NCBI GenBank assembly: GCA_029265815.1
Contig: JAJUGU010000001.1
Span: 310,001-374,000, forward strand
Length of the DNA: 64,000 nt
Reading direction: 5' to 3'
Origin: Anaerolineaceae bacterium
GTDB lineage: Bacteria > Chloroflexota > Anaerolineae > Anaerolineales > Anaerolineaceae
Part shown: in pieces, positions 1 to 64,000 of the stretch
Layout of the letters: each line of letters begins with the position of its first letter
Position numbering within the stretch: position 1 is the stretch's first letter
Translations under genes and position numbers: made by a program
The notes under the pieces: generated by a model
Told to the model about the DNA's origin: nothing
Database searches by the model: none
What the model saw: only the letters and a program-made list of their open reading frames with translations

Positions 1-27
1 TAGGGTAATTACTCTTGCAACTATCGA

Positions 28-59
28 ACTGGGTTTGGATTCCAAACCCAGTTTTTTTT
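28..59 (+). terminator. Rho-independent terminator of an upstream gene
   Basis: An 11-bp perfect stem (28-38 with 42-52, 3-nt loop) is followed directly by a run of eight T. It must end transcription of a gene lying before the window, because no coding sequence precedes it here. Confidence 0.8.
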
Positions 60-112
60 AAATATGACTTCATTTCTATCATAAGTCACATAACAAATCT
101 GAGTATTCACTT

Positions 113-136
113 TATTATCAGACTAACCAGTCGGTT
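113..136 (+). promoter_or_regulatory. Candidate -10 box and TetR operator
   Basis: A TATTAT box at 113-118 is followed by an imperfect palindrome AACC-AGTC-GGTT at 125-136, which overlaps the expected transcription start just upstream of the TetR gene. TetR-family repressors usually bind such short palindromes in their own promoter, so autoregulation is likely. The assignment rests only on symmetry and position. Confidence 0.4.
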
Positions 137-147
137 TTTGGAGTGTT

Positions 148-741
148 ATGCAGCAACGAAGTGAAGAAACACATAAAAAAATTTTTGAAGCGGCATCTGC
201 TCTCTTTACAGAAAAAGGGTATGACCGCACTTCTGTCGATATGATCTGCCGTACAGCTGGAATCAGCAAAGGAGCTTTTTATCACCATTTTTCAGAAAAG
301 AATGCCTTATTCATGGAAATACTTCAGATCTGGTTGGATGAAATTACGGCCCGGCTGGACCAAATATTTAATCAATCAACAGATTTATCTCAAAACCTGT
401 CTAAAGCATCAGAAATTTTTAATAATCTAATCGACACTTCTCGTTTGAAAATACCTTTAATGCTCGATTTTTGGAGAGATTCACTTTCGAATCCTCTTCT
501 TTGGCAAAGGGCAGCGTCTCCATTCAATCAATATCAATCCTATTTCCAGCAATTACTCAATAAACAATATGGAAATCAGAATAACGATATCGATGATTTT
601 GAAGTAATTTCAAGGATCATTCTGGCGTTATCGTTGGGGATTATCGCCGCTGGAATGCTTAACCCTGACTGTGATTGGAACAATACAGCCGCAACAGGTT
701 TTAAATTAATTTTCGATAGTATTTCAAGGAGTAGAATATGA
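148..741 (+). CDS. TetR/AcrR family transcriptional regulator
   Basis: This 197-residue protein has an N-terminal TetR helix-turn-helix (about residues 8-55) with the usual pattern of TxxxIxxAAxxLFxxKGY, then TSVDMICRTAGISKGAFYHHF. The remaining ~140 residues form the variable ligand-binding and dimerisation domain, so the inducer cannot be predicted. A GGAG lies 4 nt before the ATG. Its stop codon overlaps the start of the downstream epimerase (ATGA), so the regulator is co-transcribed with, and probably controls, the epimerase and short-chain dehydrogenase genes. Family assignment is secure; the regulon is inference. Confidence 0.92.
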   Translation: MQQRSEETHKKIFEAASALFTEKGYDRTSVDMICRTAGISKGAFYHHFSEKNALFMEILQIWLDEITARLDQIFNQSTDLSQNLSKASEIFNNLIDTSRLKIPLMLDFWRDSLSNPLLWQRAASPFNQYQSYFQQLLNKQYGNQNNDIDDFEVISRIILALSLGIIAAGMLNPDCDWNNTAATGFKLIFDSISRSRI

Positions 742-1727
742 ATCTAGTCACAGGTCCTACTGGTCACATTGGTAACGTATTGGTCAGAGAACTGGTTCGT
801 CGGGGTGAAAAAGTCAGAGCATTGGTTCTTCCTGGTGAAGATCTTACGCCAATTGGCGATCTTGATATAGAAATCGTTTACGGAAATGTATTGGATAAAG
901 CATCCCTTTCGAACGCTTTCAATGGTATCTCCAATGTTTTCCACCTCGCGGGGATCATCTCAATCGCCGCTGGAACCGATAAGCTGGTACACGAGGTAAA
1001 CGTAGAAGGAACCAGAAATATGGTTGAAACAGCCATGGAGCATGGAGTAAAAAAATTCATTTACACCAGTTCAATCCATGCATTCAAACGAATTCCTCAT
1101 GGCCTTGTTGTTGACGAAACGACTCCGATTGAACCAGAATCCACAATGGGAGCGTATGATCGATCAAAAGCCGAGGCCACCCTGTATGTCCTCGAAAAGG
1201 CAAAACAGGGATTTCCTGCAGTAATCGCATGTCCTACCGGTGTAGTCGGTCCATACGACTTCAAGAAATCTGAAATTGGTGAATTAGTAAACGATTGGAT
1301 CATGAAAAAAGTAAATTACATGATCGAGGGTAGTTTTGACTTTGTGGACGTGCGTGATGTGGTCGAAGGATTGATCCTTGCCAGAGATAAGGGAGAAGTT
1401 GGTCAAATTTATATTCTTTCCGGAGAATTGGTCCACGTTTCTGATTTATGGAATTTCGGTCAGGAATTACTGTCGATTAAAACCAAAATCGTCACCATTC
1501 CTACTAAATTGGCAAATTTTGCTGCCTATTTTGCCGAGTTATATTATAAAATCTCAAAATCGAAACCAAAATTTACCAGATATAGTCTTGCCACATTACA
1601 GAGTAATGCCGTAATTGACAACACCAAAGCAAGAACCAGTCTCGGTTATAAGCCGCGTTCGTTGCGCGAATCCATACACGATACAGTTAAATGGTGGAAA
1701 GAACGCAATTCCAACAAGAAAAAATGA
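738..1727 (+). CDS. NAD(P)-dependent epimerase/dehydratase (extended SDR)
   Basis: A 329-residue extended short-chain dehydrogenase. The N-terminus has the nucleotide-binding glycine motif TGPTGHIG (residues 5-12), followed by a FHLAG segment, a Ser in YTSS and the catalytic YDRSK (YxxxK) pair. The overall pattern resembles dihydroflavonol 4-reductase-like and hopanoid-associated HpnA-like reductases, but the substrate is not determined by sequence. It starts at an ATGA overlap with the TetR gene, indicating translational coupling. Residues near 255-275 (LANFAAYFAELYY) are hydrophobic and may touch the membrane, as seen in sterol/isoprenoid relatives. Confidence 0.85.
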   Translation: MNLVTGPTGHIGNVLVRELVRRGEKVRALVLPGEDLTPIGDLDIEIVYGNVLDKASLSNAFNGISNVFHLAGIISIAAGTDKLVHEVNVEGTRNMVETAMEHGVKKFIYTSSIHAFKRIPHGLVVDETTPIEPESTMGAYDRSKAEATLYVLEKAKQGFPAVIACPTGVVGPYDFKKSEIGELVNDWIMKKVNYMIEGSFDFVDVRDVVEGLILARDKGEVGQIYILSGELVHVSDLWNFGQELLSIKTKIVTIPTKLANFAAYFAELYYKISKSKPKFTRYSLATLQSNAVIDNTKARTSLGYKPRSLRESIHDTVKWWKERNSNKKK

Positions 1728-1749
1728 ATTTTTGAAAGAAAAATTAAAA

Positions 1750-2550
1750 ATGCAGCGGTCTTCAATGAATCAAAGAATTGCTTTAATTACCGGAGCATCA
1801 AGTGGTATAGGTGCCGCAACAGCAGTACTGCTTGCAAAAAAAGGGATACACGTCATCCTTACCGCCCGCCGCGTGGATCGACTACAAGAACTCCAAAATG
1901 AAATTCAAAATTTTTCAGGCAACGCTACGGTATATCAGATTGACCTAACGAATGAGCAAGAACGAATTAAACTGTATGAATGGCTTCAACAACAGAATCT
2001 GGTCCCCGACATTTTAATCAATAACGCTGGTCTGGCATGGTATGGTTTTTTTCATGAGATGCCCTGGAAAATTGCACGTGATATTATTGATTTAAATATC
2101 ACTGCGCCGGCTCACTTAATGCGTTTGTTTCTTCCATCAATGATACAGAAACACTATGGCCGAATCATCAATATCGGCTCTATTGCTGGAAAACTCCCAG
2201 AACAGGGGATCGCGATTTATGCCAGTTCCAAATCTTATCTAGATTCAATCACAACCTCAACCCACCGCGAACTGCGTAATACTGGTGTATGTGTGTCGAT
2301 TCTCCGGGCTGGCCCTGTAAAAACTGAATTTTTTGATACTGCCCGAGCGTTGGAGAACGGAGGATCGATTCCTGCAGAAAGACTGGCAATTTCACCTAAC
2401 AGAGTGGCGAACAAAATTTGGAGTCTTATAATAATCCCCCGCCGGGTTGCATATGTTCCCTCCTATCTGATCATTTCTGCTTTGTTGGAAACTTTATTTT
2501 CATGGGCGATTGACCTTCTCGGACCCCTTCTACTTCGAAAACGAAAATAA
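1750..2550 (+). CDS. Short-chain dehydrogenase/reductase
   Basis: A 266-residue classical SDR with TGASSGIGAA as the cofactor loop, NNAG, a catalytic Ser in IGSIAG and YASSK (YxxxK). Reading can extend upstream to 1615, but that stretch lies inside the epimerase gene and has no SDR-like residues, so I start at the ATG at 1750 (1765 is an alternative). The C-terminus ends in a hydrophobic stretch and a basic RKRK tail, suggesting membrane association. It lies 22 bp after the epimerase and likely shares its operon under TetR control. Substrate unknown. Confidence 0.82.
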   Translation: MQRSSMNQRIALITGASSGIGAATAVLLAKKGIHVILTARRVDRLQELQNEIQNFSGNATVYQIDLTNEQERIKLYEWLQQQNLVPDILINNAGLAWYGFFHEMPWKIARDIIDLNITAPAHLMRLFLPSMIQKHYGRIINIGSIAGKLPEQGIAIYASSKSYLDSITTSTHRELRNTGVCVSILRAGPVKTEFFDTARALENGGSIPAERLAISPNRVANKIWSLIIIPRRVAYVPSYLIISALLETLFSWAIDLLGPLLLRKRK

Positions 2551-2586
2551 CCACACTTTATCGTGTTGACGAATGATCATTGCGCC

Positions 2587-2615
2587 TTGTCAGGTAATAT
2601 CAGGTGGACTATAAT
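2587..2615 (+). promoter_or_regulatory. Consensus sigma-70-type promoter of the efp operon
   Basis: TTGTCA at 2587-2592 and TATAAT at 2610-2615 are separated by exactly 17 nt. Transcription would begin near 2622, leaving a leader of about 30 nt that contains the AAGAAGGG ribosome-binding site of efp. Confidence 0.75.
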
Positions 2616-2651
2616 TCTTTCGTTAAATTTTTTGAAAGAAGGGTAAGTTTT

Positions 2652-3209
2652 ATGATAGATGTCAATGATCTACGCAAAGGTGTGATTTTTGAACTTGATA
2701 ACAATTTATATCGGGTTCTTGAGTATTCATTCAATAAACCTGGACGTGGTAATGCCACTATTCGAATTAAAGCCCGCGATCTCCGCAAGGGGACCACACT
2801 TGAAAAAACCTTCACTTCAGGTGAAAGGATCAAGGATGTGCGCCTGGATTTCCATAATGTTCAATATCTTTATAATGATGGCGAACTCTTCCATTTTATG
2901 GATCTCGAGACATTTGAGCAGCCTGCAATTTCCTCGTCCATCATTGGAGAGTATGCAGCTTTCTTGAAGCCTGAGATGGAAGTCAAATTAACTTTCTTTG
3001 AAAACGAACCCCTAGATATTGAACTTCCAACGACTGTTGACCTTGAAGTCACTTATGCTGAACCAGCGGTCAAGGGTGATACAGCAACGGGTGTAACAAA
3101 GAAAGTAACCACCGAAACCGGGGCAGAAGTCATGGTTCCATATTTTGTCCAGACCGGTGATATTATCCGCGTCGATACCCGAACTGGCGATTATGTCACA
3201 AGAGTGTAA
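2652..3209 (+). CDS. efp: Translation elongation factor P (Arg32 type)
   Basis: EF-P binds stalled ribosomes between P and E sites and stimulates peptide-bond formation at polyproline stretches. The 185-residue protein has the expected length and the three beta-barrel domains, with the N-terminal KOW-like domain and the conserved C-terminal GDIIRVDTRTGDYVTRV. I start at 2652, preceded by AAGAAGGG; longer reading frames lack family similarity. The tip of the domain I loop reads NKPGRGNA, placing Arg at position 32 where most bacteria have Lys. Arg32 EF-Ps in Pseudomonas and Neisseria are rhamnosylated by EarP; no EarP gene is in this window. Confidence 0.96.
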   Translation: MIDVNDLRKGVIFELDNNLYRVLEYSFNKPGRGNATIRIKARDLRKGTTLEKTFTSGERIKDVRLDFHNVQYLYNDGELFHFMDLETFEQPAISSSIIGEYAAFLKPEMEVKLTFFENEPLDIELPTTVDLEVTYAEPAVKGDTATGVTKKVTTETGAEVMVPYFVQTGDIIRVDTRTGDYVTRV

Positions 3210-3228
3210 GCAAAGATGATAATGATTC

Positions 3229-3255
3229 CAGTCCCCAGAGTGGGGACTGATTCTT
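3229..3255 (+). terminator. Hairpin downstream of efp (weak terminator or attenuator)
   Basis: A perfect 9-bp stem (3229-3237 with 3241-3249, loop GAG) lies between efp and the next gene. It is followed only by ATTCTT, so termination would be partial and the downstream genes probably still receive efp transcription. Confidence 0.55.
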
Positions 3256-3267
3256 AAAAGGTTAAGT

Positions 3268-3585
3268 ATGCGAACTCCATCAGGAATTGATTGCCCATTT
3301 TTTTACGGTGATTATTACCGTGGAAAGAACGTGGAAGAATGCCGGCTGATCGGTAACAAACCTTCTCCACAAAATTGGACACCAGACTTATGTACAACGT
3401 GCCCGGTACCAGCAATTAAGCGAGCTAACGCCTGTGAGAATATGCAATTGACTCCTGAAATCGTTCGTAAATTTCCATTTTTGAAACGATCAGTGAAAAT
3501 AACCGCATATTGTACAAAATCACAATCACTGGTAGCCGTACCGCAAATTGGCTGTGGACAATGCCATCCTACTATTAAAAATTAG
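3268..3585 (+). CDS. Small cysteine-rich protein of unknown function
   Basis: A 105-residue soluble protein with a good AAAGG ribosome-binding site and eight cysteines (positions 9, 25, 42, 45, 56, 82, 96 and 99). Two CxxC pairs (42/45 and 96/99), an odd number of isolated Cys and no signal peptide suggest metal or Fe-S binding in the cytoplasm. I do not recognise a named family. It sits between efp and a HAD-family gene on the same strand with tight spacing (9 bp to the next gene), so it is probably part of their operon. Function cannot be assigned. Confidence 0.75.
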   Translation: MRTPSGIDCPFFYGDYYRGKNVEECRLIGNKPSPQNWTPDLCTTCPVPAIKRANACENMQLTPEIVRKFPFLKRSVKITAYCTKSQSLVAVPQIGCGQCHPTIKN

Positions 3586-3594
3586 ATTTTCAAT

Positions 3595-4806
3595 ATGACT
3601 TCGCCGCTAACATTACTTATCGATCTCGATGACACTCTTTTGGTCAATCCAGTAAAAGAGTTCATGGAGAAATATTTTAAGTTGCTTTCGGCCTACATGG
3701 AACCGTATGTTGATCCGAAACGCATGGTACCACAGCTGATTAAGTCAACCGACCTGATGATCGAAAAAGTTCATCCTTACCAGACACTTGAATCGGTATT
3801 CGATGCTGATTTCTACCCCGCTCTCGGATTGGAGACTGAAGAAATCAAACCAATAGTAGATCGCTTTTATTCAGAAGTATTTCCAGAAATTCAGAGCTTG
3901 ACTTCACCCAGACCCGAAGCTATTGAAGCAATACAGCACGCTTTCAACCAAGGGTATCACGTAGTCATTGCCACCAATCCTCTTTTCCCAAAGCTCGCCA
4001 ATGCTCACAGACTGGCGTGGGCTGGATTGCCAGAGTCTGAATATTCCTATGATTTGGTGACTTCGTATGAATCAATGCACTATGCAAAACCAAACAGCGC
4101 ATACTACACGGAAATTCTTGGGCAAATCGGTTGGCCTGAGCATCCGGTGTGCATGGTTGGTAATTCTTACAAATTCGATATCCTTCCAGTGAATCGCCTC
4201 GGAATTCCTGCCTACTTTTTAGAAGATTCTGCAGATAGAAATCACACTCCGCTGGACGGAGTTAAACACGGTTCATTGAATGGCTTGATTCCTTGGATGG
4301 ATTCCATCAGCGCACGGCAGATCGAATCTACTTATGACCAGGTGGATTCGGTCCTTGCAATTTTACATTCTACGCCTGGAGCCCTTGCTTCACTTACAAA
4401 AAATCTTTCAAAAGAGCGATGGCAAAAGAAGCCAATTGAGAATCTGGGGAGCATTTCAGACGCAATTCACAGTCTGGTCGATATTGAAAAAACAAATTCA
4501 CTCTTGCATGTACATGATTTGAAAAGTAAGCCAATACCAGAGATGGAAAAACGAATCACCCAACTCTGTCAACAAGAGATTGAGTCAGGGGCGGTGTATC
4601 CTTGCACTGATTTAATCGAGTTTTTCGTCAGGCGTAGCATATTTCTTTCGCAACTAAATTTCAATAACAGAAACTTGCTACAGAATTTGATCGAGCATCC
4701 CGATTTTGGCAACCTTACACTGTTGGAGTATTTATCAATTTTATCGATCAATGATAGACACTATCTTCGCCTGATAAAAAATTTGATCGATAAACTAATG
4801 GTTTAG
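3595..4806 (+). CDS. HAD-superfamily hydrolase with DinB-like C-terminal domain
   Basis: Residues 1 to ~235 are a haloacid dehalogenase-type phosphatase: motif I is DLDDT with D10 as nucleophile and D12 as acid/base, motif II is in IATN, motif III Lys in YAKPN, and motif IV in VGNSYKFD. Residues ~243-403 form a separate helical domain whose opening (DQVDSVLAILHSTPGALASL), central Asp-Ala-Ile-His segment and closing LTLLEYLSILSINDRHYLRLI resemble DinB/YfiT-like four-helix bundles, which bind a metal through three His. The combination is unusual; the DinB part is my recognition from pattern, with moderate certainty. Substrate unknown. Only a weak ribosome-binding site precedes the ATG. Confidence 0.8.
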   Translation: MTSPLTLLIDLDDTLLVNPVKEFMEKYFKLLSAYMEPYVDPKRMVPQLIKSTDLMIEKVHPYQTLESVFDADFYPALGLETEEIKPIVDRFYSEVFPEIQSLTSPRPEAIEAIQHAFNQGYHVVIATNPLFPKLANAHRLAWAGLPESEYSYDLVTSYESMHYAKPNSAYYTEILGQIGWPEHPVCMVGNSYKFDILPVNRLGIPAYFLEDSADRNHTPLDGVKHGSLNGLIPWMDSISARQIESTYDQVDSVLAILHSTPGALASLTKNLSKERWQKKPIENLGSISDAIHSLVDIEKTNSLLHVHDLKSKPIPEMEKRITQLCQQEIESGAVYPCTDLIEFFVRRSIFLSQLNFNNRNLLQNLIEHPDFGNLTLLEYLSILSINDRHYLRLIKNLIDKLMV

Positions 4807-4878
4807 TATTTCCTAATATTAGAAAACTATTAATTCTTTCTCAAAAAGCCTTTTCTTATGGTATCCCTCCCAAAGGAT

Positions 4879-4887
4879 TGGTATAAT
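4879..4887 (+). promoter_or_regulatory. Extended -10 promoter of ftsH
   Basis: TGGTATAAT fits the extended -10 form TGnTATAAT. No good -35 lies at the expected distance. Transcription would start near 4894, 44 nt before the ftsH start. Confidence 0.6.
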
Positions 4888-4937
4888 TTCACCAATGGTT
4901 CGCAATTTTTTTGCGAATCAGTAATTCGGAGGAAAAT

Positions 4938-6797
4938 GTGAAACCTAGAAGTCAATCTTACATTGTCTATTTTCTCCTATTCGTATCCATTATCATCCTG
5001 GTGATTTTTGGGTTCAATAATTCGAATACGGCAGACAATGTTTTATCCATTAATCAAGTGGCTTCAGAGATTAAGAGCGGTCATATTGTCAGGATTATCG
5101 AAGAAGAAAATAAGCTTACCGTAATCCTGGATTCAGGTGTGCAGAAAACCGCTGTTAAAGAAGCTGAAACATCCTTGATCGAACAGCTCATCGCATTGGG
5201 TGTTACTCCCGAAGAGTTATCTGCAGATTCGGGGTTACGAATCGAAGTGAAAGCACCCAGTGCTTTTGCCGGCGTTCTGAGTACTTTGCTATATATTTTG
5301 CCGTTCTTATTATTGGGTGGTGCATTCTTTTTTATATTTAGACAGGCACAGGGAAGCAATAATGCTGCCATGTCCTTTGGCAAATCACGAGCCAGAATGT
5401 TTACCGGTGATCATCCCACAGTGACCTTCGCCGATGTTGCCGGAGTTGATGAATCAAAAGAAGAATTAAAAGAGGTCGTGGAATTTTTACGCGAACCGCA
5501 AAAATTTGTTGCCCTTGGTGCTCGAATTCCAAAGGGTGTTCTTCTCGTCGGCCCTCCAGGAACCGGTAAGACTCTCTTGGCTAAAGCAGTGTCTGGTGAA
5601 GCTGGCGTACCATTCTTTTCTATTTCAGGTTCTGAGTTCGTAGAAATGTTCGTTGGTGTTGGAGCAAGCCGCGTACGCGATCTTTTTGACCAGGCCAAAC
5701 GTAACTCACCTTGTATCGTTTTTGTGGATGAAATCGATGCTGTCGGACGTCAGCGTGGTGCAGGTTTAGGCGGTTCTCACGATGAACGCGAACAGACTTT
5801 GAACCAGATGCTGGTTGAGATGGATGGTTTCGATACCGATACAAACATCATCATTATGGCTGCCACGAATCGTCCTGATATTCTTGATCCAGCTTTGCTG
5901 CGTCCTGGCCGCTTTGACCGCCGTGTTGTTCTTGATCGTCCTGACGTTCGCGGAAGAGAAGCCATCCTTAAAGTACACATCAAAGGCAAGCCGCTTGATC
6001 CAGATGTAGATCTAGCAGTCCTGAGTAAGGCTACTCCAGGATTTGTAGGTGCTGACCTTGAAAACCTCGTCAACGAAGCAGCTATCCTGGCCGCTCGCCG
6101 GAATAAGAAAAGCATTTCTCAGAGTGAATTTGAGGAATCTATTGAGCGCGTTATTGCCGGACCCGAGAGGAAGAGCCGGTTGATCAGTAAGGAAGAAAAG
6201 AAAATTGTCGCCTACCATGAAGCTGGGCATGCTGTGGTAATGAATTCGCTCCCTGAATCAGATCCTGTTCAGAAAGTCTCCATTATCGCCAGGGGTATGG
6301 CTGCAGGATATACGATCGCTTTACCTATCGAAGACCAAACTCTCATGCCGCGTAAGAAATTGATTGCCGAGATGATTGGGTTACTCGGTGGTAGAGCAGC
6401 CGAGGAAATTGTGTTCGATGACATTACTTCTGGAGCCTCCAATGACATCGAAAGGGTTACCCAACTTGCCCGCAATATGGTGACCCGCCTTGGAATGAGC
6501 CTTGACCTTGGTCCGATGGTCTACGGTCAAAAAGAAGAATTGATATTCCTGGGCCGTGAAATATCAGAACAACGGGATTATTCTGAAGCTGTGGCTGAGA
6601 AAATTGATAAAGAAGTACGAACACTGGTAAATGATGCCTATTCTGAAGCAAAAAGGATTCTCACCCAGTATCGCAAAGAACTTGATGAAATTGCTAACCG
6701 ACTTCTTGAAGTTGAGACGCTTTCTAAAGAGGAGTTCGAAAAGATATTTCCTCCTCCTGTCCCCCATCATTCAGGAACGCCAGAAATTGCCAGTTAA
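4938..6797 (+). CDS. ftsH: ATP-dependent zinc metalloprotease FtsH
   Basis: Membrane-anchored hexameric AAA+ protease that degrades unfolded membrane proteins and short-lived regulators. The 619-residue protein has two transmembrane segments (about 8-26 and 108-132) bracketing a small external domain, Walker A GPPGTGKT at 205-212, Walker B followed by [10 protein letters not shown], the second region of homology ending in RPGRFDR, and the zinc site HEAGH at 427-431. The start is the GTG at 4938, 5 nt after a perfect GGAGG; the ATG overlapping it (4936) is out of frame and stops at once. A strong terminator follows. All catalytic residues are present. Confidence 0.97.
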
Positions 6798-6803
6798 TTT
6801 GAA

Positions 6804-6830
6804 TCAGGGAGCAAATGCTCCCTGATTTTT
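6804..6830 (+). terminator. Rho-independent terminator of ftsH
   Basis: A 9-10-bp stem (6804-6813 with 6816-6825) is followed by TTTTT. It lies between convergent ftsH and the acyl-CoA ligase gene and may also stop transcription from the other side, although the T-run there is poor. Confidence 0.85.
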
Positions 6831-6831
6831 C

Positions 6832-8478
6832 TTAATGATTCATTTCCATGTGCATACGAACGAGTTCACGCCGTAAAACTTTCCCTACTGAACTGCGAGG
6901 TATGGATTCACAGAATTCCACTTCACGAGGTATCTTATATCCTGCAAGTTCATTCCTGCAAAATTTTTGAAGATCTTCTATTGATACTTTTGTGTCAAAA
7001 GTGTCTGGAATAATCCACGCTTTCACTCTTTCGCCGCTTCTTGAATCAGGTACTCCAGCAACAACGCATTCTTTAACAGCAGGGTGTTTCAAGAGTACAT
7101 TCTCAACTTCTGCAGGCCACACTTGAAGTCCATGAACCTTTATCAATTCTTTTTTTCTACCTTTAATGTAAAAATACCCATCTTCATCCATAGTAACGAT
7201 ATCGCCAGTGTGCAGCCATCCATTTTTTAGAGCAAGCTCAGTTTCTTTTTCATCGTTATAATACCCCACCATCACTTGTGGAGCGCGGATTAGTAGTTCA
7301 CCCGGTTCACCAAATTTTACATCAACCTCATTACCGTCCATTGATGCGACCATACAATCAACGTCTGGCAACGGGAGTCCGATTGACCCTTTGCGTTTTT
7401 CTCCCATAATAGGATTGCAATGAGTTGCGGTTGGAGCTTCAGATAATCCATATCCTTCTACTAAGCACCCGCCGGTTAATTTCTCAAATTGGATACGCAC
7501 AGATTCGGGTAATGGAGCTGACCCCGATATACAGGCTTTGATCATTCGTAAATTGTATTTGCCCTCTTTTACTTCTGGATGCTGAATGATCATGTTGAAT
7601 GTTGAAGGAACTCCAGGGAAATATCCAACCTGATATTCTTGTATCACCTTGAGCATTTCACTGATGTTCCGCGGATCAGAGAGAAACACCATTCGAGCTC
7701 CCATGGCAACCCCAAGGTTTAGTCCAAGCACCATCCCATAAACGTGATACAGTGGGATCGCCACGAGAAAAGTCTCTTTTCCCTCTTCAAGGTTTACCAA
7801 CCAGTGTTGGAATTGCATCACATTAGACACAATATTTTGGTGAGAACAAATGGCTGCCTTCGGAGACCCTGTCGTACCACCGCTAAATTGGAATACCGCA
7901 GGTGTTGTTGGCAAAATGCTAGGAAGATCGACTTCTTGATTGGATTTTTCAGCCATTATCCTAAAATTCGTTACGAAATTTCTATTATTTTCACCAACAA
8001 TCAACTCATCTGTTCGTGAATCTCCATCAACAACGATAATTTTCTCGATAGAGTTAGAATTCATCAGATTTTTGAATTCTGGTAACCTTCTTGCTTGCAT
8101 TATGACTACACGTATCCCTGTTTTTTTGATTTGCACATCAAGTTCGGGAATTGGAAACGCCGGGTTTAATGCTGCAACAATTCCACCTACTCTCAGAATG
8201 CCAAAGTAAGCGACAGCAAATTCAATCGTATTGGGTAAGCAAATCCCCACTCGATCACCAGTCTGCAATCCGAAATTCACCAGGTGTGTTGAGAAGTTGA
8301 TCGCTCTTTGGTTAAGTTCTGCATATGTAATATTCCGTTGATAATCAATAATTGCAATGTGCTCGGGAATTCGACAAGCTTGATTAGACAACAAATCATG
8401 CACACAGAGGTTGGGATAATCAAGATGAGCCTTGACCCCGTGATCATAATGATTAATCCACGGTTTTTCTTGATTCAT
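6832..8478 (-). CDS. Long-chain fatty acid-CoA ligase (AMP-forming)
   Basis: A 548-residue member of the acyl-adenylate-forming superfamily, which activates a carboxylic acid with ATP and then transfers it to CoA. The P-loop-like FSGGTTGSPKA, the VEGYGLSEA motif, WLHTGDI, and the C-terminal hinge plus catalytic Lys region (SVGKVLRREL) are all present. Length and the gate region fit FadD-type ligases, but chain-length preference is not readable. Its start overlaps the miaA stop (ATGA), so it is the last gene of a yraN-miaA-ligase operon. No membrane segments are obvious. Confidence 0.9.
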   Translation of the reverse strand: MNQEKPWINHYDHGVKAHLDYPNLCVHDLLSNQACRIPEHIAIIDYQRNITYAELNQRAINFSTHLVNFGLQTGDRVGICLPNTIEFAVAYFGILRVGGIVAALNPAFPIPELDVQIKKTGIRVVIMQARRLPEFKNLMNSNSIEKIIVVDGDSRTDELIVGENNRNFVTNFRIMAEKSNQEVDLPSILPTTPAVFQFSGGTTGSPKAAICSHQNIVSNVMQFQHWLVNLEEGKETFLVAIPLYHVYGMVLGLNLGVAMGARMVFLSDPRNISEMLKVIQEYQVGYFPGVPSTFNMIIQHPEVKEGKYNLRMIKACISGSAPLPESVRIQFEKLTGGCLVEGYGLSEAPTATHCNPIMGEKRKGSIGLPLPDVDCMVASMDGNEVDVKFGEPGELLIRAPQVMVGYYNDEKETELALKNGWLHTGDIVTMDEDGYFYIKGRKKELIKVHGLQVWPAEVENVLLKHPAVKECVVAGVPDSRSGERVKAWIIPDTFDTKVSIEDLQKFCRNELAGYKIPREVEFCESIPRSSVGKVLRRELVRMHMEMNH

Positions 8479-9407
8479 TTTGTGTCCGGGTTTATTAAAA
8501 ATTTTTCATGAATATCTCTTACAATTTCATCCAGTGGATCTTCTTCAACAGAATACCAGTGGATAGACGGATCATCGGGTTTAAACCAGTTAGCCTGCCT
8601 TCGGATGAATTTTCGTGTGTTTCTACGCATTAATATCTTAACTTCATCTATGGAAATTTTTCCCTTTAGATATTGTGCCACTTCTCGATACCCAATGGCT
8701 GACATGGACGGCAAGGTGTCATCACAACCTTTTAAAAGAAGGTTCTTTACTTCTTCAACAAGTCCGATATTAAACATTTCTTCTATGCGTTGATCGACAT
8801 TGGCATATAACTTCGATCTTGGCAATGTCAATCCAACAATCCAGAATTCGTTTTCAGGTTTGTTTTTTGTCCTTAAGGTTGAAAATTTTTTTCCTGTGGA
8901 AAAAATGACTTCGAGCGCACGTATGGTGCGCCTTACATTTGATGCATCAATAAATGTACAAGCTTCTCTATCGACCACTTCTAGTTTGCGAAACAACTCC
9001 AGCGGTCCAATTTCTCTCGCCCAATCATCTAGAACCTTACGCAATGCTGGATCTGGTTCTAAAGCCGGGACTGTCCAGCCTTCTGTCATTGCACGAATGT
9101 ACTGCCCTGTTCCGCCAACAATGATTGGCACATGTCTACGCGCAAGTATCTCATCGATTTTTTGTCTGGATACTTCGAAGTATTGTGCCAGAGACCATGT
9201 TTCATCTGGCGCAGCAATATCGATCATGTGGTGTGGTACACCTTCTCGCTCCGCAATAGAAGGTTTAGCCGATCCAATATCCATTCCCCTGTAGATATAT
9301 CGCGAATCAGCAGACACAATTTCACCATTAATACGCTTTGCCAGGCGTATCGCAAGCCTGGTCTTACCTACCGCGGTTGGCCCAACAATGATCACAACTT
9401 TATTCAT
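8475..9407 (-). CDS. miaA: tRNA dimethylallyltransferase MiaA
   Basis: Transfers the dimethylallyl group to A37 of tRNAs reading UNN codons. The N-terminal P-loop GPTAVGKT, the SADSRYIYRGMDIGSAKP substrate loop and the VGGTGQYI segment are diagnostic; the C-terminal IRRQANWF is the usual tRNA-binding end. I start at the ATG at 9407 (310 residues, normal for the family), preceded by a GAGAAG stretch; the reading frame continues upstream inside yraN but lacks homology there. It overlaps the yraN end closely and the ligase start by 4 nt, so the three genes are translationally linked. Confidence 0.96.
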   Translation of the reverse strand: MNKVVIIVGPTAVGKTRLAIRLAKRINGEIVSADSRYIYRGMDIGSAKPSIAEREGVPHHMIDIAAPDETWSLAQYFEVSRQKIDEILARRHVPIIVGGTGQYIRAMTEGWTVPALEPDPALRKVLDDWAREIGPLELFRKLEVVDREACTFIDASNVRRTIRALEVIFSTGKKFSTLRTKNKPENEFWIVGLTLPRSKLYANVDQRIEEMFNIGLVEEVKNLLLKGCDDTLPSMSAIGYREVAQYLKGKISIDEVKILMRRNTRKFIRRQANWFKPDDPSIHWYSVEEDPLDEIVRDIHEKFLINPDTK

Positions 9408-9414
9408 TTTCTTC

Positions 9415-9792
9415 TCAAGAGACATTCTCAAACCACTCAATTTGAGGTGTGGAACTTCCAGGCACTCCAATAATCGAAATTACATCAATCCGCCAGTTGT
9501 CATCGTACATAGGATTCTGTTGCAGAAACCACTCTGCGGCCGCTACTAGATGTTCAATTTTTTCATCAGTTACCGCTTCCTCAGGCAGGCTGAACTCAGA
9601 GTTTTTCCTTGTCTTAACCTCAACAAATATTAACTGGCCATGCGAAAACATAACCAGATCGATCTCACCATCAGGAGTCCGAAAATTTCGGCTAACCAAT
9701 TCCAAACCGTTCTCCATTAGAAATTTCAAGGCGAGATCCTCTCCCCATCGGCCGAGAACTTGCCTGTAATTGTTCTTGGTTTTCTTTTTCAA
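9415..9792 (-). CDS. YraN/UPF0102 family endonuclease-like protein
   Basis: A 125-residue protein of the UPF0102 (YraN) family, which has a restriction-endonuclease-like fold. The pattern GRWGEDLALKFL, RNFRTPDGEIDLV and LIFVEVKTRKN contains the Asp and Glu-x-Lys residues of the PD-(D/E)XK core. The biological role is not established; members often sit near rnhB, miaA or DNA repair genes, as here. The start is a TTG 5 nt after GGTGA. First gene of the minus-strand operon, divergent from cinA. Confidence 0.88.
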   Translation of the reverse strand: MKKKTKNNYRQVLGRWGEDLALKFLMENGLELVSRNFRTPDGEIDLVMFSHGQLIFVEVKTRKNSEFSLPEEAVTDEKIEHLVAAAEWFLQQNPMYDDNWRIDVISIIGVPGSSTPQIEWFENVS

Positions 9793-9851
9793 ATCTCACC
9801 AGAATTTATTAATATGCACAAATTCTACCTTATAACTTTCGAAATAAAACC

Positions 9852-9860
9852 TGATAAAAT
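9852..9860 (+). promoter_or_regulatory. Extended -10 promoter of the cinA operon
   Basis: TGATAAAAT matches TGnTANAAT and lies 21 nt before the cinA ATG, leaving room for the CGGAG ribosome-binding site. No recognisable -35. Confidence 0.5.
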
Positions 9861-9881
9861 CATTGAAACAACGGAGTAACA

Positions 9882-11042
9882 ATGCCATCTGCTGAATTGA
9901 TCGCCATCGGAACTGAGCTTCTGCTGGGTGAAATCCAGGATACCAACACCCGTTATTTAACGCGTCAACTACGCAATCTCGGAGTGGATGTATTTCGTGC
10001 CACCATCATCGGTGATAACCCTCTTAGAATCGCTGATGTCATTCGAGAAGCTCTTTCACGCAGCGAGATAGTGATCACCACTGGCGGTTTAGGCCCCACT
10101 GTAGATGACCCAACACGCAACGCAGCTGCTTTGGCATTTAACGTAGACGTAGAGTTCCACCCAGAACTATGGAAAGAGATCAGTAGTCGTTTCATCAGTC
10201 GTGGAATCCAGCCTTCGGAAAACAATAAAAAGCAAGCCTTTCTCCCTCAAGGAGCGCTCCCCCTATCCAATCCGGTAGGAACTGCACCAGCGTTTTACAT
10301 AAACCGCAATCCCGGGCTTCTCATCTGTCTGCCGGGGGTTCCTTCTGAGATGGAAACGATCTTTCAATCATCTGTCATTCAACTTCTGCAACAAATCTAC
10401 GGCTTCAACGCGATCATCAGAACCCGCACCCTACGAACCTGCTGTATGGGCGAATCATCAATTGACACATTGATCGCCGATCTTGAAACACTATCCAATC
10501 CTACAGTAGGTTTATGTGCACACCCTGGAATCGTGGATATTCGCATTACAGCAAAAGCAAATTCGGAAGAAACCGCTAATAAAATGATCAACGCTATTGA
10601 TGAAGAAATTCGTCAGAGACTACCTAAAGTTATATTTGGGGTTGACAACCTTACCTTACCACATGCGATTGACTCTCTATCGAAACACAATAATCTAAAT
10701 ATCATAATCCGACTAAGTGGTTTTTCACTGACCATTTACAGAGAACTTGATTCCATCTCATCACCTCTTATAAAAATTATTGACCAAAGTTACGATATCC
10801 AGGCAACGAATATTCTCAGCAGCAAAAACAAACCCCTCGTCTTCACTATAGAACTCATGAGTGCCCGGGAGATACCTGAACTTATCCTGAAGTTTTCAAA
10901 AGACATGGAAACAATCACAGAACAACGAAGTTACAACGGTCCACCTTCGATGACTGAGACATGGGCTTTTAACACAGGCATGGGATTTGTATGGAAACAA
11001 TTATTCACAATTACTTTTGGAGAGCAAAATGGAAATAGTTGA
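9882..11042 (+). CDS. cinA: CinA-like protein with degenerate C-terminal domain
   Basis: The N-terminal ~250 residues form the MoaB/MogA-like CinA domain: IGTELLLGEIQDTNTRYL, then TGGLGPTVDDPTRNA and the PGVPSEME loop, the parts linked in characterised CinA proteins to nucleotide pyrophosphatase activity. In full-length CinA a C-terminal NMN deamidase domain begins with a conserved ESCTGG. Here the corresponding region (residues ~260-386) lacks ESCTGG and the following glycine-rich motifs, and the total length of 386 is somewhat short. Deamidase activity is therefore doubtful. It overlaps the next gene by 14 nt. CGGAG precedes the ATG. Confidence 0.88.
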   Translation: MPSAELIAIGTELLLGEIQDTNTRYLTRQLRNLGVDVFRATIIGDNPLRIADVIREALSRSEIVITTGGLGPTVDDPTRNAAALAFNVDVEFHPELWKEISSRFISRGIQPSENNKKQAFLPQGALPLSNPVGTAPAFYINRNPGLLICLPGVPSEMETIFQSSVIQLLQQIYGFNAIIRTRTLRTCCMGESSIDTLIADLETLSNPTVGLCAHPGIVDIRITAKANSEETANKMINAIDEEIRQRLPKVIFGVDNLTLPHAIDSLSKHNNLNIIIRLSGFSLTIYRELDSISSPLIKIIDQSYDIQATNILSSKNKPLVFTIELMSAREIPELILKFSKDMETITEQRSYNGPPSMTETWAFNTGMGFVWKQLFTITFGEQNGNS

Positions 11043-12999
11043 TTTGATCTTGTTTAATGCAGAAATTCTTACCATGGATTTGGATTTCCATTCATACAAT
11101 CCTGGTGCTATCGCAATTTCGGGGGCATTAATCGAAGCTGTCGGAGCTGAGAATGAGATCTTGGAAAAATTCGATGCTGCAAAAAAGATTGATTGTGGTG
11201 GCAAGATTCTCATGCCCGGTTTGATTAACGCCCACACTCATGTGCCCATGACGTTGCTCAGAGGATTGGCAGATGATTTACGCCTAGATGTTTGGTTGAT
11301 GGGGTATATGATGCCGGTGGAACGCGAATATGTTTCACCGGATTTTGTTCAATTAGGAACCAAACTGGCCTGTGCAGAAATGATCCGCTCCGGGGTTACT
11401 TCCTTTGCTGATATGTATTACTTCGAAGAAGAAGTAGCAAAAGCAACCGCAGCGGTAGGTATGCGGGCTGTTTGCTCTCAAACTGTTTTAAAATTCCCGA
11501 CGCCCGATGCTCAGTTTTTCGAAGAATCGCTTGAGATGTCACGCGATTTCATCTCACGTTGGAAGAATCATGATTTGATCATTCCTTCAGTAGCACCTCA
11601 TGCACCTTATACCTGTACACCAGAAATTTTAAAATCCACCGCAGAACTAGCAATAGAATATGATGTTCCACTTCACATTCACATATCAGAAACGGCTTCT
11701 GAAGTGGAAAACATGCGCCGCGAAAACCAGATGCCGGTTGTTCCATATGTAAAAAAGCAAAACCTTTTCGATGCCAAAGTCCTTGCTGCCCATTGCGTCC
11801 ACCTGGATGAAGGAGAAATTCATACTTTACAGCATTTTGGTGCAGGTGTTGCTCATAATCCTTCCTCAAATATGAAACTAGCATCAGGTTTTGCCCCAGT
11901 AAAACGCATGCTTGAGATCGGTTTGAATGTCGGCATCGGCACCGACGGACCTTCTTCCAATAATGATCTTGATATGTTTGAAGAACTCCGGTTAGCTTCA
12001 TTTATTCAAAAAGGTTATACAGGTGATCCAACAGCACTACCAGCAAGAACTACTCTATTAATGGCTACCCGATTAGGAGCCCAGGCCATGCACATTGGAA
12101 ACCTTACCGGATCACTTGAACACGGGAAACGCGCAGATTTGATCCTGCTTGACCTGACTCCGCTTCACAACAGTCCACGTTTCAGACATGATCCAAATGG
12201 CACCTACGGACAGATTGTGTATGCTGCCAAAGCAACAGATGTGACAGATGTTATGGTCAATGGAAAGTGGCTTATGGTCGATCGAATACTCACCAGTCTT
12301 GATGAACCTGAACTCATGATTCACGCAAATGAATATGCTCGGAAAATTGATCAATTCCTAATAAAACGAGAATCTTCCGTTCTATCCAAATTGGTTGCAA
12401 TCGGTGGAACTTCCGAAGAGGAGTCTTTCGAAATTCAGGCTAAGGTTCGTATTCACCATCCAGAGATCATGATCAAAAAGCTATTGGATTCTGATATCGA
12501 AATCATTCGAAAACGTCATTTCCGCGAATTCGACCTCTATTTCTTCTTCGCTGATGTTGATCAGGGTATCTTAAGATATCGTGAAGATGAATTCCTTGAC
12601 GAACAAGGAAAAATCGAGCAAGTAAGATCAAGACTTACCCTGATTGGCCCAACCAGTGAAGACAAATTCGAACAGGAAGTCCTCCTGTCTCGCAGCAGGT
12701 ATCTGGCTCCTGCAACCCAGAGTCCAAGATTTTATCGTGAATACTTTAAACCACACCTCGAAAAAGAGATCGAAAAAGACCGCATCCGCTACCTGGTGAG
12801 ATACAAGGATGTCGAATTCTTTATCAATTTTGATGAGATTAAGAAACCAAATTTAGGCTGCTTCCTTGAGGTTAAGAGTCGAACCTGGAGCCGTCAGGAT
12901 GCTGAAATGAAATCTAAATTAGTAACCGAATTAATCGAATTCCTTGGTGCAGATTTCGACGAAGCTACATCAGAAGACTATATCGAAATGGTTAGGTAA
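11029..12999 (+). CDS. Amidohydrolase (MTA/SAH deaminase-like) fused to a CYTH-like domain
   Basis: Residues 1 to ~440 are an amidohydrolase of the 5-methylthioadenosine/S-adenosylhomocysteine deaminase group: metal ligands H69 and H71 (AHTH), the His of PHAPYTC, HIHISET, the His of LAAHCVHLD, and the Asp of GTDGPSSNN. Residues ~463-656 are a second domain resembling CYTH (class IV adenylate cyclase/triphosphatase): ExQAKVRI at its start, LRYRED, the SRLTLIGP strand, RYLVRY, NFDEI and FLEVKSR, i.e. alternating charged residues lining a beta tunnel. The start is ATG 11029 with GGAG 6 nt upstream. The fusion is unusual. The deaminase part should act on adenosine-like purines; the role of the CYTH part (triphosphate or cyclic nucleotide chemistry, or only binding) is inference. 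Confidence 0.85.
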   Translation: MEIVDLILFNAEILTMDLDFHSYNPGAIAISGALIEAVGAENEILEKFDAAKKIDCGGKILMPGLINAHTHVPMTLLRGLADDLRLDVWLMGYMMPVEREYVSPDFVQLGTKLACAEMIRSGVTSFADMYYFEEEVAKATAAVGMRAVCSQTVLKFPTPDAQFFEESLEMSRDFISRWKNHDLIIPSVAPHAPYTCTPEILKSTAELAIEYDVPLHIHISETASEVENMRRENQMPVVPYVKKQNLFDAKVLAAHCVHLDEGEIHTLQHFGAGVAHNPSSNMKLASGFAPVKRMLEIGLNVGIGTDGPSSNNDLDMFEELRLASFIQKGYTGDPTALPARTTLLMATRLGAQAMHIGNLTGSLEHGKRADLILLDLTPLHNSPRFRHDPNGTYGQIVYAAKATDVTDVMVNGKWLMVDRILTSLDEPELMIHANEYARKIDQFLIKRESSVLSKLVAIGGTSEEESFEIQAKVRIHHPEIMIKKLLDSDIEIIRKRHFREFDLYFFFADVDQGILRYREDEFLDEQGKIEQVRSRLTLIGPTSEDKFEQEVLLSRSRYLAPATQSPRFYREYFKPHLEKEIEKDRIRYLVRYKDVEFFINFDEIKKPNLGCFLEVKSRTWSRQDAEMKSKLVTELIEFLGADFDEATSEDYIEMVR

Positions 13000-13001
13000 T
13001 A

Positions 13002-14498
13002 GTGGAAATAAACGGAAAAACCGCATATAGAACACTAAACGTCCTGTTCGCTGCTGCTGAAGCTGACCCATTCATTAAGATTGGTGGTTTAGGAGATGTA
13101 GCTGGATCATTGCCCAATGCGATCTCGTATCTCTCTACAAAAAAACATACTTTTCCCAGCGTGGATATTCGACTCGTGCTACCCTTTTACCCACAGCTTA
13201 AAGCTAGAGAGATACCCTCGGACTTGATAACTACATTTACCATCAAGTCAACTGATGGGCTTTTACAAGCGGAAGTTTTTTCTACAAATTTTTCAGGAAT
13301 AACAACATACCTTGTTTCAGGTGACCCCATTATTCGCAGTCAGATGGTATACAGTTCTGATTTTAGGTTAGACGCAGAAAAATTCATCTTTTTCTCACTG
13401 GCCTGTCTTTTACTACCCCATGCGCTAGGCTGGAAAGTCGATATTTTGCATCTTAACGATTGGCATACTGCAATTGCAGCACATGTATTGAAAAAAACAG
13501 TGTTAAAGCCTAGAGAGTTGAAACATACACGCACAATTCTGACCATACACAATCTTCCTTTTATGGGTGCAGGTGCAGAACCAGGGCTTGCAAAATTTCG
13601 AGTAAAGCCTGCAACGAATAAAGATTTACCGAAATGGGGAAGGCGTCTCCCCCTGCCGATGGGATTGGCTGCAGCAGATCAAATCATCGCAGTCTCTCCA
13701 AAATATTCAAAGGAAATCTTGACATCCAAATATGGTTGCGATTTACAGAATTTTCTTGCGACGCGCCAATCTCATATTTCAGGCATCTTGAACGGTATTG
13801 ATACACAACATTGGAACCCGGCAACAGATCCGCATATCACAGAAAACTATGATTCTCAAAATCTTCAGAAGAAAAAGATCAATAAAGTTGCGATCCTTAA
13901 AGAATTTAATTTTAAACAAAAAGTAAAAATTCCTCTATTAATCCTGGTTAGCCGGATGGATCCTCAAAAAGGTGTGGATATCGCTATCGAAGCATTGAAG
14001 CTGATCAAAGACGTTCCCTGGCAAGCAATCTTGCTGGGTACTGGTGACCCTAATTTGGAAAATGCTTGTAAAGCCCTTGTTGAGCTCCTCCCTGAAAAAG
14101 TACGCGCATTGATGCAATTTGATTCGAAATTATCCCGCCGGCTTTATGCAGGTGCTGATATATTGATGATGCCCTCGAGGTATGAACCGTGTGGTATTTC
14201 ACAGATGATTGCTATGCGCTACGGATGCATTCCTGTGGCAAGTGCTACCGGTGGATTAGTAGATACAATTCAAGACGCTGAAAACAATGATAACGCAACA
14301 GGGTTTCTTTCACCTGAAGCAAATTCGCAGTCGTTCAGCCACACGCTGTTGCGCGCAATTGAAACCTATCAAAACCAAGATCAATGGCATCAATTAATGA
14401 TCTCTGCTATGGCGCAAGATTTTTCATGGGATCGATCTGCGCAACAATATATTGAACGATACACATCACTGGCTCACGGGTATATTAAAAAGAGGTGA
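13002..14498 (+). CDS. glgA: Glycogen synthase (ADP-glucose dependent, GT5)
   Basis: Adds glucose from ADP-glucose to growing alpha-1,4-glucan. The N-terminal FAAAEADPFIKIGGLGDVAGSLP region contains the KxGGLGDV-type nucleotide-sugar site; the C-terminal half has SRMDPQKG and the EPCGISQMIAMRYG motif typical of GT5. At 498 residues it is of family length. The start is a GTG only 2 bp after the previous stop. The order, with malQ just downstream, makes this an alpha-glucan storage/remodelling pair. No glgC or branching enzyme is seen in the window. Confidence 0.93.
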   Translation: MEINGKTAYRTLNVLFAAAEADPFIKIGGLGDVAGSLPNAISYLSTKKHTFPSVDIRLVLPFYPQLKAREIPSDLITTFTIKSTDGLLQAEVFSTNFSGITTYLVSGDPIIRSQMVYSSDFRLDAEKFIFFSLACLLLPHALGWKVDILHLNDWHTAIAAHVLKKTVLKPRELKHTRTILTIHNLPFMGAGAEPGLAKFRVKPATNKDLPKWGRRLPLPMGLAAADQIIAVSPKYSKEILTSKYGCDLQNFLATRQSHISGILNGIDTQHWNPATDPHITENYDSQNLQKKKINKVAILKEFNFKQKVKIPLLILVSRMDPQKGVDIAIEALKLIKDVPWQAILLGTGDPNLENACKALVELLPEKVRALMQFDSKLSRRLYAGADILMMPSRYEPCGISQMIAMRYGCIPVASATGGLVDTIQDAENNDNATGFLSPEANSQSFSHTLLRAIETYQNQDQWHQLMISAMAQDFSWDRSAQQYIERYTSLAHGYIKKR

Positions 14499-14502
14499 CG
14501 AA

Positions 14503-15990
14503 ATGATTCTTAAAAGAAAATCCGGAATTCTCCTTCACCCTACTTGCTTGCCTTCGCCAGATGGCATTGGAGATTTAGGACCCGATTGTTACCGATGGAT
14601 CGATTTTTTAGCAGAAAGCGGATGCAAGTTATGGCAAATCCTGCCTCTAGGACCAACGGGTTACGGAGATTCGCCTTATCAATGTTTCAGCGCTTTTGCT
14701 GGAAATCCCTATCTGATCAGTCCCACTTTGCTCCTTGATCAAAACCTGCTTACCAGAGAAGATCTGTCTGATCGGCCAGTTTTTCCACTGGATCATATAG
14801 ACTTTGGGTTAGCGATTGAATGGAAGATCAAAATTATTAATAGGGCGTACAATCATTTCGTTAAATCAAAATCAACCAAATCCAGGCAGGAATACATAAA
14901 TTTTTGTGAAAAAGAAGCGGATTGGTTGACGGATTTTGCTTTATTCATGGCCATAAAAGAATCCCTTGGAGGTGGTTCCTGGGACAATTGGCCAGAACAA
15001 CTAAGAAGACGAGATACTGATGCTTTAACCATGTTTATTGCGCACAATGAAGACGCGATCGAAAAACATAAGTTCCGCCAGTTCATCTTTTTCAAACAAT
15101 GGTCAAATGTAAAGAATTATGCACACCAAAAAGGAATCGAGATCATTGGTGATATCCCAATCTTTATTGCATTCGACAGCGCTGATGCCTGGTCACATCC
15201 TGAACTTTTTTATCTCGGAAAAGACGGAAAACCTACTGTAGTAGCTGGCGTACCTCCTGATTACTTTTCCCCCACAGGTCAATTATGGGGAAATCCGCTT
15301 TATAAATGGAGCGAGCATAAAAAACAGGGATATGATTGGTGGATCAAACGATTTAGATCGGTATTCAACAACGTGGATATCGTAAGGCTCGATCATTTTC
15401 GCGGATTCTCTGGTTACTGGGAAATACCCGCCAATATGCCCACTGCTGAAATCGGACGATGGGTAAAAGGGCCAGGAAGTGATTTTCTTAAAGCTATCCA
15501 GAAAGCTTTTAATGGATTACCAATTATTGCAGAAGATTTGGGAGTCATTACACCTGATGTCGTTGAACTGCGAGATACCTTTAATTTACCAGGAATGAAA
15601 ATTTTGCAATTCGCCTTCGCTTCTACCCCTGAAGACCCCTTCCTGCCTCATAATTATCCAGTGAACTGTGTGGCATATACCGGAACTCATGACAATGATA
15701 CAACCTGGGGATGGTATAAATCAGCTCCTGAGTCAGAAAAAGATTTCTGCCGGCGATATTTGGCGCGGTCGGGAGAAGATATCGTCTGGGATATGATCCG
15801 TGCCATATGGGGATCGACAGCAGCTTATACACTGGCCACCCTTCAGGATTTCCTTAATCTCGATACGGAAGCGCGCATGAACTACCCTGGTCGTCCAACA
15901 GGCAATTGGAGTTGGCGGTTTAAACCTGGAGATTTAAGTGAGAATCTTTGTGGCAGAATCAGAGAATTAAATTATCTCTATAGTCGTTAA
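14503..15990 (+). CDS. malQ: 4-alpha-glucanotransferase (amylomaltase, GH77)
   Basis: Disproportionates maltodextrins by moving alpha-1,4-glucan segments. The start LLHPTCLPSPDGIGDLG, the QILPLGPTGYGDSPYQ loop, the nucleophile region IVRLDHFRGF, the acid/base in IAEDLG and the third Asp in YTGTHDNDT are all present. I start at ATG 14503, preceded by AGAGGTG, which overlaps the glgA stop; longer upstream frames run through glgA. 495 residues, full length. Works with GlgA in alpha-glucan turnover. Confidence 0.95.
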   Translation: MILKRKSGILLHPTCLPSPDGIGDLGPDCYRWIDFLAESGCKLWQILPLGPTGYGDSPYQCFSAFAGNPYLISPTLLLDQNLLTREDLSDRPVFPLDHIDFGLAIEWKIKIINRAYNHFVKSKSTKSRQEYINFCEKEADWLTDFALFMAIKESLGGGSWDNWPEQLRRRDTDALTMFIAHNEDAIEKHKFRQFIFFKQWSNVKNYAHQKGIEIIGDIPIFIAFDSADAWSHPELFYLGKDGKPTVVAGVPPDYFSPTGQLWGNPLYKWSEHKKQGYDWWIKRFRSVFNNVDIVRLDHFRGFSGYWEIPANMPTAEIGRWVKGPGSDFLKAIQKAFNGLPIIAEDLGVITPDVVELRDTFNLPGMKILQFAFASTPEDPFLPHNYPVNCVAYTGTHDNDTTWGWYKSAPESEKDFCRRYLARSGEDIVWDMIRAIWGSTAAYTLATLQDFLNLDTEARMNYPGRPTGNWSWRFKPGDLSENLCGRIRELNYLYSR

Positions 15991-16030
15991 TCAATATTTT
16001 AAAATTACACCAGGTAAAAACAAGTGGTTA

Positions 16031-16975
16031 TTAAGTGTTTTTACGCGTAGCAATGACAATTCCGACCAAGATTAATAAACCGCCAAACACTTCTAACCCA
16101 TTCGGTTTTTCTCTTAGAAAAAGAAAGGCCAGAATCACGGAACCAACAGGTTCGCCAAGAAGTGCTATGGATACGAATGCCGCAGAAAGGTATTTCAAAG
16201 CCCAATTGAAGGCTGAGTGCCCGATCAGTTGAGGAACGATAGCTAATGCAAGAATCCAAAAATAATTTATGGCAGAATAACCTAAAACGGATTTTCCCGT
16301 GACTAAAACAATGATAATTAATACCAGTGCAGCGAAACTGTAAATAATAAAGGTGTATGTGGAAAGGTTCAGTGAATTTCTCACTTTCCGCCCCACCATC
16401 AAATACCCAGCTGAGAGGAAAGCTCCTGAAAGCGCCAGGAGGTTTCCCCAAAAATGACTTCCACTAAACATTTCATTAAATCCCGTGCAGGCAATTTCAC
16501 CATGCTTGAGCGCGCAATTTCCACTGATCCCTACGATTACACTACCAATCAGTGAAACCGCCAGACCGATCAATATCCCTTGGGTCAATTTTTCTTTGAG
16601 AAACAAAGGAGAAAGTAATGATACCCAGAGCGGTGCTGTTGTGACCAGTACGACCGAACTGGCAATCGTAGTATATTCCAATGATGTAATCCAGGCTGCA
16701 AAATGAAACCCAAGAAACATCCCCCCTAAAGATAACAACAACCATTCTCGCCAACGAATCTGCTTGATGACTGTTCTTTGCCTGATCAATACATAAGGTG
16801 CGAGAAATAATGCAGCCAGTGTCATTCGACCTGCTGCGATTACAACCGATGGGACATTAGTTTGGGCAAACCGAATAAAAAGTGATGCGGTGGATACAGC
16901 TAAAATCCCAATAAATAGACCAATTCCAGGAGGAATAATTGGTTGTGATTTCGAGTGTGTTATTTCATTGGCCAT
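16031..16975 (-). CDS. EamA/DMT-superfamily transporter
   Basis: A 314-residue integral membrane protein with about ten hydrophobic helices arranged as two EamA repeats (for example IGLFIGILAVSTASLFIRFA near the start and GLLILVGIVIATR at the end), typical of drug/metabolite exporters. Substrate cannot be told. I prefer the ATG at 16975 because an extended -10 (TGATTTAAT) sits 7 nt upstream, implying a leaderless message; an in-frame GTG at 16996 is the alternative. It is divergent from the superoxide dismutase gene and convergent with malQ. Confidence 0.88.
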   Translation of the reverse strand: MANEITHSKSQPIIPPGIGLFIGILAVSTASLFIRFAQTNVPSVVIAAGRMTLAALFLAPYVLIRQRTVIKQIRWREWLLLSLGGMFLGFHFAAWITSLEYTTIASSVVLVTTAPLWVSLLSPLFLKEKLTQGILIGLAVSLIGSVIVGISGNCALKHGEIACTGFNEMFSGSHFWGNLLALSGAFLSAGYLMVGRKVRNSLNLSTYTFIIYSFAALVLIIIVLVTGKSVLGYSAINYFWILALAIVPQLIGHSAFNWALKYLSAAFVSIALLGEPVGSVILAFLFLREKPNGLEVFGGLLILVGIVIATRKNT

Positions 16976-16982
16976 AATGACG

Positions 16983-16991
16983 ATTAAATCA
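16983..16991 (-). promoter_or_regulatory. Extended -10 element implying a leaderless EamA mRNA
   Basis: On the minus strand TGATTTAAT ends 7 nt before the ATG at 16975. No ribosome-binding site precedes that ATG, consistent with a transcript beginning at or next to the start codon. Confidence 0.45.
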
Positions 16992-16999
16992 GGCACTGC

Positions 17000-17028
17000 T
17001 TGACAAAGGTATAGTGGATGGCTAGAAT
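17000..17028 (+). promoter_or_regulatory. Strong sigma-70-type promoter of the sod-ferredoxin pair
   Basis: TTGACA at 17000-17005 and TAGAAT at 17023-17028 are 17 nt apart, nearly perfect consensus. The start of transcription would be near 17035, about 59 nt before the SOD ATG. Confidence 0.7.
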
Positions 17029-17093
17029 TTTATTGTAATCGATATTTCAGCTTCGTTCAGAATCTGTCCGGTTTTTTGATAATTGGAGGGAAT

Positions 17094-17705
17094 ATGGCAT
17101 TTGAATTACCTGCGCTAAGATATTCATTTGATGCTCTGGAACCAATCATCGATGCGGCTACCGTAGAAATTCATTATACAAAACACCATGCCACTTACCT
17201 GAAAAATCTGAATACCGCGCTTGAAAAATATCCGGAATTTTTCGAATGGAGCCTGGAAAAAATCCTGTGCAATTTAGATCAAATTCCTGAAGATATACGC
17301 ACTGCAGTCAGGAATAATGGCGGCGGAGTATTAAATCATAATATCTATTGGGCTTCGATGGCTCCAGGCCAGAGCGGTAAACCAGTAGGTAAACTTGCGG
17401 AAAAAATCGAAGATACCTTTGGTAATTTCATGAATTTTAGAACTGAGTTTGAAAAAGCAGGACTTGGCCGCTTTGGCAGCGGATATGCCTGGCTGAGTAC
17501 CAATCATGAAAAGCAATTGATCGTCCACTCAACAGCCAACCAAGATACCCCGCTTCAAGAGCACCTGATCCCTTTGCTTGTTGTAGATGTCTGGGAGCAT
17601 GCGTATTATCTAAAGTATCAAAACCGCCGGGCTGAATACCTTTCCAATTGGTGGACCCTTGTCAACTGGGAAGAATCGGAAAAAAGATATTTAGCAGCAA
17701 AATAA
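17094..17705 (+). CDS. Superoxide dismutase, probably Mn type
   Basis: Converts superoxide to oxygen and peroxide. The 203-residue protein contains the four metal ligands: H27 (IHYTKHH), H82 (LNHNIYW), and Asp and His of DVWEHAYYLKY. The Gly-rich GGG before the second ligand and the Gln of ANQDTP are features of Mn rather than Fe enzymes. I start at ATG 17094, preceded by GGAGGG; an upstream in-frame start adds six residues that do not fit the family. It is followed 18 bp later by a ferredoxin under the same strong promoter, suggesting an oxidative-stress pair in an anaerobe. Confidence 0.95.
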   Translation: MAFELPALRYSFDALEPIIDAATVEIHYTKHHATYLKNLNTALEKYPEFFEWSLEKILCNLDQIPEDIRTAVRNNGGGVLNHNIYWASMAPGQSGKPVGKLAEKIEDTFGNFMNFRTEFEKAGLGRFGSGYAWLSTNHEKQLIVHSTANQDTPLQEHLIPLLVVDVWEHAYYLKYQNRRAEYLSNWWTLVNWEESEKRYLAAK

Positions 17706-17723
17706 CGCTTTTCGGAGGAAACC

Positions 17724-18131
17724 ATGCCGCGAGTGATTACAAATTTATGTTTACGTGATGGTAGTTGTGCTGTCGTTTGTCCAGTGGAATGCATTGTTCC
17801 AGGAAAACCAGAGGACCAATGGCCTGGCTATTATATTGATGCGGAAACCTGCATTGATTGCGGTGCGTGTGAAGCAGAATGTCCGTACTCAGCCATCTTC
17901 CCGCACGATGAGGTTCCATCTGCCTACACCGCAAAGGGCGGAGAAAGATTATCCATGCCTGTCGGCACACTAGGGTTTTCTGAGGTATACGATGGAAGCA
18001 ATCACAACGGAGAACCGGTTCATTTAGAAGCTACACGCACTCTTACCACTGGCGAAGTAGTTGACCTGACCCCCGCCATCGACAAGAACGCCGATTTTTT
18101 CAAATCAGGTCCTGGTTATAAAGCTCAATAA
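17724..18131 (+). CDS. Ferredoxin with two Fe-S cluster motifs
   Basis: A 135-residue FdxA-like ferredoxin. The first set of cysteines (C9, C15, C19, C23) and the second, CIDCGACEAECP (C43, C46, C49, C53), can bind two clusters. The C-terminal ~70 residues have no cysteine and extend the normal core; they may dock to a partner. RBS CGGAGG precedes the ATG. It is co-transcribed with superoxide dismutase and closed by a strong terminator, so it may feed electrons to an oxygen-defence enzyme; the partner is not visible here. Confidence 0.9.
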   Translation: MPRVITNLCLRDGSCAVVCPVECIVPGKPEDQWPGYYIDAETCIDCGACEAECPYSAIFPHDEVPSAYTAKGGERLSMPVGTLGFSEVYDGSNHNGEPVHLEATRTLTTGEVVDLTPAIDKNADFFKSGPGYKAQ

Positions 18132-18151
18132 GATTGTTGATACGTATTAAG

Positions 18152-18188
18152 AGAGGTTCTGGATCGTGACCAGAACCTCTTTTTTTTA
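18152..18188 (+). terminator. Strong Rho-independent terminator after the ferredoxin gene
   Basis: An 11-bp perfect stem (18152-18162 with 18170-18180, 7-nt loop) is followed by a run of about seven to eight T. It separates the sod-ferredoxin unit from the convergent mltG operon. Confidence 0.92.
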
Positions 18189-19313
18189 TTCACATGCTTT
18201 AGAAAGATGTTCGTCAAAGGTTCGAGAAAAATCATGTAAACCTGACCCGTCACATTTAGCGCGAAAATAGTAATAATCCGTCTGTTCGGGGTATGCCACT
18301 GCAAGGATTGAAGGTAAATCAGGATTCGAAATAGGCGTCGGGGGAAGACCAGTAATTTGATAGGTGTTATAAGCAGAATTGATACCAAGGTCATTGACCG
18401 ACAAAGGTGTTTTCCACCATCCACCCCAGATTTCTGAATAACCCAGGGAATATTGAACCGTGGGATCCGTTTCAAGCCTCATCCCATTAGCCAGCCGGTT
18501 ATAAAATACTGAGGCAATCTTAGCTCGTTCTTCATCCGCAAAGGTCTCTCGCTGTATGATGGAAGCCAGCGTAATCCCTTCGTAAAGCGTTAACCCTTGT
18601 GCTTCGATTGCAGCACGAACATCGCTAGAAACACTCCCTTCAAAACGTTTAACAAACAATAATATTAGATCTTCAGCTGAAATCTTTCGATTAATTTCAT
18701 AAATACCCGGGAAAAGAAATCCATCAGCCGATGGAAAATCCTTCACAAATGTGGAAGTGATCAATAATGAAGGAGTATGTACCAGGCGTAGAAAATCTTC
18801 AGGGTTTACTTCGATACCTGAAGATGGAAGTGAAGCAGCAATTTCTTCTGCGCGCCAGCCTGGGTATATGTAGAAAGGTACTGTTGCAGTATAAGTTGAC
18901 TGGATCGCTTTAGCGATCTCAATTCCGGTCATAGATGGTGAGAGAATGAACTTTCCTGCTTTGATCGTAGAATCCAATCCCTTGTAAATCAAGTAAGCTC
19001 TAAAATCCTTACTATCAGCAATCAAACCAGCTGCTTCCAAACGTTCCGCGATACTATTGACGGTTTCTTCTGGCTTGATCTCAAATTCAACTTCTCCTGA
19101 AGTAATAGATACGGGAAATACTAAATCAGCGCGACCAATTAATACCTGCAGACTATAATTCCAGCGGGTTATTGAATTCAATGAATACCCCGGACTATCA
19201 AAAAAATAGCCTGCGAGAAGTGGAACCCCAAACCATAATATCGCCATACCAATCAGAAATAGTAATAATAAGAGGAAGAATATTCCTACATTGTGAGTCG
19301 ATTTCCTGCTCAT
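18186..19313 (-). CDS. mltG: Endolytic murein transglycosylase MltG
   Basis: Cleaves nascent peptidoglycan strands and is thought to set glycan length. The 375-residue protein has one N-terminal transmembrane helix (about 11-33), a LysM-like region, and the YceG domain with the catalytic Glu in LASIIQRET and the ETDPTVQYSLG and LPPTPISNP motifs. I start at the ATG at 19313, 5 nt after AGGAG and overlapping the ruvX stop by one base (TGATG). Third gene of an operon with the membrane protein at 19738-21237 and ruvX. Confidence 0.93.
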   Translation of the reverse strand: MSRKSTHNVGIFFLLLLLFLIGMAILWFGVPLLAGYFFDSPGYSLNSITRWNYSLQVLIGRADLVFPVSITSGEVEFEIKPEETVNSIAERLEAAGLIADSKDFRAYLIYKGLDSTIKAGKFILSPSMTGIEIAKAIQSTYTATVPFYIYPGWRAEEIAASLPSSGIEVNPEDFLRLVHTPSLLITSTFVKDFPSADGFLFPGIYEINRKISAEDLILLFVKRFEGSVSSDVRAAIEAQGLTLYEGITLASIIQRETFADEERAKIASVFYNRLANGMRLETDPTVQYSLGYSEIWGGWWKTPLSVNDLGINSAYNTYQITGLPPTPISNPDLPSILAVAYPEQTDYYYFRAKCDGSGLHDFSRTFDEHLSKACE

Positions 19314-19741
19314 CAAAGCTCCTGCTCAAATTTTCTATCGAGATATGACTGCAAAAACATGGCTGCAGCCCGGTCATCCATATGCCCCAACCTGTCCTTC
19401 TTTTTTACGCCTAACTCGATCCGTACCTGTCTTGCATCCCTGGTACTGTTGCTTTCATCCCACAGTTCCACAGGGATCGAACCTATTGACCTAAGCGTCT
19501 CTACAATTTTTTTGGCATGCCTTGTCTGACGCGTCTCTTCGTCTTCTAGACCAGGTACCTGTCCCACGATGATCAAGACAGCATCATTGTCTATTGCTAT
19601 CTTTAAAATCTGCCGGCAGTCTTCTAGCAACTTTACATGGTTGACCACAGTCAATGGCGCTGCAATCATTGCAGACGGATCGCTAATGGCGATGCCGATT
19701 CGCTTCTCACCAGGATCCACTGCAAGTATTCGTCCTTTCAT
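19313..19741 (-). CDS. ruvX: Putative pre-16S rRNA nuclease RuvX/YqgF
   Basis: A 142-residue RNase H-fold protein. The first strand AVDPGEKRIGIAISD carries the catalytic Asp, VGQVPGLEDEE the second acidic region and HMDDRAAAMFLQSYL the C-terminal Asp pair. In E. coli YqgF matures the 5' end of 16S rRNA. It overlaps the upstream gene by ATGA and the downstream mltG by one base; the yqgF-mltG adjacency is common in bacteria. Confidence 0.93.
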   Translation of the reverse strand: MKGRILAVDPGEKRIGIAISDPSAMIAAPLTVVNHVKLLEDCRQILKIAIDNDAVLIIVGQVPGLEDEETRQTRHAKKIVETLRSIGSIPVELWDESNSTRDARQVRIELGVKKKDRLGHMDDRAAAMFLQSYLDRKFEQEL

Positions 19742-21237
19742 TGACTGATGACCTCCTCGATATGGATCTGGTTTGGCAATAATGGAAGCCTTGGCCAGAA
19801 TTTGGGTCTTAGATTAATAACTGCTGACTTGGTGTAGGGAATTTCTGCATTTAGAATTGCAAGTGCTTCAGGTATTGTCTTGCCTTTGATCAATGATTGG
19901 ATCCGGTCACCCCCCCAATCTTTAACCACCAATCGTGTTCCGTTAACTTGCCAGACAGCCGTTTCATCATTCAATGAATGAACAAACTTGATCGTCTCGG
20001 TAGAGACATTGCCTACACTATGAAATCCTTTCTGAAGATTGGAGTTGAGGATCATCGTCATCAAATTCTCAACATCCCTCGGATCATAAAAGAGCGCATG
20101 AAATTGGACTTTCATTTCTAAGGTGAGAGAATCTGACGGTTCTCCCACCGGATTTATTCTGGTTTCTGAAAGTATTTCAGCTACACTCAGAGTTTCACGG
20201 ATGACTTTTTTATTTTCACTTTCTAGCTGCTCTAGATTTTTCAAAGCCGAATTGGATAATTCCTTCAAACTATCATTCTGAAGCTTCAGATAATCTTCTT
20301 CGGTCGGAGCAGGTAGAATTGAAGAACTCCCATCTGTAAATTTATCGGCAGCGATCGCCTCCACCATCGACCCATAAATACCTTCCACAAGTGCTGCAGT
20401 CCCAGCCTCGATATTTCCTTCCTCACCTGGCGAGAGTGCCTCTGCTGCCACAATAATGCCTGTGGCGCCAGCACTTAGGCTGCTTTCAGCTAGTGAGACA
20501 AATCGAATTGGTGTTTCGTTGTTCACGGAGAAGACAGTACCAATTGGGAGGACAAAGTTGTTTTGTGACAGATTGTTAACTAAAAATTCTCCTCTTGCGG
20601 GGGTTCTCCCAATGGTAGATATTCCACTGCTTGGAGCAGTCTTTTCGAGTGTTAACGTAAAAGATTGTATTGAAGCTGGAATTACCCCTGCAATATTGAT
20701 GGATTCCGCCTTAGCCGATGCTGAAATATCTAGTGTGATGCTTTGTTCCTCAGCAATTGGATAAACAGTTATTTGAGCAGATGGAAGTATGAATACTGCT
20801 AATGAAATTAATGCCGCCAAGGCTAATAAAAAAAATATAATTCGCAGAAATGGGTTGAGTTCGTGTTTGTGTAGATCTTCTGCGATCAGATCACGCCCTT
20901 CCAGTACGGCTTCAATGCCTTTTATAGATTTCTTCACCTCAATTTTCGATGGAGAAACTTGCCAGTTTCCTCTTTGAGCCAGTGGAATCGATTGAAAAAC
21001 TAGAATCCCGACTTCCTCCGCATTATCAGCAAGTATGCGTTCACGTGTCACTAAAGCAATCTGAGCACCTTTGGCCGTTGCAGCTCGCTGGATCAGCCGT
21101 AATCCAAGCACATCAGGGATCTGTTTTATCTTCTTTGGAAAAACGAGTATGATGCGTTGAGACGTACACCATTCGATCTTTTCCCGGATCGAAACCAAAT
21201 CATCGTGCGTCTCAATTTGAATTATCGTGGTTTTCAT
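19738..21237 (-). CDS. Single-pass membrane protein with baseplate-J-like extracellular region
   Basis: A 499-residue protein of unknown function in three parts. Residues 1-126 are soluble, with an alternating alpha/beta look (IILVFPKKIKQI, LRLIQRAATAKGAQIALVTRE); similar N-termini recur, as I recall, in membrane proteins of candidate phyla and Chloroflexota. Residues ~131-152 form one transmembrane helix. The exterior ~340 residues include a segment resembling the gp47/baseplate J fold (IGTVFSVNNETPIRFVSL, then GATGIIVAAEALSPGEEGNIEAG). No other phage genes are nearby. It leads the operon with ruvX and mltG, so a cell-envelope role is plausible. A TATAAT 7 nt before the ATG suggests a leaderless mRNA. 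Confidence 0.75.
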   Translation of the reverse strand: MKTTIIQIETHDDLVSIREKIEWCTSQRIILVFPKKIKQIPDVLGLRLIQRAATAKGAQIALVTRERILADNAEEVGILVFQSIPLAQRGNWQVSPSKIEVKKSIKGIEAVLEGRDLIAEDLHKHELNPFLRIIFFLLALAALISLAVFILPSAQITVYPIAEEQSITLDISASAKAESINIAGVIPASIQSFTLTLEKTAPSSGISTIGRTPARGEFLVNNLSQNNFVLPIGTVFSVNNETPIRFVSLAESSLSAGATGIIVAAEALSPGEEGNIEAGTAALVEGIYGSMVEAIAADKFTDGSSSILPAPTEEDYLKLQNDSLKELSNSALKNLEQLESENKKVIRETLSVAEILSETRINPVGEPSDSLTLEMKVQFHALFYDPRDVENLMTMILNSNLQKGFHSVGNVSTETIKFVHSLNDETAVWQVNGTRLVVKDWGGDRIQSLIKGKTIPEALAILNAEIPYTKSAVINLRPKFWPRLPLLPNQIHIEEVISQ

Positions 21238-21244
21238 AAAAGAA

Positions 21245-21250
21245 ATTATA
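21245..21250 (-). promoter_or_regulatory. -10 box implying a leaderless mRNA for the ruvX-mltG operon
   Basis: TATAAT on the minus strand ends 7 nt before the ATG at 21237, and no ribosome-binding site fits between them. Confidence 0.5.
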
Positions 21251-21313
21251 CATGAGTGGAAAATGATTCGGCAGTTTGTCTGAGAATTGAATAGAGTGTT
21301 CTTCGACAGAGGC

Positions 21314-21319
21314 TATAAT
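21314..21319 (+). promoter_or_regulatory. Candidate -10 box of the lipoprotein and DNA-processing operon
   Basis: TATAAT 24 nt before the ATG at 21344, followed by a good GAGAGG ribosome-binding site. No clear -35 at 16-18 nt. Confidence 0.5.
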
Positions 21320-21343
21320 TAAGCTTGAATAAGAGAGGAAAAA

Positions 21344-22186
21344 ATGAGAAAACAGTTCTTTGTATTACTCATAACAAGTATATTGCTTACTTCGTGCAAT
21401 TTTCCATTAGCCCAATCTACTCCTGATCCTGCATTGGTGGCAACCGGTGTTGCGGCAACTCTCACAGCCTCTTTTCCCAATATTTCCGAGACTCCTCAAT
21501 ACCTTTCCACCACTTCCTTGCCAACTATTGCTTTGAATACCCTTGAACCTTCTGCGACTCCGACGATCACTCCAACTGCCACAACTCCACCTGACGATCC
21601 AAAAACGACCCTCGGCACTCCAGGATTCACAGACACTTTTACCAGTGGATCTGCGTTTGGGTTAGCTACTGAACCATACCAGGATGATGCTGTGATCATA
21701 GAAGTAAAGAACGGAGCCATGCAGTTCACAAGTTTTAAGATAAATGCCGGAAAGCGCTGGCGTTTGACATCCAGAAATCCCCAAAACCTTTATCTTGAAG
21801 GCACTTTTAGAACCACCTCATGCGCTGGTGATGATCAATATGGCCTTGTTTTCCGTGCACCCACTTATAGTGACGGGATTGGTTATTATTTCGGTGTAAC
21901 CTGTGACGGAAAATATTACTTACAGCGTATGAGCGCAACTGATACGATTACGCTCGTGAATTTAACCACAGATTCAAATATATTATCTGGAAGTGGTCAG
22001 GTGAACAGACTTGGTGTGTGGGCTCAAAACCAGACTATCAAACTATATGCCAATGGATCTTTGATCAAAGAGATTACAGATGATGGCCTGGTCAATCAAG
22101 GATATATTGGAGCTTTCACTGCAGCCTATGATGATCCTGGCTTAACCATACAGTTAGAAGAAATCTCACTTTGGCCACTACCATAA
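21344..22186 (+). CDS. Lipoprotein with Thr/Pro-rich linker and concanavalin-like domain
   Basis: A 280-residue exported protein. The signal peptide ends in the lipobox LLTSC, so Cys18 would be lipidated. Residues ~25-90 are rich in Thr, Pro, Ala and Ser (a flexible linker). The C-terminal ~190 residues read like a LamG/DUF1080-type beta-sandwich (YGLVFRAPTYSDGIGYYFGV, RLGVWAQNQTIKLYANG, GYIGAFTAAYDDPG), a fold often involved in carbohydrate binding. No catalytic motif is visible. Located 17 bp before the exonuclease gene, it may share a transcript with it without functional relation. Confidence 0.8.
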   Translation: MRKQFFVLLITSILLTSCNFPLAQSTPDPALVATGVAATLTASFPNISETPQYLSTTSLPTIALNTLEPSATPTITPTATTPPDDPKTTLGTPGFTDTFTSGSAFGLATEPYQDDAVIIEVKNGAMQFTSFKINAGKRWRLTSRNPQNLYLEGTFRTTSCAGDDQYGLVFRAPTYSDGIGYYFGVTCDGKYYLQRMSATDTITLVNLTTDSNILSGSGQVNRLGVWAQNQTIKLYANGSLIKEITDDGLVNQGYIGAFTAAYDDPGLTIQLEEISLWPLP

Positions 22187-22203
22187 CCAGCAGGCAGTAA
22201 ACA

Positions 22204-22782
22204 ATGACTTCCTATAATTCCAATCACCGCGACCAGGTTAGGAGGCTAGTTCAAAATAAACTGGAACAAAGACCGGTTTATATTGATACAGAAACAACCG
22301 GTCTTAATCGCTCAGATGAAATCGTTGAAATCTCGATCGTTGATTTTGACGGTTCGCTTTTATTCACAACACTGATTAAACCAAGTCAAGCAATTCCAAT
22401 GGAGGCAGAAAAGATTCATAGAATAACCAATGAAATGGTCAGTTCAGCTCAGCCCTGGCCAATCATTTGGCCACAAATCCGCAGTCATCTCTACGGCCGA
22501 GTGATTGCTGCTTATAACGCACCCTTTGATCGGCGTATGATGGAACAATCTCATGCCAGATATCGGCTGCCGTGGCGCGAAAAACTTGAATTCTTAGATG
22601 TGTTATCACTCTATTCAGAATACCGTGGAGTGTGGGATCAGAATCGCAATTCTTACCGATATTTTAAATTAGAAGAAGCAGGCAAGTTTTTTAACATCTC
22701 TATCCCTAATGCTCATCAGTCGACTGCAGATGCTTTATTAACACGGGCAGTTTTACACTCCATCGCCGGGATACCCTATTGA
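22204..22782 (+). CDS. DnaQ-type 3'-5' exonuclease (DEDDh)
   Basis: A 192-residue stand-alone exonuclease. ExoI is IDTETTG (catalytic Asp and Glu), ExoII AYNAPFD with the second Asp, and ExoIII HQSTADALLT with the His and last Asp of the DEDDh set. It resembles the epsilon proofreading fold, but there is no polymerase domain. The downstream gene starts at a TTG that overlaps this stop codon, so it is translationally coupled to an AddB-like protein, a helicase, a nuclease and RecJ. A role in end processing rather than replication proofreading is my inference. Confidence 0.88.
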   Translation: MTSYNSNHRDQVRRLVQNKLEQRPVYIDTETTGLNRSDEIVEISIVDFDGSLLFTTLIKPSQAIPMEAEKIHRITNEMVSSAQPWPIIWPQIRSHLYGRVIAAYNAPFDRRMMEQSHARYRLPWREKLEFLDVLSLYSEYRGVWDQNRNSYRYFKLEEAGKFFNISIPNAHQSTADALLTRAVLHSIAGIPY

Positions 22783-24935
22783 ACGCAAAATACACATACT
22801 CATCTGAAAAATTTGATCTAACTACAGAACAAGATTCTGTAATAAATTCATCATTAAATGCCTGTATGTTGTTATCTGGCGAAGCCGGAACCGGCAAATC
22901 AACCGCTGGAGCTTTTCGACTCAGATGCCTGATTGAACAAGGAGTCCCGGGTGATTCTATTTTAATCCTTGTGCCCCAGCGCAGCCTGGCAGCGCCATAT
23001 TTTACTCAGATCCAATCCCATGATTTTCCATCCAGTAGCATGCCATCAATCCTGACATTCGGTGGGCTTGCCCAACGAATGATTTCTCTATTCTGGCCGA
23101 TCATTGCCAAAAATGCGGGGTTTTCTTTTCCAAACAAACCCTGTAGATTTCTCACATTAGAAACTGCTCAATACTACCTTGCCACAATTTTTGATCCACT
23201 GCTTCAACAAGGTTACTTCGATAGTTTAACGATCGACCCCAACCGCCTTTACAGCCAAATCATCGATAATCTTAATAAATCAGCTGTGGTTGGTTTTCCG
23301 CCGTCAGAAATCAGTCGCCGTCTTACACAAGCTTGGGCAGGCAAACCGTCGCAAACAGTCATCTACCAGCAGGGACAGGAATGCGCTCTCCTGTTTCGAG
23401 ATTATTGTCTAAAAAATAACTTGCTCGACTTTTCATTGCAGTTGTCTGTATTCGTAGACAATCTCTGGCCTTCACTAGTTTGTAAAGAATACCTCCAGCA
23501 GACATATCGCCACTTGATCTATGACAATATTGAAGAAGATATTCCGGTTGCCCATGATGTAATTGAGGAATGGCTACCGAAATTTGATTCAGCGCTTCTG
23601 ATTCAGGATACTGGCGGAGGTTATCGGTCCTTTTTAGGAGCTGATCCACAAAGCAGCCAACGGTTCTTTAATTTATGCTCTAACAAACTAATTTTTTCAA
23701 ATTCGCAGGTAAAAACATCAGAATTAGATACCCTTGAAAGTGCCCTGGGTGAGAGTCTGCTAGAACACAAACTAATCAATCAATATTACTCTCGTAATTC
23801 TGTGCTTCCTTTTTCGGTACTATCCTTTCGTTTCTATCCAGAAGTTCTGGATTGGGTCGTTAGAGAGATCCAGGAGTTAATCGATAAGGAACTTGCCGAA
23901 CCTTTTGAAATCGCAGTTCTAACGCCATTTCTTAGTGATGCTTTACGATTTTCATTTTCAGCACGGTTTTCTGAAGCTGACATCCCATTTTCTACTTATC
24001 GCCCTTCACGCAGCTTGAGTGACGAACCAGCTGTTCAAACCATCCTTACTCTTGCCAAGTTAGCAAACCCCGGTTGGGGATTAAAACCAACACAGCAAGA
24101 GGTACGCAGCGCATTTTTAGGATCAATTGCCAATTGCGATCTGATTCGCGCAGATCTTTTATCAAGAATGCTATACCGTCCATCTGACGATCCGGCAAAA
24201 CCATTAAAATCCTTCGATAATGTTAATCACGAAATGCAGTCAAGAATTACCTTTACAATTGGTGAAAAATTTGAGTCATTACGAGTCTGGCTCTTTGAAA
24301 ATTCAATCAAAAACACTGAGTTTTTCGATCATTGGATCAGCCGCTTGTTTGGAGAAATACTTTCGCAACCTGGTTTTGCCCTGCATAATGACTTCGATTC
24401 TGCAAATGCTGTCTCTCGTCTGATTGAATCACACCGGAAATTTCGACAGGTATTGCAACCCACTGATGGTCTTCAGATCACCGGATCAGCGCAAGAATAT
24501 ATCCGTGTTCTTGAGCAGGGCATCTTAGCAGCCCAATCACTCACTACATGGAATGAGCAAACCAATACCAACGCAGTCTTTCTCTCACCCGCCTTTTCAT
24601 TTTTAATGACAAATCGTCCGGTTAAATATCAATTCTGGATTGATATTGGCTCACAGGGTTGGTGGAGTCGTTTAGACCAACCCTTAACTCAACCTTTTGT
24701 ACTCAATCGCAATTGGCCAGATGGAAAAATATGGACAGACTTCGACGAAGTTTACAATAACCAGCATACACTCGCGCGTATCACTGCAGGACTCATCAGA
24801 CGTTGTAGGTCGCACATTTTCATGTGTACTCTCGGCTATAACGAACAAGGCATGGAAGAACGGGGAGCCTTACTCATGGCCATGCAGAACATCTTGAGGC
24901 AAGTCAATTTCGTCAGAGAGGTTCCGCATGTTTAA
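22779..24935 (+). CDS. SF1 helicase-like protein with altered motif II (AddB/RecC-like)
   Basis: A 718-residue protein with an intact Walker A (GEAGTGKST, residues ~35-43) and a motif Ia-like LTFGGLAQR, but the expected DExQ of motif II reads YDNIEED. The C-terminal motif VI area retains only ITAGLIRRCRSHIFMC. It lacks a PD-(D/E)XK nuclease domain. This matches the architecture of AddB-type pseudo-helicases that read the DNA strand and Chi-like sites, minus their nuclease. Start is TTG 22779 in a TTGA overlap; no ATG is better placed. It overlaps the next gene by 8 nt. Orthology to AddB is inference from motifs and context. Confidence 0.72.
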   Translation: MNAKYTYSSEKFDLTTEQDSVINSSLNACMLLSGEAGTGKSTAGAFRLRCLIEQGVPGDSILILVPQRSLAAPYFTQIQSHDFPSSSMPSILTFGGLAQRMISLFWPIIAKNAGFSFPNKPCRFLTLETAQYYLATIFDPLLQQGYFDSLTIDPNRLYSQIIDNLNKSAVVGFPPSEISRRLTQAWAGKPSQTVIYQQGQECALLFRDYCLKNNLLDFSLQLSVFVDNLWPSLVCKEYLQQTYRHLIYDNIEEDIPVAHDVIEEWLPKFDSALLIQDTGGGYRSFLGADPQSSQRFFNLCSNKLIFSNSQVKTSELDTLESALGESLLEHKLINQYYSRNSVLPFSVLSFRFYPEVLDWVVREIQELIDKELAEPFEIAVLTPFLSDALRFSFSARFSEADIPFSTYRPSRSLSDEPAVQTILTLAKLANPGWGLKPTQQEVRSAFLGSIANCDLIRADLLSRMLYRPSDDPAKPLKSFDNVNHEMQSRITFTIGEKFESLRVWLFENSIKNTEFFDHWISRLFGEILSQPGFALHNDFDSANAVSRLIESHRKFRQVLQPTDGLQITGSAQEYIRVLEQGILAAQSLTTWNEQTNTNAVFLSPAFSFLMTNRPVKYQFWIDIGSQGWWSRLDQPLTQPFVLNRNWPDGKIWTDFDEVYNNQHTLARITAGLIRRCRSHIFMCTLGYNEQGMEERGALLMAMQNILRQVNFVREVPHV

Positions 24936-27168
24936 GCCTCGTCTTAATCAAATCGAAATCCTGGAATATGAAAAGGGGAAAATGGGTATTTCCGCCGTTC
25001 CTGGAAGTGGGAAAACCCACACCCTTTCAGCTCTTGCTGCCAATCTCATCCTCCGTGAAAAGATCGGCAATGAGCAAGAAATCTTGATCGTCACGCTGGT
25101 CAATTCAGCCGTCGACAATTTTTCTTCACGAATTGCGGGTTTTATCAGAGAAGCTGGATTACTCGAAAATGTTGGTTATCGTGTGCGTACCCTTCACGGT
25201 CTGGCGCATGATATCGTGCGCGAACGGCCCGATCTGGTAGGAGTATCCAATCAATTTTCAATAATCGATGAAACCGAATCTTTCAGGATGATTGATCAAA
25301 TCTCCACCGAATACAGCCGGGTTCACTCAGAAGTGGAAGATTTTCTGATAAAACCAGATGTAGACCGCAATAAGGCACATCGCTCCAGAAATGGCTGGAA
25401 TTCACTTATCACCTCGCTTAATCAAAGCTTTATCAACCAGGCAAAAGATCTAGATCTTGAACCGGATGAAATCCGTTTAAGGATGAACAAGCACCAACTC
25501 AAAGACATCCTTCTTGAGATGGCAGTTGAGGTCTATGCTCAATACCAGCGCGGGTTGAAATATCGTAACGCTCTTGATTTCGCCGATTTGATCCGCCTGG
25601 CCTATCGCGCATTAATATCCGATCAACAATACCTTGAACGATTAAGATCCCGATGGCCTTATATTCTCGAAGACGAAGCTCAGGATTCTTCACGCACGCA
25701 GGAACAAATTCTTCGCTTACTCACTGGTCCCGATGGAAATTGGGTACGTGTGGGTGATCCTAACCAGGCGATTTACGAAACCTTTACAACTGCAAACCCG
25801 AAGTATTTACGGTCATTCTTGAAAGAACCTGGTGTAACTGCCCGCAGCTTACCTCACTCGGGCCGTTCCAGTCGCTGCATCATCAACCTGGCCAATTCGC
25901 TAGTTATGTGGACACGTGAAAACCATCCAGTACATGAATTACGTTCATCGCTAGATTTGCCATTGATTCTGCCCACACCTCCGGGAGACCCACAGCCCAA
26001 TCCGCCTGATCTTCCGAATGCGATTTATATCAAATACACAAAATCCACAGCAGACGAAGAAATTCGTAATGTGGTCTCTTCGATAAAACGTTTTCTAGAG
26101 AAGGAAGAAAACCAGCAAAAAACCATTGCTGTCCTTTGTCCAATTGGGTTACATGGCGAAAAAGTGGCTCAAGCACTGCAAAATGCCGGGGTCGAAATTG
26201 TGGAAATGCTTAAGAGCACTCAAACCACGCGTACAACTGCCCGGGTTCTGGAAAAGATCCTACTCTACCTTGCTAATCCATCCGATCCGAAAAACTTCGC
26301 TCAAGCCTTTTCAACTTATAAAAATTCACTTGAACATAATGATGAAGAAAAACAATTATTGCAGTCAATAACATCAACTATTCGTAAATGCCGTAATCTG
26401 GAAGATTTATTCTATCCTGCTTTGGGATCTACCTGGCAGACTTGCATTGAAAGCAGCCTTAGAGCAGATCAGATCACAGAATTACTGGGCGATTTCCGTG
26501 AGAAGTGCATCCGCTGGCATCAGGCAACCATCCTGCCTATTGATCAATTAGTCTTGACCATAACCAATGACCTCTTCACGAACCCTGCAGATCTAGCATT
26601 AGGTTATAAGTTAGCACTTTTGTTAGAGTTCAGTGCAGAGCTTCACCCGGAGTATGAACTGGCAGATTTTGCCATGGAACTTTCCGATATTTCAGGGAAT
26701 GCCAGAAAGTTTTCTGGTTTTAGTGATGAAGATACCCGTTTCGACCCTGATATGCATAAGGGAAAGGTATTTGTTTCCACTTTTCATAAGGCCAAAGGGC
26801 TTGAATGGGACCGGGTATATCTGCTTTCAGTCAATAATTATGATTTTCCATCAGCTCAATCTGACGACAAATACATAGGAGAAAAGTGGTTTATTCGAGA
26901 GAATTTTGATCCGCAAGCTGAAGTACTGAGTAAACTCGACTCCCTTTCAAAAAATGATATTTCTCAATTATTGCTTCCGCCAGGAGAAGCAACCCTCAAA
27001 GCCAGGTTGGAATATTCCGCCGAAAGGTTACGTCTGTTATTTGTGGGAATTACCCGCGCCCGCGAATCACTTATGATCTCATGGAACACTGGAAAGGGAG
27101 AAAGCCGCATTGCTTTGCCTCTCGAATCGCTTTACACCATATGGAAAGGCACACATGAAACTGCCTGA
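24928..27168 (+). CDS. SF1A (UvrD/AddA-like) DNA helicase without nuclease domain
   Basis: A 746-residue helicase with all SF1A motifs: motif I VPGSGKTHT, Ia in TLVNSAVDNF, TLHGLAH, motif II EDEAQDSS, motif III VGDPNQAIYETF, IV region SGRSSRCIINLANS, motif V STFHKAKGLEWDRVYLL and motif VI FVGITRARESLMI. It should be an active 3'-5' translocase. Unlike AddA or RecB (over 1100 residues) it ends after motif VI, and the nuclease is encoded separately just downstream (overlap 14 nt). Overlap with the pseudo-helicase gene upstream suggests a stoichiometric complex. Confidence 0.9.
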   Translation: MFKPRLNQIEILEYEKGKMGISAVPGSGKTHTLSALAANLILREKIGNEQEILIVTLVNSAVDNFSSRIAGFIREAGLLENVGYRVRTLHGLAHDIVRERPDLVGVSNQFSIIDETESFRMIDQISTEYSRVHSEVEDFLIKPDVDRNKAHRSRNGWNSLITSLNQSFINQAKDLDLEPDEIRLRMNKHQLKDILLEMAVEVYAQYQRGLKYRNALDFADLIRLAYRALISDQQYLERLRSRWPYILEDEAQDSSRTQEQILRLLTGPDGNWVRVGDPNQAIYETFTTANPKYLRSFLKEPGVTARSLPHSGRSSRCIINLANSLVMWTRENHPVHELRSSLDLPLILPTPPGDPQPNPPDLPNAIYIKYTKSTADEEIRNVVSSIKRFLEKEENQQKTIAVLCPIGLHGEKVAQALQNAGVEIVEMLKSTQTTRTTARVLEKILLYLANPSDPKNFAQAFSTYKNSLEHNDEEKQLLQSITSTIRKCRNLEDLFYPALGSTWQTCIESSLRADQITELLGDFREKCIRWHQATILPIDQLVLTITNDLFTNPADLALGYKLALLLEFSAELHPEYELADFAMELSDISGNARKFSGFSDEDTRFDPDMHKGKVFVSTFHKAKGLEWDRVYLLSVNNYDFPSAQSDDKYIGEKWFIRENFDPQAEVLSKLDSLSKNDISQLLLPPGEATLKARLEYSAERLRLLFVGITRARESLMISWNTGKGESRIALPLESLYTIWKGTHETA

Positions 27169-27964
27169 ATTCTTTAGCTTCAACCAGAACAATCTTCAGG
27201 ATTATGAAGATTGTGAATTTAGATTCCTCTTAAAACACGTCCGGCAACTGAATTGGCCAGCAGTGGAGAGTGAACCACTCTTATTACAAGAAAAAAAGAT
27301 TGAAATTGGTTATCTTTTCCACCAACTCGTACAAAGATTTTTTAGTGGTATGAGTCCTATATTGCTTACAGACACTATAGAAGATCCTATACTCCAAGAG
27401 TGGTGGGGTTACTTCCTGGATCTCAATTTATTGGAACAGCCAGGAGTAAAATTCGCCGAAAAAATGATATCCGTACCATTCAACGGATACAGGCTTGTCG
27501 CGAAATATGACCTCCTTATATTGCTTGATAACGGGCATATCGAAATCTATGACTGGAAAACATCCATTTCTCAACCCCATCGGCATTTCTTGATCGATCG
27601 CATGCAATCACACGTTTACCCTGCATTGCTGATGCTTCAACAATCCTGTTCTTCTTTTATTGCAAGACCTTCACCTGGCGATATCAGTATGACATACTGG
27701 TTCCCTTCTCATCCGCAAAGTCCAGTTTCATTTACCTATTCACCCGATCAATATGAAAAGGATTTACAGATCTTAGGAAATAAGATCAAAGAAATTGTTG
27801 CCAAAGAGGAAAATGAGTTTGAAAAGACTAACGATGTCAGAAAGTGTAAATACTGTCACTACCGTTCTCTCTGTGAACGTGGAATTAAAGCTGGAATAAT
27901 AAATGAAGATTCCAATAGTGCTGATGGCGATAACCCCTTTGAATTCGATTTCAACGCGTTATAG
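27155..27964 (+). CDS. Stand-alone PD-(D/E)XK nuclease with Fe-S cluster (Cas4/AddB-nuclease type)
   Basis: A 269-residue RecB-family nuclease. Motifs in order are GYLFHQLVQRFF (conserved His), AKYDLL (Asp), IEIYDWKTS (Asp-x-Lys core) and MQSHVYPALL (QxxxY). Four cysteines, C20 and the C-terminal set C231, C234 and C240, match the iron-staple arrangement of AddB and Cas4. The ATG at 27155 lies inside the helicase gene, 14 nt before its stop, with AAAGG upstream. No CRISPR array or other cas gene occurs here, so the helicase pair is the obvious partner. Confidence 0.85.
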   Translation: MKLPEFFSFNQNNLQDYEDCEFRFLLKHVRQLNWPAVESEPLLLQEKKIEIGYLFHQLVQRFFSGMSPILLTDTIEDPILQEWWGYFLDLNLLEQPGVKFAEKMISVPFNGYRLVAKYDLLILLDNGHIEIYDWKTSISQPHRHFLIDRMQSHVYPALLMLQQSCSSFIARPSPGDISMTYWFPSHPQSPVSFTYSPDQYEKDLQILGNKIKEIVAKEENEFEKTNDVRKCKYCHYRSLCERGIKAGIINEDSNSADGDNPFEFDFNAL

Positions 27965-27973
27965 GTCAACTTA

Positions 27974-30310
27974 ATGAATAAAATTCCACATATCGATCTC
28001 AATTGGGTGACACCTGACTCCCCCTCTATACCTGACAATTTTCGACAACATTTGAATCTGCCGGATATTGTGCTTCAAACCTTAATGAGGCGCGGTTTCA
28101 ATAATGCATCAGCGGCATTAAGTTTTATTGACCCATCTAAATACTATCCAACTCCTTCAACTGAATTACCCGATCTGGCAAAGGGTATAGAGCGAGTTGC
28201 AGACGCGATACGGGCTGGGAAAACAATCGGTATTTGGGGGGATTTTGATGTAGACGGACAAACTGCCACATCGGTATTGGTTTCTACATTACGACATATA
28301 GGTGCTAAGGTAGTGTTCCATATACCCGTGCGTGATGTTGAGTCTCATGGAATCAAGATTGACAGGTTGCAATCCTTTTTAGACAGCGGTGTGAATATAC
28401 TGATCACATGTGATACCGGTATTACGGCTCATGAGCCTATAAGCTATGCGCAGTCACGCGGAATTGATGTGATCGTTACTGATCACCACCTGCTTCCTGA
28501 CGTCTTACCCCCTGCATATGCTCTGATTAACCCCAGGCGGCTTCCTTTTGACCATCCGCTGAGTTCACTACCCGGTGTTGGGGTTGCCTATAAATTTTCA
28601 GAGTCGTTATTGGAACAGTTCAACGCAGGCGCGTTTGCGTCATCGATGCATGACCTGGTCGCGCTTGGAGCAATTGCTGACCTGGCAGACCTTTATGGCG
28701 ATACTCGCTATCTGGTTCAAATGGGGCTCAATCATATTCGCAGTACGCCCCGTCCATCAATTGCAGCCATTCTGCGAGCGGCTGAAATCGAACAGACTCG
28801 CTTCTCTGAAGAACATGTCTCTTTTGCCCTGGCTCCCCGCTTAAATGCTGTTGGTCGTCTTGCAGATGCAAATCCGATGGTCGATTTCCTTCTCTCAGAA
28901 AACCAGGATGTAATTCTCCCCACAGTCAATCAGGTTGAGGAATTAAATGCTAGACGGAAGATTCTCTGTGATCAAGTTTTCAACGGCGCGCTGGCATGTC
29001 TCCAACGAGACCGTTCGCTTCTTGATCAACCAATCTTGATAATGGATCATCCTGATTGGCCTGCAGGTGTGGTAGGCATTGTTGCAAGCCGTCTTGTTGA
29101 GATGTTCCACCGTCCTGTCATTTTACTGGTTTCGTCGCCTGGTCAACCCATGAGAGGGTCAGCCCGCTCAGTGACTGGTATTGACATCACAGCTGCCCTT
29201 GGTCAAAATCAAAAACTTCTGCTTTCCTTTGGTGGGCACCCTATGGCTGCAGGCATGTCGCTATTACCAGATAATTATGCGGCGTTTAAACGCGGAATGA
29301 GCAGATCTGTGGCGCAACAAGCCAGTCTCTACCAGGTATCGAACGATCTTGTTATTGACAGCTGGGTTTCTCCAGCCTCGTTTTCACTGGAGTTAGTCAA
29401 ATCTTTCGATTTGCTGGCTCCCTTTGGCCCCGGTAATCCACCATTATTATTTGCAGATCACTCATTGAGTATCGTGGATACTACACCAGTTGGAAAGATG
29501 AAAGAACATCTGCAAGTTTTCGTAGAAGATTTGGCCGGTAATCAAACGAAACTAATCTGGTGGAATGGTTCGCGCTTGCCTCTGCCAGAAGGAAAATTCG
29601 ATCTGGCATATACTGTTCATGCCAGTAACTACCGTGGTCAAGAGGGGGTTCAATTTGAATGGGTAGATTTTAGGCAAACCAACGAATCAACATTTACAGA
29701 AGTACAGTCAAAACACAAGAAAATAACCAACCATGATTACCGAGGTTCAGAGCGATCACTGGTTGATCTCAATCGATTGTTAACAGAAGAAGATTGCCTT
29801 GTGTGGAGTGAAGGTACATTCGATTCAATCATAAATAGCGTGAAGCGCAGCGAACTCCATCCTTCCCAGAAGTTAATCCTCTGGTCAACACCACCCAGTC
29901 TTGAGTTAGTAGAAATAATTATCCATAAGGTCAAACCAAGTAACATTTATTGGTTTTTGCAAACTCCGCTTGAACACAATCTAACCAACTTCACGAGAAT
30001 TCTTGCCAGGATCATCAAGAGTGGCATTAACCAACAACAGCATGAATTCGATCTCGAGAATATCGCGGCTCAAACAGCTCTTTATTCCAGCATCATTGAA
30101 TTAGGTTTGAAATGGTTGGCATCTGAGGGACATATCACTGTCACTCCGATTTCATCAATGGTTTTCGAGGTGAAAATGGGTGGAATGAAAGATAACCAGA
30201 CATGTCAAATCCATAAACAAGCATTATTAAGATCATTTGATGAACTGAGGGCCTTTTCAACCTTCTTGAAGCGTGTGGACTTAGATTCATTGAATCTAAA
30301 TCTTGGATAA
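27974..30310 (+). CDS. recJ: Single-stranded-DNA-specific exonuclease RecJ
   Basis: A 5'-3' exonuclease of the DHH superfamily, 778 residues. The phosphoesterase motifs are DFDVDGQT, CDTGITAHEP, VTDHHLLP (DHH) and the DHHA1 signature GGHPMAAGMSL, followed by the OB fold (FDLLAPFGPGNPP). The last ~210 residues form an extra domain as in the ~786-residue Bacillus RecJ (ssDNA-exonuc_C). It follows the Fe-S nuclease by 9 bp as fifth gene of the DNA-processing operon, and can supply 5' end resection. Confidence 0.94.
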   Translation: MNKIPHIDLNWVTPDSPSIPDNFRQHLNLPDIVLQTLMRRGFNNASAALSFIDPSKYYPTPSTELPDLAKGIERVADAIRAGKTIGIWGDFDVDGQTATSVLVSTLRHIGAKVVFHIPVRDVESHGIKIDRLQSFLDSGVNILITCDTGITAHEPISYAQSRGIDVIVTDHHLLPDVLPPAYALINPRRLPFDHPLSSLPGVGVAYKFSESLLEQFNAGAFASSMHDLVALGAIADLADLYGDTRYLVQMGLNHIRSTPRPSIAAILRAAEIEQTRFSEEHVSFALAPRLNAVGRLADANPMVDFLLSENQDVILPTVNQVEELNARRKILCDQVFNGALACLQRDRSLLDQPILIMDHPDWPAGVVGIVASRLVEMFHRPVILLVSSPGQPMRGSARSVTGIDITAALGQNQKLLLSFGGHPMAAGMSLLPDNYAAFKRGMSRSVAQQASLYQVSNDLVIDSWVSPASFSLELVKSFDLLAPFGPGNPPLLFADHSLSIVDTTPVGKMKEHLQVFVEDLAGNQTKLIWWNGSRLPLPEGKFDLAYTVHASNYRGQEGVQFEWVDFRQTNESTFTEVQSKHKKITNHDYRGSERSLVDLNRLLTEEDCLVWSEGTFDSIINSVKRSELHPSQKLILWSTPPSLELVEIIIHKVKPSNIYWFLQTPLEHNLTNFTRILARIIKSGINQQQHEFDLENIAAQTALYSSIIELGLKWLASEGHITVTPISSMVFEVKMGGMKDNQTCQIHKQALLRSFDELRAFSTFLKRVDLDSLNLNLG

Positions 30311-30327
30311 TTTTTGTCGCATTTACT

Positions 30328-30336
30328 TGTTATAAT
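30328..30336 (+). promoter_or_regulatory. Extended -10 element implying a leaderless mRNA
   Basis: TGTTATAAT ends 8 nt before the ATG at 30345. There is no ribosome-binding site in between, so the transcript probably begins at or within two bases of the start codon. Confidence 0.55.
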
Positions 30337-30344
30337 AACGAACT

Positions 30345-31388
30345 ATGAATAGACAATTAACTCGCCGTGACTTTCTTAAAATTGGTGCATTGGGATTAAC
30401 AAGCCTGGCATTCCGCCCTGCGTATGATTTCGCAGAACTCGAGGATTCTGATTCTCTTGGCCGCATCGCAATTAAATCGGTGAGTGTTCACAGCCAACCA
30501 GATGATCAGAGCACGATTAAGTTCCAACGATACCGTGATGAGATTGTCAACATTTACTATGAAGTCATCTCTGATAAGAGCCCCAAATACAATCCCCTTT
30601 GGTACCGGGTTTGGGGAGGGTACATTCACTGTGCGAATGTGCAACGAGTACACGTAAAACTAAACAATAACCCGTCCAGATTATCTGAAGGGCAGCACGC
30701 CATCGAGGTTACTGTTCCATATACCCAAAGCTACTTACAACGACAGGAAGGAGTCTGGGAGGAACTTTACCGCTTATACTACGGCACGGTTCATTGGGCA
30801 GTAGGGATTATAGAAGGACCTGATGGAGAACCCTGGTTTAGAATTAAGGATCATCTCTTGTTCTTTGACAACCTTGATTATTACATCCCTGCCAAACACG
30901 CCCGTTTAATCCCGGTAGAAGAGACAACCCCGATATCTCCAGAGGTTAGTCCAGATGTAAAAAGGATTGAAGTCTCTCTTGCAAACCAGGAACTAACCGC
31001 CTACGAAGCAGAAAAGGTTGTCTTAAAAACGAAAATTTCATCAGGACTCGATTATCAACCCGTAGGAGAAATTGCATGGAACACACCCACAGGTGATTTT
31101 CACATTCAGTCAAAAATGCCTTCTACCCACATGGGTGGTGGGCAATTAATAAATGATCCGGAAGCTTATATTCTACCTGGAGTTGCCTGGGTATCATTTT
31201 TCGAGCCTGAAAATGGGGTAGCCTTTCATGGTACACACTGGCACCAAAATTTCGGAATGCCTATGAGCCATGGCTGTATCAACATGAAAACTGATGAGGC
31301 TCGCTGGCTTTATCGCTGGTCAACACCCGTTTGTGATATGACCAAGATGGAAACGATTGGATATGGAACCCGGGTACATATTTATTAA
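30345..31388 (+). CDS. Tat-exported L,D-transpeptidase (YkuD)
   Basis: A 347-residue cell-wall enzyme that forms 3-3 cross-links in peptidoglycan. The N-terminus is a twin-arginine signal (TRRDFLKIGALGLTSLAF). The C-terminal YkuD domain has the conserved FHGTHW and catalytic SHGCINM with the nucleophile Cys and upstream His. The middle ~180 residues are SH3-like and probably bind the wall. Its stop codon overlaps the hemW stop on the other strand in a TTAA palindrome. The -10 element lies 8 nt from the ATG. Confidence 0.93.
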   Translation: MNRQLTRRDFLKIGALGLTSLAFRPAYDFAELEDSDSLGRIAIKSVSVHSQPDDQSTIKFQRYRDEIVNIYYEVISDKSPKYNPLWYRVWGGYIHCANVQRVHVKLNNNPSRLSEGQHAIEVTVPYTQSYLQRQEGVWEELYRLYYGTVHWAVGIIEGPDGEPWFRIKDHLLFFDNLDYYIPAKHARLIPVEETTPISPEVSPDVKRIEVSLANQELTAYEAEKVVLKTKISSGLDYQPVGEIAWNTPTGDFHIQSKMPSTHMGGGQLINDPEAYILPGVAWVSFFEPENGVAFHGTHWHQNFGMPMSHGCINMKTDEARWLYRWSTPVCDMTKMETIGYGTRVHIY

Positions 31389-32593
31389 CGGTTAAGATAC
31401 TCATACCCTTTTGGAATATCATTTCCAATAAATTCTATGAAGACCTGATTACCCAATAACCTTCCCCGCCTGGTTAATCTGAGATGTTTTCCTTGATCTG
31501 AAAACTCAAGCAGTCCTCTCGCTGTGAGTCGATGCAGCTGTTCTCTAAATAGTGATTGAAGAAGAATTCCGTATCGCGCATGAAATTCATCCAGATTTAT
31601 ACCTTCTTCGGTCAATCGTAGTGACATCATAATATTTTCCTGGATCCTATCCCACTGCGATAGAGTGATGGTCGAACACACGGCAGCGCTGGCAGGAAAA
31701 TCATTACGCCTGTTATCTTTCAGCGATTGAAGATATTGCGGGATAGTTCCAAAATTTTGCGTTCGGATATTACCGTAAAAACCATGTGCACCCGCCCCAA
31801 AGCCCAGATATGGAAGATACCGCCAGTATTGCAGGTTATGACGGCATTGAGATTCCTCTCCACGACTCCAATTAGAGATCTCATACTGCTGGTAGCCTTC
31901 TTGTTCAAGAATATCCATAGCATCTTCGTACATCGACGCACCAAGATCGTTATCTGGCTCAGAGATTAATCCCCTGTCGATCCAGTATTTAAGACGTGTG
32001 CTCTCTTCAACGATCAATGAATATATTGATAAATGGTCAATTCCGAACCCAAACGCAAGCCTAAGACTATTCCTCCAACTTTCTCGAGACTGCATAGGAA
32101 TGCCAAATATCAAATCCAGGTTAATATGCAGGAACCCGGCTTGTTTGCTCCACATCACAGCATTAACCACCGATTCAAATTTGTGCCGCCGATCAAGTAT
32201 CCGCAAGTCTTCCGGTGAGGATGATTGCATTCCAAAACTAATCCGATTAAATCCCAGCGCTTTTAATTCTGTTATGTAATTTCTTGTCACAGTTTCTGGA
32301 TTGGCTTCAAGCGTTATCTCAGCATCTTTTTCAATCCACACATTTCTTGAAAGTGTTTTGAAAATTTCCTCATATTGCCCAATGGTAAGTAGCGAAGGCG
32401 TACCTCCGCCAAAGTAAATTGTATGTACAGATAATGGATTAGGGGTTTTCGCAAGGACCTCTATTATCTCTTGACAGATAGCGTCTACATATTCAGGGAT
32501 GTACGAATTCAACCCGTCAAATGTGTTAAAATCACAATACCCGCATCTGCGACGGCAGAATGGTATATGAAAATACAGACTGGTTTTTTCCAT
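31385..32593 (-). CDS. hemW: HemW-like radical SAM protein (heme chaperone/coproporphyrinogen oxidase-like)
   Basis: A 402-residue radical SAM protein with the cluster motif HIPFCRRRCGYCDF (CxxxCxxC), FGGGTPS, the LEANPE and ISFGMQS blocks and YEISNW, as in HemW. HemW proteins insert heme into target enzymes rather than oxidising coproporphyrinogen; the last residues form the HemN C-terminal domain. I choose the ATG at 32593: it aligns with the family start, and an extended -10 (TGTTATTCT) sits 8 nt upstream; the frame runs on to 32629 without homology. Confidence 0.92.
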   Translation of the reverse strand: MEKTSLYFHIPFCRRRCGYCDFNTFDGLNSYIPEYVDAICQEIIEVLAKTPNPLSVHTIYFGGGTPSLLTIGQYEEIFKTLSRNVWIEKDAEITLEANPETVTRNYITELKALGFNRISFGMQSSSPEDLRILDRRHKFESVVNAVMWSKQAGFLHINLDLIFGIPMQSRESWRNSLRLAFGFGIDHLSIYSLIVEESTRLKYWIDRGLISEPDNDLGASMYEDAMDILEQEGYQQYEISNWSRGEESQCRHNLQYWRYLPYLGFGAGAHGFYGNIRTQNFGTIPQYLQSLKDNRRNDFPASAAVCSTITLSQWDRIQENIMMSLRLTEEGINLDEFHARYGILLQSLFREQLHRLTARGLLEFSDQGKHLRLTRRGRLLGNQVFIEFIGNDIPKGYEYLNR

Positions 32594-32601
32594 TATTGGG
32601 T

Positions 32602-32610
32602 AGAATAACA
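32602..32610 (-). promoter_or_regulatory. Extended -10 element implying a leaderless hemW mRNA
   Basis: TGTTATTCT on the minus strand is followed by 8 nt and then the ATG at 32593, with no ribosome-binding site between them. Confidence 0.45.
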
Positions 32611-32655
32611 CAATCCTCATGACATGCAAAGGAATTCGGGTATCTGGCTGTGAAA

Positions 32656-32664
32656 TGTTATAAT
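32656..32664 (+). promoter_or_regulatory. Extended -10 promoter of the LysM gene
   Basis: TGTTATAAT lies 34 nt before the ATG at 32699; a purine-rich GAAGAAGAA ribosome-binding site follows. Confidence 0.55.
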
Positions 32665-32698
32665 CACCATCCAGTACACTTGAAAAAAGAAGAAGAAA

Positions 32699-33847
32699 AT
32701 GACACCTGAATCAAATACATCTTTACCAAAGACCTGTCCTACTTGTGGAACAAGACTGAGCGAAAACGCAACTCGTTGTTTGGTCTGTGGACGTTCATTC
32801 GCAACTTCAACAAAAAAAACATCTGAGAGTCCGGTACAAAGCCCTAAGCTCCCAGAATTGAAGGTAAGCATTCCAGCTGCGATTGGTTTGATCGTTGTTA
32901 TCTTGGGATTGGGCGCAGCTTTGATCTTTGTCATCCTTCAAACTACCGGGCGCGTCACAACACCAACCGCAACCCCAACCATAACCACAACACCAACCCT
33001 TACCTTAACTCCTTCACCGACATTGGAACCAACCCAAGGTCCAACAGCAACCCTAGAACCCCCTCTTCAATATGTTGTCAAAGAAGGCGACTACTGCAGT
33101 ACGATTGCTCTGGCATACGGGGTATCCATTAATAGCATCGTTACATTGAACAATCTGCCACCCGATTGCGGCACGCTCAGTGTTGGTCAAACACTACTCA
33201 TCCCTCGCCCCACTCCCACGGCTACTGCCCAGCCCACAGCAACCTTAAGCGCAGCAGAGGCCACTGAACAGGCATGTGGAACAGTTTCTTATACCGTTCA
33301 GGCAAATGATACCCTTAGTTCAATTTCTGCCAACTACAACATCAGCGTCGAATCAATTAAGAACTTCAACGGGCTGACCTCTGACATAATTTACGAAGGA
33401 TTGGTCTTAAATCTACCTTTATGCGAGCGCCGTCCGACTCAGGGCCCGACGCCCACTGCAACACTTCCCCCTCCATACAACGCGCCCAGTCTACTGCTGC
33501 CAGCTGACGGTGTTGTGATTTCCAATGTGAACGAGTCCATCGCGCTTCAATGGTCTTCCGTTGGTACTCTTCGAGAAAACGAAGCCTATGCTGTCACTGT
33601 CGAAGACGTCACTGCAGGTGGTGGAAAGAAAGTTGTTGAGTACACCAAAGAAACGAAGTTTATCGTTCCCACTTCACTGCGACCATTAGACAATACTTAC
33701 CATATCTTCCGCTGGTATGTAGTCGCTGTCCGACAAACCGGTACCGATTCAGAAGGTCAGGCAGAGTACACAGTTTACGGCACAGTCAGTTCCTTCCGTG
33801 TTTTCGCCTGGTCAGGTACCGCTGGCTCGGTTACCCAGACCCCATAA
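32699..33847 (+). CDS. Membrane-anchored zinc-ribbon LysM protein
   Basis: A 382-residue protein with an unusual domain order. The cytoplasmic N-terminus has a zinc ribbon (CPTCGTRL and CLVCGRSF); one transmembrane helix follows at about residues 61-83; then a Thr/Pro-rich linker; two LysM peptidoglycan-binding modules (YVVKEGDYCSTIALAYG and YTVQANDTLSSISANY, each ending in a short Leu-rich strand); a second linker; and a C-terminal Ig/fibronectin-like ~110 residues. It probably tethers to the cell wall. Function beyond glycan binding is not visible. A hairpin terminator follows. Confidence 0.87.
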   Translation: MTPESNTSLPKTCPTCGTRLSENATRCLVCGRSFATSTKKTSESPVQSPKLPELKVSIPAAIGLIVVILGLGAALIFVILQTTGRVTTPTATPTITTTPTLTLTPSPTLEPTQGPTATLEPPLQYVVKEGDYCSTIALAYGVSINSIVTLNNLPPDCGTLSVGQTLLIPRPTPTATAQPTATLSAAEATEQACGTVSYTVQANDTLSSISANYNISVESIKNFNGLTSDIIYEGLVLNLPLCERRPTQGPTPTATLPPPYNAPSLLLPADGVVISNVNESIALQWSSVGTLRENEAYAVTVEDVTAGGGKKVVEYTKETKFIVPTSLRPLDNTYHIFRWYVVAVRQTGTDSEGQAEYTVYGTVSSFRVFAWSGTAGSVTQTP

Positions 33848-33866
33848 TTTTTTTGATTACGTATCT

Positions 33867-33900
33867 CCACCCCTGATGCGAAACATCAGGGGTGGTTTCT
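33867..33900 (+). terminator. Rho-independent terminator after the LysM gene
   Basis: A 12-bp perfect stem (33867-33878 with 33884-33895, loop CGAAA) is followed by TTTCT. It sits between convergent genes. Confidence 0.8.
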
Positions 33901-33926
33901 AGTTAATCATACAATTTGGAAATCGA

Positions 33927-34868
33927 TTATTTCTTTAGATTTTCCAGATAACGGCTGGCCTGTATCGCAGCTGCAGCCCCCATGCCTGCCGAAGTGATTA
34001 CCTGCTTGTATTCCGCATCCGCAGCTTCTCCGCAGGCAAAGACACCTTCCACTGAAGTTTTCATGTGCATATCCACTTCGATATAACCGCGATCATCCAT
34101 TTTCAACTGGCCTTCGAATAATTTGGTGTTCGGAGAATGGCCTACGAAAATGAATACTCCATCTGTAGGTAATTCTTCTTGTTCTTTGGTTTTCACATTC
34201 TCCAATAGAACCGTCTCGACTTTGTCGGTTCCTTTTATTTCTTTTACAACCGAGTCCATTTTTAAGCTAATTTTTGGATTCTCTCGCACTCTGGTTTGTA
34301 ACAGAGCTCCGCCGCGGAACTGATCACGCCTGTGGATAATTGTGACCTTTGAAGCATATCGGGTAAGGAAAATTGCTTCTTCAAGCGCGCTATCTCCACC
34401 GCCAACCACGACTACGTCCTTTCCCTTAAAAAACCATCCATCGCAAGTAGCACAGTAAGACACTCCCCGTCCGGTGAATTCTTTTTCTCCGGGCACATTT
34501 AATGTAAGAGAACTTGCACCAGTGGCAATAATGATCGAATTCGCCAGGTATTCTTTGCTGTATGTCTTTACACGAAATGGACGCTGAGAAAAATCCACTT
34601 CCATCACAGTATCAAATTCGATTCGTGCTCCAAAGCGTTCAGCCTGTTTCTGGAACAACTCACCCAGTTCTGCCCCACCTACACCTTCAGGATATCCTGG
34701 ATAATTTTCAATTGTATGAGTCAGAGTGGCCTGACCTCCCGGAGTCATTCCAGTTAACACCAATGGACTCAGTTCAGCACGGGCAGCATATAAAGCTGCA
34801 GACAACCCAGCCGGCCCTGCCCCAAGGATGACGACTGATTCAATTTGACTTTCTTCTTTCATATCCAA
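33927..34868 (-). CDS. trxB: Thioredoxin reductase
   Basis: Transfers electrons from NADPH through FAD to thioredoxin. The 313-residue protein has the FAD site GAGPAGLSAALYAARA, the redox pair CATC (in YCATCDGWFF), the NADPH site VVVGGGDSALEEAIFL and the C-terminal YKQVITSAGMGAAAA. The usual GDV of the FAD-binding C-terminal motif reads GEAAD. Start is probably TTG 34868, 6 nt after AGGAG; an ATG two codons later has poor spacing. Ten bp after the aminotransferase gene, likely same transcript. Confidence 0.95.
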   Translation of the reverse strand: MDMKEESQIESVVILGAGPAGLSAALYAARAELSPLVLTGMTPGGQATLTHTIENYPGYPEGVGGAELGELFQKQAERFGARIEFDTVMEVDFSQRPFRVKTYSKEYLANSIIIATGASSLTLNVPGEKEFTGRGVSYCATCDGWFFKGKDVVVVGGGDSALEEAIFLTRYASKVTIIHRRDQFRGGALLQTRVRENPKISLKMDSVVKEIKGTDKVETVLLENVKTKEQEELPTDGVFIFVGHSPNTKLFEGQLKMDDRGYIEVDMHMKTSVEGVFACGEAADAEYKQVITSAGMGAAAAIQASRYLENLKK

Positions 34869-34878
34869 ACTCTTCTCC

Positions 34879-36228
34879 TCAACTCTTTGTAACTTTATCC
34901 GTAATGGTTATCGCTTTGTCAATTACACTCATCCCTTCAGCAAGTTGTTCTTCCGTGATAATCAGCGGAGGAATGAGCAGGATCAGATTCCAATGTGTAT
35001 AAAGAAAAATACCGTTATCGATAAGATATTTCTTAACTGCATTCATCTCGGCGCTAGACCCGCCAAAAGGTGCTGCAGGTTCCCTGGTTAGTTTGTTCTT
35101 CACCAGTTCTATAGCACCAAATAGACCTATTGAGCGTACTTCTCCAACCGATGGGTGCCTCTCAACTAATTCTGCAAGCATTTCTTTCATGACCAGCCCT
35201 GTTTGTTTCGCTTTTTCAATCAAATGGTCATCCTGCATAACCTGGATGTTGGCAATTGCTGCGGCCAATGAAATTGGATGTCCATTGTAAGTCAATCCAC
35301 CCTGGAATACCTTATCATTGAACGTAGCAGCAATCTCTGGTTTCATTGCAACTGCACCCAAAGGTGCATAACCTGAAGTCAATCCCTTGGCCATTGTCAT
35401 GATATCGGGCACAACATTCCAGTGATTCACCGCAAACCATTCTCCGGTTCGGCCAAATCCACTCATCACTTCATCGGCGATCAGCAGAATATTGTTACGG
35501 TCACATATCTCACGTACTCCTTGTATATACCCATTTGGAGGAACAATAATGCCATTCGTCCCGGTAACCGATTCGATCATTACTGCTGCAATTGTTTCTG
35601 CACCTTCATATTGAATGATTTCTTCAAGATGATTGAGATAATCTGTGGTAAATTCCTCATCGCTTACATCGGGTCTCGAACGGTGGAAAGTTGACCTGTA
35701 TTGATACGGGTCTAGAAAATGCACAACACCGGGCATCACTCCAGGCTCCCAGGCTACACGACGTGGATCGCCAGTCAGAGCAATCGCCCCATAACTGGCA
35801 CCATGGTAAGAACGGTATCGGGTTAAGATTTTAAATTTGCCAGTGTATGCCCGGGCTAGTTTAATGGCATTCTCATTGGCATCAGCCCCGCCTAATGTAT
35901 ATAGAAATTTTGTCAAACCTTTGGGCACAATTTCAATCAGTTTTTTTCCAAGCACTGCACGGGGCTTTGTGGCAAATTGTGGTCCAGCAAACGGAAGTTC
36001 GCGTGCCTGATCAATAATGGCATTAATTACCCGCTCGTCACCATGTCCAATATTGACACACATCACCATGGAATTTAAATCTAGATACCGCTTGTCATTG
36101 ACATCCCAAAAATAAACTCCCTTAGCTGACTTGATCGGAATTGGGCTCACTTTAGATTGGGCTGACCAGGTCCAAAAATTATGTTCCAACGAATATGGTA
36201 AGATTCTTGATTCCGGAATATTAATCAT
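34879..36228 (-). CDS. Class III PLP-dependent aminotransferase
   Basis: A 449-residue aminotransferase of the omega-amino-acid/taurine-pyruvate type. PLP-contacting patterns include the Gly-Gly-Ala-Asp phosphate turn, RYRSYHGASYGA, ADEVMSGFGRTG (Asp to the pyridine N) and MAKGLTSGYAPLGAV, where the Lys forms the Schiff base. The substrate (beta-alanine, taurine, GABA or diamines) cannot be fixed from sequence. GAGGG precedes the ATG. First gene of a two-gene operon with trxB. Confidence 0.9.
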   Translation of the reverse strand: MINIPESRILPYSLEHNFWTWSAQSKVSPIPIKSAKGVYFWDVNDKRYLDLNSMVMCVNIGHGDERVINAIIDQARELPFAGPQFATKPRAVLGKKLIEIVPKGLTKFLYTLGGADANENAIKLARAYTGKFKILTRYRSYHGASYGAIALTGDPRRVAWEPGVMPGVVHFLDPYQYRSTFHRSRPDVSDEEFTTDYLNHLEEIIQYEGAETIAAVMIESVTGTNGIIVPPNGYIQGVREICDRNNILLIADEVMSGFGRTGEWFAVNHWNVVPDIMTMAKGLTSGYAPLGAVAMKPEIAATFNDKVFQGGLTYNGHPISLAAAIANIQVMQDDHLIEKAKQTGLVMKEMLAELVERHPSVGEVRSIGLFGAIELVKNKLTREPAAPFGGSSAEMNAVKKYLIDNGIFLYTHWNLILLIPPLIITEEQLAEGMSVIDKAITITDKVTKS

Positions 36229-36532
36229 TTACCCTCTGACACCATATCTAAGATAACAACCTCTTGACTATCCTATCATAAAATACAAATTGAAAGATTA
36301 GAATATTCTCAGAGATTTCGAATACGGTCTGTGCTATCGATTTATTCACACCTTGAGTAAAAAACCTCAGAAATCAATTTATTTATGTGCATTCTTCGGT
36401 AATTGGTGTCAAACTACATCTGTTAGGTTTAATCACACTGCAAAACTTGATGAGTGGGCAAAAACACGGTTACTATGCTTCAGACAATTTTTATAAACTT
36501 TGATCCACAACTATGAAGCTGAAGGAGTGAAG
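36229..36532. other. Intergenic stretch without a recognisable gene
   Basis: About 300 AT-rich bases. I find no coding frame with a ribosome-binding site and no tRNA-like cloverleaf. The left end must contain the promoter of the minus-strand aminotransferase gene, but no box is convincing. The right end leads into the terminator of the cyclase gene. Confidence 0.6.
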
Positions 36533-36561
36533 AAAAAAACACTGCTGAAAATTCAGCAGTG
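36533..36561 (-). terminator. Rho-independent terminator of the CapA-cyclase operon
   Basis: Read on the minus strand, a 10-bp stem (36561-36552 with 36549-36540, 2-nt minimum loop) is followed by seven T (36539-36533). Confidence 0.9.
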
Positions 36562-36568
36562 CTGGTCA

Positions 36569-37204
36569 TTACTCTTCAATCAAGATCACTCGCGCAGGAG
36601 CACCCTCAGTATCTTTCAATTTCAATGGCAGGCACACCAGGGTATACACTCCCGGTGCAACCTTTGAAAGATCCAGCCCTTCGATCAGCACTACCCCCGC
36701 GCCCAAAAGGATGTCGTGGGGTGGCTTACTTTCGGTGAATGGCGCTGCTGATAGGTAATCAATGCCCACAAGCCTGATACCAAGATCAACCAGCACCTTC
36801 GCACCATCAGCGCTGATCCCAACAAAATCTTCGTGAAAATATTCTGGAGACGTAGACCAGATTTTTGAGTTACGTGTCTTGAATAACACTCGTTTTACTT
36901 CAGGTGAGAATGATAACGCTTTTGTAATCTCGGCGTTAATCACGCTAACACTCTCAGGTAATTCGATCACATCAGTGGGCCCAACCAGTGTATCCAGTGG
37001 AATTTTGTCAACTTTAATACCATCATTAATAAAATGGTATGGTGAATCAATATGAGTTCCAGTATGGACACCCATGCTGATATTCGAATTATTTGCCAGT
37101 CCTCCCTCTTCGATTTTTTCTTTGCGATAAAGCTCAACCGAGATGTCTCCCGGCCAAACCGTCATACCTGTTTGAATAGTCAGAGTCACATCATGTATTT
37201 TCAT
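36569..37204 (-). CDS. Cyclase/kynurenine formamidase-like metal hydrolase
   Basis: A 211-residue member of the cyclase family (KynB-like). The metal-binding motif HTGTHIDSPYHF (HxGTHxDxPxH) is intact, and VGIDYLSA matches the family core. KynB opens N-formylkynurenine, but many relatives act on other amides or lactones, so the substrate is open. Its start overlaps the CapA gene stop (ATGA), suggesting coupled expression. A clear terminator follows the gene. Confidence 0.88.
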   Translation of the reverse strand: MKIHDVTLTIQTGMTVWPGDISVELYRKEKIEEGGLANNSNISMGVHTGTHIDSPYHFINDGIKVDKIPLDTLVGPTDVIELPESVSVINAEITKALSFSPEVKRVLFKTRNSKIWSTSPEYFHEDFVGISADGAKVLVDLGIRLVGIDYLSAAPFTESKPPHDILLGAGVVLIEGLDLSKVAPGVYTLVCLPLKLKDTEGAPARVILIEE

Positions 37205-38886
37205 GGAAACCTCTTTTTACTTGCTTCGAAAATGTCAGATAATAATTGTGCTCGTTCTTCTTCATTCATCGGCACTGGTCTAGCCCAATCAGTCAGTAAT
37301 GCAGTTAACACTTCAGTATTAATATATTTTCCATCATAAATAATGTGGCGGTCAATAAACTCTCGCTTGGTACCCACTACAGGAATATCCATTTGGTCAA
37401 ATAGAAAATTCCCAAGACCGTAATGAATGAGACTGTCGTTGATAAACTCAAATCCCATAGGAAAATGCGCCTGAGACCCCTGAACAATGTCAGCACCAGC
37501 TTTTGCTGCATTCCAGAAATCTTCACGGTATGTCTCTGAATACATATAGACATATACCTCATTATGCTGGAATGTTGCAATTACCACGTAACCCTGGTTT
37601 TTCAAATCCTCAATTGTTGAGTACATAAAATCATAATCACATCTTGCTGCACCCGGAGTATCTTCGGTTGCCCATGCCTGCGAGAAACCCACCGGGTTGC
37701 ATCCAATAAATGCGATTTTATTGCCATTATTCTCAATCAACACAGGTTTTTTTGCCTCTTCCTGATTAATTCCCCCACCAAAAACATACCAACCGCGGTC
37801 TTCATACATTTTCAAGGTTTCAGAAAAACTCTCGGTGCCATAGTCATTTTCATGATTTCCAGTGAGTTCTACTACATTGACACCGAGTTTTTCCAAAACT
37901 TCGATAGCTTCAGGATTAGCGCACAATTGAAGTGTCTCATTGCAGGTATCAGATCTTGGACATTCCTTAGAAAAAGACACTTCATTGCTTACATGTCTTA
38001 AATCAGCTGCTTGGAACCAATGCTTCACCATCTCAATCGGGTAATCCGTTCCCTTTAGCAGGATTTTTGATGCTGTACATCTTGCCATGGCCGTGGTTCC
38101 ACTCATGACGATTACTGTCATTTTCGATTCATCCCTGTTCGTCGGAGGGATCAACTCAGCAATTCTCTCAGCAATTGCACTGGTCAACGTAGAAGGTCCA
38201 GTTTTTTGGGTTAATGAATAAGTCACGACTAATGGATAATTCGATTCATCAAACGGTTTATCCAAAGGACTTATCCCCGCAATTTTTAAAATCTTACATC
38301 GTGTTGTGATCTTTTCAAAAGGTAAAATTGCAACTGCCTTCTCAGTTTCCTCAAGTGAAGAAACCAACTTTTCCATTCCGACAATTTTTACCTGTGACCC
38401 AGATGTTCCCCACATTTCAGAAAAAACCCGGTGAGTTTCGTCGGTAACAAAGAGCATCGTGTACTCACTGCCCCCTGATGTATCTTTCCATAACGACATC
38501 AATTCTTTTATAGAAATGTCATCATCCACAGACAAAAAAGGAACTGCCACAGCGTAAATTATCCTTGTTGTGAAAAGTGAGGTTTGCTCAATATCATTTG
38601 TGCGCTGGTCAAATTCGAGCGCGGCCATTTCTGCATCAGAAGTGATACTCACATTTTCAATTGTTTCAATCATCGTGCGCCATTCTTGTGGTATACCAGG
38701 ATCGATAAAGAGAGAAACCTCAAGAGGTTGAAATGGAGTTAAAGTGGCAGAAAGTGGTTGGCCTGAAACCAAATTACTATTACTATTTTTATGTGTGCTC
38801 GAGCCGCAGGCAGCTAAAAAAAGAAAAAAGATTAAGATAAAACCATATACCAGCTTTTGTGATGATTTCAAATTGTAAGACTCCAT
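37201..38886 (-). CDS. CapA-type metallophosphatase lipoprotein with periplasmic-binding-like N-domain
   Basis: A 561-residue exported lipoprotein: signal peptide ending LFLAACGSS (lipobox). Residues ~40-270 resemble a phosphate-binding-type solute receptor (PFLSVDDDISIKELMSLWKD, FPLD-like ISPLDKPFDESNYPLV). Residues ~280-560 are the CapA/PgsA domain related to metallophosphatases: VNVVELTGNHENDYG, FGGGINQEEA, ATFQHNEVY, GADIVQGSQAHFPMG and YGLGNFLFDQ. CapA proteins take part in poly-gamma-glutamate export, yet most homologues are uncharacterised and no capB/C is nearby. Start at ATG 38886, chosen because the signal peptide begins there. Confidence 0.85.
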   Translation of the reverse strand: MESYNLKSSQKLVYGFILIFFLFLAACGSSTHKNSNSNLVSGQPLSATLTPFQPLEVSLFIDPGIPQEWRTMIETIENVSITSDAEMAALEFDQRTNDIEQTSLFTTRIIYAVAVPFLSVDDDISIKELMSLWKDTSGGSEYTMLFVTDETHRVFSEMWGTSGSQVKIVGMEKLVSSLEETEKAVAILPFEKITTRCKILKIAGISPLDKPFDESNYPLVVTYSLTQKTGPSTLTSAIAERIAELIPPTNRDESKMTVIVMSGTTAMARCTASKILLKGTDYPIEMVKHWFQAADLRHVSNEVSFSKECPRSDTCNETLQLCANPEAIEVLEKLGVNVVELTGNHENDYGTESFSETLKMYEDRGWYVFGGGINQEEAKKPVLIENNGNKIAFIGCNPVGFSQAWATEDTPGAARCDYDFMYSTIEDLKNQGYVVIATFQHNEVYVYMYSETYREDFWNAAKAGADIVQGSQAHFPMGFEFINDSLIHYGLGNFLFDQMDIPVVGTKREFIDRHIIYDGKYINTEVLTALLTDWARPVPMNEEERAQLLSDIFEASKKRFP

Positions 38887-38904
38887 GTTGTTGATATGCC
38901 TTCG

Positions 38905-38910
38905 ATTATA
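38905..38910 (-). promoter_or_regulatory. -10 box of the CapA-type gene
   Basis: TATAAT on the minus strand, 18 nt before the ATG at 38886. The leader would be only about 10 nt and holds no ribosome-binding site at proper distance. Confidence 0.45.
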
Positions 38911-38968
38911 CGCCACATCTATGGATGAGGATTTGTTGAACCTGATGGTTTTTGATAGCACAAATGGC

Positions 38969-38974
38969 TATAAT
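38969..38974 (+). promoter_or_regulatory. Candidate -10 box of the thiolase gene
   Basis: TATAAT 28 nt before the ATG at 39003, with a GAGG ribosome-binding site downstream. Divergent from the CapA promoter. Confidence 0.45.
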
Positions 38975-39002
38975 CACCATAAGACCCTTGACGAGGATGG
39001 TT

Positions 39003-40160
39003 ATGAAAGAAGTAGCTGTAATTGGGATTGGACAAACAAAAATTGACGAACACTGGGATAAATCCCTCCGTGATCTTGCAGGTGATGCTGCTCTTTCAGC
39101 TTTGATGGACTCAGGCCTGGAGAAAGTAGCTGCGTTATACGTAGGCAATATGATGTCAGGATCTGCCAATCGGCAGCAACATCTGGGGGCTTACATTGCA
39201 GATTGGATAGGTCTACGCGGAATCGAAGCAATCCGGCTTGAAGCTGCATGCAGTTCGGGCGCAGCAAGTTTCCGCACAGCCGTAATGGCTGTCGCTTCTG
39301 GAGAAGTGGACAGCGCCCTTGTTGTCGGTGTGGAGAAGATGACAGATTCTCCACTTCAAGAAGTAACTGCTGCTCTGGCAACTGCCGCAGATGCTGATTG
39401 GGAGGCCGGTCAAGGGCTTTCGTTTGTTGCGCTAAACGCTTTAATCATGAACCGCTACATGCATGAATATGGATGGAAAAAAGAACATTTCGCACCTTTT
39501 GCAGTCAATGCACACACCAATGCGATTCATAATCCATTTGCCCGTTTTCATGAACCCGCAACAATCGAAAATTACTTAAAAGCACCCATGATCAATGATC
39601 CGATCAATCTAATGGACGCTTCACCGGTTGGCGACGGTGCTGCAGCTGCGGTTCTGTTACCCTTAGAATCTTTACACAACCCTTCTCATAAAAAAATCAT
39701 TAAAGTTGCCGCATCCGCTGCTGCAACTGACAGCATTGCCATTCACCACCGCAAGGACCCATTATTTTTGCGCGCAGCATACAACTCAGGAAAGAAAGCT
39801 TACGATCAAGCAGGATTAAATCCATCAGATATTGATTTGTTTGAACTTCATGACGCATTTTCGATTATGGCTGCACTTTCTCTCGAAGCCAACGGTTTTG
39901 CAGAACGCGGCCAAGGACCTCGTCTGGCACTAGATAATGAAATACTTCCCACAGGTCGGATTCCCATCGCCACTCGTGGTGGCCTGAAAGCTCGCGGACA
40001 TCCTGTAGGTGCCACTGGAATGTACCAGATCGTCGAAGTAGTTCAGCAGCTGAGGGGTGAGGCTTTCGGTACCCAGGTTGAAAATGCACGCGTTGGTATG
40101 TCTCAAAATATTGGTGGAAGCGGGTCAAACATCATTACCCACATTTTTCAACTCATTTAA
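39003..40160 (+). CDS. Thiolase-family protein (SCP-x/acetyl-CoA acetyltransferase-like)
   Basis: A 385-residue thiolase. The nucleophile Cys is in EAACSSGAASF, and the C-terminal half has ELHDAFS (His) and GGLKARGHPVGATG (His). The C-terminal Cys motif of degradative thiolases (CxG) reads QNIGGSGSN, i.e. no Cys, as in the SCP-2/archaeal-type group. Those relatives often partner with a DUF35 zinc/OB protein and HMG-CoA synthase, neither of which is here. GAGG lies 6 nt before ATG 39003. Exact reaction unknown. Confidence 0.87.
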   Translation: MKEVAVIGIGQTKIDEHWDKSLRDLAGDAALSALMDSGLEKVAALYVGNMMSGSANRQQHLGAYIADWIGLRGIEAIRLEAACSSGAASFRTAVMAVASGEVDSALVVGVEKMTDSPLQEVTAALATAADADWEAGQGLSFVALNALIMNRYMHEYGWKKEHFAPFAVNAHTNAIHNPFARFHEPATIENYLKAPMINDPINLMDASPVGDGAAAAVLLPLESLHNPSHKKIIKVAASAAATDSIAIHHRKDPLFLRAAYNSGKKAYDQAGLNPSDIDLFELHDAFSIMAALSLEANGFAERGQGPRLALDNEILPTGRIPIATRGGLKARGHPVGATGMYQIVEVVQQLRGEAFGTQVENARVGMSQNIGGSGSNIITHIFQLI

Positions 40161-40233
40161 CCCAATCGGAGACAGAACTCGAGAATTGCTGCCGAATTTC
40201 TCGAATCCTGATATGATTATTCGGGATTGGGTT
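40159..40233 (+). other. Long inverted repeat between thiolase and winged-helix genes
   Basis: A perfect 9-bp pair, AACCCAATC at 40159-40167 and its complement at 40225-40233, encloses a 57-nt region with a smaller hairpin (CGAGAA 40180-40185 with TTCTCG 40198-40203). The right arm ends 4 nt before the ATG at 40238 and would cover its ribosome-binding area. Could be a control element or chance. Confidence 0.35.
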
Positions 40234-40237
40234 ATTT

Positions 40238-41092
40238 ATGACATATCTATCAAATGAAATAATTGAAGAATATCAGAAACATACCTTTAGAACGGTTGAA
40301 CCACTTCTTTCGCCTGATCAAGCGATCGATTTCGTAAATGAACGCGGGTTTATTTTCTTTTGGCCGGTCAAAGGAACACGTTATCCAAGTCTGTGGCATG
40401 CCGTAGCGGGTGAACGACCGGTTGCCGATGATCATGATGATCCGGGTCACATTACTTGGAACTGGAAGGATTCACTTCTAGATAAACGCGTCTGGTATTA
40501 TAGCCGGCTCCTGAAAAAAAAGAACACAATTGTTTCTCTGGAAGCCATTCCCTATTTTTATGCCCTATCACCAAACTATGGTGAACCAGAAGAGGATTTC
40601 CAGGATCAGTACGAACAAGGGCTACTTCCACTTGAGGCCAAATTGATATTTGACGCTTTACTCAAAAATGGTCCACTCGACACTATCTCACTACGCAAAG
40701 AAGCGCATCTCATGGGGGCTGCATCCCAATCTCCGTTCAACCGCGCATTAAACATTCTGCAGGAACAATTGAAAGTGCTTCCGGTTGCGGTGAGTGAGGC
40801 GGGTGCATGGGGCTACGCTTTTGTTTATGACCTGACTCACCGCTATTACCCCGATCTTCAGGAAAAAGCTCGCTTTATCTCAGAAACATCAGCCATAGAT
40901 AACTTGCTGCTTTATTACTTCAAGTCATTAGGAGCAAGCAGACTCAAAGAAATTTTAACATTTTTCAAATGGTCATCTTCGCAAACCGAACGTTCCTTAC
41001 AAAGACTGGTGAATAAAGGCGAATTATTATCTGGATTGCATATTGACAATATCAGCGGAGATTTCTATTGCCTCCCGTCACTGATTAATTGA
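40238..41092 (+). CDS. Winged-helix protein, possibly AlkZ/YcaQ-related
   Basis: A 284-residue soluble protein. The middle and C-terminal parts are helical with winged-helix character (GPLDTISLRKEAHLMG, LNILQEQLKVLPVAV and LQRLVNKGELLSG), and the combination with a DPGHITWNWKDSL segment resembles proteins annotated as AlkZ-related or HTH_42. AlkZ/YcaQ glycosylases unhook interstrand crosslinks, but I cannot see their QxQ/QxD catalytic motif, so a repair role is uncertain. It begins 77 bp after the thiolase. Confidence 0.6.
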   Translation: MTYLSNEIIEEYQKHTFRTVEPLLSPDQAIDFVNERGFIFFWPVKGTRYPSLWHAVAGERPVADDHDDPGHITWNWKDSLLDKRVWYYSRLLKKKNTIVSLEAIPYFYALSPNYGEPEEDFQDQYEQGLLPLEAKLIFDALLKNGPLDTISLRKEAHLMGAASQSPFNRALNILQEQLKVLPVAVSEAGAWGYAFVYDLTHRYYPDLQEKARFISETSAIDNLLLYYFKSLGASRLKEILTFFKWSSSQTERSLQRLVNKGELLSGLHIDNISGDFYCLPSLIN

Positions 41093-41153
41093 TTTATCAG
41101 GGATATTTACCGGTCTACCATCTTTTGTATCCATTGTATATATAATTAGTTAG

Positions 41154-41159
41154 TATAAT
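41154..41159 (+). promoter_or_regulatory. Candidate -10 box of the GH13 gene
   Basis: TATAAT lies 25 nt before the ATG at 41185; a second TATAAT at 41141-41146 is an alternative. No properly spaced -35 is seen. Confidence 0.4.
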
Positions 41160-41184
41160 TTTTTCCAACCAGGGCTGGTGCCGG

Positions 41185-44100
41185 ATGATGGAATTTCATA
41201 TTTCCCGAAGAGCGCGCGAAAAATATCACCTGGAAGACAACTTATTTTCATATGATGGCAACATCATATTCGCTAACTTTCACGCTGCTCGTACCTTTGC
41301 TCATCAAATTAATTCTCAGCACGATTTGCTTGCGTTCCCAGAGCAGGCAATTAAGGCCAGTCAGATCAACGCGATGGGACTCATCGACGAGATCTTTCAT
41401 CATATTTTCAAATTATTTCGTCAGCAGAAATCCCCTTCTGTTTTATCCGAGGCTGTAGATTATTTAGAACAGGTAATAGGCGCGGAAGAACTCAACATTT
41501 TTCTTGAAAAATTTATCTTTTATTATCCTCCTGCACTTGTTTATTCCAAACGTCTCAATCCCGCACAATACCTGAGTGAATCTACCGGTGGGATTCCTAA
41601 CAAACAGTTAGTAATTGAAGAATTATTAATGCTCTGGCTCTCTCTTGAAAACCCTGCGCAAATATCGTACTCAGAACTTTTCGTTGAAGAAGATTTAATT
41701 CACGATCCGCGATATTTGCCAGTGATTCAATCTCTGCAATCATTTTTTGCCAAACAACCACCATTTGGTCCAGAAAACAAATCACTGCTACAGATGTTAC
41801 TAACTCCATCGCTCAAAGTGCCTTATTCCATTACTGGTCAGCTTGAATACATTCGTGAACACTGGTCCTCTCTACTGGGTGATTACATCTACCGGCTGCT
41901 TTCAGGCTTGGACTTGATTAATGAAGAAAATAAATTGTCTTTTTCCGGACCGGGTCCTGTGCAAATTCCAATTTACGATCAGGCAGAGTTGCAGGGAGCT
42001 GATGGCAAGAGAATCGAACCGGAAGCTTTCAGTAAAGATCAGGCATGGATGCCGCGTCTGGTATTGATCGCAAAAAATACCTATGTCTGGCTTGATCAAC
42101 TTAGCCAGAAGTACCAAATGCCAATCACTCGCCTGGATCAAATACCTGATGCAGAACTTGAAATTTTAAAACGCTGGGGAATCACCGGTTTATGGCTCAT
42201 AGGCCTCTGGGAGCGTAGTCCGGCTTCAGCGCAGATCAAAAGACTCTGCGGTAACCCTGATGCAATTTCATCAGCATACTCACTTTACTCCTACCAGATT
42301 GCATCTGATCTGGGTGGAGAAGCTGCATACCAATTCTTGCGTGATTCAGCTGTCCGGCATGGAATCCGCCTGGCAAGCGACATGGTTCCCAATCATATGG
42401 GTATTGATTCGGAATGGGTGATTCACCATCCCAATCGTTTCCTTTCGCTGGAACACTGTCCATTTCCATCTTATACATTTACGGGTACAGATTTATCATC
42501 TGACCCATCTGTCACTATTCAGATTGAAGATCATTACTACGACCGTAGTGATGCTGCAGTTGTTTTCCGCAGACGGGATAATCAAAGTGGAATGGTGAAA
42601 TATATCTACCACGGTAATGATGGTACAGCCATGCCCTGGAATGACACTGCCCAATTGAACTATCTAAATCCAGAAGTGCGTGAGTCTGTCATTCATACCA
42701 TTCTTGAGGTAGCCCGTAAGTTTCCTATCATCCGATTCGATGCAGCGATGACCCTGGCAAAAAAGCACTACCAAAGATTATGGTTTCCTCAGCCTGGTAC
42801 TGGTGGAGCAATCCCTTCTCGATCAGAATACGGACTTTCTCAAGAAGAATTTGATCGAGCAATGCCAGTGGAATTTTGGCGCGAGGTCGTTGACCGTGTC
42901 GCCGCTGAAGCACCAGATACCCTTTTACTCGCTGAAGCCTTCTGGTTAATGGAGGGGTACTTTGTACGTTCCTTGGGTATGCATCGTGTCTACAACAGTG
43001 CTTTCATGAATATGCTGCGCAATGAGGATAATGCTGGTTACCGTAAACTTATCAAGAATACATTGGAATTTGAACCGGAAATTCTGAAAAGATATGTGAA
43101 TTTCATGAACAATCCGGATGAACGTACAGCCGCGGAACAATTCGGCAAAGGTGATAAATACTTTGGCACCTGTATGCTGATGGTAACGATGCCTGGTCTT
43201 CCGATGTTAGGACACGGTCAGATTGAGGGATTTTCAGAAAAGTATGGCATGGAGTTCCGCAAAGCTTATTGGAACGAAAGTGCCGATCCAGAGTTGATTG
43301 CCCGCCATGAACGTGAAATCTTCCCACTGCTTCATCAACGCGAACTTTTTGCTGAAGTAGAAAATTTCTATCTTTTCGATTTCTATACTTCAGATGGAAA
43401 CGTGAATGAAAATATCTACGCCTACACAAATTACAACAATGATAAATCTGCGTTAGTGGTTTACAACAATAACCTGAATGAAACAGAAGGATGGATCCAT
43501 TACTCTGTCCCTAAAAAACGAGGAATGGGATCCAATAAAACTCAAAATATTGCAGCGGTGAATACCGCTCTTTTTCTACCAGAGAATCGGAGCGCTTTTA
43601 TCACTTTTCGAGACCAGATCACCGGGTATTACTATCTGCGGCCTCTTAGCGAAATAATGGATCGAGGATTCCATTTCAAATTACGCGGTTATGAATACCA
43701 TACCTTTCTGGATTTTCAAGTCATTGTTCCAGATGTAAAACATAATTATTCGGGTTTATACGCAGTAATTGGAGAACAGGGTGTTCCGGATATTGAACAA
43801 TCATTAAAAGAGTTATTTCTGAATCCCATTGTTGAGCCCTTCAGACAATTCATCAATTATGGTTATTTGCATTACCTGAGAACCAAATATTCTAAAGAGA
43901 TAAGAATTGATTCAATTGACAGTGATGAAATTAAGAATAAGGTTTCAGCCTTCCTCAATGGGATAGCTTTACAGGTTCCTGGAATTACAAATCAAAGTGA
44001 AGTGCAAGCAAATATTAGTCACCTGATATTTACTATTCTACGCTTTCCAGGCTTTCTTAAACAATTACAGATTCCTCCAAGCGATAAATTGAATAAGCTC

Positions 44101-44667
44101 ACCGCTTTTCTGTCAGATCGCTTTCTTCATTCTGAATCTCACTGGATGACCTTGATGACTTGGGCAGTCGCTCATTCTATAGGAAATTTAACTGGTGTTA
44201 AGAATCAGGCAGATCTCACAATTTCATGGTTAAAGGAATGGCGGCTAAAAAAATACCTAGAAGATGCCCTTTTGCAATCTCATGATAACAAAGCAGAAAT
44301 TCAAGATATGGTTCTTGCTTTAGATATTGGGATTTCACTACAAAATTGGTACGAAAATTTCAAGCCTGGATCACTCCAAGCAACGCTGCAAAAATGGTTT
44401 TCAGAACCGGAGATTCAATACTATTTGAAAGTAAACCGTTATAATGAGATTCTTTGGTTCAATCGTGAAGCCTTTTCTGACTTTACCTGGTGGGTTTCAA
44501 TTCTTCCGATCATTCAGATCGCGTCAAAAGAAGATGCCGGTGCGACTGATCTAGTTGAAACAGCTCTCCATCTTTTCGATTTCATTACTATCCTTGAAAA
44601 ATTAGTAAAGGCATCCTCGTACCAGGTCGAAAAATTGATCACATTGGCAGACAATGTTAAGAATTAA
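41185..44667 (+). CDS. Large GH13 (alpha-amylase family) protein with extra N- and C-terminal domains
   Basis: A 1160-residue protein without signal peptide. The central part (~320-760) is a GH13 barrel: region I DMVPNHMG (~405), region II IRFDAA with nucleophile D519, region III LLAEAF with acid/base E584, and region IV with D645. In region IV the usual FxxNHD reads FMNNPDE, so the His before the third catalytic Asp is Pro. The first ~300 and last ~330 residues match no domain I recognise and are mostly helical. The convergent neighbour is a GH57 enzyme, and the glycogen genes at 13002-15990 give an alpha-glucan context. Hydrolase or transferase cannot be told. Confidence 0.82.
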   Translation: MMEFHISRRAREKYHLEDNLFSYDGNIIFANFHAARTFAHQINSQHDLLAFPEQAIKASQINAMGLIDEIFHHIFKLFRQQKSPSVLSEAVDYLEQVIGAEELNIFLEKFIFYYPPALVYSKRLNPAQYLSESTGGIPNKQLVIEELLMLWLSLENPAQISYSELFVEEDLIHDPRYLPVIQSLQSFFAKQPPFGPENKSLLQMLLTPSLKVPYSITGQLEYIREHWSSLLGDYIYRLLSGLDLINEENKLSFSGPGPVQIPIYDQAELQGADGKRIEPEAFSKDQAWMPRLVLIAKNTYVWLDQLSQKYQMPITRLDQIPDAELEILKRWGITGLWLIGLWERSPASAQIKRLCGNPDAISSAYSLYSYQIASDLGGEAAYQFLRDSAVRHGIRLASDMVPNHMGIDSEWVIHHPNRFLSLEHCPFPSYTFTGTDLSSDPSVTIQIEDHYYDRSDAAVVFRRRDNQSGMVKYIYHGNDGTAMPWNDTAQLNYLNPEVRESVIHTILEVARKFPIIRFDAAMTLAKKHYQRLWFPQPGTGGAIPSRSEYGLSQEEFDRAMPVEFWREVVDRVAAEAPDTLLLAEAFWLMEGYFVRSLGMHRVYNSAFMNMLRNEDNAGYRKLIKNTLEFEPEILKRYVNFMNNPDERTAAEQFGKGDKYFGTCMLMVTMPGLPMLGHGQIEGFSEKYGMEFRKAYWNESADPELIARHEREIFPLLHQRELFAEVENFYLFDFYTSDGNVNENIYAYTNYNNDKSALVVYNNNLNETEGWIHYSVPKKRGMGSNKTQNIAAVNTALFLPENRSAFITFRDQITGYYYLRPLSEIMDRGFHFKLRGYEYHTFLDFQVIVPDVKHNYSGLYAVIGEQGVPDIEQSLKELFLNPIVEPFRQFINYGYLHYLRTKYSKEIRIDSIDSDEIKNKVSAFLNGIALQVPGITNQSEVQANISHLIFTILRFPGFLKQLQIPPSDKLNKLTAFLSDRFLHSESHWMTLMTWAVAHSIGNLTGVKNQADLTISWLKEWRLKKYLEDALLQSHDNKAEIQDMVLALDIGISLQNWYENFKPGSLQATLQKWFSEPEIQYYLKVNRYNEILWFNREAFSDFTWWVSILPIIQIASKEDAGATDLVETALHLFDFITILEKLVKASSYQVEKLITLADNVKN

Positions 44668-46086
44668 TTAACCAGCCGGCTCTATGATTGTACATCTGGC
44701 ATAAGCCTCGAGAAATAGATCTTTGGCTGAAAGATTCGTGTTTTCAATCTTTGCTTTGTTCAACAATGAATAAAAGGCATATGGGATATTAAATGCGCAT
44801 GCCTGTTCCATCAACCAAACAGCATACGCTGCGTAACTAATATTGTTTTGAGGTTCAATGCGGTCTATGCTGTCAAAAAACCATCCACATGATGTGAACA
44901 TGCGTTGACGTTCATATTGTGCCATGAAAAGTTTTTCTAATTTTCGGTTACTGATCTGTTCGTTTAGGTATAATCCAAAATTCTTCAGCCAATCTAAAAA
45001 ATTACATTTACCTAAAATAACATCGATATACTGGTTACGCATCTCCCAAGGATCACCACCCGCATCAAAAATGATCTGCTCAAATTGGCTATCAATTTCA
45101 TCCGCCAGGCAGTTGAGTGCCTCACGCAGTGGTTTCTTCCAGGCACCAGTTGACGTACAACCACAATGGCCGCGCCACCTTTCTACTCCATGATGACAGC
45201 TCCAGGATGTATTTTCGATGATTCTGGCTTTTTGGGTAACTTCATTCTCCTTCAGCCACAAACCCGGATAAGTGATCTGCATCCCCCTACTGCTTGTTGA
45301 TCCATTAAGTAAATGTGCCAGAAATTTATCGCGAAAGATTTGATGATGTCCATAGAGTTCACCATCAGTGGCGATAATGGTTAAACTATTTAATCCGTTC
45401 CGCGAGACTGCTGGAATCAGCAATCTTTCAGCAAATATATCTGCATTTATCGTTGCCTGTTTATCAAAACTTACTTTGGTGCTCAGTTCTTTATTGTATA
45501 GAAAAACGATTATTGATTTTCCATTTTCAAGATCGATTCGATAAGGCGAACTATTTTCACCATTTGGCACGTCGACCTGCCAGGGGGCCAGTATTGTGAA
45601 TTGAATTCCCTGTTCAGCAACTATATTTAATGTCTCAAGATCAACGGCACATTCTGGCAGCCATATACCTTGAGGTTTTCTACCAAATAAATTCTCAAAT
45701 GCTGCAATTCCCCAGATTACCTGGGTTTCCTTGTCACGCCGGTTCGATAACGGTAAGATGGTGTGGTTATATGGCTGGGCAATAGCGTTTCCAACACCAT
45801 TTTCAGTCACATTACAACGATCTTCTTCGGTAATTTTAATTAATACATCTCTGGCATTTACAGCCATCCACGATGATAATGTCGGACCTAAATTAAAACT
45901 GATTCGTTTGTAATTCCCAAGTTCAGCATTGGGGCGGTAACAGGTTTCGAGAATGCGCTCGTTCCAGTTGTGATAAGGCTCGGCACCTGGCTCTTCTGGT
46001 ATCAGGTTGGTAAATGGATCTTCCCTGGGGGGTTGATAAAAATGAGCATGAACACAAATGCTTGGCCGGTTCGTCATCGGGAGCAA
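44668..46086 (-). CDS. GH57 family glycoside hydrolase
   Basis: A 472-residue cytoplasmic GH57 enzyme of the subgroup beginning VHAHFYQPPREDP. The nucleophile Glu is in IWLPECAVD and the acid/base Asp in ATDGELYGHH. The C-terminal ~200 residues form the helical domain of the DUF3536 type (CSWFFD-like SCGWFFDSIDRIEP). GH57 enzymes act on alpha-glucans (amylase, branching, pullulanase); subtype undetermined. A TTG at 46086 has AGGT 4 nt upstream; ATG 46077 is an alternative. The stop codon abuts the GH13 gene stop. Confidence 0.88.
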   Translation of the reverse strand: MLPMTNRPSICVHAHFYQPPREDPFTNLIPEEPGAEPYHNWNERILETCYRPNAELGNYKRISFNLGPTLSSWMAVNARDVLIKITEEDRCNVTENGVGNAIAQPYNHTILPLSNRRDKETQVIWGIAAFENLFGRKPQGIWLPECAVDLETLNIVAEQGIQFTILAPWQVDVPNGENSSPYRIDLENGKSIIVFLYNKELSTKVSFDKQATINADIFAERLLIPAVSRNGLNSLTIIATDGELYGHHQIFRDKFLAHLLNGSTSSRGMQITYPGLWLKENEVTQKARIIENTSWSCHHGVERWRGHCGCTSTGAWKKPLREALNCLADEIDSQFEQIIFDAGGDPWEMRNQYIDVILGKCNFLDWLKNFGLYLNEQISNRKLEKLFMAQYERQRMFTSCGWFFDSIDRIEPQNNISYAAYAVWLMEQACAFNIPYAFYSLLNKAKIENTNLSAKDLFLEAYARCTIIEPAG

Positions 46087-46088
46087 TT

Positions 46089-46985
46089 TTACCTGTTTTT
46101 TTGAAGATAGTTGATCTGGTTTTTGAATCTGGATGGCATCAGATTGAACTCTTTCGGAATGGTATCAAGATTAGTTATCCTATCCGAAGCAAGTTGATCT
46201 AGCCATAAAATAGAAACTGGAAATTTTGGAAACAACTGGTCAATCCACATGGTCATCAATCTTAATGACTGGGGTGTTATTGGAATTAAATATCTTTTAA
46301 TTCCCATTTTTTGCATGATCAAATTTAATATTTCTCGATAAGAAAGGATATCGATTCCGCCAATGCTTAATAATCGGTTGATCATTTTAGAGTCATCGAG
46401 GGCAAGTTGCATGCACATTACAAGATCATCAATCCATAGAGGCTGCAGCAGTGTCGACCCATCACCGGGAATAAAGAGAAAGCCTGGTGATAGTTTTAAT
46501 AACTTTGCAAATGGAACAGTAAATTGATCACCGTCACCAAATATGACCCCTGAACGAAATATTGTGTAGGGAATTCCACTGTTGATAATCCATTGCTCGG
46601 CGATACCTTTGGCTTTCAACACCGGATAAGCAGATCCCCTGTCTGCTCCAAGATGACTGATATAGAAAACTCTTGATACTTTCGAATCACGGGCAGCCAT
46701 GATCAAATTTGATGTGCCTTCAACATCGATTTGATTCAGGTTTCCCTTACCCCCGTATCTCTCAGCACCGGCGAGATGAAAAACTACTTCCACATCTTTA
46801 AGTGCTGCGCGCAGACTACGTTGATCAGAAAAGCTACTGACTGCAGTATCAATGGCAATACCTTTGGGAAAATTGGGCGACGTCTTTGAAGGGCGAATTA
46901 ACACCCGCACTCGTTCACCTCGATTAACGAGCGCTCTGATAAGATTTCTACCAATAAAACCAGTTCCACCTGTGACAAGGATCAT
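46089..46985 (-). CDS. NAD(P)-dependent epimerase/NDUFA9-like SDR
   Basis: A 298-residue atypical/extended SDR with TGGTGFIGRNLI at the N-terminus, DVEVVFHLAGA, and ISHLGAD in place of the usual Ser region; the YxxxK pair is not clear (YPVLKAKGIAEQW), which fits the atypical complex I NDUFA9-like group. The likely role is nucleotide-sugar or lipid/quinone-related oxidoreduction. It is directly upstream of the GH57 gene (2 bp) and shares its operon. An extended -10 lies 9 nt before the ATG. Confidence 0.83.
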   Translation of the reverse strand: MILVTGGTGFIGRNLIRALVNRGERVRVLIRPSKTSPNFPKGIAIDTAVSSFSDQRSLRAALKDVEVVFHLAGAERYGGKGNLNQIDVEGTSNLIMAARDSKVSRVFYISHLGADRGSAYPVLKAKGIAEQWIINSGIPYTIFRSGVIFGDGDQFTVPFAKLLKLSPGFLFIPGDGSTLLQPLWIDDLVMCMQLALDDSKMINRLLSIGGIDILSYREILNLIMQKMGIKRYLIPITPQSLRLMTMWIDQLFPKFPVSILWLDQLASDRITNLDTIPKEFNLMPSRFKNQINYLQKNR

Positions 46986-46994
46986 ATCCTGAAA

Positions 46995-47003
46995 ATTATA
47001 GCA
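46995..47003 (-). promoter_or_regulatory. Extended -10 element with very short or no leader
   Basis: TGCTATAAT on the minus strand ends 9 nt before the ATG at 46985. Any leader would be three bases or fewer. Confidence 0.5.
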
Positions 47004-47085
47004 GAAGTTGTTCAGTCTTTAATTATCCAATTGGTACAAATCTTGCTACACCATTATTAGGATTCATGCATGAACAGGCAGGCAG

Positions 47086-48411
47086 ATGATGAAAAGCAAA
47101 TCTTATCTCCAGAGGCTCATTTCTCCCAGGATCGGTTTTCATTATTTTCAAGATACCGCTCACTATACAAACCACGACCTAATCACCTGGCTCCCCAAGC
47201 TGATCCAACTCAATGCAAAATGGATCATTTTACAGTCTGATTCTACCCGCGCTATCCCTGAACAATTCTTGTCGGGATTGATCGACAATGGGGTAACCCC
47301 GATCGTCCAAATTTCTATGCCTCTCCCTAATGCACCGTCTGCCGCTGATCTGCAAGCGATTCTTGGCGCCTACTCTCGCTGGGGTGTTAAACAGATCATC
47401 CTTTTCGACAAACCCAATATGGTGCAGGCCTGGTCACCATCCGGCTGGTCTCAGCAGGATCTGGTGGAGCGCTTCATTGACAAATTCATACCTCTGGCTA
47501 TGACAGTAGCACAATCGGGCATGACACCGGTCTTTCCACCACTTCAACCGGGTGGTAATTATTGGGATTTAACTTTCTTACGCCTCGCATTGCAGTCAAT
47601 CATTCGCCGTGGATATTCAAACCTGGTCAAACAGATGTCTCTTTCTGCTTATGCATATACCTTCGGACACGAATTAGACTGGGGTTCAGGGGCGCAAGAG
47701 AAATGGCCAAATAGCAAGCCTTACATTAAGCTTGCTGATAGCCAGGATCAATGTGGATTTAATAACTTCGAATGGGTTCAATCCATCAGCCGAACAATTT
47801 GCGGCAAGGAAATGCCCGTTATTATGCTAGGTGCTGGAATTAAGGAACCTGGAATTGCATATTCTCCCGAGGTGCACATTGAGATCGTTCAAAATATTCT
47901 CGAACGACTGAATAACATCCCAGAAACCAAAGGCATTCCCTCCTATGTGCAATGTTGTAATTTCTATCTCCTTGCAGCTGAACCCGGCACTGCTGAGAGT
48001 ACTCAAGCCTGGTTCAAATCGCCTGACGAGGTAATGCCCATTGTCGATTTTCTAACTCCGGTACCTGAAAGTATTGAGGCTCCTTCGTCATCTGATGAAA
48101 AAGAGTTATTATCTGCCAGATCAGCATCTGATCTTCAATCTCTACCCCTTGAGCATTATCTTCTCCTCCCCCAGTATGAATGGGGTATTGCTGAATTTCA
48201 CCTGGATGCTGCACGTCCATTTATCCTGAAACACCATCCAACGATTGGTTTTTCAATCCATGAAGCTTTGCTAGCCAGAAAAATAACCGTAGTTGGCGGA
48301 GAAAGTTCATTTCCTGAGGAATTATTGGACCAAATGCGCTCAAACGGTTCAATCGTAGACCGAATTAGTGGAGATGGTACAAGTATTGCAACACAACTCG
48401 CAGAGAGGTAA
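47086..48411 (+). CDS. Uncharacterised TIM-barrel-like protein upstream of ftsZ
   Basis: A 441-residue soluble protein without signal peptide. Residues 15-310 alternate strands and helices (RIGFHYF, KWIILQSD, TPIVQISMP, VKQIILFDKPN, MTPVFPPLQPGGNYWD, LSAYAYTFG, PVIMLGAGIKEPG) like a glycoside-hydrolase-type barrel; an Asp/Glu-rich stretch follows, and the last ~75 residues (PTIGFSIHEALLARKITVVG) form a small separate domain. I recognise no family. It ends 3 bp before ftsZ, suggesting translational coupling. A cell-wall or division role is guesswork. Confidence 0.7.
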   Translation: MMKSKSYLQRLISPRIGFHYFQDTAHYTNHDLITWLPKLIQLNAKWIILQSDSTRAIPEQFLSGLIDNGVTPIVQISMPLPNAPSAADLQAILGAYSRWGVKQIILFDKPNMVQAWSPSGWSQQDLVERFIDKFIPLAMTVAQSGMTPVFPPLQPGGNYWDLTFLRLALQSIIRRGYSNLVKQMSLSAYAYTFGHELDWGSGAQEKWPNSKPYIKLADSQDQCGFNNFEWVQSISRTICGKEMPVIMLGAGIKEPGIAYSPEVHIEIVQNILERLNNIPETKGIPSYVQCCNFYLLAAEPGTAESTQAWFKSPDEVMPIVDFLTPVPESIEAPSSSDEKELLSARSASDLQSLPLEHYLLLPQYEWGIAEFHLDAARPFILKHHPTIGFSIHEALLARKITVVGGESSFPEELLDQMRSNGSIVDRISGDGTSIATQLAER

Positions 48412-48414
48412 CCC

Positions 48415-49584
48415 ATGAACATTTCACTTCCCTCCACACCTATCACCTGTAATCCCAATCCACCCAGAAAACCAGTCCTTAAGGTTATTGGACTCGGAGG
48501 TGGTGGACAAAATGCTGTCGACCGCATGATAGAACTTGGCATATCAGAAGTCGATTTCATTGCTGCAAATACTGATGCTCAGGTACTGCGTTCAAGTCTT
48601 GCTCCAGTTAAAGTGCAACTTGGACCAGTGCTCACCCGCGGACTCGGAGCGGGAGGAGATCCAGCTATTGGCGAGGCAGCCGCGGAAGAAAGCCTTAGGG
48701 AACTTAGCCTTGCATTAGCCGGTGCTGATATGGTTTTTCTCACAGCCGGAATGGGCGGCGGAACTGGAACAGGGTCCATTCCTATAGCTGCCAGGATTGC
48801 CAAATCTCTCGGTACAGTCGTAGTGGCAATCGTAAGTCTTCCCTTTTCTTTCGAAGTTGGCCGCCGTCAAAAGAATGCACGAGAAGGACTCGTTAAACTA
48901 CAGCAATATACCGATACGCTGATTAGTGTACCTAACGACCGCCTGTTACAGATCGCACCACGCGATCTGCCTCTCGACATGGCATTTCGTCTCGCAGACG
49001 ATATCCTGCGCCAGGGAATTCAGGGAATTTCTGAATTGATCACCCAGCCAGGTTTGATCAATGTTGATTTTTCACATGTGCGTAATTTGATGAAAAACGG
49101 CGGCGGATCACTGCTGGCAATTGGTACTGGTCAGGGAGAAAATAGGGTGAACGACGCATTGGAACACGCTTTACACCACCCCATGCTCGAGACTATCAAT
49201 CTGGAAGATGCCAGCGGAATTATTGCTAACTTCACCGGTGGTGCTGATCTTTCGTTTGCTGAAGTTATGGATGCGCTGAACACCCTTCACGTTAGAACTA
49301 GTGGCAAAGCTGAGATCATCCCCGGAGTTATCTGCGATGACAAGATGGAAGACCGGGTTCAAGTCATCCTGGTTCTAACTGGAATTGGAGCAACCTCGAT
49401 CGAATCATCCAACGTTCGTACCACCAATTCAACTACTCAACCATCGGTGAAGAAAAATGGAGGGTATCCATCTGAAGAAGATTTTGACCCTCAAAATACC
49501 GAAGCAGAATATCAATTGGAAATGGCAGGTACACCTGCCGATCTTGATATCCCTGCATTTCTTCGGCGTAGAGTGAGCCGATAG
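48415..49584 (+). CDS. ftsZ: Cell division protein FtsZ
   Basis: The tubulin-like GTPase that forms the division ring. The 389-residue protein has IGLGGGGQNAVDRM at the start, the GTP signature GGGTGTG (in AGMGGGTGTGSIP), the T7 loop NVDFSHVRNLM with catalytic Asp, and a ~50-residue linker ending in the conserved C-terminal peptide DIPAFLRRR. AGAGG precedes the ATG. No ftsA, ftsQ or mur gene is adjacent; instead it is preceded by an unknown barrel-like protein and followed by two very small genes and a terminator. Confidence 0.96.
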   Translation: MNISLPSTPITCNPNPPRKPVLKVIGLGGGGQNAVDRMIELGISEVDFIAANTDAQVLRSSLAPVKVQLGPVLTRGLGAGGDPAIGEAAAEESLRELSLALAGADMVFLTAGMGGGTGTGSIPIAARIAKSLGTVVVAIVSLPFSFEVGRRQKNAREGLVKLQQYTDTLISVPNDRLLQIAPRDLPLDMAFRLADDILRQGIQGISELITQPGLINVDFSHVRNLMKNGGGSLLAIGTGQGENRVNDALEHALHHPMLETINLEDASGIIANFTGGADLSFAEVMDALNTLHVRTSGKAEIIPGVICDDKMEDRVQVILVLTGIGATSIESSNVRTTNSTTQPSVKKNGGYPSEEDFDPQNTEAEYQLEMAGTPADLDIPAFLRRRVSR

Positions 49585-49592
49585 GAGTTCGT

Positions 49593-49811
49593 ATGAACGC
49601 TCAGGACAAATCCTCAGTATGTAATGCAGTCTACCGCCAGTTTCCCGAACTTCGTGGAGCTAATCCCACGATAAAGGAGCTTCCAGGAAATAAATATCAG
49701 CTAATTTTCCATGGTAAAGCTCAAACCGAAAATGGAAGAACACTACCTCGCACCGTGCGGGTTGTGGCTGATGAAAACGGAAAAATTCTAAAACTTTCTA
49801 CATCCAGGTGA
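49593..49811 (+). CDS. Small (72-residue) protein downstream of ftsZ
   Basis: A 72-residue soluble protein beginning MNAQDKSSVCNAVYRQFPEL, with a beta-rich second half (YQLIFHGKAQ, TVRVVADENGKILKLSTSR). RBS TAGGAG lies 8 bp after the ftsZ stop. I do not recognise it. The position in the ftsZ operon, only 12 bp before another tiny gene, makes it a real gene and suggests a link with division. Confidence 0.65.
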   Translation: MNAQDKSSVCNAVYRQFPELRGANPTIKELPGNKYQLIFHGKAQTENGRTLPRTVRVVADENGKILKLSTSR

Positions 49812-49823
49812 ATGGAGAATAGG

Positions 49824-50039
49824 ATGAATAGTTTATTTAAACAAATTGAACTTTGTTTCTGGAATATTGCAATTCCCGTGCTTACCAGGTCCCAAATTGT
49901 TCGAGTGATTATTCAAAACTCACTACGAATTTATCAAAACAAGAAACTCCTGTATCAAATTGCGGTGGTTACAGTTATCGCCTGCGCAGGATTTGCCACA
50001 GGCTTACTGGCCTATTCAGTTAGTCTCTTCTTTGTATAA
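49824..50039 (+). CDS. Small membrane protein at the end of the ftsZ operon
   Basis: A 71-residue protein. The N-terminal ~45 residues are amphipathic and basic; residues ~46-68 form one transmembrane helix (YQIAVVTVIACAGFATGLLA). Start at ATG 49824, 6 nt after GGAG; an earlier ATG at 49812 is less well placed. No named family recognised. A membrane anchor or modulator of the Z ring is possible, but only from position. The operon ends with a terminator just downstream. Confidence 0.65.
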   Translation: MNSLFKQIELCFWNIAIPVLTRSQIVRVIIQNSLRIYQNKKLLYQIAVVTVIACAGFATGLLAYSVSLFFV

Positions 50040-50062
50040 AAAAGCGCTTCAAGCGCTTTTTT
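50038..50062 (+). terminator. Rho-independent terminator of the ftsZ operon
   Basis: AAAAAAGCGC (50038-50047) pairs with GCGCTTTTTT-containing 50053-50062 around a five-base loop; the T-run is part of the right arm. Confidence 0.88.
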
Positions 50063-50097
50063 GTTCTTTGCGTTTGTTTGTTCCTCCTTCACAAAAT

Positions 50098-50106
50098 GGT
50101 AAAATG
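50098..50106 (+). promoter_or_regulatory. Extended -10 promoter candidate
   Basis: TGGTAAAAT lies 47 nt before the ATG at 50154, just after the ftsZ operon terminator. Confidence 0.35.
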
Positions 50107-50153
50107 AATTTGTATTCATGTTGCATCCGACTTTCAACGCCAATTGAAATAAC

Positions 50154-50855
50154 ATGAAAAAAGTTGTTTTTCTCCTGGTCATCGTGATTTTCATTGTCAG
50201 CGCAGTATTGGGATTCCAGGCTGCCGCCAGATTCAGTACGGCTCAATCTTCGCAATCACAATCAAACGAAGGTCTGCCATTACCTTCTGCACAAACAAAT
50301 TACCTTCTCATTCATGTTAATGACCTTTCAAGTGACCAGCCTCAGCTTGTCTCACTCTGGGGATTATTTGTCTTCTACTCAAATCCCCCACAGGTAATGC
50401 TAATTCCCCTCTTTCCTACCTATGACGATGCGTTATCAACAACCTTGGAATCAACCTTTAAGATTAGCAAAGAAAGACAAATTTCTTCGCGCTTCATTAC
50501 AGAAATTGAAAAGAGTTACCAGATTAATATTGCAGGTTACATCGCAGTAGATAATATTGGTCTTTCACTCTTTAATAAGTGGATAATTGGGGATGATACG
50601 CAAGTTTCAGCTGTAACCCCACGAACAGACGATGAAAAACAAATTGTCTTAAATAACAGTCATCAATTTTTCACAACAGCTTGTGCACAGTTTTCTCGCT
50701 CTGGAGTAAAACATTTCATCGACCAGATTCATTGGACAGACTTGCTGCCTTCTCATTTTTTAACCAATTTTTCCTTTGAATCGCTTGCGCTTGCAGCAGA
50801 TTATTTTATTTCCGCTGGTGAAATCGACCAGTGTACGGTTTTATCAAATGAATAA
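50154..50855 (+). CDS. Membrane-anchored protein, distantly LytR-CpsA-Psr-like
   Basis: A 233-residue protein with one N-terminal transmembrane helix (VVFLLVIVIFIVSAVLGF) and an exterior domain. The opening QTNYLLIHVNDL, the strand VMLIPLFPTY and the later GYIAVDNIGLSLFNKW (compare the YVAVDFxGFxxLVD of LCP enzymes) suggest a shortened, diverged LytR-CpsA-Psr domain. The conserved Arg and Asp residues of active LCP transferases are not all present, so activity is doubtful. No strong ribosome-binding site. Confidence 0.55.
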   Translation: MKKVVFLLVIVIFIVSAVLGFQAAARFSTAQSSQSQSNEGLPLPSAQTNYLLIHVNDLSSDQPQLVSLWGLFVFYSNPPQVMLIPLFPTYDDALSTTLESTFKISKERQISSRFITEIEKSYQINIAGYIAVDNIGLSLFNKWIIGDDTQVSAVTPRTDDEKQIVLNNSHQFFTTACAQFSRSGVKHFIDQIHWTDLLPSHFLTNFSFESLALAADYFISAGEIDQCTVLSNE

Positions 50856-50887
50856 GTTTTTATCGGTAACGATAATTGGAGGTCAAT

Positions 50888-51913
50888 ATGAAAAAAGTTT
50901 CCCGCCGGGATTTTTTACATCTCATGGGCGTCGGGATCGGAGGAGTAACAGCCGCGCAACTGATTTCTGGCTGTGAAACAGATCATCCTTCACCCACAAA
51001 AAATCCTGAACCCAGCCTCACTCCCCTGCAACCACTGCCCACATCGACCCCCACCCCATCACCACAATCCACAAATACACAACAACCAACGCCACCTGAA
51101 TATCCATACCTGGTTATCACTCACGGCGAAGACCCTGAACAACATGTACGCCAGGGCATCAAAGCCTTGGGCGGAATGGAACGCTTTATGAAATCGGGAG
51201 CGGATGTCATCATCAAACCAAATATCTGCGTTCCTTATCACACATATGAATATGCAGCAACGACCAATCCCTGGATCGTTGGAGCCCTGGTAAAAGTGTG
51301 TCTTGAAGCTGGTGCGAAAAGAGTAAGGGTAATGGATTTCCCATTTGGCGGTTCAGCAAAAGACAGTTACAGGAAAAGCGGTATAGAAGAACAGGTCAAT
51401 GCAGCTGGTGGCGAAATGGAAATCATGACAACATTAAAATATAGAGAGTTCGATATCCCTAATGCAGTTTCTCTACAAAAAACCAGCGTGTATGAAGAAA
51501 TATTGAAAGCGGATCTTCTCATCGACGTTCCGATTGCTAAAAATCATGGACTAGCCATTCTTACTCTCGGTTTGAAAAATCTTATGGGCACAATTCTGGA
51601 TCGGGGAGCTATCCATAACGATTTTGATAACAGGCTGGTCGACCTGGCAACACTTGTCCGGCCACATTTAACAGTGATTGATGCCATACGCACCCTGATG
51701 GCAAACGGCCCAACAGGCGGAAACCTGTCTGACGTGAAAGTTCAAAATACTGTCATTTTTTCTCAAGACACGGTAACTGCTGATAGCTATGCCACTTCTC
51801 TCTTCGGTCTTCTCCCCCAACAATTGGGGTACCTTGTCAATGCAGCCAATCGCGGCATTGGCAGGCTGGATTATCAAAATGTAAAGATTGAAGAATTTAA
51901 CATCAATGGCTAA
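50888..51913 (+). CDS. DUF362 domain protein with Tat signal
   Basis: A 341-residue exported protein: twin-arginine signal (SRRDFLHLMG) followed by a Cys after LISG, so it may be both Tat-exported and lipidated. After a Thr/Pro-rich linker the DUF362 domain covers ~75-341 (VIIKPNICVPY, VRVMDFPFGG, LLIDVPIAKNHGLAILTLGLKNLMGT). DUF362 is often fused to, or next to, ferredoxin domains; here the next gene is a membrane polyferredoxin overlapping by 8 nt. RBS TTGGAGG precedes ATG 50888. Function unknown; probably redox. Confidence 0.82.
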   Translation: MKKVSRRDFLHLMGVGIGGVTAAQLISGCETDHPSPTKNPEPSLTPLQPLPTSTPTPSPQSTNTQQPTPPEYPYLVITHGEDPEQHVRQGIKALGGMERFMKSGADVIIKPNICVPYHTYEYAATTNPWIVGALVKVCLEAGAKRVRVMDFPFGGSAKDSYRKSGIEEQVNAAGGEMEIMTTLKYREFDIPNAVSLQKTSVYEEILKADLLIDVPIAKNHGLAILTLGLKNLMGTILDRGAIHNDFDNRLVDLATLVRPHLTVIDAIRTLMANGPTGGNLSDVKVQNTVIFSQDTVTADSYATSLFGLLPQQLGYLVNAANRGIGRLDYQNVKIEEFNING

Positions 51914-53441
51914 ACGATCTGCATTTGCTCACCAGAAAATTACCAATTTTTGGGTTACACTGCGTAAGATCTCACAAAGCCTTGCATTAATCGTCTTTCT
52001 CGCGTTTATGATAGAAACAGGGTTAGACCGAGCTCCTCACGATCTTACGAATATTCCCATCCGCCTCAGTCCCCTAGCAATGCTCTCCAGCCTGATCAGC
52101 AGCCGTACCTTTTTGTCTGGGATGACAATCTCTCTTATCCTGTTGCTGTCGAGCCTGATTATCGGAAGAGCCTGGTGCGGATGGGTCTGCCCTATGGGAA
52201 CAGTGTTAGACATTTTCCATTTTCGAAAAATAAAATCCGTTCGAACCCTGCCTGAGAGATTACGTGCCATTAAATATGGTTTGTTAATTGTTATCCTGTT
52301 CTCAGCCATATTCAGCAATCTCACCCTTTTGGTCTTTGACCCGCTCACCATCTTCACCCGCACGATGGCACTTTCTATCCTTCCTGTAATCGATCAAATT
52401 ATCACCGTCATTGAAAAAACTCTCATTAACGTGCCCTTCCTCACCGAGTCAATTTATCAATTTGATTTATGGGTCCGTCCCGCAATCTTTCCAATTGAAC
52501 CCGCGATATTCCAGTACACCATTTTAAATGGCATCTTCTTTATAGGGATCATCCTGCTCAATCTTCTGGCTGAACGCTTCTGGTGCCGGTACATCTGTCC
52601 ATTAGGAGCGTTGCTTGGATTGTTTTCTAGATTATCTCTGGTAAAGCGTAAAGTGAAGGATACTTGCGTTCAATGTCATTTGTGCGAGCTACACTGCCCC
52701 ACAGGTACAATTGATCCACAAAAGGAATACACCAGTGATCCAGCCGAGTGTACTCTATGCATGAACTGCTTAAAAGAATGTCAGAAAAAAGCTCTCACAT
52801 TTTCTCCATCTGTTTCACTGGCTCCGCGTAGTGACTATGATCCAGGTAAGCGTACTATCCTGAATGCTTTTCTAGTCTCAATAACACTCACGGCATTACT
52901 TTCCATCGATTGGGTTAAACGTTATCCACGCAATCACGCCCTTCGACCACCCGGAACAGACAGCCAGACACTTTCATCCACTTGCACACGTTGTGGTTTG
53001 TGTTTGAAAGTTTGTCCAACAGGTGCACTGCAGATCAATCTTGCAGAATCAGAGATCGAAGCGGCTGGCACACCTGTCTTCATCCCCCGCCTTGGCTTTT
53101 GTCAATATTCATGTAATGCCTGCGGTCAAATCTGCCCTGTGGGAGCTATTCCGCCGCTCAATTTGTCAGAAAAACAAAATAAAATCATAGGAAAAGCCTA
53201 CATCAACCCTGATCGCTGCATAGCATGGTCTGATCATCAGACTTGCATCGTATGCGAAGAAATGTGCCCGCTACCGCAGAAAGCGATCTCTCTTGAGTCT
53301 GGGGAGTTTTCTTCTCCCACAGGAGGCACAATTACCATTTCTCTTCCTGTAGTCAATCGTGAAATCTGCATTGGCTGTGGTATCTGTGAAAACAAATGCC
53401 CTGTAGCAGGAGAAGCCGCGATTCGCGTCTATACGATTTAA
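51906..53441 (+). CDS. Membrane polyferredoxin (NapH/NosR-like, multiple 4Fe-4S)
   Basis: A 511-residue membrane iron-sulfur protein. Several transmembrane helices in the first ~220 residues carry two CxxxCP loops (CGWVCPMG and CRYICPLG) as in NapH/RnfB-linked proteins. Further [4Fe-4S] motifs follow: CVQCHLCELHCP, CTLCMNCLKEC, CTRCGLCLKVCP, CNACGQICP, CIVCEEMCP and CIGCGICENKCP. It likely passes electrons across or along the membrane, with the DUF362 protein as external partner. I prefer ATG 51906 (overlapping the previous stop) over TTG 51888. Confidence 0.87.
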   Translation: MAKRSAFAHQKITNFWVTLRKISQSLALIVFLAFMIETGLDRAPHDLTNIPIRLSPLAMLSSLISSRTFLSGMTISLILLLSSLIIGRAWCGWVCPMGTVLDIFHFRKIKSVRTLPERLRAIKYGLLIVILFSAIFSNLTLLVFDPLTIFTRTMALSILPVIDQIITVIEKTLINVPFLTESIYQFDLWVRPAIFPIEPAIFQYTILNGIFFIGIILLNLLAERFWCRYICPLGALLGLFSRLSLVKRKVKDTCVQCHLCELHCPTGTIDPQKEYTSDPAECTLCMNCLKECQKKALTFSPSVSLAPRSDYDPGKRTILNAFLVSITLTALLSIDWVKRYPRNHALRPPGTDSQTLSSTCTRCGLCLKVCPTGALQINLAESEIEAAGTPVFIPRLGFCQYSCNACGQICPVGAIPPLNLSEKQNKIIGKAYINPDRCIAWSDHQTCIVCEEMCPLPQKAISLESGEFSSPTGGTITISLPVVNREICIGCGICENKCPVAGEAAIRVYTI

Positions 53442-53463
53442 TCACTGAAAATCAGCTATAGCA

Positions 53464-53472
53464 TGATATAAT
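53464..53472 (+). promoter_or_regulatory. Extended -10 promoter of the slyD-like gene
   Basis: TGATATAAT matches TGnTATAAT; a CTGAAA at 53445-53450 could act as a weak -35 (16-nt spacer). The start codon is 40 nt downstream. Confidence 0.5.
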
Positions 53473-53511
53473 GTTGCGTTTGATAAAAATAAAACCAGAA
53501 AGAGGGCGACA

Positions 53512-54048
53512 GTGAGCGCAACACAGGATTTTTCAGAAGTAAGTAAAGATTTGGTTGTCAGCATGGAATATGAACTGCGTGTTGATGGTGAATTAATTGA
53601 TAGCGCAGATGCAAACGACCTGCTTGAATTCATTCAAGGACATGGGCACATCATCCCCGGTTTGGAAAGAGAAATCGAAGGGATGAAAATTGATGAATCA
53701 AAGGAGGTATTTGTCAAAGCTGTTGATGCTTATGGGGAATACGATCCTGAAGAAATTATTGAACTACCCAAGACAGAATTTCCCGAAGATTTTCCCTTCG
53801 AGCCAGGCACAGAAGTTGTGATGGAAAACGAAGAAGGTGAAGAAATGTCAGCCTTCATCGAAGAAGTCACTCTTGATTCAGTCACATTGAACTTCAATCA
53901 TCCTCTGGCTGGCAAGGATCTTAACTTCAAAGTGACCATCAGAGGTTTGAGAGCTGCCACGCCCGAAGAGTTGGAACACGATCATGTCCATCTGGATGAG
54001 TCTGATTGCTGTGGAGATGATTGCTGCGGCGGTGATTGCTGCAAGTAG
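53512..54048 (+). CDS. FKBP-type peptidyl-prolyl isomerase (SlyD-like) with Cys-rich tail
   Basis: Catalyses cis-trans isomerisation at proline and acts as a chaperone. The 178-residue protein has the SlyD split FKBP domain (YELRVDGELIDSAD, HIIPGLEREIEGM) with the inserted flap (VFVKAVDAYGEYDPEEI) and closing LAGKDLNFKVTI. The tail HDHVHLDESDCCGDDCCGGDCCK holds six cysteines plus His and Asp, like the nickel-binding SlyD tail. Start is GTG 53512 after AGAGGG. A terminator follows, so it is monocistronic. Confidence 0.93.
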   Translation: MSATQDFSEVSKDLVVSMEYELRVDGELIDSADANDLLEFIQGHGHIIPGLEREIEGMKIDESKEVFVKAVDAYGEYDPEEIIELPKTEFPEDFPFEPGTEVVMENEEGEEMSAFIEEVTLDSVTLNFNHPLAGKDLNFKVTIRGLRAATPEELEHDHVHLDESDCCGDDCCGGDCCK

Positions 54049-54062
54049 TAAGGAAAAAATAT

Positions 54063-54086
54063 AGCAGCCGCGAGGCTGCTTTTTTG
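54063..54086 (+). terminator. Rho-independent terminator of the slyD-like gene
   Basis: A 7-bp GC-rich stem (54063-54069 with 54074-54080, loop GCGA) is followed by five to six T. Confidence 0.85.
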
Positions 54087-54135
54087 TCTTCTCTTTAGGA
54101 CCTTATACAATACATAATTCAGTAAAGGACTTTTC

Positions 54136-55923
54136 ATGTTCATTCCCACTACCCGCGAGGAATTGGATCGATTAGGGTGGAATACGCTAGACGTCATCCT
54201 CGTTTCCGGTGATACATACATCGACTCGCCATATTCAGGAATTGCTATCATTGGAAAGATCCTAATTCAGGCGGGTTATCGGGTGGGAATTATTGCACAG
54301 CCAGATATCAGCAATTCCACTGATATATCAAGACTTGGTGAACCTTCCCTCTTTTGGGGTATCAGTAGCGGAGCAGTGGATTCAATGGTGGCAAACTACA
54401 CAGCCACCCTGCGTAAACGCCAGTCTGATGATTTTACTCCTGGCGGGATTAATAACCGCCGACCAGATCGCGCAGTGATTGTCTACACGAATTTGATAAA
54501 ACGTTACTTTAAGAACACAAAACCAATCGTCCTGGGCGGTATTGAAGCCAGCCTGCGGCGCATCACTCACTATGATTATTGGAGCGACCGACTGCGCGCG
54601 CCTATCCTTTTTGATTCTAAGGCTGATTATTTAGTCTTTGGCATGGGGGAAAAAAGCATCATTGAATTGGCTTCTGCACTGAAAAATAATACTGATCCGC
54701 TAAAAATTCGGGGGATATGCTACCTTTCAAAAACGATACCCGATGGATATCTGGAATTACCGTCCTTTGAAGATGTTATTGCTGATCAACAAGCCTTCAA
54801 GAGGATGTTCGATCTTTTCTATCACAACAATGATCCCATAACCGCCCATGGTCTCGCCCAGAAAAAAGGCGATCGTTACATAATCCAAAATCCACCTTCT
54901 CTGACGCCATCCCAGTCAGAAATGGATGCCATTTACGCTTTGGATTTTGAGCGCGATCAGCATCCTTTTTATGAAGCTCAGGGACCTGTAAAAGCTCTGG
55001 AGACGATCCGCTTCTCAATACCTACACACCGCGGATGTTATGGTGAATGTAATTTTTGCGCCATTGCTGTTCATGAAGGCCGTACTGTCACATCACGCAG
55101 TATTGATTCCATTCTTGATGAAACGCGCAAGATTACCGTTCACCCTGATTTTAAAGGCATTATCAATGATCTCAGCGGGCCAACCGCCAATATGTATGAG
55201 GTTGAATGCCTTAAGAAACAAAAACTTGGCGCATGTGAAGACAAACGCTGCATTTTTCCAGTAATTTGTCCTGTTCTAAAAATTGACCATTCGCTTCAGA
55301 TCGAATTACTGAAGAAGATACGGCAGATTCCAGGTGTGAAAAAAGTCTTTGTAAGTTCCGGTATCCGCTATGATATGGTCACAGCCGATCATATGCACGG
55401 CAGCCAATACCTGAAGGAGATAGCACAGCATCACACCTCAGGTCAATTGAAAGTAGCTCCAGAACATTCTGAACCATCCGTCTTGCATCTAATGGGTAAA
55501 CCCTCAATAGAATCTCTGATGCAATTTCGTGAGCAGTTTGAAAAACTATCGCGCCAGGCGGGCAAGGAACAGTATCTGACATATTATCTTATTGCAGCGT
55601 ATCCCGGCTGCAATGACCGGCACATGCGAAATTTGCGCATCTTTGCCAACGAAAAACTACATATTCACCCCGAACAGGTGCAAATTTTTACTCCCACCCC
55701 TTCAACCTATGCCAGCCTGATGTACTACACAGAAAGTGATCCGTTTACTGGCGAGAAAATTTTTGTCGAAAAAAACCTTTACCGAAAAACCAGGCAGAAG
55801 CAGCTGGTCATTGCAGAAGAAAAACAATTTCGAGCGATGGACTCGCATCGGCAGGCCAAACACAGCAAATTGTTACATGTAACTGCCAAACCACCGGAGA
55901 AAAAGAGACGCCATGAAAAATGA
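54136..55923 (+). CDS. YgiQ family radical SAM protein
   Basis: A 595-residue protein of the UPF0313/YgiQ family. An N-terminal B12-binding-like region (DVILVSGDTYIDSPYSGIA, LGGIEASLRR) precedes the radical SAM core, with the CxxxCxxC cluster motif RGCYGECNFCAI and the SGPTANMYEV segment; a basic C-terminus (KPPEKKRRHEK) follows. The reaction is unknown. AAAGGA precedes the ATG. It overlaps the methyltransferase gene downstream by 11 nt. Confidence 0.92.
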   Translation: MFIPTTREELDRLGWNTLDVILVSGDTYIDSPYSGIAIIGKILIQAGYRVGIIAQPDISNSTDISRLGEPSLFWGISSGAVDSMVANYTATLRKRQSDDFTPGGINNRRPDRAVIVYTNLIKRYFKNTKPIVLGGIEASLRRITHYDYWSDRLRAPILFDSKADYLVFGMGEKSIIELASALKNNTDPLKIRGICYLSKTIPDGYLELPSFEDVIADQQAFKRMFDLFYHNNDPITAHGLAQKKGDRYIIQNPPSLTPSQSEMDAIYALDFERDQHPFYEAQGPVKALETIRFSIPTHRGCYGECNFCAIAVHEGRTVTSRSIDSILDETRKITVHPDFKGIINDLSGPTANMYEVECLKKQKLGACEDKRCIFPVICPVLKIDHSLQIELLKKIRQIPGVKKVFVSSGIRYDMVTADHMHGSQYLKEIAQHHTSGQLKVAPEHSEPSVLHLMGKPSIESLMQFREQFEKLSRQAGKEQYLTYYLIAAYPGCNDRHMRNLRIFANEKLHIHPEQVQIFTPTPSTYASLMYYTESDPFTGEKIFVEKNLYRKTRQKQLVIAEEKQFRAMDSHRQAKHSKLLHVTAKPPEKKRRHEK

Positions 55924-57112
55924 AAGGTTGCGCTTCTTTGTTTCTTGTGCGCCTGGGCTTGAACAAATCCTAGAAAGCGAAACCAGCCAGTTGGGCTTGA
56001 TCTCGCTTTCTGGCATCTCACACGCGCAAACTCCTTCTATGGCTTTCTCCGGTGAGGAACCCGGGGGATTGCTTTTTGAGGGAGATTTCACACAGGTGCT
56101 GCAGAGCAATTTATATCTACGCACAGCTGGGCGTATTATTGTGCGGTTGGGTGAATTTCATGCAACAGCTTTTTCAGAATTGCGCAAAAAAGCCGCCCGA
56201 CTCGAATGGAACAGGTACCTCACTCCCGGACAAACAATAAATATTCGGGCTGCCTGTCATAAATCGAAACTCTACCATTCCGATGCAGTTGCAGAACGCA
56301 TACTTGGAGCCGTAAATGACCATTTCTCAACTGCCAGTGGCAAGCAAAACTACTGCGAACAAGATGCCCAGGGTCAACTGGTGCTGGTGCGAATGGTAGC
56401 TGACCAGTGCACGATTAGCATCGATTCATCTGGAGAGCCGCTACACCGCCGTGGATACCGGCTGGCTACTGCTAAAGCCCCACTGCGTGAAACGCTGGCT
56501 GCTGCTATGATTCTTGCGTCTGGATGGAATGGCACTTCTTCATTGGTAGATCCATTCTGCGGATCAGGGACTATCCCTATTGAGGCAGCTTTGCTGGCCC
56601 AAAGGATTCCGCCTGGAATCGCGCGTGATTTCGCTTTTATGAAATGGCCAGGCTTTGAAAAAGAAGAATGGCAGACGATGCTTTCACAAGCAAAAAATGG
56701 CATCGTTCCTCTACACACATCTATCTATGGATATGATCGTGACAGAGGCGCGATTGAAATATCCATCGCGAATGCTTCGCGTGCAGGGCAGAAAGGTGGA
56801 ATTATTTTTTCCCAGCAGCCCATTTCATCTTTAAAACCAACTGATACCCCTGGATGGATCATCACCAATCCGCCTTACGGCCTGCGCATCAGCGGCACTA
56901 AGGACCTCCGTGATCTCTATGCACGTTTTGGCCGCGTTCTGCGGGATAAGTTTATTGGTTGGAATATTGGCGTTCTTTGTAATGACCCAAAACTAACCGG
57001 CCAACTTGATATCGGAAAACCGTTCGCTCAAGTTCGTTTCTCGAACGGCGGCATTCCAGTACAATATTCTATGTATGAGATCAAACCCAAACTAGATTCC
57101 ACTATTTATTGA
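55913..57112 (+). CDS. THUMP-domain rRNA methyltransferase (RlmL/YpsC-like)
   Basis: A 399-residue enzyme that methylates guanine N2 in 23S rRNA in characterised relatives. The N-terminal CAPGLEQILESE and THUMP domain (residues ~45-160) bind RNA. The Rossmann methyltransferase part has DPFCGSGTIPIEAALLAQRIPPG (SAM site) and the catalytic NPPYGLRI. Starts within the last 11 nt of the ygiQ-like gene, so it is coupled to it. Convergent with the DUF3795 gene, overlapping by 7 nt. Confidence 0.91.
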   Translation: MKNERLRFFVSCAPGLEQILESETSQLGLISLSGISHAQTPSMAFSGEEPGGLLFEGDFTQVLQSNLYLRTAGRIIVRLGEFHATAFSELRKKAARLEWNRYLTPGQTINIRAACHKSKLYHSDAVAERILGAVNDHFSTASGKQNYCEQDAQGQLVLVRMVADQCTISIDSSGEPLHRRGYRLATAKAPLRETLAAAMILASGWNGTSSLVDPFCGSGTIPIEAALLAQRIPPGIARDFAFMKWPGFEKEEWQTMLSQAKNGIVPLHTSIYGYDRDRGAIEISIANASRAGQKGGIIFSQQPISSLKPTDTPGWIITNPPYGLRISGTKDLRDLYARFGRVLRDKFIGWNIGVLCNDPKLTGQLDIGKPFAQVRFSNGGIPVQYSMYEIKPKLDSTIY

Positions 57113-57519
57113 TTTTTTTCTTCATTCCTGATCAAGAGCAACCTTACCTTATTTTCATAAGGGAAAATAAAAAGCGATCGGTCTTCGTTGGAGATTCCGC
57201 CTTCCATCTTGGCAGCCAGATCTTCAAACGTCACCAGACGTTCTTCGAGTTTTTCACAAATGAAATTTTGACATGTTGCGCAATTCACCAATCCGTGTTC
57301 AATAACGCAGGGTCTAACCGGGCACTCATCATCGAGAAGCCTTCCTTTCTCTGTCCAGCAGCCGTCGCAAATGATCTTTTCGGCGGGAACGCGGAATCCA
57401 AAATAGCGAAACCATCCGTCGCTTAGTAATTGCTGATTGCCATAATTCTTCTCAATGTTTGGACGGTAAGCCAGGCATAGATCACAACGATAACCGCATC
57501 GGCTGAGAATTTCATCCAT
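57106..57519 (-). CDS. DUF3795 domain protein
   Basis: A 137-residue cytoplasmic protein rich in cysteine. The pattern CGYRCDLCLAYRP, CDGCW, CPVRPC and NCATCQNFIC is that of DUF3795, proposed to bind metal. The biological role is unknown. RBS AAGGAG lies before the ATG, and a TATAAT (57571-57566, minus strand) 46 nt upstream of the start codon is its likely promoter. Confidence 0.85.
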   Translation of the reverse strand: MDEILSRCGYRCDLCLAYRPNIEKNYGNQQLLSDGWFRYFGFRVPAEKIICDGCWTEKGRLLDDECPVRPCVIEHGLVNCATCQNFICEKLEERLVTFEDLAAKMEGGISNEDRSLFIFPYENKVRLLLIRNEEKNQ

Positions 57520-57659
57520 GACTATCTCTCCTTATCACCTGAATCAAGAAATTTATCATCTCTAAATTATATTATGGTGTGAAGCAGCCAAGAACATTAG
57601 ATACATTCATTCTTTCCAGTGTTAATTGAATTAATCGGATTTTTTAGATCCTTCATCTA

Positions 57660-57668
57660 TGCTAAAAT
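57660..57668 (+). promoter_or_regulatory. Extended -10 promoter of the ornithine operon
   Basis: TGCTAAAAT (TGnTANAAT) lies 56 nt before the ord ATG; AAGGAG provides the ribosome-binding site. No regulator gene or recognisable riboswitch lies in the 205-bp gap. Confidence 0.5.
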
Positions 57669-57724
57669 GATGCCTGGAATCTTCAATATTCACCATTAAT
57701 ACATTTCTTTTTTAAGGAGCTGGT

Positions 57725-58765
57725 ATGAATCCAATTCGCATCCTACAATGGGGTCTCGGAGCCATGGGCAGCGGCATGGCCAGGTTAATGCTCGAGAAAT
57801 CTGGCTTGCAAATCGTAGCTGCGGTTGACAACCGACCTGATTACGTGGGAAAAGATCTCGGGGAAGTCTTAAAAGTTGGGAAAAATCTTGGGGTCAAGAT
57901 TACCAACAAACCAGAGGAAGTTCTCAAAAAAGAAGATGTGGATATCGTGGTGATTGCCACTACTTCATGGTTAAAAGAACAAATCACCGATTTACGTAAA
58001 ATCGTCACCGCTGGTATCAACTGCATTTCCATCGCTGAGGAAATGGCAGACGCTTATGCGCAGAACCCCGAACTCGCATCCGAACTGGATAAACTAGCGA
58101 AACACCATGGGGTTACCGTTCTTGGAACAGGAGTTAATCCCGGCTTTGTTCTTGACCTGCTTGTAGTACTCCTCAGTGGAGGGAACCACCAGGTTGAGCG
58201 CATTGAAGCTTCTCGCATCAATGATCTGAGTCCGTATGGACCTACCGTCATGCAGACTCAGGGTGTAGGATCCACCCTTGAAGAATTTAATGCTGGATTG
58301 GCAGATGGGTCAATTGTGGGTCATGTTGGATTCCCGGAATCGATTCACATGATCAGCGATGCCCTGGGTCTGGGTGTTGACCGTATCGTGCAAACACGCG
58401 AACCAATCATCAGCAAGGTTTACCGCGAAACGCCGCATGTCAAAGTGCAGCCGGGAATGGTTGCCGGCTGTGCCCATACCGGCATTGGTTATCGAGGTGA
58501 CAAAGAAGTCATCAAACTCATTCACCCGCAACAGATTCATCCTGAACTGGAACAGCAGGAAACGGGTGACTACATTCACATCTATGGTAAACCCGAGATT
58601 CATATGTCGATCAAACCGGAGATTGCCGGCGGGATCGCAACCGAAGGATTGGCGGTGAACATGATCCCGCATGTCGTAGCGGCCACTCCGGGGCTCAAAC
58701 GCATGATTGACCTGCCTGTGCCAGCGGCCTTGATGGGTGAAAGCGCATATACTCGCCGGATATAA
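57725..58765 (+). CDS. ord: 2,4-diaminopentanoate dehydrogenase
   Basis: Oxidises (2R,4S)-2,4-diaminopentanoate to 2-amino-4-ketopentanoate with release of ammonia, using NAD(P)+, in oxidative ornithine fermentation. The 346-residue protein starts with a Rossmann GLGAMGSGMAR and has the dihydrodipicolinate-reductase-like fold with GTGVNPGFVLDLL and GCAHTGIGYRG. The specific identity comes from the fixed gene order with ortAB and oraSE. AAGGAG is 5 nt before the ATG. First gene of the operon. Confidence 0.95.
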   Translation: MNPIRILQWGLGAMGSGMARLMLEKSGLQIVAAVDNRPDYVGKDLGEVLKVGKNLGVKITNKPEEVLKKEDVDIVVIATTSWLKEQITDLRKIVTAGINCISIAEEMADAYAQNPELASELDKLAKHHGVTVLGTGVNPGFVLDLLVVLLSGGNHQVERIEASRINDLSPYGPTVMQTQGVGSTLEEFNAGLADGSIVGHVGFPESIHMISDALGLGVDRIVQTREPIISKVYRETPHVKVQPGMVAGCAHTGIGYRGDKEVIKLIHPQQIHPELEQQETGDYIHIYGKPEIHMSIKPEIAGGIATEGLAVNMIPHVVAATPGLKRMIDLPVPAALMGESAYTRRI

Positions 58766-58795
58766 CATACGATCCGTTTTGCTGGAGGTTGATTC

Positions 58796-59080
58796 ATGAA
58801 TAAAGTCCCAAAAGGAACCTGGGTTGAGATTGAATGGGTTGTGCTCAAACCTGAGGAACGCGCAAAAGCACTCCCCGAAGACACCAAAAAAGTCCCCTAT
58901 GTCATGAGAGTTTCTGGTTTTCTCACAGAAGACGCTGAAATTGGCCAAATGGTATCTATTCGCACCATCATTGGACGAATCCACAGCGGAAAGCTGACCA
59001 CAGTGAATCCAAGCTACTCCCACAGTTTTGGCAAGGTAGTCCCCGAACTGCTCACCATTGGCACCGAGGCAGAAAAATGA
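58796..59080 (+). CDS. ortA: 2-amino-4-ketopentanoate thiolase, alpha subunit
   Basis: The small (94-residue) subunit of the thiolase that cleaves 2-amino-4-ketopentanoate with CoA to alanine and acetyl-CoA. The start GTWVEIEWVVLKPEERA and centre RVSGFLTEDAEIGQ are characteristic. GGAGG precedes the ATG; the stop overlaps the ortB start by ATGA, which should fix subunit ratio. Confidence 0.94.
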   Translation: MNKVPKGTWVEIEWVVLKPEERAKALPEDTKKVPYVMRVSGFLTEDAEIGQMVSIRTIIGRIHSGKLTTVNPSYSHSFGKVVPELLTIGTEAEK

Positions 59081-60483
59081 CACAAAAAGACATGTCGTAT
59101 TCTGCCGTTATGGCACGCAAGAATGAAATCATGAAGTCTTCCATGGGGATTGACTACGGGGATTTCATCGAGAGTCCGATTGCCTTCGATTACGAAAAGA
59201 TGATGGCCGAAACTGGTTACACGATGGAGGATATCTACCGGATTCAGCATGAAACCAAAGTCGGCAACACCCCGCTGTATGAACTGCGCAACCTGACCGA
59301 AATGGTACGTAAAACCTGTGCCCCCGGCAAAGGTGCCCGGATCTTAGTTAAGGATGAAGCTGCCAATGCCTCTGGCAGTTTCAAAGCCCGCCGCGCTGCT
59401 GTTAGCGCTTATACCGCCTTACGCCTGGGTTATAAGGGAGTGGTTGCAGCCACAAGCGGTAATTATGGTGCAGGAGTCGCCTCCCAAGCTGCGCAGCGGG
59501 GTCTCAAGTGCATCGTCGTCCAGGAAGTGTACGACAGCCGAGGTGTAGGCCAACCAGAGATCATCGAAAAAGGCCGCGCCTGTGAAGCTTATGGCGCGGA
59601 AGTCATCAAACTTACGGTCGGCCCCGAACTCTTCTATATGCAATTACGCACCCTCGAAGAAACCGGTTTTTTCAATGCGAGCCTTTACACTCCATTTGCC
59701 ATTCGTGGTGTCGAAAGTCTCGGAGCAGAAATAGGCGAACAGGTTCGCTCTCGTTACGGTCAGGCTCCAGATGCTGTTGTCATCACACATGCAGGTGGTG
59801 GTAATTTGACGGGCACAGCACGCGGGCTGCTTTATGTAGGTTGTGAATCCACTCGTATCGTTGCCTGCTCGGTTGATTTAAGCGGGCTACACATGGCATC
59901 CGATCACGACTTCAATCGCAAATCATTCACTACTGGACACACCGGGTTCGGGGTACCTTTTGCTGTTTGGCCAGATCGTGTCGATGTACCCCGTAACGCG
60001 GCTCGCAGCCTGCGCTATATGGATGAATACCAATTAGTTACACAGGGCGAAGTCTTCTATATTACTGAACTGCTCACCAAAGTAGAAGGTCTGGAACGTG
60101 GCCCTGCTGGCAACATCAGCCTTACGGCCGCGGTAACCCTTGCCCGCCAGATGGATAAAGACCAGATCGTTGTAGTACAGGAAACCGAATACACCGGTGC
60201 TGGCAAACATCACAACAGCCAGTTATCTTTTGCCCGCGAAAATGGCATCGAAGTTCGTCGTGGTGATCCCAGAGAAAGCATTCCCGGTAAAAGCATTATC
60301 ATCCCCGAGCACCTGGATCAGGTTCTCGGACGCGTTCAAGATATCGACAGGCTGCGCAGGGAGTACCTCGCTAATGCGGCAAAACAATTACCGGTGACCC
60401 AGTGGACTGAAAACGACATCAATTTCCTGGCAGCAGACGTTAAAAAAGATCCCGCCTGGGTTAGGGCCAACCTGCCTGCTTAA
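59077..60483 (+). CDS. ortB: 2-amino-4-ketopentanoate thiolase, beta subunit (PLP)
   Basis: A 468-residue PLP-dependent subunit with a fold-type II (threonine synthase-like) core. K103 in ASGSFKARRA is the likely Schiff-base Lys, ATSGNYGAGVA the phosphate/substrate loop, and HAGGGNLTGTARG the second glycine loop. With OrtA it splits the carbon chain to alanine and acetyl-CoA. Coupled to ortA by overlapping codons. Confidence 0.95.
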   Translation: MTQKDMSYSAVMARKNEIMKSSMGIDYGDFIESPIAFDYEKMMAETGYTMEDIYRIQHETKVGNTPLYELRNLTEMVRKTCAPGKGARILVKDEAANASGSFKARRAAVSAYTALRLGYKGVVAATSGNYGAGVASQAAQRGLKCIVVQEVYDSRGVGQPEIIEKGRACEAYGAEVIKLTVGPELFYMQLRTLEETGFFNASLYTPFAIRGVESLGAEIGEQVRSRYGQAPDAVVITHAGGGNLTGTARGLLYVGCESTRIVACSVDLSGLHMASDHDFNRKSFTTGHTGFGVPFAVWPDRVDVPRNAARSLRYMDEYQLVTQGEVFYITELLTKVEGLERGPAGNISLTAAVTLARQMDKDQIVVVQETEYTGAGKHHNSQLSFARENGIEVRRGDPRESIPGKSIIIPEHLDQVLGRVQDIDRLRREYLANAAKQLPVTQWTENDINFLAADVKKDPAWVRANLPA

Positions 60484-60515
60484 TAGACTTACATTTTTCT
60501 GTTGGAGACGAAAAA

Positions 60516-60866
60516 ATGTCAGACGATCGAATAAAAAAATTTGAAGAACGCCAAAAGGAACTTCACGCCCTAAGCGATGAAGAATTGAAAGAACGATTCT
60601 GGCAGTTATGTAACCAGGTGGTAGATCCCATCGTTGATCTCGCGAAAACACACACCTCGCCTTCCATCGAACGTTCTGTTTTACTTCGTATGGGAATTGA
60701 TAGCATTACGGCGCATGGCGTTGTTGATCGCGTTCGCGAAGCCGGATTACTGGGAAAAGGCGCCGGACATGTAGTCTTGAAGGTAGCCCAAAAAACAGGT
60801 TTGGATATTCGCGGTGCTGCATCGGCGATCCTTGATGATAAAGACATCCTTACTGGCTTGTTCTAA
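60516..60866 (+). CDS. oraS: D-ornithine 4,5-aminomutase, small subunit
   Basis: The 116-residue small subunit OraS of the adenosylcobalamin- and PLP-dependent mutase that turns D-ornithine into 2,4-diaminopentanoate. The sequence pattern FEERQKELHALSDEELKERFW, THTSPSIERSVLLRMG and GAGHVVLKVA is typical; length matches the family (~120). GGAG-type RBS before the ATG. Located 25 bp ahead of oraE, its catalytic partner. Confidence 0.95.
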   Translation: MSDDRIKKFEERQKELHALSDEELKERFWQLCNQVVDPIVDLAKTHTSPSIERSVLLRMGIDSITAHGVVDRVREAGLLGKGAGHVVLKVAQKTGLDIRGAASAILDDKDILTGLF

Positions 60867-60891
60867 GAAGATTTGAGCGAGAGGTATACGA

Positions 60892-63102
60892 ATGACTCAA
60901 CAGGAACACCTTGATCCCAACAAGAAACTGGATATCGAACACATTCTAGAAAATCTAGAAAATTACCACCCTCACCGAAAGGGTTGGACATGGCGTGAAG
61001 TCCCTCCTGAGGGCGTGGACATGGGACCTTTTCATTACCGCAACATGTCGCGGCCTTTAAAGAATAGCATTGGGCTCCCCGCATCAAAATATTTCGATCA
61101 TATCGATCCGCAGCCGAGCTGTGTTGTCACTACAGAGATCGCCTCAGGACGTTTTGAAGACGACATCCGTCGCATGCGCATGGCAGCCTGGCATGGCGCT
61201 GACCATCTGATGGTCATCCGTACGACCGGCCAGAGTCATATCGATGGGTTGATGGAAGGAACTCCAGAAGGCGTAGGTGGCGTTCCGATCACCCGTAAAC
61301 AGATCCGAGCCAGTCGTAAAGCGTGCGACCTGATCGAAGAAGAAGTAGGCCGCCCGATCAATTTTCACAGTTACGTATCTGGCGTCGCAGGACCAGAAGT
61401 TGCTGTGCTTTTCGCTGAAGAAGGTATTAATGGCGCCCATCAAGACCCGCAGTACAACGTCCTCTATCGCAATGTGAACATGTACCGTTCGTTCGTAGAT
61501 GCCGCAGAAGCCAAAAAAGTGATGAACGGTGCACGGATTTTTCAGATTGATGGCGCTCACAATGCCAATGCGACTGCAAAGGCTGGCTGGCTGGTCATGC
61601 CAGAACTAATGGTGCAACATGGTATTAATTGCGCCTTCTCTGTCGCGGTGGGTATGTCCAAAGATCTCATCGGCTTATCCACAGTTCCCCCTGATGCACC
61701 GCCTGCGCCAAAACTATGGTTTGACTTACCTTATGCTGTGGCATTAAGAGATTTCTTCTCTGATTTTAAGATGCGCGCCCAGCAAAATACACGTTATATC
61801 GAAGCAGACATCGAAGAAGCCATCCGCACCCATACCATTGACACATTAATTTCAATGCTCACCAGTGCCGATATCCAGAGCACCATCACCCCCGATGAAG
61901 GACGCAATGTTCCTTGGCACTACAACAACATCCGCGGTGTTCAGACTGTAAAGCAAACCTGGGCTGCCCTGGATGGCATTAAAGAACTGGTAGAACTCAA
62001 GAAAGATGGACCGATGGGAGATATGGTGCGCGATCTTAAAGAGCGTGCTGTCGCATTTCTTGAAGAAGTCATTGAAACTGGTGGATATTTTGCAGCTGTT
62101 GAGCAGGGGTTCTTTGTTGATTCGGCAAAATACCCCGAACGCAATGGTGATGGGATCGTTCGTGACGGCAAAGGCGGCGTGGGTGTTGATACAATCGTTC
62201 CACGTGACCCCGATTATTTTGCACCGGTTTGTGATCATTTTGGCAACAATCGTATTCCTGCCGGATTATCAAAACCGTGCGATGCGATCGACGGTTGCAC
62301 ACTGTGTAAACCCGAAAAGATCGTGTACATAGACGAACTCGATCCTGAAGATAGCTGCAACAAACGCCTGGAAGAAACCTACCCCTACCGCAAAGGTGGC
62401 AAGATAAAACCTGAAGCTGAATGGGCTGGAGATGGAGTAATTCTCACCCAGTTCTTTGTCCCTCTGCCTGAAGATTATGCAAGGGTTTATGGTATCGAAA
62501 TGGCGAAGAAACTCGGGTTGGTTGACCCTGAAGTAGTCAACCTTCAGGTGATGCATCCGGCTGAAGGATGTTTCATCGAGGTTAAAGGAAAAGTAGGGTT
62601 TGATATTGATCTTTCCACGCTTAAAGTACCAGAAAAGGAAATTTTACTCGACGAAGATATTTTACGTGAAGCGGTGAAAAAGATTGGTCTCAAAGTCGTT
62701 GCGGCTACTGTCGGAGAAGATGAACACAGTGTCGGGCTGCGTGAGATTCTGGATATCAAACATGGCGGGATTGAAAAATATGGTGTGAAATATCACTATC
62801 TGGGTACTTCGGTTCCCGTCAGCAAACTGGTAGATGCTGCCATAGAAACTGGATCACATGCAATTCTGATCTCAACCATTATCAGTCACAATGATATTCA
62901 CAAAGCCCAGATGAAGAAGCTTGCCGACCTTTGTGTGGAAAGAGGAATCAGAGAAAATATTATTCTGATTGCTGGCGGGACCCAGGTCAATCGTGAGATG
63001 GCCAAAGAAACAGGTTTAGACGCTACCTTCGGCCGCGGCACCAAGGGAATTCATGTTGTTGACGCCATGGTGAAAATTCTCCAGTCTCGTGGAGTCCTGT
63101 AA
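60892..63102 (+). CDS. oraE: D-ornithine 4,5-aminomutase, large subunit
   Basis: The catalytic subunit, 736 residues: a TIM barrel for radical chemistry (~1-530) and a C-terminal Rossmann B12 domain. The B12 motif DEHSVG places the axial His at 612. K623 in LDIKHGG lies 11 residues later, the same spacing as His618 and the PLP-binding Lys629 of the Clostridium sticklandii enzyme, so both cofactor sites are intact. The end GGTQVNREMAKETG and GRGTKGIHVVD contacts the B12 tail. Good RBS GAGAGG. Confidence 0.97.
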   Translation: MTQQEHLDPNKKLDIEHILENLENYHPHRKGWTWREVPPEGVDMGPFHYRNMSRPLKNSIGLPASKYFDHIDPQPSCVVTTEIASGRFEDDIRRMRMAAWHGADHLMVIRTTGQSHIDGLMEGTPEGVGGVPITRKQIRASRKACDLIEEEVGRPINFHSYVSGVAGPEVAVLFAEEGINGAHQDPQYNVLYRNVNMYRSFVDAAEAKKVMNGARIFQIDGAHNANATAKAGWLVMPELMVQHGINCAFSVAVGMSKDLIGLSTVPPDAPPAPKLWFDLPYAVALRDFFSDFKMRAQQNTRYIEADIEEAIRTHTIDTLISMLTSADIQSTITPDEGRNVPWHYNNIRGVQTVKQTWAALDGIKELVELKKDGPMGDMVRDLKERAVAFLEEVIETGGYFAAVEQGFFVDSAKYPERNGDGIVRDGKGGVGVDTIVPRDPDYFAPVCDHFGNNRIPAGLSKPCDAIDGCTLCKPEKIVYIDELDPEDSCNKRLEETYPYRKGGKIKPEAEWAGDGVILTQFFVPLPEDYARVYGIEMAKKLGLVDPEVVNLQVMHPAEGCFIEVKGKVGFDIDLSTLKVPEKEILLDEDILREAVKKIGLKVVAATVGEDEHSVGLREILDIKHGGIEKYGVKYHYLGTSVPVSKLVDAAIETGSHAILISTIISHNDIHKAQMKKLADLCVERGIRENIILIAGGTQVNREMAKETGLDATFGRGTKGIHVVDAMVKILQSRGVL

Positions 63103-63120
63103 GTTAATAGAGGTAATAAC

Positions 63121-64000
63121 TTGTCCCAAGAAATCCGTTTCTTGACTATTGAGGTTGGATCAACGATCACCAAGGTAAATGGTTTCACAATCCTAGAACA
63201 GGGAAGATTTGAACACGTCGCCCAGGGGTTCGCTGCTACCAGCGTTGCCCAGGGCGACGTTCGTATTGGCGTTCAGCAAGCATTGGCTCATCTTGAATCG
63301 CAGTACGGGAAGATTACTGGCACTCCTGAGACCTTCGTAAACAGTTCTGCTGCTGGGGGCTTACGCATGACCGTACATGGCTTAACCTATAGCATGACTG
63401 CCCGGGCTGCACGCGAGGGGGCTTTAGGAGCCGGAGCTATTGTAAAAATGGTCACCGCTGGTCAGCTGGATGACCTTGACCTGGAAGAAATTCGCAACAT
63501 TCAACCAAATATCATCCTGCTTGCGGGTGGGGTGGAATTTGGTGAAAAGAAAATTGTGCTTGAAAACGCCAAAAAGTTGGCCAGCTTAAACCTCCAGATT
63601 CCATTAGTTTACGCTGGAAATTCCGCTATCCGAAAACAAGTTCAACAATCTTTCGCAGGATCTGGGATAGAAGTTCTCCTTGCCGACAACGTCTTTCCTG
63701 AAGTAGATGTATTGAATATTGAACCTCTGCGCAGAATTATTCATGAAGTATTCAACCAGAATATCATCCATGCACCCGGCATGGCGCACATTGGTGAGTT
63801 AACTCAATGGGAGATCCTTCCAACACCTGGCGCGGTGCTTCGAGGAGCGGAATTATTTGCTGAAGAATTAGGTGATTGCCTGGTTTTTGACGTAGGAGGC
63901 GCTACAACTGATGTGCATAGTGTTACCGACGGCAGTCAGGAATGGTCGCTGAAAATGACTGAACCCGAACCACACGCCAAACGCACCGTTGAAGGTGATC
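63121..64000 (+). CDS. MutL/GlmL-type reactivating ATPase (partial, cut by window end)
   Basis: An open frame of 293 codons runs off the window. It begins with TTG 63121, 7 nt after AGAGG, and reads LTIEVGSTITKVN, a nucleotide-binding Phosphate-1 motif of the actin-like ASKHA ATPases; later LVFDVGGATTDVHSV is Phosphate-2, and LLAGGVEFGEKK a conserved core. This is the GlmL/MutL family found beside B12-dependent aminomutases; it probably removes damaged cobalamin from OraE. Placed 18 bp after oraE. The missing end prevents full check. Confidence 0.88.
   Translation, partial: MSQEIRFLTIEVGSTITKVNGFTILEQGRFEHVAQGFAATSVAQGDVRIGVQQALAHLESQYGKITGTPETFVNSSAAGGLRMTVHGLTYSMTARAAREGALGAGAIVKMVTAGQLDDLDLEEIRNIQPNIILLAGGVEFGEKKIVLENAKKLASLNLQIPLVYAGNSAIRKQVQQSFAGSGIEVLLADNVFPEVDVLNIEPLRRIIHEVFNQNIIHAPGMAHIGELTQWEILPTPGAVLRGAELFAEELGDCLVFDVGGATTDVHSVTDGSQEWSLKMTEPEPHAKRTVEGD

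Follow-up and report, generated by a model that had tools for sequence, protein, structure and literature searches.

A candidate AddAB-like helicase–nuclease split over separate genes, with a second RecJ, in an Anaerolineaceae genome

RecBCD, AddAB and AdnAB are named as the bacterial helicase–nucleases that start recombinational break repair (PMC6452273, PMC5030088), and AdnAB is reported in Actinobacteria only (PMC6452273). As for the individual chains, the inactive helicase of AddB binds Chi and the 3' strand is handled by the nuclease of AddA (PMC4824097, PMC4027173), and RecC is the pseudo-helicase partner in RecBCD (PMC4824097). Here we analysed a 64,000-nt stretch of DNA of an Anaerolineaceae bacterium (the window), in which the parts of such an enzyme appear to be encoded by separate genes. 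A literature search, with most subscription papers beyond its reach, returned no description of a split system.

The ORF listing of the window contains five consecutive plus-strand ORFs at positions 22204–30310. The first encodes a DnaQ-type (DEDDh, RNase_T) 3'–5' exonuclease of 192 aa (22204–22782, +; Pfam RNase_T, 62.1 bits; PADLOC DEDDh, 104.8 bits). The second starts at TTG and encodes an AddB-like pseudo-helicase of 718 aa, PsH (22779–24935, +), assigned by motifs, fold model and profile alignment. It is followed by Hel, an SF1A UvrD-like helicase of 746 aa (24928–27168, +) with the SF1 motifs present and with Pfam and NCBIfam profile matches, and by Nuc, a stand-alone PD-(D/E)XK nuclease of 269 aa and AdnA/AddB type (27155–27964, +; PDDEXK_1, 81.8 bits; fold model). 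The ORF tool starts Nuc at TTG 27110; ATG 27155 is favoured by the homologues. The last gene encodes RecJ-ext, the genome's second RecJ, of 778 aa (27974–30310, +; TIGR00644), lengthened at its C-terminus by about 207 aa (29687–30307). The joints are a 4-nt TTGA overlap, overlaps of 8 and 14 nt, and a 9-nt gap. The ORF coordinates bear out the five-gene run and the joints given in the preliminary description. The limits of the transcription unit did not prove sharp: 17 nt separate the end of a 280-aa ORF from the DnaQ gene that follows it, and 34 nt downstream of recJ begins an ORF for an L,D-transpeptidase (PF03734). Several homologous loci contain ORFs similar to these flanking ORFs in size and position, the comparison being by size and place alone. 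Neither the promoter scan (13, compared with 20.5 in shuffled sequences) nor the terminator scan (9, compared with 9.1) exceeded the shuffles.

PsH retains the Walker A motif at residues 34–41, including GK. Its motif II at residues 247–254 reads IYDNIEED, and the catalytic Glu is replaced by Asn. YDNIEED is found in 30/30 aligned PsH sequences, the window protein included, and the canonical patterns of DExQD, GDxxQ and motif V are found in 0/30. The PsH alignment was drawn from 33 named loci, with L009, L014, L017 and L034 left out; the rows taken from loci in the PsH, Nuc and Hel alignments lack the last codon. Domain searches with PsH gave UvrD and DEAD matches, both sub-threshold, profile searches gave generic helicase matches only, and the NCBIfam search gave no match. 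PDB sequence searches with the single cassette proteins returned nothing useful. The predicted structure of PsH is a complete SF1A helicase fold (pLDDT 88.2). The model was superposed on UvrD (Z 30.1, r.m.s. difference 3.4, 458 residues), AdnB (Z 25.4, 4.7, 612 residues) and AddB (Z 22.6, 6.3, 601 residues). By hhalign, PsH is aligned to AddB of the class over 618 columns (97.8%, E 8.4e-13), corresponding to AddB columns 13–692; the values are 93.9% (E 1.5e-7) against AddA and 77.7% (E 1.9e-5) against Hel. The result indicates PsH as the putative counterpart of the pseudo-helicase part of AddB.

In Nuc, the residues C20, C231, C234 and C240 are invariant in 21/21 aligned nucleases, including that of the window (the alignment covers the 21 loci with Nuc, L017 left out). 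These four Cys are placed as for an Fe–S cluster, which Nuc would presumably contain. Since the motif II of PsH and the four Cys of Nuc, both singled out in the preliminary description, are conserved across the aligned relatives, these special features are not due to chance. Profile searches with Nuc gave weak nuclease matches, and the Cas4 profile scored 18.4 bits, its cut-off being 65. By hhalign, Nuc is aligned to AddB columns 777–1069 (97.8%, E 1.2e-12), whereas the value against AddA is 15.5%. The predicted structure of Nuc (pLDDT 84.8) is best matched by the AdnA nuclease, residues 785–1039 (Z 18.6, r.m.s. difference 3.2, 216–221 residues), followed by an argonaute-associated Cas4 family (Z 15.8, 3.4, 219 residues), AddB (Z 15.3, 3.7, 233 residues) and CRISPR Cas4 (Z 13.1, 5.8, 196 residues). 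No match to Cas1 or Cas2 was seen among the five cassette proteins. The comparison indicates that Nuc would correspond to the nuclease part of AddB. Long open frames in two genomes (G350 and G395) were considered as fusions of Nuc to another protein; this was rejected, as Nuc and RecJ are separate ORFs on reading.

Hel is matched by PF00580 (165.8 bits) and UvrD_C (74.3 bits), and no PDDEXK or other C-terminal nuclease domain was found on it in the Pfam domain search. Its score against the AddA profile is 71.2 bits (cut-off 707.65), and that against the recB profile is 90.6 bits (cut-off 696.05); the PcrA, Rep and UvrD profiles score higher than either. The Hel alignment covers the 27 loci with Hel, except L005, L008, L017 and L023. 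Judged from the sequences, PsH and Nuc look like AddB cut in two, beside a Hel without the nuclease of AddA.

The cassette shares with AddAB an SF1A motor, an inactivated SF1-like partner and an Fe–S-type PD-(D/E)XK nuclease, and PsH, like the helicase-like region of AddB, is without most SF1 motifs. AddB is one chain, whereas its halves correspond here to two genes, both homologous to it. The cassette differs further in having a second RecJ and no AddA-type nuclease, and Hel is not AddA by the profile cut-off. AdnA and AdnB each carry a motor and a nuclease in a single chain. The fold of Nuc is closest to the AdnA nuclease and PsH spans the AdnB motor, but the cassette has one nuclease, in its own gene, in place of two motor–nuclease chains. 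RecBCD likewise has a single active nuclease in the complex, together with a partner that is a pseudo-helicase; in RecB, however, the nuclease is part of the chain, whereas in the cassette it is a separate gene.

The operon RecJ scores 448.5 bits against TIGR00644 (cut-off 396.9), and PF01368, PF02272 and PF17768 (DHH, DHHA1 and RecJ OB) are above their cut-offs. It thus shares with the RecJ/RecFOR route a RecJ above the RecJ cut-off, and RecO is present in the genome. It differs in being a second copy with an additional C-terminal region, which gives a sub-threshold match to PF10141; the other RecJ of the genome is a 598-aa frame. In 121 genomes of the class, the extension was found in 53/71 genomes with PsH and in 0/50 others. 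A RecJ is located within 1.5 kb after Nuc at 30/58 testable sites (any RecJ found by profile was counted; the own genome, G331 and one site with too little room were excluded), and it follows Nuc even at sites that are remote from PsH and Hel. The DnaQ-type exonuclease adjoins PsH in 14/30 testable named loci, and no DnaQ-profile match was obtained among five tested proteins of a Salinibacter plasmid carrying the other four genes. The DnaQ-type exonuclease is therefore at most an accessory of the cassette, probably a local companion. Both exonucleases had been proposed as members of the system; the proposal holds for RecJ, whose extension was found in PsH genomes only, and not for DnaQ.

Among the 121 genomes of Anaerolineae, Hel was found in 69/71 genomes with PsH and Nuc in 61/71, and both were found in 0/50 genomes without PsH. 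In each of the 27 families with PsH, one or more genomes carry Hel and Nuc, and neither was found in any of the 19 other families. The match thresholds were chosen per query (PsH 1e-15, Hel 1e-90, Nuc 1e-25, AddB 1e-6, RecJ extension 1e-5), and the Fisher values for co-occurrence ignore relatedness. PsH and Hel are within 2.5 kb of each other in 45/69 genomes, and Nuc and Hel in 31/60; contig ends may make cassette genes seem dispersed or absent. The gene order of the cassette recurs in related genomes; the loci of Longilinea arvoryzae (L011) and Bellilinea caldifistulae (L029), for example, contain PsH, Hel and Nuc. The co-occurrence agrees with the profile comparison and the predicted structures on the central proposal of the preliminary description, in which the helicase, the pseudo-helicase and the Fe–S-type nuclease are the separated parts of an AddAB-like enzyme; the profile comparison with AddB that it had suggested assigns PsH to the motor columns and Nuc to the nuclease columns. 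Alternatively, the cassette might be a common gene cluster in which repair genes with no relation to one another share a promoter and form no single system. This would fit the proximity of the 280-aa ORF and the L,D-transpeptidase, which are not known to act on DNA and whose distances are hardly larger than those within the cassette. We regard such a cluster as very improbable, as the co-occurrence extends over 27 families even though 24/69 genomes do not have PsH and Hel within 2.5 kb, and a plasmid from another phylum has the same four genes in the same order.

Nuc was not found in 10/71 PsH genomes, four of them in one family of six; Nuc can therefore be lost, replaced or missed. In the own genome, PDDEXK_1 gave two matches in one search and one in another, and thus weak matches can escape the searches of the class. 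The genomes without a detected Nuc are in line with a different assignment, in which PsH and Hel would form a gap-processing or fork-restart repair helicase that works with RecJ-ext in a RecF-type pathway, with Nuc loosely associated. The presence of RecJ-ext and RecO and the higher PcrA, Rep and UvrD scores of Hel are in its favour. However, Nuc was detected in none of the 50 genomes without PsH, is close to Hel in about half of the genomes and accompanies PsH and Hel on the plasmid, so that we consider this assignment quite unlikely.

Our preferred reading is that PsH, Hel and Nuc form one ATP-driven helicase–nuclease of the AddAB/AdnAB kind, with the AddB-like chain split and a dedicated RecJ as the fourth component, for recombinational end repair. 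We assign to it a probability of about 0.58. The computed support consists of the folds of PsH and Nuc, the catalytic loss in PsH, the homology to the two AddB halves, the co-occurrence and the four-gene plasmid block in another phylum. In this enzyme, Hel would unwind from the DNA break, moving 3'–5' on the 3'-ended strand. PsH would not unwind; it would hold, and perhaps read, the 3'-ended strand, a role like that of the pseudo-helicase of AddB towards Chi. Nuc would take the position of the AddB/AdnA nuclease and cut the 5'-ended strand, if the strand assignment is carried over from AddAB, and RecJ-ext (5'–3') would trim this strand further. As the position of the AddA nuclease is empty, the 3'-ended strand would escape cutting from the outset and provide RecA with a 3' tail, RecO being a possible loading partner. 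The role of the cassette is likely to be recombinational repair of DNA ends. More tentatively, the machine may be hard-wired to be recombinogenic, forming 3' tails from the first turnover with no Chi switch, and PsH may be an ATP-binding, non-hydrolysing strand holder. This possibility, which we consider doubtful, is raised because only the AddB/AdnA-type (5' strand) nuclease is kept, the AddA-type is absent and a 5'–3' RecJ is dedicated to the cassette. If the preferred reading is true, the cassette is a further architecture beside RecBCD, AddAB and AdnAB, one in which the motor, the pseudo-motor and the nuclease are each a chain of their own. It would then be possible to delete or exchange any one of them alone, and the control of strand cutting by a pseudo-helicase would be directly testable.

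In the own genome, complete AddAB or RecBCD was looked for, as the preliminary description had proposed, and no helicase–nuclease of this type was found by profile searches (the RecB side through the recB profile). Pairs of AddA- and AddB-like proteins are also present in Anaerolineae. Matches to the AddB profile (E <= 1e-6) were obtained in 25/71 PsH genomes and 13/50 others, showing no exclusion (Fisher p 0.32). Some of these 38 matches are weak and lie in shorter frames, and the profile may fail to detect a divergent AddB; it is over its curated cut-off in 0/121 genomes of the class, and in control genomes it gave matches in 3/14, one of them above the cut-off. HerA–NurA is another DNA-end resection machinery, and a NurA match is present in the own genome, on a different contig from the cassette. 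Strict replacement of AddAB by the cassette was rejected on the AddB matches in PsH genomes, and the cassette as the sole resection machine of the genome on the NurA match. Both results weaken the suggestion that the cassette compensates for the lack of AddAB, and replacement is therefore unproven. The co-existence with AddB-like proteins in some genomes raises the question of why a cell would keep two such machines.

A search of the phylum sample gave long PsH matches (E 1e-90 or better; one of them was in two pieces) for 33/41 genomes of the class and for 0/260 genomes of the rest of the phylum, where the best match scored 43.1 bits. PsH was present in 8/8 genomes of the window's family and in 17/17 of family f2 of the same order. 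Nearly every class genome with PsH has a single match, and the tree distances of the cassette parts are parallel (r 0.78–0.93). In the PsH tree, f5, f13, f8 and f106 are each a clade, and f2 is a clade with six unlabelled named loci; the six f1 sequences form no clade, and the smallest clade holding all six has 60 tips. Other phyla were scanned for PsH in genome contigs with short peptide patterns of the window protein. By tblastn, a PsH relative was found on a Salinibacter plasmid (40%) and a remote one, with VDNLEN at motif II, on an Ilyobacter plasmid (20%); PsH as a family confined to the class was thus rejected. The Salinibacter plasmid, pSR56, encodes PsH, Hel, Nuc and RecJ in the same order with 38–41% identity. 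A literature search on pSR56 returned nothing relevant. The Salinibacter PsH is placed inside the class sequences (support 0.958 and 0.967), with a support of only 0.18 for its nearest neighbours; the placement of the Salinibacter proteins left out Hel.

The plasmid copy bears on a further explanation, in which the four proteins would be an anti-phage or anti-plasmid defence degrading foreign linear DNA, and the resemblance to AddAB would concern mechanism and not role. On pSR56 the four genes share one strand and are preceded by an HTH-M78 peptidase regulator and a 202-aa ORF, and defence-like genes are found elsewhere on this plasmid: a type I restriction–modification set and genes for a DUF262 protein and a DpdF-like helicase. 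Among the best 25 of 49 PADLOC families, the GajB and RTasHel profiles score well on Hel, a UvrD-like helicase being shared with Gabija. UvrD-type helicases as a whole tend to be picked up by GajB profiles, and no match to GajA, OLD or TOPRIM was seen among the five cassette proteins (for Hel, among those best 25 families). The single PsH match in nearly all class genomes with PsH, its presence throughout the window's family and family f2 in the phylum sample, the parallel trees and the co-occurrence of dispersed cassette genes are as expected of a vertically kept function, and no PsH relative was found in viral contigs, scanned with two peptide patterns, or in phage records. According to these results, defence is an unlikely role. 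Judging from the plasmid copy, these four genes may suffice for transfer as one unit.

Five closely packed ORFs were recovered in window 22204-30310 on the plus strand, with the joints of -4, -8, -14 and +9 nt already read in the preliminary description. According to the profile searches, they encode, in order and all on this strand, a DnaQ-type DEDDh exonuclease (192 aa), the helicase-like protein PsH (718 aa), the UvrD-like helicase Hel (746 aa), the stand-alone PD-(D/E)XK nuclease Nuc (269 aa) and a RecJ (778 aa). Of the flanking ORFs, neither is evidently a repair gene: one of 280 aa ends 17 nt before the cassette, and one for an L,D-transpeptidase starts 34 nt beyond it. Farther upstream, on the opposite strand, a RuvX/YqgF Holliday junction resolvase ORF (window 19313-19741, minus strand) is flanked by a YceG-like ORF and by one of 499 aa that is marginally matched by Baseplate_J.

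Proteins resembling AddA and AddB, roughly 1,000-1,200 aa long, are encoded in many genomes of the class Anaerolineae, and the AddB profile used for alignment was made from 11 such AddB-like proteins. PsH is aligned with its motor part (618 columns within 13-692; 97.8%, E 8.4e-13), and Nuc is aligned with columns 777-1069, after the motor part (97.8%, E 1.2e-12). For both proteins the profile scores are lower with AddA than with AddB. Hel is aligned with the AddA motor (99.9%, E 1.4e-37), and the domain-profile search detected no nuclease domain in Hel. The split AddAB-like enzyme proposed earlier is largely right: judging from the alignments, PsH and Nuc would be the two halves of AddB as separate genes. 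Compared with AddAB, the AddB-side nuclease is retained, whereas the AddA-side nuclease is absent.

PsH matched no NCBIfam family, and the Pfam UvrD and DEAD matches are below threshold. In the alignment of 30 PsH proteins (the window and 29 of the 33 homologous named loci), UvrD is matched at E <= 0.1 in 28 and ADDB_N in four. The predicted structure of PsH (pLDDT 88.2) has a complete SF1A motor, and is superposed on UvrD (Z 30.1, rmsd 3.4, 458 residues), AdnB (Z 25.4, rmsd 4.7, 612 residues) and AddB (Z 22.6, rmsd 6.3, 601 residues). Motif II reads YDNIEED in all 30 proteins, and the canonical DExQD, GDxxQ and motif V patterns are each missing from every one of them, whereas the corresponding patterns are present in 23 or 24 of the 24 aligned Hel proteins. 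In Walker A of PsH, G39 and K40 are invariant, and the fuller GxGK[S/T] is found in 28/30. One study describes for AddB an inactivated helicase region that still has a nucleotide site and binds Chi, the Chi complex being influenced by ATP binding (PMC4824097); PsH is similar in design, an inactivated helicase keeping its nucleotide site. The Nuc model (pLDDT 84.8) is closest to the AdnA nuclease (Z 18.6, rmsd 3.2, 216-221 residues), followed by argonaute-associated Cas4-family proteins (Z 15.8, rmsd 3.4, 219 residues) and AddB (Z 15.3, rmsd 3.7, 233 residues). The four cysteines of Nuc are invariant, as are H56, D119, D133, K135, Q151 and Y155, in 21/21 aligned Nuc proteins.

Two other ORFs in genomes of the class (L078 362-3313, 984 aa; L080 1087-3939, 951 aa) encode in one chain a UvrD-like helicase (DEYQD) and, C-terminally, a CxxCx5C pattern with PDDEXK_1 matches. 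This is a further predicted helicase-nuclease architecture within the class.

In a set of 121 class genomes with a completeness of at least 90% (46 families), PsH, Hel and Nuc were detected in 71, 69 and 61 genomes, respectively. Hel is present in 69/71 genomes with PsH and 0/50 others, and Nuc in 61/71 and 0/50. In each of the 27 PsH-bearing families, Hel and Nuc occur in at least one member; neither was found in the 19 families without PsH. In the three families of mixed presence (f8, f94 and f96), PsH, Hel and Nuc are equal in count. The distance between PsH and Hel is at most 2.5 kb in 45/69 genomes; the two are farther apart on one contig in four and on separate contigs in 20, the last count being blurred by contig ends. 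Because the co-occurrence holds where the genes are dispersed, the link does not depend on synteny. At the named loci, Hel is encoded no more than 1 kb after PsH in 24 of the 32 cases that could be assessed, and a RecJ gene comes after Nuc in 18 of 20. In family f5, four of six genomes (G144, G247, G287 and G397) have PsH and Hel with no Nuc match at E 1e-25; Nuc may have been lost, replaced or diverged there.

Two matches in the source genome exceed the RecJ cut-off, the cassette copy (450 bits) and another in a 598-aa frame (510 bits). The cassette RecJ has an additional C-terminal region, matched by PF10141 below threshold only. A profile of this region is matched in 53/121 genomes, 53/71 with PsH and 0/50 without. 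At 30/58 testable survey sites a RecJ is found no more than 1.5 kb downstream of Nuc, including sites in genomes whose PsH and Hel sit elsewhere. Membership of RecJ is borne out, for a stronger reason than first given. That of the DnaQ exonuclease is weak; it adjoins PsH in just 14/30 testable named loci.

No AddB-profile match was obtained in the source genome. Its two UvrD-helicase matches are Hel and a strong match on contig C17, whose frame is 744 aa long, and its two PDDEXK_1 matches are Nuc and a 226-aa ORF product with weak Cas4 profile matches (contig C1:105345-105731). At the sensitivity of the profile searches used, no AddAB, RecB-type or AdnB-type enzyme was found there. But NurA is matched above its Pfam cut-off (contig C19:26446-27228), so that a HerA-NurA type resection system may coexist, and across the class AddB-profile matches occur in 25/71 genomes with PsH and 13/50 others (p 0.32). 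Replacement is thus unproven, and the system neither is a plain stand-in for AddAB nor excludes it.

As outlined in an AddAB study (PMC4027173), the AddA motor travels on the 3' strand, and one nuclease lines each exit channel. By the same account, Chi held by AddB probably keeps the 3' strand away from the AddA nuclease, with the 5' strand still being degraded. If this geometry is kept, we infer that the split system would cut the 5' strand only, since only the AddB-side nuclease is kept, and would leave 3' tails without a switch. RecJ has the same polarity as such cutting, and RecO is present in the source genome.

PsH, Hel, Nuc and RecJ also occur, in unchanged order and after an HTH-M78 peptidase regulator, on plasmid pSR56 of Salinibacter ruber M8 (Rhodothermota; locus L162, NC_014028.1 10001-17884), with identities of 40, 41, 38 and 39%, respectively. 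Its PsH has ADNVEEG at motif II, retaining DN. In the trees of PsH, Nuc and RecJ, the plasmid copy falls inside the class sequences, with weak local support for PsH. Also on pSR56 are genes for type I restriction-modification, for a DpdF-like helicase and for a DUF262 protein, and these keep defence alive as a rival role for the cassette. A remote PsH relative, with no helicase or nuclease gene among the annotated neighbours listed beside it, is encoded on plasmid pILYOP01 of Ilyobacter polytropus (NC_014633.1; L163 7983-9956); it has 657 aa and shows VDNLEN at motif II.
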